Assembly (NCBI GenBank): GCA_013002865.1
Contig: JABDLU010000145.1
Location: 1-35,577, forward strand
From: Acidimicrobiia bacterium
GTDB taxonomy: Bacteria; Actinomycetota; Acidimicrobiia; Spongiisociales; SHLN01
Reading direction: 5' to 3'
Length of the DNA stretch: 35,577 bases
Below, piece by piece: positions 1-35,577 of the stretch (position 1 is its first letter; each line of letters begins with the position of its first letter). A model generated the notes under the pieces. It made no database searches, was not told where the DNA came from, and was given only the letters and a program-made list of their open reading frames with translations. The position numbers and the translations under genes were made by a program.

Positions 1-16
1 ACTGAAGAGGTCGATC

Positions 17-445
17 GTGCGCAGCCAATCGCTTGTCACCCTCGGCGTGATCGCGCTGCTCGCTGCTGTGATGGCTGCGCCCGCCTCTGCGCAAGACGAG
101 AAGCTGACCGGCCTCGATCGCGCCCGCCAAGTCTCTCTTCAGGCCATCGAACGAGCCAACGGCCGCATGGCCGAGGCCCGAGGAGAAGAGCTCCCGCCTG
201 GACTCTCGGGACAAGACAAGGTCACGGGCCGGGCTCGCGCCGCCCAGGCGATCGCAGCCGCGATGGAGCGCGGCAACGGGAATGGCAACGCCTATGGACG
301 GGGTAACGCACTCCGGGTTCTCGAGGCGTTGCTCAACGGCGAGTCTCCGGCCACCATCGAAGAGGCCCCCAACCACGGCCAGAAGGTGCGTGCGATGGTC
401 AGGGCATACAACGAACTCAAGAAACAACAACGGGACGCCGGATAA
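17..445 (+). CDS. Hypothetical secreted protein with N-terminal signal peptide and Gly/Asn-rich segment
   Basis: ORF with signal-like MRSQSLVTLGVIALLAAVMAAPASAQ; GTG start; GNGNGNAYGRGN segment. Confidence 0.6.
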   Translation: MRSQSLVTLGVIALLAAVMAAPASAQDEKLTGLDRARQVSLQAIERANGRMAEARGEELPPGLSGQDKVTGRARAAQAIAAAMERGNGNGNAYGRGNALRVLEALLNGESPATIEEAPNHGQKVRAMVRAYNELKKQQRDAG

Positions 446-538
446 GCCCGCACCGACCTGCTTGCCGCATCGACCAGATCGCCGCTGCGCATTCGCATGA
501 CTCCTCCGTGACCTAGCGGCGGCCGGCCGAACGGGGCA

Positions 539-560
539 CTTTGTGATTTCGCTCACAAAG
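539..560. promoter_or_regulatory. CRP/FNR-family-like operator CTTTGTGA-N6-TCACAAAG
   Basis: Perfect 8-bp inverted repeat (539-546 / 553-560) containing TGTGA-N6-TCACA, just upstream of the sulfur operon promoter. Confidence 0.6.
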
Positions 561-563
561 TAG

Positions 564-605
564 GACTTTCGGCCCTAGTGGCTGCTTCTGCAGCTGGCCG
601 ATACT
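564..605 (+). promoter_or_regulatory. Candidate promoter 1: DosR-like box GACTTTCGGCCCTAG (564-578) plus -10-like GATACT (600-605)
   Basis: 15-bp box identical to 4192-4206; GATACTCA shared with the second copy at nearly the same spacing. Confidence 0.5.
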
Positions 606-649
606 CAGAACATGCAGAAGATGCAGAAAGAGGCACCAGCCGCAGCCCC

Positions 650-1432
650 ATGGAGTCGCCGATGACGGCGATGCTGACCACCAAGGACCTGCAGGAGCTG
701 ATCAACGTCGACCGCTCGACTATCTATCGCATGGCGGAGTCCGGCAAGTTGCCGGCCATCAAGGTTGGCCGCCAGTGGCGGTTCCCGGCCCGGGAAATCG
801 AGATCTGGCTGAACGGCGACACCACCGCCCCCGCCGTGCCCGATGAACAGCCGGTCGGCGAACTGGCCGAAATGCTGCTTCCCGGCGTTACCAAGCCGCT
901 CGCCGATCTGCTCGGCAGCATCTTTGGCGTCATGGTGCTCGTCACCGACCTCAACGGCCAGCCCCTGGTCGACCCGGCCAATCCGTGCGGCCTCTTCAAA
1001 TTCGTTCATCAGCACCCGGTCACCAACCCGCTCTGCGCCGCTACCTGGCGCGAGCTCGGGGCCGACCCGGACGGCCTACCGCGCTTTCGCCCCACTCCCC
1101 TGGGCTTCGAATGCGCCCGCGGGTTCATCCGGGTCGGCCCTGAGGTGAAAGGCATGGTCATCATGGGCGGAATCGCGCCCACCGAGTGGCCGCCTGCTGC
1201 CGACCACGTTCGGGCCATGGCGGCGGAACTCGGCGTGTCGGCCGACAGCATCGCCGACCACATCGACGAGGTGTACTACCTCGACCGGAGTCACCAAGCG
1301 TGGGTTCTGGAATACCTGCCCCGCATCAGCAGCCTGTTTTCTCGTATTGCCCGCGAGCGTTCGCGTCTCGTCGATCGTCTCGATGAGATCGCCTCGCTGG
1401 CAGCCGCCACCAACCAAAGGAGTGCCTTGTGA
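650..1432 (+). CDS. Excisionase-type HTH regulator fused to a PocR-like sensory domain
   Basis: LTTKDLQELINVDRSTIYRMAESGKLPAIKVGRQWRF HTH; C-terminal PocR-type domain (GVMVLVTDLNGQPL...NPLC...CARGFIRVGPEVKG). Start could also be ATG 662. Confidence 0.75.
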   Translation: MESPMTAMLTTKDLQELINVDRSTIYRMAESGKLPAIKVGRQWRFPAREIEIWLNGDTTAPAVPDEQPVGELAEMLLPGVTKPLADLLGSIFGVMVLVTDLNGQPLVDPANPCGLFKFVHQHPVTNPLCAATWRELGADPDGLPRFRPTPLGFECARGFIRVGPEVKGMVIMGGIAPTEWPPAADHVRAMAAELGVSADSIADHIDEVYYLDRSHQAWVLEYLPRISSLFSRIARERSRLVDRLDEIASLAAATNQRSAL

Positions 1433-2670
1433 AGAAACTCGTCGTCCTCGGCGCCGGCACCGCCGGAACGATGGTCGTCAACAAACTGCGACCCGTCCTC
1501 TCGGACGAATGGCAGATCACGATCGTCGATCAGGACGAAACCCACTACTACCAGCCCGGCTTCCTCTTCATCCCGTTCGGCGTGTACGACCGGCGGGATG
1601 TCGTCAAGCCCAAGAAGCGGTTCATTCCGGCGGGTGTCGACCTCGTCGTCTCCGAGATCGACAAGGTCGATCCGGAGACAGCAACGGTGCACCTGGCCGG
1701 TGGCACCACCCTCGACTACGACCAGCTGGTCATCGCAACCGGGACCCACCCCCGGCCCGACATGACTCCCGGCCTCGACGGGTCGCAGTGGCGCAAGACC
1801 ATTCACGACTTCTACACCCTGGACGGTGCGGTGGCCCTCCGCGAGGCGATCAAGGACTGGAAGGGCGGCCGCATGGTGGTGAGCGTCATGGAGCTGCCGT
1901 TCAAATGCCCGGTCGCCCCCCTGGAGTTCAACTTCCTGGCCGACTGGTACTTCCACGAGCAGGGCATGCGCGACGACGTCGAGATCATCTACACCACCCC
2001 GACCTCGGAGGCTTTCACCAAGCCGGTCGCCGCCAAGCACTTGACCGGCGTGCTGGAGAGCAAGGACATCGCAGTCGAGACCGACTACTACCCCGAGCGG
2101 GTGGATCCCGACCGCAAGATGCTCGTCTCTTATGACGAGCGGGAGATCCCGTACGACCTGCTGGTCGTCATTCCGATCAACATGGGAGCCGACTTCGTCG
2201 GCCGATCCGGGTTGGGCAACGAGCTCAACCACGTGCCGGTCGACAAGTACACGTTCCTGTCCACCCAGTACGACAACATCTTCGCGCTCGGCGACGCCGC
2301 CGACTTGCCGACGTCGAAAGCGGGCTCGGTCGCCCACTTTGCCGTCGAGATGTTCACCGAGAACTTCCCCGACCACATCGCAGGGCGGCCGATGACGGAG
2401 AAATTCGACGGCCACGCCAACTGCTTCATCGAGTCCGGGTTCGGCAAGGGGCTGCTGATCGACTTCAACTACGACACCGAGCCCCTGCCCGGCAAGTACC
2501 CCCTTCCGGGGATTGGGCCGTTCTCGCTGCTCAAAGAGACCGAAGCCAACCACTGGGGAAAGATGATGTTCAAGTGGACCTACTGGAACATGCTGCTCCC
2601 CGGACGCGAGCTGCCCCTCGAGGCCCACATGTCGCTGGCCGGCAAGATCCGGGAAGAGGTGGGGGCGTGA
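1429..2670 (+). CDS. FAD-dependent oxidoreductase, sulfide:quinone oxidoreductase-like
   Basis: N-terminal GAGTAG dinucleotide-binding motif, CPVAP and HANC cysteines, LGDAADLPTSKAGSVAHF motif; start overlaps the preceding stop. Confidence 0.85.
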   Translation: MKKLVVLGAGTAGTMVVNKLRPVLSDEWQITIVDQDETHYYQPGFLFIPFGVYDRRDVVKPKKRFIPAGVDLVVSEIDKVDPETATVHLAGGTTLDYDQLVIATGTHPRPDMTPGLDGSQWRKTIHDFYTLDGAVALREAIKDWKGGRMVVSVMELPFKCPVAPLEFNFLADWYFHEQGMRDDVEIIYTTPTSEAFTKPVAAKHLTGVLESKDIAVETDYYPERVDPDRKMLVSYDEREIPYDLLVVIPINMGADFVGRSGLGNELNHVPVDKYTFLSTQYDNIFALGDAADLPTSKAGSVAHFAVEMFTENFPDHIAGRPMTEKFDGHANCFIESGFGKGLLIDFNYDTEPLPGKYPLPGIGPFSLLKETEANHWGKMMFKWTYWNMLLPGRELPLEAHMSLAGKIREEVGA

Positions 2671-3362
2671 CCACCGCCCTCGACACCGATCGGATGGCCC
2701 AGCTCGAGGCCAAGATCGACCAGCTCACCGACCAGGTCGCCTTCCTCGCCGACCAGGCTCGGGAGCAGGCACAGCGCCGCGAGATGCAGCAGGAGCTGAT
2801 CTCGGACCTCAGCCCGATCGCCGCCCAGGCCATGCACACCCTGACCCGCGAGCTGGCGACCACGGATCTCGACATGGTCACCGTGATCCGGTTGCTGAAG
2901 AGATTCGCCGAATCCGCCGAGACCCTCGATGCCGCGCTCGAACAACTCCAGTCAGCCCACGGCCTGATCGACGACATCATGCCGCTCACGGGTGACGCCT
3001 TCATGACGGCAACCCAGCGGCTCGCCGAACTCGAACAGCGCGGCTATTTCAGCTTCGCCCGCGAGGGCCTCGGCGTGCTCGACCGGGTCGTGACCACCTA
3101 TGACGAAGAGGATATCCGGGCCCTGGGCGACAACATCGTGCTGATCCTCGACACGGTGAAGCAGATGACCCAGCCGGAGGTCATGACGATGCTGCGACGC
3201 ACCGTCGACTCCATCGAGGAGACCGACGTCGAGTCCGCTTCGCTATTCACGCTCGCCCGCCAGATGCGGGATCCCGAGGTCAAGCGCGGGCTGGCCCGCA
3301 TGCTGGGAATGCTCCGCACCGTGGGCGCAGACCCAACCGACCCACCAACCAAAACCAACTAG
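2667..3362 (+). CDS. DUF1641-family protein
   Basis: Coiled-coil/helical protein with VLDTVKQMTQPEVMTMLRR...LARQMRDPEVKRGLARMLGMLRTVG; overlaps the SQR stop. Confidence 0.7.
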   Translation: MTTALDTDRMAQLEAKIDQLTDQVAFLADQAREQAQRREMQQELISDLSPIAAQAMHTLTRELATTDLDMVTVIRLLKRFAESAETLDAALEQLQSAHGLIDDIMPLTGDAFMTATQRLAELEQRGYFSFAREGLGVLDRVVTTYDEEDIRALGDNIVLILDTVKQMTQPEVMTMLRRTVDSIEETDVESASLFTLARQMRDPEVKRGLARMLGMLRTVGADPTDPPTKTN

Positions 3363-3386
3363 GCAACCCCAATAGGAGGGACCGCA

Positions 3387-3704
3387 ATGGCAACCGAAAC
3401 ACTCGCCGGGACGACCGTCGAAGTCGACGACGAAGGCTTCTTCGTTGATCCGAGCAACTGGACCGAGGACATGGCTCCCGAGCTGGCATCGCATGTCGGC
3501 GTCGACGAGCTCACCGAGGACCACTGGACGGTCATCAAGTTCTGCCGCACCGACTTCGCCGCCAAAGGTGAGAGCCCGACCCTGCGCCGGGTCTCGACCG
3601 AGGCAGGCGTTCCGACCAAGCAGCTGTTCCAGCTGTTCCCGAAGAAGCCTGCCAAGAAGATGAGCTACGTGGCCGGCGTCCCCAAGCCCAAGGGCTGCGT
3701 GTAA
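3387..3704 (+). CDS. DsrC/TusE-family sulfur relay protein
   Basis: DEGFFVDPSNWTEDMA... and C-terminal AGVPKPKGCV arm with penultimate Cys; RBS ggaggg. Confidence 0.85.
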   Translation: MATETLAGTTVEVDDEGFFVDPSNWTEDMAPELASHVGVDELTEDHWTVIKFCRTDFAAKGESPTLRRVSTEAGVPTKQLFQLFPKKPAKKMSYVAGVPKPKGCV

Positions 3705-3713
3705 GGAGAAACA

Positions 3714-4193
3714 ATGGACAAATTCGCCGACGACACTGACAGAAAACTCTGCATCATCGTCAGCAAGGGCACGCTGGACGGTGCGTATCCGAGCCTGATC
3801 ATGGCCAACGCCGCGCTGGCGGAGGGAATCGAGACGCATCTCTTCTTCACCTTCTGGGGACTCGATGTCATCACCGAGAAGAAGATGGGCCACCTGCCGG
3901 TCACACCGGTCGGGAACCCGTCGATGGGTATGCCCCAGGCCGTTGCCCCGATGCCGGGCATGGCGACCGTCGCCACGAAAATGATGAAGAAGAAGATCCA
4001 CGATCTCGACGTTCCCGACATCGAGGAGTTCGTTGAGATGCTGTCGGACATGGGGGCGCACCTGTGGGCGTGCCGCATGACCGTAGACATGCTCGACCTC
4101 GACGAGGGCGACTTCCATGAGAGCGTCGAAGCGGTCATTTCGGCCGGGGACTTCATCGAAATGTCGGAGGGCGCTCAGCTGCTCTTCACGTGA
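3714..4193 (+). CDS. DsrE/DsrF/DrsH-like (DsrE2) sulfurtransferase-family protein
   Basis: KLCIIVSKGTLDGAYPSLIMANAALAEGIETHLFFTFWGLD... and ACRMTVDMLDL motif; operonic position after DsrC/TusE. Confidence 0.85.
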   Translation: MDKFADDTDRKLCIIVSKGTLDGAYPSLIMANAALAEGIETHLFFTFWGLDVITEKKMGHLPVTPVGNPSMGMPQAVAPMPGMATVATKMMKKKIHDLDVPDIEEFVEMLSDMGAHLWACRMTVDMLDLDEGDFHESVEAVISAGDFIEMSEGAQLLFT

Positions 4194-4232
4194 CTTTCGG
4201 CCCTAGGCCGACGTTCCTCGGTGGCGGATACT
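4192..4232 (+). promoter_or_regulatory. Candidate promoter 2: DosR-like box GACTTTCGGCCCTAG (4192-4206) plus -10-like GATACT (4227-4232)
   Basis: Exact copy of the box at 564-578; box start to GATACT is 35 nt here versus 36 nt there. Confidence 0.5.
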
Positions 4233-4237
4233 CACCG

Positions 4238-4405
4238 GGTAAACGCCACCGATGGCGACTCAGAACATACGGAGATCAACTCCTGTTCGGGTTCTGAGGA
4301 CGAACTGAGAGACGGGCTCCTCCCCATACGGCCCGTCTCTCGGTCGCGGCTGGACTTCGTCCAGCTTGGCAGTTGCTTCGCAACTGCAGAGCGACATCGC
4401 GAGGA
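4238..4405 (+). ncRNA. Candidate highly structured small RNA (tandem hairpins plus a multibranch domain, C-rich loop)
   Basis: Stems: 4244-4248/4253-4257; 4259-4266/4291-4298 enclosing 4271-4274/4280-4283; 4304-4317/4331-4344 (one wobble) with loop UCCUCCCCAUACG; 4349-4355/4359-4365; 4369-4376/4380-4387; possible closing TCGCG 4344-4348/CGCGA 4398-4402. Preceded by candidate promoter 2. Confidence 0.5.
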
Positions 4406-4412
4406 ATCGGCG

Positions 4413-4604
4413 TTAGCCCTTGGGGTCTTTGGAGTCCTCGGGCTCGTCTTCGGCAAGCCCGTCTTCGAGGCCTTTTTGCAGCTCTTTGACGGATGAGCCG
4501 AGAGACCGGGCCAACTCCGGGAGGCGCTTGGCGCCGAACAGGACGAGAAGCACGACGAGGACGACGATTGCCTCTCCCCATCCGAGACCGATTGCAGCGA
4601 TCAT
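4413..4604 (-). CDS. tatA: Sec-independent protein translocase TatA/TatE
   Basis: MIAAIGLGWGEAIVVLVVLLVLFGAKRLPELARSLGSSVKELQKGLED. Confidence 0.9.
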   Translation of the reverse strand: MIAAIGLGWGEAIVVLVVLLVLFGAKRLPELARSLGSSVKELQKGLEDGLAEDEPEDSKDPKG

Positions 4605-4703
4605 GCCAACCTCTGATTGCGTGATCGAAGCTTAGGTCAGAACCCGGGTTGGCGGGCCATAGGCCCAGCTCACCAGGTAGCGTGCCGGGCCAGGAGGTAC
4701 GCA

Positions 4704-5450
4704 ATGTCCATGACCGAACGAACCGATCAGCTCGCCACCGAGAGCACGTGGGACTTCTCCGACTTGAAGGCCCTCTTCATCAACTGCACGCTGAAGAAAT
4801 CGCCTCAGCAGTCGCACACTCAGGGGTTGATGGACATTGCCATCGCCATCATGGAAAAGAACGGCGTTTCGGTCGAGAACATCCGGGCCGTCGACCACGA
4901 CATCGCATTCGGGGTGCGACCCGACATGACCGAGCATGGCTGGGAGACCGACGCCTGGCCCGAGATCTACGAAAAGGTCATGGCGGCCGACATCCTGGTG
5001 CTCGGCTCGGCGATCTGGCTGGGCGAGAAGACCTCCATCTGCACCCAGGTCATCGAGCGTCTCTACGGCAACTCCTCGGAGCTGAACGACAAGGGCCAGT
5101 ACGCCTACTACGGGAAGGTCGGGGGCTGCATCATCACCGGCAACGAGGACGGCGCCAAGCATTGCTCGATGAACATCCTCTACTCGCTTCAGCACCTCGG
5201 ATACACGGTCCCGCCTCAAGCCGACGCCGCCTGGCTGGGCGAAGCCGGCCCTGGTCCCAGCTATCTGGACGAAGACTCGGGTGGTCCGGAGAACGAGTTC
5301 ACGAACCGCAACACCACCTTCATGGCCTGGAACCTCATGCACCTGGCGCGCATGCTGAAGGATCGCGGCGGTATGCCGGCCCACGGCAATCAGCGATCGC
5401 TGTGGGATGCCGGCTGCCGGTTCGACTTCGAGAACCCCGACTACCGCTGA
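4704..5450 (+). CDS. Flavodoxin-like / NADPH-dependent FMN reductase-family protein
   Basis: LKALFINCTLKKSPQQSHTQGLMDIAIAIMEKNG...VLGSAIWLGEKTSICTQVIERLYG...GGCIITGNEDG; RBS aggaggt. Confidence 0.8.
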   Translation: MSMTERTDQLATESTWDFSDLKALFINCTLKKSPQQSHTQGLMDIAIAIMEKNGVSVENIRAVDHDIAFGVRPDMTEHGWETDAWPEIYEKVMAADILVLGSAIWLGEKTSICTQVIERLYGNSSELNDKGQYAYYGKVGGCIITGNEDGAKHCSMNILYSLQHLGYTVPPQADAAWLGEAGPGPSYLDEDSGGPENEFTNRNTTFMAWNLMHLARMLKDRGGMPAHGNQRSLWDAGCRFDFENPDYR

Positions 5451-5549
5451 CATCCTGAGAACCGCCTAGAACCAACTTTGCTATCGGCGTGCCGTGGCCC
5501 GCTCCAGCAGGTCGGCCCCGTGTGACCCCGCGACGGGAATCATCCGCGT

Positions 5550-8500
5550 TCAGTCGGTGTGATTCCCGTCGGCCAGCGCAACGAGCTCCGGCTCGACTCG
5601 TTCCATTGCGTCCTGGAACTGCTCGAACGCGGCGACCACTCCTGCCGTGTCATGCGCCCGGGCCAGAGTCACGACTTCCTGGCCGGCCTCGAAGGCTTCC
5701 ATGGCACCGAGCGTGCCCAGCTCACCCTTGAGCCGGTGGGCAACTTTGGCAGACGTGGCCAGATCCCCGGCTTCGACGGCGCCCCGCAGAGCGTCGAACT
5801 GTTCGGGATACCCGTCGAGGAAGATCGACGTGACCTCGGCCAGCACCTCCATGCTGCCTCCGACTCGACCGAGGGCGGCGGCGGTGTCGACCAGCGGTTC
5901 AATCGCCGGCTGTGCGACGGGCGGTTGGGGTTGATCCGGCGGGGTCGACGGGACTTCGGCCTCAATCTCTACGGGCGGGTCGGCGGTAGCGGCATAGCTG
6001 ACCAACTGTTCGATAGTGGCGAAGAGCTCCTCGGCCTGAAACGGCTTGGACACGTAGGCATCCATCCCCGCCGCCAGGCACCGGTCCCGGTCCCCCTTCA
6101 TGGCGTGCGCCGTCAGCGCCACGATCGGAATGTGGCCGCCGGTGAGCGCCTCGGCTTCCCGGATGGCCTCGGCCGCCTCCAAGCCGTCCATTTCCGGCAT
6201 CTGGACGTCCATCAGGATCACGTCGTAGTCGTCCTTCTCGAGGGCTTGCACGGCCAACAGTCCGTTCTCCACCGCGGTGACCATGTGGCCGCGCTTTTCG
6301 AGGAGCCGCATGGCCAGCTGGCGATTGGTCGGGCTGTCGTCGGCGAGCAGAACATTGACCGCCCGGCGTCGTTCTCTGATCCAGTGACGCGTGACCAGCT
6401 CCCCGGAGCCGGCGACGCCCGTCGCCACTGCCCGTACTGCTTCCAGCAGCTCGCCAGCCTCGAACGGCTTGGTGATGTAGCCGGCCGCTCCCGCCTCGCG
6501 CAGCCGGGCGGCGTCGCCGCGCTGTCCGAGCGCCGCCAGGACGATCACGCCGAGGTCCGAGAATGCTTGCAGTCCCAGGAACCGTTCCGCGAACTCGATG
6601 GCCCCGGTCTGCTTGTCGATCACGGCAACGGTGGGCTCGAACCCGGTAGCCGCCACCTGGGCGAGGATCGCGTGGGCTTCCGTCAGATCCGAGGCCGCCA
6701 GCGGGGGAAGCTTGGCCTGGCGCAAGATCTCGATCAGGTTGCGACGCGAGCCCGCGCTGTCCGAAATTACCAGGACGGGGCGGGCCTCCATCGGGCCGGC
6801 GACCCCGGACAGAGGCCCGGCATCTTCGAGGGCCCGCAGGGGTGTCGTGAAGGCGAACGTGCTCCCATGCCCGGGCTCGCTCGCCACCGTCATCCGACCC
6901 CCCATCGCCTCAGCAATGTCCTTCGAAATGCTGAGGCCGAGCCCGGTGCCCCCATAGCGGCGGGTCATCGAGCCGTCGGCCTGCGAGAAGGCCTGGAAGA
7001 TCGTCTCGAGCTTCTCGGGAGAGATGCCGATTCCCGTATCGGTCACCTCGAAGCGAAGCATCGGCTCGGTCTCATCGGTCACCGTGACCGCCACGGTGAC
7101 CGAGCCGACGTGGGTGAACTTGATGGCGTTCCCGACCAGGTTGAACAGCACCTGGCGGAGGCGGCCGGGATCACCGACAACACCGTCGGGCACCGTTTCG
7201 TCAATGTCCTGGGTCAACTCGAGGCCCTTTTCGGCGGCTTTCACGGCCAGGGTGCGGATGGTGTCCTGCACGACGTCTGTCATGCTGAACGCGATCTCCT
7301 CCAGCTCCAGCTGACCGGCTTCGATCTTGGAGAGATCGAGGATGTCGTTGATCAGCGTGAGCAACGAGTCGACCGCCGATTTGATGGTGCCGAGGTACTC
7401 GCGCTGCTCGGCGGTGAGGTCGGTTGCCAGCGACAGCTCGGTCATGCCGACGATGGCATTCATCGGGGTCCGGATCTCGTGGCTCATGTTGGCGAGGAAC
7501 TGCGACTTCACGATCGTCGCGGCCTCGGCGGCATCGCGTGCCTCCCGCAAGGCGATCTCGAAAGTCTTGCGCTCGGTGATGTCCCGGGACGCCGCCTGAA
7601 TCTCGCTGACCGCACCGGTCTGCGGATCGAAGATCGTCCGCGTGGTCGACTCCAACCAAACGTAGGTCCCGTCCTTTCGCTGCGCCCGATACGAGATGGT
7701 CTGGATCTCGGGTTGCTCGAGCATCGAGGTGTGCGCCCCGCTGACCGCCTCCAGGTCCTCCGGATGGAAGAGCTCGTAGATGTCGCGACCCACCATCTCG
7801 TCGGGGGTGTAGCCGAGCAGCGAGACGCAGGCCGGGGAGGCGTAGAGATAGGTTCCGTCCGGGCTGTGACGTGAAATCAGGTCGGTCGAGTTCTCAGCCA
7901 GCAGCCGGAAGCTGGCCTCGCTCTCGCGCAGGATCGCCTCCGCCCGCTTGCGGTTCGTGATATCGCGTCCGCTCACCAGCCACCCGGCAACGGCCGGGTC
8001 GTCGAGCAGGTTGGTGGCCGTCGCTTCCATATGGCGCCACGATCCATCGGCATGGCGTACGCGGTACTCGGTCGGCGAGCCCGACTCGCCTGCCGGGATG
8101 AGATCCGAGGCCGCATCGATGGCGGCATAGTCGTCCTCGTGGACGAGCTCGTAGATACTCCGGCCGACGAGGTCACCCGGCCGGTAGCCGAGGAGCGGTT
8201 CGGCCGACGGAGTTGCGAATTTGAGCACCCCGTCGGGATCCAGCGTGTAGATCAGGTCGGACACTCGCTCGACCAGCACCTGGAACCGCTGCCGGCTGTC
8301 CGCCAGTTCTGCTTCGATGCGCTGGCGGTCCGTCAGGTCGGTGGCGACGCCGATGACACTTTCGGGGCGCCCCTCGAAATCGCCGAATGGGCGCAGCGTC
8401 GTGGCAAACGTGTTTCCGGCTATCTCGACCAGCTCATCGACGTCCTCCCCGCCTAGGGCGCGTCGCACCTGGTCGAGCATGGCCGGGCTGGCTCCGAACA

Positions 8501-10205
8501 GGTCGAACACGGACCGGCCGACGGCGTAGAGCGGATCGATGCCCATCGAGGTGACGCCTGCGCCGTTCGCCAGCGTCAGCACCCCGGCGCGATCGACCAT
8601 GAACAGGCCGATCGGGACACCGCCCAGCACCGTGCGCAGTCGTGCTTCGGTGGCCCGCAACTCGGCTTCGACCGACCGCCGGTGGCGCTCCGAGGCCTGC
8701 GCCTTGATGAGGTTGGCGGCCGTCGTGACGATGGCGCTGAGCTGGTCGGTCAGCTCGGCGGTGAATCCACCGGGGCGATCGGCCAGTGCCAGCACACCGA
8801 GCGTTTCGCCGCCGATCCGGATCGGCAGGCCGAGGAAGTTCTCCGCATCGATCTCGAGCCGGATCAGTTCGGCCTTGTCGAGATTGACCGCCGCCGACTT
8901 GGATCTAATGACGCGCTCAAAGAGCTGGGCCATCGGGCCGACGTCGGGTCGGAGGCCGGGCTCGAGCGGCCCTCCTGGACGGCGCGCCACCCGGCTGTGC
9001 AGCCGGATCCGGAGGGTCTCCCCCGAACCGGACGACAGCTCGGCGATGTGGGCCCGGGTGCTGCCGGTGTGGGCGAGCATCGATTCCAGGAGGGAGCCGT
9101 ACACCTCCTCGATGTGGACGCCCGAGATGAATCGGGCCTGGGCTTCGACCACCGCGCTCATGAGGTCGCGGCTCTGAGCCAGCTTGGATTGGGTCTCCTT
9201 GAGCAGCGTGATGTCTTCAATCGACACGATGACGTTCGACAGATCGCGGAAGCCGTGGCGGGACGTCGTCGACCAATTGAGGGTGGCGTAGAACGACCGA
9301 CCGTCGAGGCGACGGCCACGCACCTCGGTCGTGATGCCGTCGGCGCCATCCCACACCGCCATGAGCTGCTCAACGAACGACTCGAGGGTCTCGGGGCCGA
9401 TCGTGGCAGCAGCCACTGGACCGATCATTTCCTGTTTGCTGGACGCGCCGATCAGGTCGAGGGCGGCGACATTGAGGTCGAGGATCTCGATCAGACCGAT
9501 GGCCTCCTCGAGCAGGCCGGGTGACGCCTCCAGATGGGCCCGCAGGTCTGTGACTCCGGCTGCTTTGAGCGCCGCCGCCCACTCACCGACGCCCGTGAAA
9601 TCCTCCCGCCACAGCGACACTGGAGCGTTCTCGAACAGGTTCCAATAGAGTCGTTCCTTGTCCCGCACGGAGGCCGAGATCGTGAACACGACCATGCGGA
9701 TCGACAGGAAGATGCCGACTTGCAGGACCAGTCCGGCGGCTTCGACCACGTGATGGTCGGTGGGCAGGTCGGACGTGACGAAGTGCCATAGCAACACCGC
9801 GCATTCCATGAGCCACAACCCGGCGACGCTTGCCAGGTAAGCCCGCCCGCGACTGCCCGCGGCGTAGATGCTGCCAAGCCCCAGAACGGCGGCGGCCGCC
9901 AGCGGAATGACGACCAGCTCGTGTGAGCCGAACAGCACCAGCCACCCGACCGGAACCACCAGAGCCCAGAGGTTCAGCAACGGGTCGAGGCGGTCGGTGC
10001 GGAGCTGCCAGATCCCGAAACCGCCGTGGGCGGCCGACAGGGCGCCGAAAACGAGCCACCCACGATCCGCGCCGGCCGAAGCGGCCACCAGCACGACAGA
10101 CGCCAGCACCACCGACAGAGTCGCCGACAGCTGAATCAGACGAGGCGCGATCGCCTCGAGCGCCCCCGACTCAGGCACGCGGTCATTCGAAAGTGCGAGT
10201 TCCAC
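5550..10205 (-). CDS. Giant hybrid sensor histidine kinase (N-terminal TM region, GAF, multiple PAS, HisKA, HATPase, two REC, Hpt)
   Basis: SHEIRTPMNAIVGM H-box, GGTGLGLSISKDI G-box, REC DVILMDVQMPEMDGLEA, Hpt AHRLKGELGTLGA; several PAS repeats (GRDIYELFHPEDLE etc.). Confidence 0.92.
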   Translation of the reverse strand: MELALSNDRVPESGALEAIAPRLIQLSATLSVVLASVVLVAASAGADRGWLVFGALSAAHGGFGIWQLRTDRLDPLLNLWALVVPVGWLVLFGSHELVVIPLAAAAVLGLGSIYAAGSRGRAYLASVAGLWLMECAVLLWHFVTSDLPTDHHVVEAAGLVLQVGIFLSIRMVVFTISASVRDKERLYWNLFENAPVSLWREDFTGVGEWAAALKAAGVTDLRAHLEASPGLLEEAIGLIEILDLNVAALDLIGASSKQEMIGPVAAATIGPETLESFVEQLMAVWDGADGITTEVRGRRLDGRSFYATLNWSTTSRHGFRDLSNVIVSIEDITLLKETQSKLAQSRDLMSAVVEAQARFISGVHIEEVYGSLLESMLAHTGSTRAHIAELSSGSGETLRIRLHSRVARRPGGPLEPGLRPDVGPMAQLFERVIRSKSAAVNLDKAELIRLEIDAENFLGLPIRIGGETLGVLALADRPGGFTAELTDQLSAIVTTAANLIKAQASERHRRSVEAELRATEARLRTVLGGVPIGLFMVDRAGVLTLANGAGVTSMGIDPLYAVGRSVFDLFGASPAMLDQVRRALGGEDVDELVEIAGNTFATTLRPFGDFEGRPESVIGVATDLTDRQRIEAELADSRQRFQVLVERVSDLIYTLDPDGVLKFATPSAEPLLGYRPGDLVGRSIYELVHEDDYAAIDAASDLIPAGESGSPTEYRVRHADGSWRHMEATATNLLDDPAVAGWLVSGRDITNRKRAEAILRESEASFRLLAENSTDLISRHSPDGTYLYASPACVSLLGYTPDEMVGRDIYELFHPEDLEAVSGAHTSMLEQPEIQTISYRAQRKDGTYVWLESTTRTIFDPQTGAVSEIQAASRDITERKTFEIALREARDAAEAATIVKSQFLANMSHEIRTPMNAIVGMTELSLATDLTAEQREYLGTIKSAVDSLLTLINDILDLSKIEAGQLELEEIAFSMTDVVQDTIRTLAVKAAEKGLELTQDIDETVPDGVVGDPGRLRQVLFNLVGNAIKFTHVGSVTVAVTVTDETEPMLRFEVTDTGIGISPEKLETIFQAFSQADGSMTRRYGGTGLGLSISKDIAEAMGGRMTVASEPGHGSTFAFTTPLRALEDAGPLSGVAGPMEARPVLVISDSAGSRRNLIEILRQAKLPPLAASDLTEAHAILAQVAATGFEPTVAVIDKQTGAIEFAERFLGLQAFSDLGVIVLAALGQRGDAARLREAGAAGYITKPFEAGELLEAVRAVATGVAGSGELVTRHWIRERRRAVNVLLADDSPTNRQLAMRLLEKRGHMVTAVENGLLAVQALEKDDYDVILMDVQMPEMDGLEAAEAIREAEALTGGHIPIVALTAHAMKGDRDRCLAAGMDAYVSKPFQAEELFATIEQLVSYAATADPPVEIEAEVPSTPPDQPQPPVAQPAIEPLVDTAAALGRVGGSMEVLAEVTSIFLDGYPEQFDALRGAVEAGDLATSAKVAHRLKGELGTLGAMEAFEAGQEVVTLARAHDTAGVVAAFEQFQDAMERVEPELVALADGNHTD

Positions 10206-10284
10206 CTTCTATTCGTCGGCGTGGATCACCACCTGCTTGATCGGCGCGCATCGCCTTGATTGGACCGTTCCAGCGTTGTACGGC

Positions 10285-11289
10285 TCAGCGTGCGAACGCG
10301 TCGAGCTCGGTCAGCAAGGCGGCCTTGCGGTCATCGGGCAGGAAAGTGGCCACGATCGAGTTGCGCGCCACCTGCGCCAGGTCGGCCCGGCTCAGCTCGA
10401 GGTCCCGGGCAGCCGCCAGATAATTGTCGCCGATATAGCCACCGAAGTAGGCCGGGTCGTCGGAGTTGATCGTGACCGCCGCTCCGGCATCGAGCAGGGC
10501 CGTGAGGTTGTGGTCGGCCATTGTGTCGAACACCCGCAACTTGATATTGGAGAGCGGGCAGACCGTGAGGGGCACCTGATCCCGGACGACGCGTGCCAGG
10601 AGGTCCGGGTCATCGACGATGCGGACACCGTGGTCGATGCGTTCGGCTCCCAGGTCATCGAGGGCCGACCGGATGTACTCCGGTGGCCCCTCTTCACCGG
10701 CGTGAGCAACGGCCCGCAGTCCCCTGTCACGGGCGGCGGCGTACACACCGGCGAAGAGGCCGGGTGGGAACCCGGCCTCGCTGGAGTCGAGCCCGACCGC
10801 CTCGATGCGATCGAGGTAGGGACCCGCCGCGTCGAGAGTGGCGGCAGCCTCCGTTGCGGGCAGGTGGCGGAGAAAGCACATGATGAGGGCCGAGGTGATG
10901 CCGAGCCGTTCGGCGGCCGACTGCTGAGCGCGTGCGAAGCCGGCCATGAAGGTTTCGAACCCGATGCTCCGTTCGGTGTGGGTCTGGGGGTCGAAGAAGA
11001 TTTCGGCATGCCGGACCCCATCGGCATGGGCCCGCTCCAGATAGGCCCCCATCAGATCGGCGAAGTCGTCCTCGGTGATGAGCACGCCGGCTCCCTGGTA
11101 GTAGATGTCGAGGAACGACTGCAGATCGGTGAACTCGTAGGCAGTGCGCAGCTCGTCGGCCGACCGGTAGGGCAGGTCGACGCCGTTGCGCTCCGCCAGG
11201 GTGAACATCAGCTCCGGCTCCAGCGTGCCTTCGATGTGGAGGTGGAGCTCAGCCTTCGGCAAGCCCCGCACATACGCCTCGAGTTCCAT
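10285..11289 (-). CDS. add: Adenosine deaminase
   Basis: LPKAELHLHIEGTLEPE, HAGEE, ERIDHGVRI, CPLSNIKL, NSDDPAYFG motifs. Confidence 0.9.
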   Translation of the reverse strand: MELEAYVRGLPKAELHLHIEGTLEPELMFTLAERNGVDLPYRSADELRTAYEFTDLQSFLDIYYQGAGVLITEDDFADLMGAYLERAHADGVRHAEIFFDPQTHTERSIGFETFMAGFARAQQSAAERLGITSALIMCFLRHLPATEAAATLDAAGPYLDRIEAVGLDSSEAGFPPGLFAGVYAAARDRGLRAVAHAGEEGPPEYIRSALDDLGAERIDHGVRIVDDPDLLARVVRDQVPLTVCPLSNIKLRVFDTMADHNLTALLDAGAAVTINSDDPAYFGGYIGDNYLAAARDLELSRADLAQVARNSIVATFLPDDRKAALLTELDAFAR

Positions 11290-11312
11290 CCGGGTAACGC
11301 TAGTTCCAGAAA

Positions 11313-12344
11313 TCACACAGTCGAGAACCGATGCACGGTGGTATGGGCATACCGCTCCCCGGGGGCCAGGATCGTCGAAGGGAACTCTGGGCGGTTGGGC
11401 GAGTCCGGGAAATGTTGCGTCTCCAGGCATACTCCGGCGAACCGCTCGAAACCGCCATGGGGCTCGAAGCCGCGCAGATTGTTGCCGGTGTACAGCTGCA
11501 GCCCCGGCTGAGTGGTCGCCACATCCATCACACGCCCTGAGCCCGGGTCGTGGAGCCGGGCCGCCGGAGCCAGCGCCTCCCGGTGGCGCAGCACGAAGCA
11601 ATGGTCGTAGCCGATCCGGTCGCCGGGGATATCGAAGAGGTCGCGGCCGATCGGCTTTGAGGCACGAAAGTCGAACGGCGTGTCGGCAACGGGAGCGATG
11701 CGACCGGTCGGGATCTGGCCGTCATCGACCGGCAGGTAATGCTCGGCGGAGATCGCCAACTCGTGGCCGAGGATGTCCCCGGCGCCGGCCAGATTCCAAT
11801 AGGCGTGATTGGTGAGATTGAGCGGCGTGGCAGCATCGGCGGTCGCCGAGAGCGCCACGACAAGTTCGCCAGCCGACGTCAGCGAGTAGGCAGCCTCGAC
11901 CGAGACCGTCCCCGGGTAGCGGTCCTCTCCCGCCGGGCTCGTGTAGCGAAAACGCACCCCGGCTTCGTCGGCGTCTTCGAACGGCTCGGCCTCCCACAGC
12001 CGCCGTCCGAGGCCCACCTCACCTCCGTGCAAGTGATTGGGGCCGTCGGTGGCGGCCAGGCGGTACAGCTGCCCCTCCAGATGGAAGGCTGCGCCGGCAA
12101 TGCGATTGGCATACCGGCCGATGGTGCTTCCGAAGTACGGGTGGCGCTGCAGGTACCCGGCGAGTTCGGGGAACCCGAGGGTGATCGGGCCCGGTACTCC
12201 GTCCCGGTCCGGAGCCCACACGGCCACGAGGGTCGCCCCGAACGGTGTGAGCTCGACGGTCACGCCGGTGTCGTTGGCGCACGAGTACAGCTCGACGGGT
12301 GTTCCGTCCGACAGGGTTCCAAACGGGGCTCGGTCCAGGCGCAT
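11313..12344 (-). CDS. galM: Aldose 1-epimerase (galactose mutarotase)
   Basis: [59 protein letters not shown] motifs. Confidence 0.9.
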
Positions 12345-12421
12345 GCGGTCACGGTACCCGTCGGCTAACGGGTCCCGATCGCGGCCGCCTACCATCTGCC
12401 TGCCCCAGGATGGAGGAGCCG

Positions 12422-13543
12422 GTGACGCAAACGATAGGAATACTGACTGCCGGCGGGGACAGTCCCGGCCTCAACGCCGCCATTCGCGCTATCGGGAAGA
12501 CCGCCGCCCGCGCCCACGACATGCAGGTGTTTGGATTCCTCGACGGTTTCCGGGGTGTGATGGAAAACCGGACCGTCCGCCTCGACGGCGACAAGCTCTC
12601 CGGGATCCTCACCAAAGGCGGCACCATCCTCGGCACGAGCCGTGATAAGCCCCATCGAATGGAGGTCGGTGACAAGACGCTGGACATGACCGGGGCGATG
12701 ATCGAGAACTGCCAGCGGCTCGGCATAGACGCGCTGGTGTGCCTCGGCGGCGGCGGCACCCAGAAGAATGCCTACCGCCTTTCTCAAAAAGGGATGCCGC
12801 TGGTCACCCTCCCCAAGACCATCGACAACGACGTGGCGATGACGGAACGGACCTTCGGCTTCGACACCGCCCTCGCAATTGCGACCGAGGCGGTCGACCG
12901 CTTGCACTCCACCGCCCACAGCCACCATCGGATCATGGTGGTCGAGATCATGGGCCACAACACCGGCTGGCTGGCGCTCGGGTCGGGCATCGCCGGTGGA
13001 GCAGACGTCGTGCTGATCCCTGAGATCCCCTACGACATGGCCCTCGTCGCCGAATCGCTCCTCGCCCGAAAGTCGGGGGGAAGCCGGTTCAGCATCGTGG
13101 CCGTATCGGAGGGCGCCATCTCCGCAGAGAACGCCCGAAAACGCGGCGAGCTCAAGGCCCGTAAGAAAGCGGCCACCACTGATGCCGACAAAAACGAGGC
13201 CGCCGCCGCGCTCGCCACATTCGAAGAGAGCCGCGAGGGCGGGACCGCCCGGGTCGCCCGCGAGCTCGAACAGCTCACCGGCCTCGAGTCGCGCGTGACG
13301 ATCCTGGGGCACGTCCAGCGGGGCGGCACCCCCAGCCACGTCGATCGGCTGCTGGCCACCCGGCTCGGTGCCGAGGCCGCTCAGGCGGTGGCAGATGAGG
13401 ACTTCGGCATCATGATCGCCTCGCAGCGAGGCGAGGCCGTGCGCGTCCCGCTCGGCGAGGTAGCCGGCAAGCGTCGCGTCGTTCCGCTCGACCATCCATG
13501 GATCCAAACGGCTCGCCAGCTGGGCATGAGCCTGGGTGACTGA
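12422..13543 (+). CDS. pfkA: 6-phosphofructokinase
   Basis: [58 protein letters not shown] motifs; GTG start with gaggag RBS (ATG 12410 is an alternative). Confidence 0.9.
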
Positions 13544-14213
13544 GACCACGCAGTTCTTCTTCATTCCCGGGTTCGCTCTCACCGGGCAGATGTGGGCCCC
13601 GGTGACCCGAGTTCTCGGCGAACGGGCAACCGCTCTCGAGATACCGGGCGGTCTCGACTTCGACGCCGTCGTCCGGTCGCTGGCCACCGGGCGGACGGGG
13701 ATCTGGGTCGGGTATTCCATGGGCGGTCGCATCGCCCTCCGGCTCGCCCTCGACCACCCGACGTCCACGAAAGGGCTGGTGCTCATCTCGGCCACCGCCG
13801 GCATCGCCGAGCCCGCCGCCCGGCGCAAGCGGCGCGAACAGGATGAAAAACTGGCGACGGACATCGAGACGCGGGGCGTTGATTGGTTCCTCGACTACTG
13901 GACCTCGCTCCCCCTCTTCCGCACGACCCGGCGCGACCGCGCCGACCGGATCAGGGACGCCGGGCAGATCGCCGATCAGCTCCGCCGGCTTGGTCAAGGT
14001 GTCCAGCGCCCCGACTGGTCGCGGCTCGCCGAGCTGAACGCACCGGTGCTCGTCGTCGCCGGCGAGCTGGACCCCGCCTACGCCGCCACCGCCCGGGCCC
14101 TGGGAGAAGCCATCGGAGACAACGCCACGGTGTCGATCGTGCCCGGCGCGGGACACGCCGTGGTTCACGAGGCACCGGGATTAGTCGCCGAAATGGTCAC
14201 CGCCCTGGGATGA
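13536..14213 (+). CDS. Alpha/beta hydrolase, MenH-like
   Basis: [13 protein letters not shown]...[17 protein letters not shown] nucleophile elbow; overlaps the pfk stop. Confidence 0.75.
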
Positions 14214-14244
14214 AACCCCAGGCGTAATCGGCTACGTTGGGGCG

Positions 14245-17200
14245 GTGGACGACCTACGCATCCGAATGTTCGGTGGGCTCAGCCTCGAGGCCGGCGGCGA
14301 GCAGCTGCCACCGATTGCCTCCCGCACCGGCCGGTCTCTGCTGGCGTACCTGATCGCCCACCGCGCCACCGCCCCGGCCCGCGACTTGCTGGCGGGAATG
14401 TTCTGGCCCGACATGACCGAAACGCTGGCCCGGCGCCGCCTCAGTCATGCGCTGTGGCAGATCCAAAGCGTGCTGGGAGAGGCCGAGGGCCTCGACACCT
14501 ACGTCATCGCCAGTCCGACGACCATCCGGTTCAACACCGACGCCCGCGTATGGGTCGACGTCGACGAGTTTGATTCCATCGTTGCCCTGCTCAAAGCCTC
14601 CGGCCCGGCCGATCTCGACCGCCGGCCCGAGACCCTCGATCGGCTGATCCACGCCGTCCGGCTGTACACCGGTGACTTTCTGGCCGGCTACTACGACGAT
14701 TGGATCATGGTGGAGCAGGAGCGCCTCCGCCAGAACCTGTCTTCGGTTCTCAACCACATCGTGCGCCTCAGCAAGAGTTGGGGCGACTTCGACCAGGCGC
14801 TGCTGTACGCCCGCCGTCTCGCATTGCTCGATCCGCTCCACGAGGAAGCCCATCGAGAGGTGATGCGGCTCTGCTACCTGGTAGGCCGCCCCAATGACGC
14901 GCTCGCCCAGTACGACCGGTGCGCTTCCATCCTCGCCAGCGAGATGGGCGCCGAACCTGCCGCCGACACGACGGCGCTGCGCGACGAGATTGCGCTCGGC
15001 CGCCACGCTCCGATCGTGCCGCTCAGCGACGGCAGCCGATCACGGCTGTTCGAGGCCGACGGGGCACCCCTGGTCGGCCGGGCTCGACAGCGCCAGGACA
15101 TCATCGCCGGCATGGAGGATGCCCTCGCCGGCAGCGGCGGCATCGTGCTGGTTGAGGGCGACGGTGGCTCTGGCAAGACCCGACTGCTCACCGAAAGCGC
15201 CGAGGATGCCAACTGGCGGGGGCTGAGCGTGCTGTGGGGGGGAAGCGCCACCGCCGGGGTGACCCGGCCCTTCGAAGGTCTCCGCCAGGCGCTGGAGGAC
15301 GGGCTGACCGAACTGCGGGTTCACCAGCTGCGCGAGCGTATGGAATCGGTATGGCTGGCTGTGTTGGCGCCGCTGCTGCCTGCTCTGCAACGGTGGGCGC
15401 CCGACATCGAGCCCCTGCCGAAGCTGCGCGACGGCTCCGAAGAACGGGATCGGATGCGGGAAGCGTTTCATCGCATGTTCATTGCCCTGGCCGGGCTCAC
15501 TCCGACGATGCTGGTGCTCGACGACCTCCATCGCCTTGATGACGACACCCTGTGGGCCCTCGAGACGTTGGCGGTTGACGTGGTCGACACGCCGCTGCTC
15601 ATCTGCCTGGCCTATCGGCGCACCCCGCTGGAGAAACGCCGGGAAGAGTGGCAGGTGGTCAGACGGCTCGACCGGACCGGGCGCCGTACCAGGGTGATCC
15701 TGGAGCCCCTGTCGGTCACCGAGATCGGTGAGCTGGTTCGCAGAATCCTCCCCGAGAGCTCGACGAGCGCTCTCGTAACCCGCCTCCACCAGCACACCGG
15801 TGGGAATCCCCTATTCATTCTCGAAACGCTGCGAGCCATGCATGAGCGCCAGGTGAGCGACGCCCTGCGGCCTCCGACCGAAATCGAATCGATCGACCAG
15901 GACCTCCCGGTTTCCGACACCGTGTTCGATCTCATCTCGCGGCGACTCGGAACGCTCTCGCCTGAGGCCCGCCACGCAGTGTGGGCTCTGGCGGTCGCCG
16001 GATCCGCCATGGACATCGACGGCCTGGCCGAGGTGTGCAAGATGCCACGGCCTGCGGTGCTGGATGCCATCGACTCCCTCATCCAGGCCGGGATGGTCGG
16101 GACCCGGCGGGGCCGGTACGCCTTGTCCCACGACCAGCTGGGACGGGTCGCCTACGAGTCGATCGACCCGGCCGAGCGACCAGAACTCCACGCCCGCCTC
16201 GCCTGGTATCTCGAAGAGACCGGCGACGAGGACCCCGCCACGCTCGGCCACCACTTCCGGTTGGGTCGGGTTCCGGTCCGTGCCACCCACTACCTGGCCG
16301 AGGCCGGATCGCACGCGGCCCGTCTGAGCGCCTTCGCCAGCGCCCGCGACCGCTACTCGGAGGCGATCGAGCAGGGAAGACAGGCCGGAGTCGACGCCGC
16401 CACCATGGCAGACCTGCAACTCGCTCTGGAACGGGTGCTCGACGTCCTGGCCGATCGGGACGGTCAGCGGCGTCTCCTCGACGAGCTCACGTCGGCGAGG
16501 GGGCTGGCCGACGGTCTGCGGTCGGAGGTGATGCGCCGGCGCGCCCGCCTGCTGGCGGCGCTCTCGCAGCTGGAAGTTGCCGGTGACCTGGCGACGTCGG
16601 CGCTCGAGATCGACGAGGCCCGGGGTGACGACACCGGCCAGGCCGAAGATTTGCTCGTCCTCGGCACGATCTCACTGTGGCGCTCACAGCATCGCCGTGC
16701 CGAGGCCCACCTGCGGGCAGCCCTCGAGCTGGCGGAGGCCGGCGGCGACCTCGCCGCCGACATTGGCCACGTCCTGGGCGACGTGCTCATCGACAAGCAG
16801 GCGTTCGGCGATGCCGATCGATTTCTCACGACCGCGCAGACGATCTACGAGCGGACCGCCAACAAACGCGGACTGGCCGGAGTCGCCCGCTCGCAGGCCG
16901 TCCTCCACGGGGAGACTGGTGCCTACGAACTGGTCCGGCCCGCCCTCGATCGGGCAGACCGTATTTGCGTCGAGATCGGCTACCAGCATGGTGTGGCACT
17001 CAACGCCCTGAATCTCGGCTTCTTCTATCGCATCACCGGTCAGGCCGCCCGCGCACTGGAGCCGACCAGGCGCAGTCTCCACATCTTCGAATCGATGGCC
17101 AATCTCCGTGGCCGGGCGCTGGCCTTGGCCAACCTGGCCGATCTACTCCTCTACTTCGGTGATTCGGACGGTGCCCACGATCTGGCGTCTGAGGCGCTCA

Positions 17201-18072
17201 CCGTCTTCGAGATGCTCGACAACCGGCTGGGAGCGGCGTTGTGCCGGGGCACGCTGGCCAGCGTCGAGCGGCGACGGGGGCAGCGCGACGCTGCCATCGG
17301 CCACGTTGCGGCCGGCCTCCAACTGGCGGCCGGCGACGGGGGCACCAATGCCCGGTTTCAGTTGCAGCGGACTCGTGCGCACCTCCACCTGGACGACGGC
17401 GAGCTCGGAGATGGACTGGCGCTGGCGGAAGCGGCCTGGCAGGCGGCCGAGCGGGCCAACAAGAAGTGGCTGCAAATCGATCTGACCGTTCCCTTCGCCC
17501 GGGCGCTCGTGATGGTGGGCCGTCCTGAGGACGCGCTCGAGCTCACCGGGGTGATCGAGCCGTCGCCCCACGAGGCGGAATTGCTGTACTGGCGCATGGA
17601 GGCCCAACGGCACCTCGGAGACCACGAGGGAGCGTACGAAACGCTCGAGACAGCTCACGTCGCGGTGCAACGCCAGTTCGACGGGCTCCGCCCCGATGAG
17701 GTGACCCGCAGCCTCACGGCGGTGCCGGTCAACCGCCAGCTCGAGGCGGCCTGGCGGGCCGGCCGGCCGGACACGCAGGTCATTCAACTGGCCAGACTCG
17801 ATACTCCGACCGGGCGACCGATCGCGGTCGATGACCTCGTGGATGTGGCGTGGACGGTTCGGCACCCGCTCGATGGGTTGCTCCCGGAGGGCCCCGATCG
17901 GCGCAGACACCGTCTGCTCCGACTCGTCGCCGAAGCCGAGGCGGCCGGGGCCGCCCCCACGGTGGCCGACATTGCCGCTGCGCTGGACGTCAGCACCGCC
18001 ACGGCGCGCCGTGACATCGACGCTCTGCGAAGCCGGGGACACGGGATTTCAACCCGGGGACGGCGGCGGTGA
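14245..18072 (+). CDS. SARP/BTAD-domain regulator with AAA-type ATPase, TPR-rich region and C-terminal DeoR-like HTH
   Basis: N-terminal IRMFGGLSLEAGG...LLAGMFWPDMTETLARRRLSHALWQIQ; Walker A GDGGSGKT; Walker B LVLDDLHRLDD; helical repeats; C-terminal TVADIAAALDVSTATARRDIDALRSRG. Confidence 0.88.
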   Translation: MDDLRIRMFGGLSLEAGGEQLPPIASRTGRSLLAYLIAHRATAPARDLLAGMFWPDMTETLARRRLSHALWQIQSVLGEAEGLDTYVIASPTTIRFNTDARVWVDVDEFDSIVALLKASGPADLDRRPETLDRLIHAVRLYTGDFLAGYYDDWIMVEQERLRQNLSSVLNHIVRLSKSWGDFDQALLYARRLALLDPLHEEAHREVMRLCYLVGRPNDALAQYDRCASILASEMGAEPAADTTALRDEIALGRHAPIVPLSDGSRSRLFEADGAPLVGRARQRQDIIAGMEDALAGSGGIVLVEGDGGSGKTRLLTESAEDANWRGLSVLWGGSATAGVTRPFEGLRQALEDGLTELRVHQLRERMESVWLAVLAPLLPALQRWAPDIEPLPKLRDGSEERDRMREAFHRMFIALAGLTPTMLVLDDLHRLDDDTLWALETLAVDVVDTPLLICLAYRRTPLEKRREEWQVVRRLDRTGRRTRVILEPLSVTEIGELVRRILPESSTSALVTRLHQHTGGNPLFILETLRAMHERQVSDALRPPTEIESIDQDLPVSDTVFDLISRRLGTLSPEARHAVWALAVAGSAMDIDGLAEVCKMPRPAVLDAIDSLIQAGMVGTRRGRYALSHDQLGRVAYESIDPAERPELHARLAWYLEETGDEDPATLGHHFRLGRVPVRATHYLAEAGSHAARLSAFASARDRYSEAIEQGRQAGVDAATMADLQLALERVLDVLADRDGQRRLLDELTSARGLADGLRSEVMRRRARLLAALSQLEVAGDLATSALEIDEARGDDTGQAEDLLVLGTISLWRSQHRRAEAHLRAALELAEAGGDLAADIGHVLGDVLIDKQAFGDADRFLTTAQTIYERTANKRGLAGVARSQAVLHGETGAYELVRPALDRADRICVEIGYQHGVALNALNLGFFYRITGQAARALEPTRRSLHIFESMANLRGRALALANLADLLLYFGDSDGAHDLASEALTVFEMLDNRLGAALCRGTLASVERRRGQRDAAIGHVAAGLQLAAGDGGTNARFQLQRTRAHLHLDDGELGDGLALAEAAWQAAERANKKWLQIDLTVPFARALVMVGRPEDALELTGVIEPSPHEAELLYWRMEAQRHLGDHEGAYETLETAHVAVQRQFDGLRPDEVTRSLTAVPVNRQLEAAWRAGRPDTQVIQLARLDTPTGRPIAVDDLVDVAWTVRHPLDGLLPEGPDRRRHRLLRLVAEAEAAGAAPTVADIAAALDVSTATARRDIDALRSRGHGISTRGRRR

Positions 18073-18104
18073 GCGCAAGGTAGCGGCCGGCGACCGGACG
18101 ACTG

Positions 18105-18135
18105 AGACACCCCGCAGACACCGGTGTGAGATACC
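18105..18135 (+). promoter_or_regulatory. Candidate SARP-type promoter: AGACACC-N4-AGACACC direct repeats followed by -10-like GATACC
   Basis: Identical heptamers at 18105-18111 and 18116-18122 (11-bp periodicity); GATACC at 18130-18135, 7 bp downstream. Confidence 0.5.
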
Positions 18136-18166
18136 TCCCTGACCAACAACCTGGAAAGGGAGTCCA

Positions 18167-18259
18167 ATGCGTACCCGGATCTATGCCTTCGCCCTCAGCC
18201 TCATGACATTCCTGGCCGTCTCAGCACCAGCACTCGCCGACGCCAACTGGGGCAACTGA
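18167..18259 (+). CDS. 30-aa exported peptide, MRTRIYAFALSLMTFLAVSAPALADANWGN
   Basis: ATG with strong upstream RBS ggaaagggag; full signal peptide with ALA cleavage motif; not in the supplied ORF track because of its length. Confidence 0.6.
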   Translation: MRTRIYAFALSLMTFLAVSAPALADANWGN

Positions 18260-18273
18260 CACTCCACTAGATC

Positions 18274-18369
18274 TCCCCGTTCAGCGGGGAAGAAAGGCGG
18301 CGGGGTACCTCGCTCCCCGAGGACATGTACCGGTGTCCCCTCGGCGGAGCGAGGAGCCGCCACTTTCTT
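18274..18369. terminator. Tandem hairpins / bidirectional terminator between convergent genes
   Basis: TCCCCG-ttcag-CGGGGA (18274-18290), then long imperfect inverted repeat AAGAAAG..GGCGGC..CCTCGCTCCCCGAGG / CCTCGG.GGAGCGAGG..GCCGCC..CTTTCTT (18290-18369). Confidence 0.65.
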
Positions 18370-19396
18370 ATTCGCCGACCCGCCAATCGCCCCGCGAACG
18401 CCAGACCACAAAGGCGATGGCCCCGAGCGGCACCTGCAGCAGATAGCTGAGCGCCCGATAGATGAGCACGGCCGCCACCACCAGTTCCTCATCCCCTCCT
18501 GCGACCACCAGCGCCGTCGTGTAGCCCACCTCGACGACACCCAACCCGCCCGGCGTGATCGGCACCGCAGCCACCAGCCGCACCAGCGCAAAGACCGCCA
18601 GCGCTTCAGCTCCCGTCACGTCGATCGCCGATATGCCCATGTGGCGGAGGGACAGCACCAGCAGGGCATAGAGAGACAGGTGGCTGACAATGGTGGAGAG
18701 CGATATCCAATGCCAGCGGCGCCTCAGCAAGTCGATGCTTTGCTCCCGGAATGTCACCAACCGGTCACCCCACCCGTCGTAGGGGCCGCGCCGGAACCGG
18801 CGGCCCACTGACGTAGCGATTCGCCCGAGCCGATCGCCGGTTTGATACGCCACCGACTCGCGAGCCAGCGCCAGCACCAGCACGCCGATCGCCGCCAGCA
18901 GGATGATCAGGCCCGTTATGGCGGCCGATTGCAGCGCGGCGTTGCCTTTGCCCTGGAACGACAGGATGGCGAACGCCACGATCGGCAGGCCCAGCTTCAC
19001 GAACGTGTTCCACAGGCCCGTGACCACGGCGGCAATGGCGATCGACCCCGATTCGAAGCCGAAGCTGGAGAACATGCTGTAGGTGATGCCGACCCCAACG
19101 GCACTGCCGGCCGGCAGGGTGTTGGTCACAGCCGTCGAGATCTGCCCAACGACAAAGGCCCGTCCCAGCGTGAGCCCGGGCAGCGCCGACATGATCACCA
19201 GTTGATACGTGAAGATGTTCCAGGCCGCCAGCGCCAGCAGACTGCCGGATTCGAGCCACGTGAGAGTCTGAATCGCCTCCCAGACTTCACCGACGTTGGC
19301 GATGGCCGGCAGCACGCCGACGAGCAGGCCAACCGCCACGGCCAGCGAGGCACCAACCCCGAACCATCTCCGCCAACCGGCCCGGGAACGCGCCAT
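18368..19396 (-). CDS. Flippase-like / lysylphosphatidylglycerol synthase TM-region family membrane protein
   Basis: Multi-TM protein with GRAFVVGQISTAVTNTLPAGSAVGVGITYSMFSSFGF and VRLVAAVPITPGGLGVVEVG. Confidence 0.8.
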   Translation of the reverse strand: MARSRAGWRRWFGVGASLAVAVGLLVGVLPAIANVGEVWEAIQTLTWLESGSLLALAAWNIFTYQLVIMSALPGLTLGRAFVVGQISTAVTNTLPAGSAVGVGITYSMFSSFGFESGSIAIAAVVTGLWNTFVKLGLPIVAFAILSFQGKGNAALQSAAITGLIILLAAIGVLVLALARESVAYQTGDRLGRIATSVGRRFRRGPYDGWGDRLVTFREQSIDLLRRRWHWISLSTIVSHLSLYALLVLSLRHMGISAIDVTGAEALAVFALVRLVAAVPITPGGLGVVEVGYTTALVVAGGDEELVVAAVLIYRALSYLLQVPLGAIAFVVWRSRGDWRVGE

Positions 19397-19400
19397 CGGG

Positions 19401-20732
19401 CTACGGGTTGCCGAGTTCGGCCAGGGCGATCGCCTCGGCCACCGCGCCCCGCTGCAACTCGCTCAGATCGAGGCTCTCGTCCGGGCCGTGCGCACGGCTG
19501 CGGTGATCGCCCACGCCCATCAGCACCATCTCGGCGTCCGGATAGGCCCCCGCCAGCGCCGCTACGAAGGGAATCGATCCACCGACGCCGACCTCGACCG
19601 GCTCTCGATTCCAGGCGTGGCGGAATCCCTCCCGGAACGCCCGGTAACCGGGACCACCGGTCTCGAGGGCGAACGGGTGGCCGATCGAGCCCCGCGTAAC
19701 ACGAACCTCCGCCCCCCACGGTGCTCGGGAGACGAGATGGTCGCGCAAAGCCTCGAAGGCGTCTTCGGGATCCTGACCGGGTGCCAGCCGCAGGCTGATC
19801 TTGGCTCGAGCCACCGGAACGAGCGCGTTGACGGCCTCGGCGATCCGGGGCGCATCGATCGCCAGCACCGACAGAGCCGGCTGCTGCCACAGCCGCGATG
19901 TCAGCGAGCCGTGCCCGATCAGCTCGAGCGTGTCGTGCGCCGCCACCTCCGCACGCAACTGTTCTTCGCTGAGGTCGAGGGGGTCGGCGTCGCCGGCGAC
20001 CAGACGGGCGACCGCCACCCGGCCGGCGTCGTCGTGCAGGGTTGCGAGCAGCCGCGCCAGCACGGTCAACGCGTCGGGAAACACGCCGCCGTACGAGCCG
20101 CTGTGCACTGCGTGGCGCTTGGTGCGGACCTCCACGACACAGTCGACCAGGCCCCGGAGGGAGGTCGTGAACGACGGAAGCCCGGTTCGGAAGTTGCCGG
20201 TGTCGGCCACAACGATCACGTCGGCTGCCAAGTCGGTTCCGTGCTGTTCGAGCAGCAACTCGAGATGCGGCGACCCGCATTCCTCCTCGCCCTCGATGAA
20301 GATTTTGATCGCGACGGGATAGGGCGGCCCGAGCGCCTCGAGCGCGGCCGCATGAAGGACCACCCCGGACTTGTCGTCCGAGGAGCCCCGGGCGTAGAGC
20401 CGGCCGTCGCGCTCGACCGGCTCGAACGGGTCGGTAGTCCAGCCCTCCCCGGCCGGCTGGACATCGTGGTGGGCGTACAACAGCACCGTGGGACCGTCCG
20501 CCGGACCGGGCAGGTCGGCGAACACCGCAGGCGGCGCCCCGCCCGGCTCGAGGAGCCTGACTCCGGTCAACCCGCTCGCCTCGTACATGCCCGCCACCGC
20601 CTCGGCGGACCGGCGAAGCGGCGCCGGATCGAACCCGGGAGCGCTCACCGACGGGATCCGGACGAGATCCTCCAGCCGGGAGCGGGTGACGGGGAACCGG
20701 TCGGCGATCGACGCCGCGAGCTGCTCATGCAT
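19401..20732 (-). CDS. M20/M25/M40-family metallopeptidase (dipeptidase)
   Basis: VLLYAHHDVQPAGEGWTTDPFEPVERDGRLYARGSSDDKSG, FIEGEEECGSPHLE motifs. Confidence 0.9.
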   Translation of the reverse strand: MHEQLAASIADRFPVTRSRLEDLVRIPSVSAPGFDPAPLRRSAEAVAGMYEASGLTGVRLLEPGGAPPAVFADLPGPADGPTVLLYAHHDVQPAGEGWTTDPFEPVERDGRLYARGSSDDKSGVVLHAAALEALGPPYPVAIKIFIEGEEECGSPHLELLLEQHGTDLAADVIVVADTGNFRTGLPSFTTSLRGLVDCVVEVRTKRHAVHSGSYGGVFPDALTVLARLLATLHDDAGRVAVARLVAGDADPLDLSEEQLRAEVAAHDTLELIGHGSLTSRLWQQPALSVLAIDAPRIAEAVNALVPVARAKISLRLAPGQDPEDAFEALRDHLVSRAPWGAEVRVTRGSIGHPFALETGGPGYRAFREGFRHAWNREPVEVGVGGSIPFVAALAGAYPDAEMVLMGVGDHRSRAHGPDESLDLSELQRGAVAEAIALAELGNP

Positions 20733-20808
20733 AGCGCGAGGCTATCAAAGCGCCCCCGACCCACCGCCGCCTAGGGTGCGGACTTGCAACCCGGATAGGA
20801 GAACGGCG

Positions 20809-22062
20809 GTGGAGTTCTGGGAAATCACCCTCATTGCCGGGTTCGTCCTTGCCTACGCCCTCGTGTCCAAGCGACTCGAGACCACGCCGCTCACCGGACC
20901 GATGGTGTTCGTCGGCTTCGGGCTCCTGATCGGTGCAGGCGGCCTGGACCTCACCGAGATCGGGATGGACGAGGCGGCCGTCCGCACCCTGGCGGAGGCC
21001 ACTCTGGTCTTGCTGCTGTTCACCGACGCCATTCGCATTGATCTCCGTCGGCTCCGCAACCAAATCGAGCTGCCGGCCCGCCTGCTCGGCATCGGGCTCC
21101 CCCTCACGGTCATCCTGGGAACTCTCGTCGCCCTGGCCGTGTTCCCCGACCTGGCTGTGTGGGAGGCGGCGCTGCTGGCGGCCATTCTCTCCCCCACCGA
21201 TGCTGCTCTGGGACACGCCGTGGTCGCCAATCCGCGGGTCCCGGTGCGCATCCGCCAGGCACTCAACGTGGAGAGTGGCCTGAACGACGGGATCATGTTG
21301 CCCGTCATCACCCTGTTCCTCGCCCTGGCGGCGGTCGGAATCGACCTGGAGACGCCGGGCTTTTGGACCGAGTTCGTCGCCAAGCAGATCGGGTTTGGGA
21401 TGGCAGCCGGGGTCGTCGCCGGCTACGGCGGCGGCCGGCTGATTCGGGAGTTTGCCGGCCGGGATTGGATGGACGGGGCATTCCGGCAACTGGCCACCCT
21501 GGCGGTCGGCGTCGGCTCGTTCGCCCTGGCCGAAGCGCTGCACGGCAACGGGTTCGTCGCAGCGTTCGTCGCCGGCCTGGCGTTCGGGGCAGCCGCTCGC
21601 GAGCACTGCGATGGGGTGTACGACTTCGCCGAAGACGAAGGCCAGTTGCTCGCCCTGCTGACCTTCCTGTTCTTCGGGACGTCGCTGGCGGGACCGGCCC
21701 TGAATGCGCTCACCGTCGAGATTGCTCTCTACGCCGTTCTGAGCCTCACCGTGATCCGGATGGGTCCGGTGGCGCTCAGCCTGGTTGGTGCGCGGCTAAA
21801 GGTGCCGACGGTGGCCTACGTGGGATGGTTCGGCCCCCGCGGGCTGGCCTCCATCCTGTTCGGCCTGTTCATCCTCGAAGAGGCCGAGCTTCCGGTTGCC
21901 GACGAGCTATTCCTCACCGTGATCTGGACGGTGGTGCTCTCGGTAGCCCTGCACGGAGCTACGTCGGTATGGCTGTCGGAGCGCTACGCGTCGTGGTTCG
22001 CCGTGCACGGACGCAAGAACATGGAAGAAGCGGCGGAGGTCGACGAAATGCCAACGCGCTAG
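20809..22062 (+). CDS. Cation:proton antiporter, NhaP/CPA1-type
   Basis: AAILSPTDAALGHAVVANPRVPVRIRQALNVESGLNDGIMLPV; GWFGPRGLASILFGLF. Confidence 0.88.
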   Translation: MEFWEITLIAGFVLAYALVSKRLETTPLTGPMVFVGFGLLIGAGGLDLTEIGMDEAAVRTLAEATLVLLLFTDAIRIDLRRLRNQIELPARLLGIGLPLTVILGTLVALAVFPDLAVWEAALLAAILSPTDAALGHAVVANPRVPVRIRQALNVESGLNDGIMLPVITLFLALAAVGIDLETPGFWTEFVAKQIGFGMAAGVVAGYGGGRLIREFAGRDWMDGAFRQLATLAVGVGSFALAEALHGNGFVAAFVAGLAFGAAAREHCDGVYDFAEDEGQLLALLTFLFFGTSLAGPALNALTVEIALYAVLSLTVIRMGPVALSLVGARLKVPTVAYVGWFGPRGLASILFGLFILEEAELPVADELFLTVIWTVVLSVALHGATSVWLSERYASWFAVHGRKNMEEAAEVDEMPTR

Positions 22063-22107
22063 TGGCCGGGGCATAGGCCTCGTGCGGCCGATCAAGCGGC
22101 TGCCGCG

Positions 22108-22332
22108 CTAGCGGTAGCGCCAGACGATGCGACCCTTGGTTGGATCGTAGGTTGAGACCTCGAGCTCCACGCGATCGCCGGGAAGAATCTTGATCAGGCG
22201 GCCGCGTCGCATCTTGCCGGCGGCGCGGGCCATCACTTCATGACCGGAGTCGAGCCGGACCCGGAAACTGGCGTTGCGCAGCGTGGCGACCACCTCGCCC
22301 TGGGCTCTGAATACGTCGTCTGATGTTGCCAT
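22108..22332 (-). CDS. infA: Translation initiation factor IF-1
   Basis: GEVVATLRNASFRVRLDSGHEVMARAAGKMRRGRLIKILPGDRVELEVSTYDPTKGRIVWRYR. Confidence 0.9.
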   Translation of the reverse strand: MATSDDVFRAQGEVVATLRNASFRVRLDSGHEVMARAAGKMRRGRLIKILPGDRVELEVSTYDPTKGRIVWRYR

Positions 22333-22532
22333 GGTGTTTCACCGTGTGGGAACCGGCGGCTGCCACCTCCCACCCTGTATCGATAGTGCCGGGCTCGAGC
22401 GCTGGACGCCTCCCGTGGCGGGCGTCCTACAAGAGCAGGACGGTCGACGGGAGAACGGGCCGAGGCGCGAGCCTCGTCGTCAGGATAGCCGACCAGCCGC
22501 CCAAGGCCGCTGCTTCACGGTATCGTCACGAC

Positions 22533-22781
22533 ATGACCTGGTGGGAACGCGTAAAGACGATCTTCAGGAGAGAGGCCGCCGACGTCAAAGACGGCCTCTC
22601 CGAGGTTGGCAAGGCACTCGATGCCGAACTGGCCCGCAAGGAGCGCGAGCAATCGGCAACGCCTGAGGAACGCATCGACATGATCCTCGAAGAGCAGGCC
22701 GCCGGCGAGGCCCGATTCGATGACCTGAGTGAACGGATCCTCGGCACCGACCCTCCCGACGACGACCTGCCCGGAACCTGA
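22533..22781 (+). CDS. Small hypothetical protein (about 82 aa)
   Basis: MTWWERVKTIFRREAADVKDGLSEVGKALDAELARKEREQ...; TATCGT -10-like hexamer 6 nt before the ATG. Confidence 0.55.
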   Translation: MTWWERVKTIFRREAADVKDGLSEVGKALDAELARKEREQSATPEERIDMILEEQAAGEARFDDLSERILGTDPPDDDLPGT

Positions 22782-22813
22782 TCGAGTCCCGGGGCAACCG
22801 GCAGACTTCGTGT

Positions 22814-22855
22814 GACCAGCGGCCCTAGGGGTTCTCAGCGCGCCGGGCCAGAATG
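22814..22855 (+). promoter_or_regulatory. Candidate promoter 3: variant DosR-like box GACCAGCGGCCCTAG (22814-22828) plus -10-like AGAATG (22850-22855)
   Basis: 12 of 15 box positions match the copies at 564 and 4192; same 36-nt spacing to an AT-rich hexamer; upstream of ppdK. Confidence 0.4.
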
Positions 22856-22883
22856 CGGTAGAAGCAAAAGGCAGGGATCTGAC

Positions 22884-25607
22884 ATGACAACCAAATGGGT
22901 GTATGCGTTCGACGAGATCGAGGAAGCAGAGAGCTACGTCGGCGGCGATTGGGAGGCAGTTCGCGCTCTGCTGGGAGGCAAGGGCGCCAATCTCGGTGAG
23001 ATGACCCGGATCGGAGTTCCGGTCCCACCGGGCTTCACCGTCACCACCGAAGCCTGCAACGCCTATCTGGCAGCCGGTGAAGAGTTCCCGGGCGACATGT
23101 GGGAGCAGGTGCTGCAGGCTCTCAAATCGATCGAGCAGAAAACCGGCAAGACCTTCGGGTCGGTGCAGGATCCGCTGCTGGTCTCCTGCCGGTCCGGTGC
23201 CAAGTTCTCCATGCCGGGCATGATGGACACGGTCCTCAACATCGGCCTCAACACGCAGGTGATCGATGCGATCATCGAGCGGACCGGCGACCCCCACTTC
23301 GTGTACGACTCGTTCCGGCGGCTCATTCAGATGTTCGGGTCGGTCGTGCTGGGTGTCCGCGATGAGCCCTTCGAGGAAGTACTGCTCGAGCACCGGCGGG
23401 AACGAGGCGTGCAAAGCGACGCCGAACTGACCGTCGAGGACCTCAAGGAGATCGTCGTTCAGTTCAAGGACATCGTGCGGCGCTACGCCAACATCGACTT
23501 CCCGGCCGACCCCTACGAGCAGCTGCGGATGGCCACCGAAGCGGTGTTCAAGTCGTGGAACGGCAAGCGCGCCCGCGACTATCGCAATGCGGCCAACATC
23601 CCCCATGACCTTGGCACCGGCGTCAACGTGCAAACGATGGTGTTCGGCAACATGGGCGAGGACTCGGCAACGGGCGTTGCCATGTCGCGCAACGCCACCA
23701 CCGGCGAGCCCCATCTGGAAGGCGACTTCCTGATCAACGCCCAGGGCGAGGACGTCGTGGCCGGCACGCGCCCCACCGAGCCGATCAGCGCGCTGCAGGC
23801 GGCCATGCCGGGGTTGTTTGAAGAGTTCCAGACCATCGCAACCAAGCTCGAGAACCACTATCGCAACATGCAGGACATGGAGTTCACCATCGAGCATGGC
23901 AAGCTCTGGTTGCTCCAGACCCGCGACGGAAAGCGGACCGCCCAGGCGGCGGTGCGGATCGCTGTCGACATGGCCGAATCCGGGCTGATCGACAAGAAGG
24001 AAGCCATCGGCCGGGTGACCCCCGACCAGGTGGACTTCTTCCTGCACCCCCAGTTCTCCGCCGAAGGCAAGCGGGATGCCGAGCTCATCACCACAGGGCT
24101 GAACGTGTCTCCGGGAGCCGCCGTTGGGATGCTCGCGTTCACCGCCGACTTGGCGGAACGCTGGGCGAAGGACGAAGGCCGCTCCGTCATCATGGTTCGG
24201 CCCGAGACCAAGCCCGACGACGTGCACGGCATGCTGGCCGCCGAGGGCATCCTGACCTCGTCGGGCGGCCGGACGAGTCACGCCGCCCTGGTCGCCCGCC
24301 AGTTCGGCAAGCCGGCCGTCGTGGGCGCATCGGAGCTGGAAGTGGATGTTGCCGCCCGCACGATGACGATCGGAGAACAGGAGATCCACGAGGGCGACTG
24401 GGTGTCGATCGACGGCACGACCGGCGAGGTCTATCTCGGCCAGATCGACACGCTCGTGCCCAATATCCAGGACCCGTACCTGATGAAGCTGCTGGAGTGG
24501 GCGGATGAATTCCGCACCCTCGGGGTGTGGGCCAATGCTGACTATCCGGCCGATGCCGAGCGGGCCCGGTCCTACGGGGCCGAAGGCATCGGGCTGTGCC
24601 GGACCGAGCACATGTTCTTCGAGCAAGAACGGCTGCCCATCGTGCAGCGCATGATCACGACCAAGTCATCGGGCGAACGACGCGAAGCCGTCGACGCGCT
24701 CCTGCCGTTCCAGCGGGAAGACTTCGCCGGCCTGTTTCGAGTGATGGACGGGCTGCCGGTCATTATCCGGCTCATCGATCCCCCGCTCCACGAGTTCCTC
24801 CCCGGCTACGAAGAGCTCACCTCCGACCTGGCCGACCTGAAGATCAGGCTCAGCCACGCTACCGATCTGACATCGGTGGATGAGCTGCTCGCCAAGGTGA
24901 CCGAGGAGTCGACGATGCTGGACCGTGTGGAGGCGCTTCGGGAGGCCAACCCGATGCTGGGAACGCGCGGCGTTCGCCTCGGGATTCTCATGCCGGCACT
25001 GACCCGCATGCAGGTCCGTGCCATCTTCGAGGCGGCCTGCGAGGTCACCCGGGAGGGCATCGAGGTGCACCCCGAAGTGATGATCCCGCTGACCAGTCAC
25101 GTCAATGAGCTCAAGCGCCAGCGCGAGGTACTCGAAGCCGAGGCGCAGGCCGTCATGGAGGAGCAGGATCTCCAGATCTCGTACAAGTTCGGCACGATGA
25201 TCGAAATCCCCCGGGCGGCGCTCACGGCGGACGAGATCGCCGAATACGCCGAGTTCCTGTCATTCGGGACGAACGATCTCACCCAAACGACGTTCGGCAT
25301 CAGCCGCGACGACGCCGAGAGCGGCTTCCTGATCGAGTATCTCTCCGAGGGCATCCTCCCGGCCAATCCGTTCGCCACCATCGACACCGGTGGCGTCGGC
25401 CGGCTGATGCGCATGGCGGTCGATGCGAGCCGCGACCGGCGGCCCGATATCGAAGTCGGGATCTGTGGTGAGCACGGCGGCGACCCCGAGTCGATTGCCT
25501 TCTGCAACACCCTGGGCCTCAACTATGTGAGCTGCTCCCCCTACCGGGTCCCGGTGGCCCGCCTGGCCGCCGCCCAGGCCGAGATCGCGAAGGGCGACGG
25601 GGGCTGA
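22884..25607 (+). CDS. ppdK: Pyruvate, phosphate dikinase
   Basis: LLGGKGANLGEMTRIGVPVPPGFTVTTEAC, LTSSGGRTSHAALVARQFGKPAVVG, GIGLCRTEHMFFE, FGTNDLTQTTFGISRDDAESGF. Confidence 0.96.
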   Translation: MTTKWVYAFDEIEEAESYVGGDWEAVRALLGGKGANLGEMTRIGVPVPPGFTVTTEACNAYLAAGEEFPGDMWEQVLQALKSIEQKTGKTFGSVQDPLLVSCRSGAKFSMPGMMDTVLNIGLNTQVIDAIIERTGDPHFVYDSFRRLIQMFGSVVLGVRDEPFEEVLLEHRRERGVQSDAELTVEDLKEIVVQFKDIVRRYANIDFPADPYEQLRMATEAVFKSWNGKRARDYRNAANIPHDLGTGVNVQTMVFGNMGEDSATGVAMSRNATTGEPHLEGDFLINAQGEDVVAGTRPTEPISALQAAMPGLFEEFQTIATKLENHYRNMQDMEFTIEHGKLWLLQTRDGKRTAQAAVRIAVDMAESGLIDKKEAIGRVTPDQVDFFLHPQFSAEGKRDAELITTGLNVSPGAAVGMLAFTADLAERWAKDEGRSVIMVRPETKPDDVHGMLAAEGILTSSGGRTSHAALVARQFGKPAVVGASELEVDVAARTMTIGEQEIHEGDWVSIDGTTGEVYLGQIDTLVPNIQDPYLMKLLEWADEFRTLGVWANADYPADAERARSYGAEGIGLCRTEHMFFEQERLPIVQRMITTKSSGERREAVDALLPFQREDFAGLFRVMDGLPVIIRLIDPPLHEFLPGYEELTSDLADLKIRLSHATDLTSVDELLAKVTEESTMLDRVEALREANPMLGTRGVRLGILMPALTRMQVRAIFEAACEVTREGIEVHPEVMIPLTSHVNELKRQREVLEAEAQAVMEEQDLQISYKFGTMIEIPRAALTADEIAEYAEFLSFGTNDLTQTTFGISRDDAESGFLIEYLSEGILPANPFATIDTGGVGRLMRMAVDASRDRRPDIEVGICGEHGGDPESIAFCNTLGLNYVSCSPYRVPVARLAAAQAEIAKGDGG

Positions 25608-25619
25608 GCCCCGTCGTCG

Positions 25620-25713
25620 GTCTCCGGTCGCCAGTCTCCGGTCTCCGGTCTCCCGCCTGTCGGCGCAGCCGTTGACCGTTGACGGTTGACAGTCGACCCC
25701 GGGCGAAGCCCGG
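25620..25713. repeat. Degenerate heptamer array A: (GTCTCCG)x5 and (GTTGACN)x4 followed by CCGGGC-gaa-GCCCGG hairpin
   Basis: Heptamers 25620-25654 and 25671-25698; hairpin 25699-25713. Confidence 0.75.
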
Positions 25714-25775
25714 CGGTAACCCATCCACTGCGGGGACGGTCTTCGTATACGGAGCACGCAAGGAGAGGAAGCTCT

Positions 25776-27080
25776 GTGAAGATCGCCATTGTTGGCGGTG
25801 GTATTGCCGGGCTCGGGGCGGCCTGGGCGCTGAACCGGAACCACGACATATCCCTGTACGAGGCCAACGAGTGGCTGGGTGGCCACGCCCACACCGTGGA
25901 CATTCAGACCCCGGAGGGGACCGTCCCCGTCGATACCGGGTTTCTGGTCTACAACGAGCGCACCTACCCGCACCTCACCCGCCTGTTCGACCATCTGGGC
26001 GTCGCCACCCGGCGGAGCGACATGTCGTTCTCCTTTTCTTTGCAAGGCGGCCTGGAGTATGCCGGCAGCGGCGCAGGGCTCTTCGCGCAGCGTCGCAACC
26101 TGGTGAATGCCGGCCACTGGCGGATGGTGCGCGACATCGCCCGGTTTCGCCGGCGCGGCCCCGAGATGCTCACCGGCGCCGGCGACGAGCCCCTCGCCGA
26201 GCTTCTGATCCGGTCCGGATTCTCGACTGAGTTCATCGACGACTACTTGCTCCCGATGGCGGCTGCCATCTGGTCTTCCCGCATGCGCGACATCCGCCGC
26301 TTCCCGGCGAAGTCGTTCCTCCAGTTCTTCTCCAACCACGGGCTGATCTCGATCACGGATCGCCCGCAGTGGCGCACGGTCGACCGGGGCAGCCGAAACT
26401 ATGTCGACAAGCTGACTGCCCCGTTCGCCGACCGCATCCACCTCAACCGGCCGGTGGTCGCCGTCCACCGCCACTTCGACGGGGTCCGGCTCCGCACCAT
26501 CGATGACGCGGTCGACGAGTTCGATCACGTGGTGTTCGCCTCCCACTCGGATCAGACCCTGGCCGTGCTCGGCTCGACCGCTACTCCGATCGAGCGCAAG
26601 GTGCTCGGGGCGATTCGCTACGAGCACAACCGGGCCGTGCTGCATCACGACGCGGCGCTGATGCCCCGCAGCCGCCGGGCCTGGTCGAGCTGGAACTACG
26701 CGACCACCGAGTCGGCCCGGGAGGGCCGCCAGGCGTCGGTGACCTACTGGATCAACCGGCTGCAGTCGCTGCCCACCCGCCGGCAGGTCTTCGTCTCGCT
26801 CAACCCGGTCCGCGAGCCCGATCCGGCGCTGGTCGTCGACGAATACGGATACGCCCACCCCCAGTTCGACGCCGACGCCCGCGCCGCCCAGCAGCGCATT
26901 CCCGCCCAGCAGGGCACCAACCGGACCTGGTTCGCCGGCGCCTATCTCGGCTACGGATTCCATGAGGACGGGCTGCAATCGGGCCTCAATGTGGCCGCCG
27001 CCCTCGGGTCGCCGGCACCCTGGTACCACGAGGTCAGCCCCGTCAGCAGCGTGCCGGCGGCGGTACTCTCTCCGGCATGA
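25776..27080 (+). CDS. NAD(P)/FAD-dependent amine-oxidase-like oxidoreductase
   Basis: KIAIVGGGIAGLGAAWALNRNHDISLYEANEWLGGHAHTVD...PVDTGFLVYNERTYPHL; GTG start with aggagagga RBS. Confidence 0.88.
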   Translation: MKIAIVGGGIAGLGAAWALNRNHDISLYEANEWLGGHAHTVDIQTPEGTVPVDTGFLVYNERTYPHLTRLFDHLGVATRRSDMSFSFSLQGGLEYAGSGAGLFAQRRNLVNAGHWRMVRDIARFRRRGPEMLTGAGDEPLAELLIRSGFSTEFIDDYLLPMAAAIWSSRMRDIRRFPAKSFLQFFSNHGLISITDRPQWRTVDRGSRNYVDKLTAPFADRIHLNRPVVAVHRHFDGVRLRTIDDAVDEFDHVVFASHSDQTLAVLGSTATPIERKVLGAIRYEHNRAVLHHDAALMPRSRRAWSSWNYATTESAREGRQASVTYWINRLQSLPTRRQVFVSLNPVREPDPALVVDEYGYAHPQFDADARAAQQRIPAQQGTNRTWFAGAYLGYGFHEDGLQSGLNVAAALGSPAPWYHEVSPVSSVPAAVLSPA

Positions 27081-27850
27081 GTGCCTCTGCACTGTACGTG
27101 GGGCGGGTCGGACACACCCGGCTGCGCCCGTTCCAGCACAGTTTCGAGTACCGCATCTACTCGATGCTGCTGGACCTCGACGAGCTCGAGCTCCTCAGCA
27201 GGCGGCTGCGGCTGTTCAGCCACAACCGCTTCAACTTGTTCGGCGTGAACGACCGGGACCACGGTGCCCGGGACGGCTCCGATCTCCGAGCCTGGATAGA
27301 TCGGCATCTCGCTGAGGCGGGTATCGACCTCGCCGGCGGCCCGGTCCGGCTGCTCGCCTTCCCACGGGTGCTCGGCTACACCTTCGACCCGCTCACCATC
27401 TGGTACTGCTTCCACGCCGACGGAACCCTGCGAGCGATACTGCACGAGGTGAAGAACACCTTCGGTGAACAACACGGCTACCTCGTTCCGATCGACGGCG
27501 ATCTCCGGCACTCGTTCGACAAGGAATTCTTCGTGTCGCCGTTCATGGATATGGAAGCGAGCTACGACTTTGCGCTGAACATCCCCGATCGTCACCTGTC
27601 CGTTGGCATCACCCAGCACGACGGGGATGGAGAGATCCTCCGCGCCTCGATGCGGGCCACCCGGCTCGAGCTGTCCGACCGGAACCTCCTGCGCCTGTTC
27701 TTCACCCACCCGCTGCTGACGCTGAAGATCATCACCGCCATCCACTGGCAGGGTTTTCGCCTGTGGCGCAAGGGAGCCCCGTACCGGAAACGCCCGTCAC
27801 CCCCGGAGCTGCCGGTCCGGCTGGTCAAACCGCAGGTAGGCGTGCGATGA
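27077..27850 (+). CDS. DUF1365-domain protein
   Basis: ALYVGRVGHTRLRPFQHSFEYRIYSMLLDLDEL...LAFPRVLGYTFDPLTIWYCF; 4-bp overlaps with neighbours. Confidence 0.88.
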   Translation: MSASALYVGRVGHTRLRPFQHSFEYRIYSMLLDLDELELLSRRLRLFSHNRFNLFGVNDRDHGARDGSDLRAWIDRHLAEAGIDLAGGPVRLLAFPRVLGYTFDPLTIWYCFHADGTLRAILHEVKNTFGEQHGYLVPIDGDLRHSFDKEFFVSPFMDMEASYDFALNIPDRHLSVGITQHDGDGEILRASMRATRLELSDRNLLRLFFTHPLLTLKIITAIHWQGFRLWRKGAPYRKRPSPPELPVRLVKPQVGVR

Positions 27851-29019
27851 CACAAACCGGCGTTGCCCCCCATCCCGTGCTTTCCAAACTCGTCCGCGTC
27901 GGGACACTCACCGTCGTGTCGCCCGGCGGCGCCCGGCGCCGGCTGCAGGGCGACCGGCCGGGACCGGCCGTCGAGCTGGTGATCCGGAACCATCGGGCGT
28001 GGGGGCGCATCCTCCGGGGCGGTGCGCTCGGTTTCGCCGAGGCATACATGCTCGGCGAGGCCGACACTCCCGATCTGGCCGACTTCTTCCTGTGGGGGGC
28101 CCTCAATCAGGAGGCGTTCCGGCAGGGACGCCTCGGCAACCGCTTCTTCTCGGCGGCCCGGCGGCTGTGGCAACGGCTGGCCGGTGAATTTCAGCACAAG
28201 ACGGTCGGCTCGACCACGGACCACTACGACCTCGGCAATGACTTCTACGCCGCGTGGCTGGACCGCACAATGAGCTACTCGTCGGCGCGGTTCACGGGCA
28301 CCGCCGATCTGGCTGAGGCGCAGCGGGAGAAGTACGCGGGTTTGGCCCGCCTGGCGGGCATTCAACCCGGCGATTCGGTTCTGGAGATCGGCTGCGGCTG
28401 GGGCGGCTTCGCCGAATTTGCGGCCGGCGAGCTCGGCTGCCGGGTGACGGCGATCACGCTTTCGACCGAGATGGCCGAGTACACCGGCAAGCGCATCGCA
28501 TCGGCCGGCCTGGAGCATCTGGTCGACGTCCGGGTCCAGGACTTTCGAGCTGTCGAGGGGACGTACGACCGCATCGTGTCGATCGAAATGATCGAGTCGA
28601 TCGATGAGCCACAGTGGCCCGCTCTCTTCGGCGTCATGCGCGCCCGGCTGGCCGACGGCGGCCGCATCGCCATGCAGGCCATCACCATCGACGATCGCGA
28701 ATGGTCGGATTACCGCCGGGGGCAGGATTTCATCCAGCGATACATCTTCCCGGGTGGCCAGCTTCCGGCTCCCGCAGTCATCGGGCAGCTGGCCGGTTCG
28801 GCCGGGTTGCAGGTGGTGGCCGACGAAGCGTTCGGCGCCGACTATGCCCGCACGCTCGCCGAATGGCATGAGCGGTTCGAGCGGGCGTGGCCATCACTGG
28901 CAGGCGGGCAATTCGACGAGCATTTCCGCCGGATGTGGAAGCTCTACCTCGCCTACTGCGAGGCCGGCTTCCGTCTCGGTCGCATCGACGTTCGCCAGCT
29001 CGCCCTGATCCCGGCCTGA
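27847..29019 (+). CDS. Cyclopropane-fatty-acyl-phospholipid synthase-family methyltransferase
   Basis: HYDLGNDFYAAWLDRTMSYSSARF, VLEIGCGWGGFAEFAA, SIEMIESI, FIQRYIFPGGQLPA. Confidence 0.92.
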   Translation: MTQTGVAPHPVLSKLVRVGTLTVVSPGGARRRLQGDRPGPAVELVIRNHRAWGRILRGGALGFAEAYMLGEADTPDLADFFLWGALNQEAFRQGRLGNRFFSAARRLWQRLAGEFQHKTVGSTTDHYDLGNDFYAAWLDRTMSYSSARFTGTADLAEAQREKYAGLARLAGIQPGDSVLEIGCGWGGFAEFAAGELGCRVTAITLSTEMAEYTGKRIASAGLEHLVDVRVQDFRAVEGTYDRIVSIEMIESIDEPQWPALFGVMRARLADGGRIAMQAITIDDREWSDYRRGQDFIQRYIFPGGQLPAPAVIGQLAGSAGLQVVADEAFGADYARTLAEWHERFERAWPSLAGGQFDEHFRRMWKLYLAYCEAGFRLGRIDVRQLALIPA

Positions 29020-29020
29020 G

Positions 29021-29998
29021 GTGGCCTTCGACTTCCCGGCCGCCGTCGACGTCCGATCCGACATCGGCCGGCTGTTTCGGCGGGAATGGGAGCGTCTCGC
29101 CCGACCCGGCACCTGGTTTGGTGGAGCCGATCGCGTTGCGATCGCGACGGCCGCCCGGGCCGCCCGGACGCCGGGAGCGCCACCCGTCAACCACGAGCTG
29201 GTCGAGGCGGCGGAAACGGTAGCGGCCCGGCCCGCCACGATTCGCCGGAGGTGGGTGCAATCCGTTACCAGGGAGATCGGTTTCGCGCCCTATGTCGAGC
29301 TCGTCGGCGTCGTCAGCCGTCTGGTGGCGATCGACGCCTTCCACGTCGCCATCGGAGCCCCGCTCGAGCCTCTGCCGGAGCCGGAGCGGGGCGAGCCGTC
29401 GAGGATCGAAGAACGGGCGGCCCGGCCGGGGGCGGCCTGGGTTCCCATGGTGGGCGGTGCCAGCATCACCCAGGCGCTCAGCCTGGTTGACGCCGAAGCT
29501 TCCGCCCAGGAGGACATGCACGGACCGCTCTACCTCACCTATGAGGAGATGGCCGAACTCGACTACGTCCGCGGGCTGAGCCGGGCCCAGATGGAGCTGG
29601 TCGCCGCCCGTACGTCTGCCATCAACGAGTGCTTCTACTGAGTGCTGGCCCACAGCCAGATGCTCCGTGCGAGCGCCGACGTCACCTCCCAACCTCTCGA
29701 TGCCCGGGCTATCACCGACCCGGCGGTCGACCCCCTTCTGCCGGCCGGCCGCCCGCTGATCTCCTTCGTCGACGCCGTTCTCTTTCGGGCCACCCGGTTG
29801 GAGGACACCCGCCGGGAGGTGCTCGATGCGGTCGGTGAGAGCGGGTTGGTCGATGCCGCCGGCGTCATCGCCAATTTCGAGATGATGAACCGGATCGCCG
29901 ATGCCACGGGGATGCCGGTCGGGAAGGGCACCCTGAAGCGCACCCGGGAGTGGCGGGCGCTGCTCGATCTCGATCGATTCCGACACGAAGGTGGCTAG
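29021..29998 (+). CDS. Candidate selenoprotein: AhpD-like / carboxymuconolactone decarboxylase-family protein with in-frame TGA (Sec207)
   Basis: ORFs 29021-29641 and 29642-29998 are in the same frame, separated only by TGA 29639-29641; joined motif TSAINECFY-U-VLAHSQMLRAS places TGA at the second Cys of the family CxxC...H motif. Confidence 0.8.
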
Positions 29999-30042
29999 CC
30001 CGTCCGGAGGGTGGATCCGGAGCATTCCTAGGCTCTGGAGTG

Positions 30043-30447
30043 ATGCTCGATGATTCGATTCGCTGGCTTCACCTGGTGGCCACCTCGGTGTGGCTTGGAG
30101 GGTTGATCACGCTGGGCGCATTGGTCGGGGCAGTGCGGGGGGCCGGCGCAGATCGCACGGTGTTGACGGCCATGGCCCGCCGGTTCGGCACGCTGTCGTG
30201 GGCCGCCCTGGCGGTACTCGTAGTCACCGGGATACTGCAGCTTGCCCGCTCCGAGATATCGCTGCGCGACGACACCGACTACGCGGTGACGCTGTTCGTG
30301 AAGCTGGCACTGGTCGGTATCGCCGCCGGGCTCGCCCTCTTCCACCAAATGACGGCCCGGACCAGCTCACCCGCCACGCGAGGCATCGTGCAGGCCGCCA
30401 TCCTGCTGGCCGGCCTGGGTGTGGTGGCGGCGGCTGTGACCCTCTAG
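30043..30447 (+). CDS. CopD-like membrane protein
   Basis: IRWLHLVATSVWLGGLITLGALV...; four predicted TM helices; TAGGCT -10-like hexamer shortly upstream. Confidence 0.65.
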   Translation: MLDDSIRWLHLVATSVWLGGLITLGALVGAVRGAGADRTVLTAMARRFGTLSWAALAVLVVTGILQLARSEISLRDDTDYAVTLFVKLALVGIAAGLALFHQMTARTSSPATRGIVQAAILLAGLGVVAAAVTL

Positions 30448-30450
30448 GCC

Positions 30451-31662
30451 TCAGTCGCCCTGGGCAACCTCGGCCACGGCCTGGCGGCGGGCATCGGCCT
30501 GGTTGGCGTCTCCCTGCAACTCGCGCAGCAGCGCGGCTTCCCGCTGTGCCTCCTCGTCGGCGCCGGCTTCGGCTGCTGCCAGGCGGGCTTCGACCCCCTC
30601 GGCAACCAGCTTGCGAGCCTCGTCGAGCAAGGCCTCCACCATCTCATCCTCGGGGACTACCCGGACGACCTGGCCCTTGATGAACAGGTGACCGCGTCCC
30701 CGTCCGGCCGCGATGCCGATGTCGGCTTCCCGGGCCTCGCCCGGGCCGTTCACCACACAGCCCATGACGGCCACCTGGATCGGCAGCTTCTCGTTCTCGA
30801 GGGCTTCCTGGGCGTCCTGGGCGACTTTGAAGACATCGACCTCGGCACGGCCACAGGACGGGCAGGCGATGAGGTCGAGGCCCTGGCGCTCTCGCAACCC
30901 AAGGTATTCGAGCAGTTTGCGGCCGGTCTTGGCCTCCTCCACCGGGTCGGTCGTCAGCGAGAACCGAATCGTGTCACCGATGCCCTCCAGCAGCAGCGTG
31001 GCGATGCCGGCGACCGACTTGATGATGCCCCCCGGCGGCGGGCCGGCTTCGGTCACGCCGAGATGGAGCGGGTAGTCGACCTTTTCGGAGAGGAGCCGGT
31101 ACGAGTCGACCATGGTCGGCACGTTCGAGTGCTTCACCGAGATCTTGATCAGGTCGAATCCCTCTTCCTCGAGCAGGCCAATCTCGAATAGCGCCGATTC
31201 GACAAGCGCCTCCGGCACCGGCGCCCCGTACTTCTCCAGCAGGTCCTTGTCGAGGGAACCGGCGTTCACCCCGACCCGGATCGGGATGGCACGGTCCTTG
31301 GCTTCGCGAGCTACGGCCCGAATGTGCTCGGGCTTGCGAATGTTGCCCGGGTTGAGGCGCAGGCCGTCGACCCCGGCTTCGAGGGCGGCAAGGGCCAGCC
31401 GATACTGGAAGTGGATGTCGGCAATGATCGGCACCGGCGAACGGGGCACGATTTCGGCGAGGCCTTCGGCAGCCTCGACGGTGTTGCAGGTTATCCGGAC
31501 GATGTCTGCTCCGGCGCCGGTCAGGGCATAGACCTGGGCAAGGGTGGCATCGACGTCGTGCGTCTTGGTCGTGGTCATCGACTGCACCGAGATCGGCGCG
31601 TCTCCCCCGACGGGAACGTCGCCGACCGTCAGGGAGCGAGTGGGGCGCCGTTCGATGGTCAT
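30451..31662 (-). CDS. ispG: 4-hydroxy-3-methylbut-2-enyl diphosphate synthase (flavodoxin)
   Basis: SVQSMTTTKTHDVDATLAQV, ADIHFQYRLAL, RLNPGNI, ACPSCGR, VMGCVVNGPGEAREADIGIA. Confidence 0.96.
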   Translation of the reverse strand: MTIERRPTRSLTVGDVPVGGDAPISVQSMTTTKTHDVDATLAQVYALTGAGADIVRITCNTVEAAEGLAEIVPRSPVPIIADIHFQYRLALAALEAGVDGLRLNPGNIRKPEHIRAVAREAKDRAIPIRVGVNAGSLDKDLLEKYGAPVPEALVESALFEIGLLEEEGFDLIKISVKHSNVPTMVDSYRLLSEKVDYPLHLGVTEAGPPPGGIIKSVAGIATLLLEGIGDTIRFSLTTDPVEEAKTGRKLLEYLGLRERQGLDLIACPSCGRAEVDVFKVAQDAQEALENEKLPIQVAVMGCVVNGPGEAREADIGIAAGRGRGHLFIKGQVVRVVPEDEMVEALLDEARKLVAEGVEARLAAAEAGADEEAQREAALLRELQGDANQADARRQAVAEVAQGD

Positions 31663-31699
31663 GGCGTGATGGTAGAGCAGGCCGGGGCGGTGACGGAGG

Positions 31700-32125
31700 T
31701 CAGGTGACGAGCTGCTCGTCGGCGTGGCGCAGGCGATGAGCCAGGGTCGCCAGCATCTTCCGGGCCAGGTGGGGTGCGCTATCGAGCACACTGCTGAAAT
31801 CCCGGCGGTGCATCTCCAGCACCCGGGTGGGAGCAGTGGTCACCACCGTCGCCGACCGGGGCAAATCCTCCAGGAGCGCCATCTCACCGAGGAAATCGCC
31901 GTCGCCCAGCTCGGCCAGCTTCTGGCCATCCTTCATGACGTCGGCCCGGCCCTCGATGATCACATAGAAAGAGTTGCCCGATGTGTCCTGGGTCACCAGG
32001 ACCTTTCCCTCGCCAACGGATACTTCATCAGCGTGGCGGCCGACGTCGGCCAGCTCCCCATCATCGAGGTTGGCGAACAGCGGGACCGCCCGCAGCAGCT
32101 CGAGCTTGGCATCCTTGTGGCGCAT
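31700..32125 (-). CDS. Stand-alone cyclic nucleotide-binding domain protein
   Basis: LLRAVPLFANLDDGELADV...SFYVIIEGRADV...GDGDFLGEMALLEDLPRSATVV; no HTH seen. Confidence 0.85.
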   Translation of the reverse strand: MRHKDAKLELLRAVPLFANLDDGELADVGRHADEVSVGEGKVLVTQDTSGNSFYVIIEGRADVMKDGQKLAELGDGDFLGEMALLEDLPRSATVVTTAPTRVLEMHRRDFSSVLDSAPHLARKMLATLAHRLRHADEQLVT

Positions 32126-32196
32126 GGGACCTCCTGCAATCGGTACGGGAGCGAGCCTACGCCACACAGCCCGTCGCCGGATGGAAGAATGCGCCG

Positions 32197-33699
32197 GTGT
32201 TGTTGCGCGAGGTCGTCGATTGTTCTGCCGAGGTCCGTTCGACCCGCTCCCGCCTGGCCAAGACGTCGGCCATCGCTGGACTGCTCGGGCGAGCCGAGCC
32301 CGAACTGGTGCCGACCGTCGCCTCCTACCTGAGCGGTGAGCTGCCCCAGGGCAAGATCGGCGTCGGATACGCGCTGCTGTACGGTCTGGACGAGCCGGCG
32401 GCGGCCGACCCGTCGCTGACCGTTGAGCACGTCGACCGGGTGCTCACCGAGCTGAAAGCCATCTCCGGGGCGGGCTCCAAGCAGCGCCGGGTCGACATTC
32501 TCACCACCCTGCTGGGGGCGGCCACCGACGCTGAGCAAGACTTCCTGCGCAACCTGATTATCGGCGAGCTGCGACAGGGCGCCTCCGGCGGGATCATGGA
32601 AGAAGCCGTCGCCCAGGCGGCGGGCGTGCCGGTCGGCCTGGTGCGGCGCGCCGCCATGCTGAACGGCGACCTCGCTCCCGTCGCCCGGGCTGCCCTGTCC
32701 GACGGCGCCGACGGGCTATCGGCCTTTGCGCTCGAGGTGTTCTCGCCGCTCCAACCCATGCTGGCCCAAAGCGCCGAGAGTGCGGCGGCCGCGCTGGAGC
32801 GGACCGGGCCGGCCGCGGTCGAGTACAAGATCGACGGCGCCCGTATCCAGGTCCACCATCAGGCGGGAAAGACGCAGGTATTCAGCCGCAATCTGCGCGA
32901 TGTCACATCCCAGGTGCCCAACGTGGGGGAGGTCCTGGCCGGGCTCGGAATCGATTCCTGCATTCTCGATGGCGAGGCCATCGCCGTCGGCAGGTCCGGC
33001 CGGCCCGAGCCCTTCCAGGAGAGCATGAGCCGCTTCGGCCGCCAGTCCTCCGGGGGGCCACTCGCCGCCTACTTCTTCGACTGCCTCCACCTGAACGGGA
33101 CCGACCTCATCGACGAGCCCACCCCGGTGCGGGCCCAAGCGCTGGCCGGCGCTCTCCCCGGCGGCCTCATCGCTCCCCGCATCGAGACGGACTCCGCCCA
33201 GGAGGCGACCGCGTTCTTCGAGCAGGCAGTCGCCGATGGCTTCGAGGGGGTCATGATCAAGGCCCTCGATGCGCCGTATGAGGCCGGCCGGCGGGGAGCG
33301 GCCTGGATCAAGGTCAAGCCCGTCCACACCCTCGATTTGGTGGTCCTTGCCGTCGAGTGGGGCTCGGGACGGCGCCAGGGCTGGCTGTCGAACCTGCACC
33401 TGGGAGCCCGGGACCCGGAGTCAGAATCATTCGTCATGCTCGGCAAGACATTCAAGGGCCTGACCGACGATTTGCTGACCTGGCAGACCGAGCGGTTCCT
33501 GGAGCTGGAGACCCATCGCGACGGCCGCACCGTGTACGTGCGACCCGAACAGGTGGTTGAGATCGCCTTCGACGGCGTCCAGCGCAGCTCCCGCTACCCC
33601 GGCGGCGTCGCCCTCCGCTTCGCCCGGGTCAAGGGCTACCGCGACGACAAGGACGCCGCAGACGCCGACACCATTGAGACCGTGCGGGGGTTTGTCTAG
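32197..33699 (+). CDS. ATP-dependent DNA ligase
   Basis: VEYKIDGARIQVHHQ nucleotidyltransferase motif, ILDGEAIA, DGFEGVMIKALDAPYEAGRRGAAWIKVKP. Confidence 0.92.
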   Translation: MLLREVVDCSAEVRSTRSRLAKTSAIAGLLGRAEPELVPTVASYLSGELPQGKIGVGYALLYGLDEPAAADPSLTVEHVDRVLTELKAISGAGSKQRRVDILTTLLGAATDAEQDFLRNLIIGELRQGASGGIMEEAVAQAAGVPVGLVRRAAMLNGDLAPVARAALSDGADGLSAFALEVFSPLQPMLAQSAESAAAALERTGPAAVEYKIDGARIQVHHQAGKTQVFSRNLRDVTSQVPNVGEVLAGLGIDSCILDGEAIAVGRSGRPEPFQESMSRFGRQSSGGPLAAYFFDCLHLNGTDLIDEPTPVRAQALAGALPGGLIAPRIETDSAQEATAFFEQAVADGFEGVMIKALDAPYEAGRRGAAWIKVKPVHTLDLVVLAVEWGSGRRQGWLSNLHLGARDPESESFVMLGKTFKGLTDDLLTWQTERFLELETHRDGRTVYVRPEQVVEIAFDGVQRSSRYPGGVALRFARVKGYRDDKDAADADTIETVRGFV

Positions 33700-33928
33700 T
33701 CGATAGTCGTTGGTCGTTGGTCGTCCTGGCAGAGTTGCCAGTTGCAGGTTTCAAGTTCCAAGCCAGAGACCGGGCATCGGGCATCGGGCATCGGGCGTCG
33801 GGCGTCGGGCAACAGGTACCTCCCCCGCGAGCGCAGCGAGTGGGGGAGGCAAGGAGGGGGGTGAAAGCGCGTTCCTGTGTTCCCGTTTGCGTCGGGAGGC
33901 CGTTGACGGTTGACAGTCGACCGTTGAC
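33698..33928. repeat. Degenerate heptamer array B: (AGTCGTT), (AGTTGCA), (GGGCATC)x6, hairpin CCTCCCCC/GGGGGAGG, (CGTTGAC)x4
   Basis: 7-bp periodicity at 33698-33725, 33733-33767, 33772-33813 and 33901-33928; hairpin arms 33819-33826/33842-33849. Confidence 0.75.
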
Positions 33929-33929
33929 C

Positions 33930-35486
33930 TCAAACAGCCCGCTCCCGGTCTCGCAGGATGCGGCGGAGGATCTTGCCGGAGGCTGATTTGGGGATGTCGT
34001 CGACCAGGTCGAGGTGCCGGATCTGCTTGTAGTGGGCCACGTGGCCGGCCACGTGCTCCATGAGCTCCTCCGGAGTGGCGGTCGCGCCCGGCTTCAGCAC
34101 CACGAACGCCTTCGGGACCTCGCCGGCTTCCTCGTCGGGGACCGGGATGACTGCCGAGTCGGCCACGGCGGGATGGGTGAGCAGAAGCCCTTCGAGCTCG
34201 GCGGGGGGAACCTGAAAGCCCTTGTACTTGATGAGCTCCTTCAACCGGTCGACGATGTACCAATGGTCATCGTCGTCGACGTGGCCGATGTCGCCGGTGT
34301 GCAGCCACCCGTCTTCGTCGATCGTGGCGGCGGTGGCGCCGGGATTGTTCAGATAGCCCTTCATCACTTGCGGCCCGCGGATCCAGATCTCTCCGTCCTC
34401 ATCAATCCCGAGATCACGCCCGTCGGGATCGACGACCCGGCACTCGGTGTTGGACAGGGCAACGCCGATCGATCCCGGCTTGAACTGGCCGGGCGGCGTG
34501 GCGTGGGTGACCGGGCTGGTCTCGGTGAGGCCGTACCCCTGCACCACCTCGCACCCGATGCGAGCAGAGGCTTCGGCCGCGAGTTCTGCACTGAGCGGCG
34601 CCGCCCCCGAGAACACCTGGCGGAGTGACGAGAGATCGTACTTGTCGACCACCGGGTGCTTGGCCAGCCCCAGGATGATGGGCGGCACCAGGTAGGCGCG
34701 GGTCACCTTGTGCTCTTGAATCACGCCGAGGAATTCCTCGAGATCGAACCGCGGCAGCGTGACGGCGGTGCATCCGTTGTACAGGACGCCGTTCATCAGC
34801 ACCTCCATCCCGTAGATGTGAAAGAACGGCAGGACGGCAACGATCACCTCCTGCTCATCCATCTCGAGGGCGTGCTCACCCTGGGCGAGATTGGCGACCA
34901 GGTTGCGATGCGTCAGCATGACCCCCTTGGGCAGGCCGGTGGTGCCGCTGGAGTAGGGAAGGGCCACGATGTCTTCCGCAGGGTCGACCTGAGCGAACCC
35001 CTCGTAAGGCTCGGCCGCCATTAGCTGGGCGACCGGGGTCGCGCCGTCGCCCTCCCCGAGCACAAAGACCTCCTCCAGACCGACGGCGGTGGCAGCCTTG
35101 CGAGCCGTTTCGAGGAACATGGGGATCGTCAGCAGGAACCGGGCGCCGGAATCTCGCAGCTGGTACTCCACCTCCTCGGCCGTGTAGGTGGGGTTGATGG
35201 TGGTGTTGATGCCCCCGACGGCTGCCACCCCGTGGAAGGCCACGGCATATTCGGGAAGGTTGGGGGCCATGATCGCAAAGACATCCCCCGCGCCGAACCC
35301 CCGCGCAACCAGGCCGCCCGCAAACCGGGCAATCGCTCCCGACAGCTCACCATACGTGTAGGACCGTCCACTCACGCCATCGATGACGGCCACCTGGTCG
35401 GCCAGCCGCTCAGCATGCCGCAGCACAACCGCAGTCAAGTGCTCCTCGGGAATCTCAACTGGCGGAAGCGGGCTGGCAAAGGTCAC
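33930..35486 (-). CDS. AMP-dependent synthetase / acyl-CoA ligase (4-coumarate-CoA-ligase-like)
   Basis: LPYSSGTTGLPKGVMLTHRNL, QGYGLTETSPVTH, GWLHTGDIGHVDDDDHWYIVDRLKELIKYKGFQVPPAELE, PKSASGKILRR. Confidence 0.93.
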   Translation of the reverse strand: MTFASPLPPVEIPEEHLTAVVLRHAERLADQVAVIDGVSGRSYTYGELSGAIARFAGGLVARGFGAGDVFAIMAPNLPEYAVAFHGVAAVGGINTTINPTYTAEEVEYQLRDSGARFLLTIPMFLETARKAATAVGLEEVFVLGEGDGATPVAQLMAAEPYEGFAQVDPAEDIVALPYSSGTTGLPKGVMLTHRNLVANLAQGEHALEMDEQEVIVAVLPFFHIYGMEVLMNGVLYNGCTAVTLPRFDLEEFLGVIQEHKVTRAYLVPPIILGLAKHPVVDKYDLSSLRQVFSGAAPLSAELAAEASARIGCEVVQGYGLTETSPVTHATPPGQFKPGSIGVALSNTECRVVDPDGRDLGIDEDGEIWIRGPQVMKGYLNNPGATAATIDEDGWLHTGDIGHVDDDDHWYIVDRLKELIKYKGFQVPPAELEGLLLTHPAVADSAVIPVPDEEAGEVPKAFVVLKPGATATPEELMEHVAGHVAHYKQIRHLDLVDDIPKSASGKILRRILRDRERAV

Positions 35487-35530
35487 GGGGCTCCTTGGGG
35501 GCTGGGTGGTTGGAGGCTAACGGGCACAGG

Positions 35531-35577
35531 AGTTGCAGGTTGCAGGTTGCCAGTTCCAAGCAAAAGGGCATCGGGCA
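35531..35577. repeat. Degenerate heptamer array C (truncated by window end): AGTTGCA GGTTGCA GGTTGCC AGTTCCA AGCAAAA GGGCATC GGGCA
   Basis: 7-bp periodicity with the same module order as array B. Confidence 0.7.

Follow-up and report, generated by a model that had tools for sequence, protein, structure and literature searches.

Analysis of a 35,577-nt stretch of Acidimicrobiia DNA (the window) indicated that the interval between dsrE2 (3714–4193, plus strand, PF13686) and tatA (4413–4604, minus strand, PF02416) holds two unlike elements that adjoin each other, a conserved cassette at 4190–4348 and a copy of a dispersed repeat at 4349–4387. The cassette is probably best read as a DosR-controlled small-RNA gene; with the repeat excluded, we hold with moderate confidence that its product acts in trans through a C-rich loop. 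This reading is favored because the cassette is conserved far above the background, because its box and -10 element are common to relatives, and because it is kept after the neighboring operon has been lost, in a genus in which the genome analyzed here encodes a DosR orthologue. A sequence-only reading of the same DNA had taken five consecutive hairpins at 4238–4405, behind a promoter of their own, as a candidate small RNA. This view is well supported for approximately 4239–4348 and fails for 4349–4387; the array does not form a single unit, since the last two of its five hairpins belong to a repeat that is dispersed through the genome.

Structure and conservation of the cassette

The hairpins in 4238–4405 are real and non-random. 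The predicted fold of this segment has a free energy of -81.2 kcal/mol, with z-scores of -4.8 on the plus strand and -4.0 on the minus strand, and none of 200 shuffled sequences was as stable; when the last two hairpins were left out, the core reached a z-score of -5.6. Within its own genome this stability is strong but not unique: the segment ranks sixth to ninth by fold z-score when compared with the 284 intergenic strand-windows drawn from a 0.69-Mb genome sample, for which, as in all comparisons with this sample, the gene calls were made within this analysis. Every stem named in the sequence-only reading was found in the sequence, and the DosR-like box and the GATACT element lie upstream of the hairpins as it had described. 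The TCGCG/CGCGA pairing that it had suggested as a possible enclosure of the last two hairpins is not supported: it is missing from the predicted fold, and the CGCGA half is absent in relatives though TCGCG is conserved.

All elements of the cassette are oriented along the plus strand. The DosR-like box GTGACTTTCGGCCCTA (4190–4205) overlaps the dsrE2 stop codon (4191–4193) and is conserved in G003 and G004, which are further species of this genus. The -10 element GATACT (4227–4232) is located 21 nt past the box and is conserved in G003. In the predicted fold, stem-loop 1 (4244–4257) consists of 5 bp (CGCCA/TGGCG), and its counterpart in G004 is a hairpin with a different sequence. Stem-loop 2 (4259–4298) is formed by the 8-bp stem CTCAGAAC/GTTCTGAG with a nested GGAG/CTCC, and adopts the same fold in the three species. 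Stem-loop 3 (4304–4344, arms 4304–4317 and 4331–4344) contains 14 bp with one U-G pair, shows one difference in 41 nt across the three species, and is the probable 3' end of the RNA. Its loop UCCUCCCCAUACG (4318–4330), the proposed pairing seed, is invariant in the three species and is the sole C-rich loop of the cassette, with a longest C run of four. Based on conservation, fold, and strand preference, we infer that the small RNA spans 4239–4348.

Comparison of the three species revealed that the cassette recurs in G003 and G004 with 84–89% identity, and the pairwise identities of the core are 88.5, 83.5, and 87.5%. The flanks of the cassette are 42–58% identical among the relatives, and the fourfold sites that are identical amount to 23 of 54 (43%) in dsrE2 and to 17/34, 12/34, and 11/33 (33–50%) in tatA, with dsrC (37/51) above both genes. 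Sequence comparison indicates a neutral background near saturation and a cassette under strong constraint. In G003, the dsrE2–tatA interval shares the box, the GATACT element, and all three stem-loops with the present genome, and it has an extra hairpin homologous to stem-loop 3 that lies directly behind dsrE2. In G004, the cassette is found on two contigs that overlap at 290/306 identical positions and probably represent a single locus in variant strains. One of them carries tatA, with dsrE2 reduced to a scrap of its 3' end; the box and the stem-loops are still present although the dsrE2 operon is gone, and the -10 element is GATCAT rather than GATACT. Each of the three copies folds into the same three stem-loops (z-scores of -4.8 to -5.7). 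The compensatory changes looked for in relatives are slight, and a single double change (A-U to G-C) among the three species is the only covariation that can be claimed, the shuffle controls for stem changes being powerless with so few species.

The distribution of the cassette is narrow, and it constitutes a new family of a known kind of RNA. No match was detected in G001, G002 (both incomplete and also without a close dsrE2), or other genera, and a search for the exact cassette pattern across the GTDB collection and 138 genomes of the order gave matches in the same genus only. Weak covariance-model matches in G078 and G053 were rejected as homologues, being single terminator-like hairpins at other sites. 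An Rfam search of the window at gathering and relaxed thresholds gave nothing above chance. The best relaxed match was sX13 (RF02232) at 4275–4376, which scored 16 bits where the cut-off is 50 and had an E-value of 0.64; sX13 of Xanthomonadaceae is a structured small RNA too, and this chance-level match extends into the repeat. No terminator-like site with a T-tract was found within 3700–4720, the hairpins there having no U-tract, and of 40 hairpins at gene ends in the genome sample, none is directly followed by TTTT.

A putative DosR-type promoter and a DosR orthologue

The box at 4190–4205 agrees with the published DosR motif TTSGGGACTWWAGTCCCSAA (PMC2275270) at 11 of 14 core positions, and its center lies approximately 41–42 nt before the putative RNA start, i.e., over the -35 region. 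A second, near-identical DosR-like box (562–577, plus strand), conserved in G003, is located before the operon ending in dsrE2 and is followed, 22 nt past the box, by another GATACT (600–605, plus strand). The arrangement of box and GATACT at 21–22 nt is present before both the RNA and the dsrE2 operon in two species, the present one and G003. Since the raw count of the box barely exceeds the control (24 versus 17), the DosR-box argument rests on position and recurrence.

Eight GerE-domain matches were found in the genome. The DosR orthologue (L207, contig C206 of the present genome G000), which is truncated where the contig ends, shares 58% identity over 187 aa with DosR of M. tuberculosis, and both proteins contain AEKTVKNYVS. 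Its divergent neighbor encodes a GAF-domain kinase closest to DosT/DevS structures, and a box-like GGGACCTTTGCCC is located between the two genes. DosR-like boxes were also observed before genes for a small membrane protein (L120, L129, and L130), a zinc-finger membrane protein that is rhomboid-like by eye (L119, L121, and L140), an Rrf2-like regulator, likewise by eye (L125 and L127), and, once, an ETF-like protein (L134). As such boxes recur upstream of like genes in several of the species in this genus, they possibly mark a DosR regulon. In another family, at G053:C58:14120–14191 (L086), a hairpin with the loop CTCCTCCCAATC is followed by the box-like GCGCTTTCGGCCCAA between other genes.

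The dispersed twin-hairpin repeat

The segment 4349–4387 (plus strand) is, by its sequence, a copy of a REP-like twin-hairpin repeat of which the genome contains at least 45 copies. This copy lies outside the small RNA and is absent at the corresponding site in G003 and G004. The copy consists of hairpin A (4349–4365, GCTGGAC/GTCCAGC) and hairpin B (4369–4387, GCAGTTGC/GCAACTGC), both stems being present in the plus-strand sequence; its borders are not exactly placeable, with the flank in relatives unalignable. A DNA search of the genome found other copies for the last two hairpins only. When up to three mismatches were allowed, the pattern GCAGTTGCTTCGCAACTGC matched 48 times, some of these matches being the two strands of one site, versus 2 for a reversed control. 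In the aligned copies, the consensus comprises a 7–8 bp stem with a TNC triloop, a TTG linker, and an 8-bp stem with a TNC triloop. A covariance model built from nine copies, which were picked with structure in view, matched the genome 104 times at an E-value of 0.01 and 45 times at 1e-5; in these nine copies, 135/135 pair cells are standard and 7/15 pairs have changed on both sides.

All copies in the 0.69-Mb sample that conform to the family lie between genes, and the four in-gene matches are unlike it. Across the order, the repeat occurs in 35/137 genomes; it is abundant in two of the family's genera and patchy elsewhere. It resembles REP/BIME elements in being short, extragenic, palindromic, multicopy, and clustered, but differs from them in that two triloop hairpins are always paired through a TTG linker and that the consensus has no GTAG or CGTC tag; in addition, no match to the Y1 (RAYT) transposase (PF01797) was found in the genome, which is about 90% complete. 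The twin-hairpin repeat represents a separate Acidimicrobiia repeat family with clear compensatory changes; our search found no description of it. Besides the copy in the window, its loci include L032–L063 and L088–L116, and tandem clusters occur, for example on contig C178 (2234–2457). Further intergenic repeats of the genome (L047–L063, L172, and L196) include palindromes around CTCGCTGCGCTCGCGGGGGAGGTA and the degenerate tandem tracts GCATCAGGCATC and GACCGGCGACCG.

Alternative explanations

The stem-loops might do no more than form the 3' untranslated region of the dsrE2 operon or its end hairpins, with no independent RNA and with the box and the -10 element incidental or driving something else. 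Other families carry long hairpins immediately past dsrE2, frequently with C-rich loops; the homologue of stem-loop 3 occupies this place in G003, and the window has no other hairpin between dsrE2 and the cassette. We nevertheless regard this explanation as rather unlikely: G004 keeps the cassette and the box without the operon, G003 possesses an operon-end hairpin in addition to the cassette, and invariant loops with three conserved stem-loops are more than a terminator needs. Given these hairpins of other families, stem-loop 3 may originally have marked the end of the operon, and a role as a 3' untranslated region in addition to that of a small RNA is possible. The hairpins behind dsrE2 at L005, L007, L011, L013, L014, L016, and L019, in other families of the order, have C- or pyrimidine-rich loops and no T-tract. 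C-rich loops as a general trait of gene-end hairpins in the present genome were rejected, with 2 C-rich versus 2 G-rich loops among 19.

The strand of the element bears on a further explanation, that the conserved element serves tatA, which adjoins it in the present genome, G003, and G004, as a minus-strand 3' untranslated region or terminator. The minus strand folds well too, but the plus-strand fold is stronger. The single changes in the stems of G003 are A-U to G-U in stem 2 and G-C to G-U in stem 3, and its extra hairpin shows U-G against U-A as well as G-C to G-U; each single change keeps the pair on the plus strand and produces an A-C mismatch on the minus strand. As these changes pair on the plus strand only, and as the box and the -10 element are oriented along it, the plus strand is indicated, and we consider a tatA terminator very unlikely. 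The view of the entire array as mobile or repeated DNA holds for 4349–4387, but stem-loops 1–3 have no second copy in the genome, and the genome search refutes this origin for 4190–4348, leaving it a negligible probability for the array as a whole. It is equally far-fetched that the array encodes a small protein: a GTG frame of 91 codons spans 4221–4496, but it extends antisense into tatA, and the frames in G003 are broken and shifted by indels.

Comparison with known small RNAs and proposed mechanism

Read as a small-RNA gene, the cassette resembles DrrS (MTS1338) of M. tuberculosis, an RNA of approximately 108 nt that has a DosR-type box over its -35 region, a GC-rich 5-bp 5' stem-loop near its start, a long 3' stem, and no U-tract (PMC5360333). 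The proposed RNA shares the box over -35, the length, the 5-bp 5' stem-loop, the long 3' stem, and the lack of a U-tract, a likeness of features and not one of direct sequence comparison. Two features expected of a DrrS-type RNA are present here, a DosR box over -35 with a -10 element, and DosR with a sensor kinase in the genome. DrrS differs in being cut from a longer transcript and in its imperfect 3' stem, and the context here is dsrE2–tatA. In B11, the C-rich loop of the 3' terminator hairpin is the seed for pairing with G tracks close to ribosome sites, and 6C RNA has two C-rich loops of six or more C (PMC12395582). The cassette likewise comprises three stem-loops, of which the 3' terminal one has a C-rich loop, but it has only one such loop with a four-C run, versus two with six and nine, and no U-tract. 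By analogy, its RNA may work like B11/6C, with the C-rich loop acting on G-rich ribosome sites. Membership in the 6C family (RF01066) was rejected, the window giving no covariance-model match and the cassette lacking a second C-rich loop. Among eight genomes of the family, no 6C match was found at an E-value of 0.1, with a weak control in which C. glutamicum was reached only below the cut-off.

In the proposed mechanism, low oxygen would lead a DosS/DosT-like kinase to activate DosR, which would bind the box at 4190–4205 and activate the promoter with the -10 element GATACT. The transcript of approximately 105–110 nt would start near 4239 and end at or just past stem-loop 3. DosR would also turn on the sulfur-carrier operon ending in dsrE2 via the box at 562–577. 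The RNA would act in trans, with the C-rich loop of stem-loop 3 pairing with G-rich ribosome-binding regions of mRNAs and thereby blocking translation of the targets. The fold, the conservation, the strand preference, the promoter arrangement, and the presence of DosR and a DosS-like kinase are observed; the RNA ends, transcription, DosR binding, and target pairing we infer.

The loop described by the sequence-only reading as C-rich and anti-Shine-Dalgarno-like is present and invariant. Complements of the loop at 638 start regions showed no enrichment over shuffles. The best match, TATGGGGAG (10 nt, 0.2 expected), falls on the coxB ribosome site (L177, around 3297, minus strand), which encodes cytochrome c oxidase subunit II (contig C218, 2224–3297, minus strand), and the predicted loop–coxB pairing over 10 nt has an energy of -19.4 kcal/mol. 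This match would fit a low-oxygen regulator and is only a lead. That a DosR-induced RNA lowers aerobic respiration by pairing at coxB, while the same regulator activates the sulfur-carrier operon, is in our estimate quite unlikely. An eight-base loop match also occurs upstream of a cytochrome-like gene in L198.

Our literature search found no paper joining Acidimicrobiia with a small RNA. If the proposed reading is true, the DosR response would extend to a small RNA outside mycobacteria, in a class of Actinomycetota distant from them. Such an RNA would combine two mycobacterial features that are known separately, the DrrS-type DosR promoter and the B11-type C-rich 3' loop, and the C-rich loop offers a short, testable seed. 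The same regulation would tie low oxygen to a sulfur-transfer operon.
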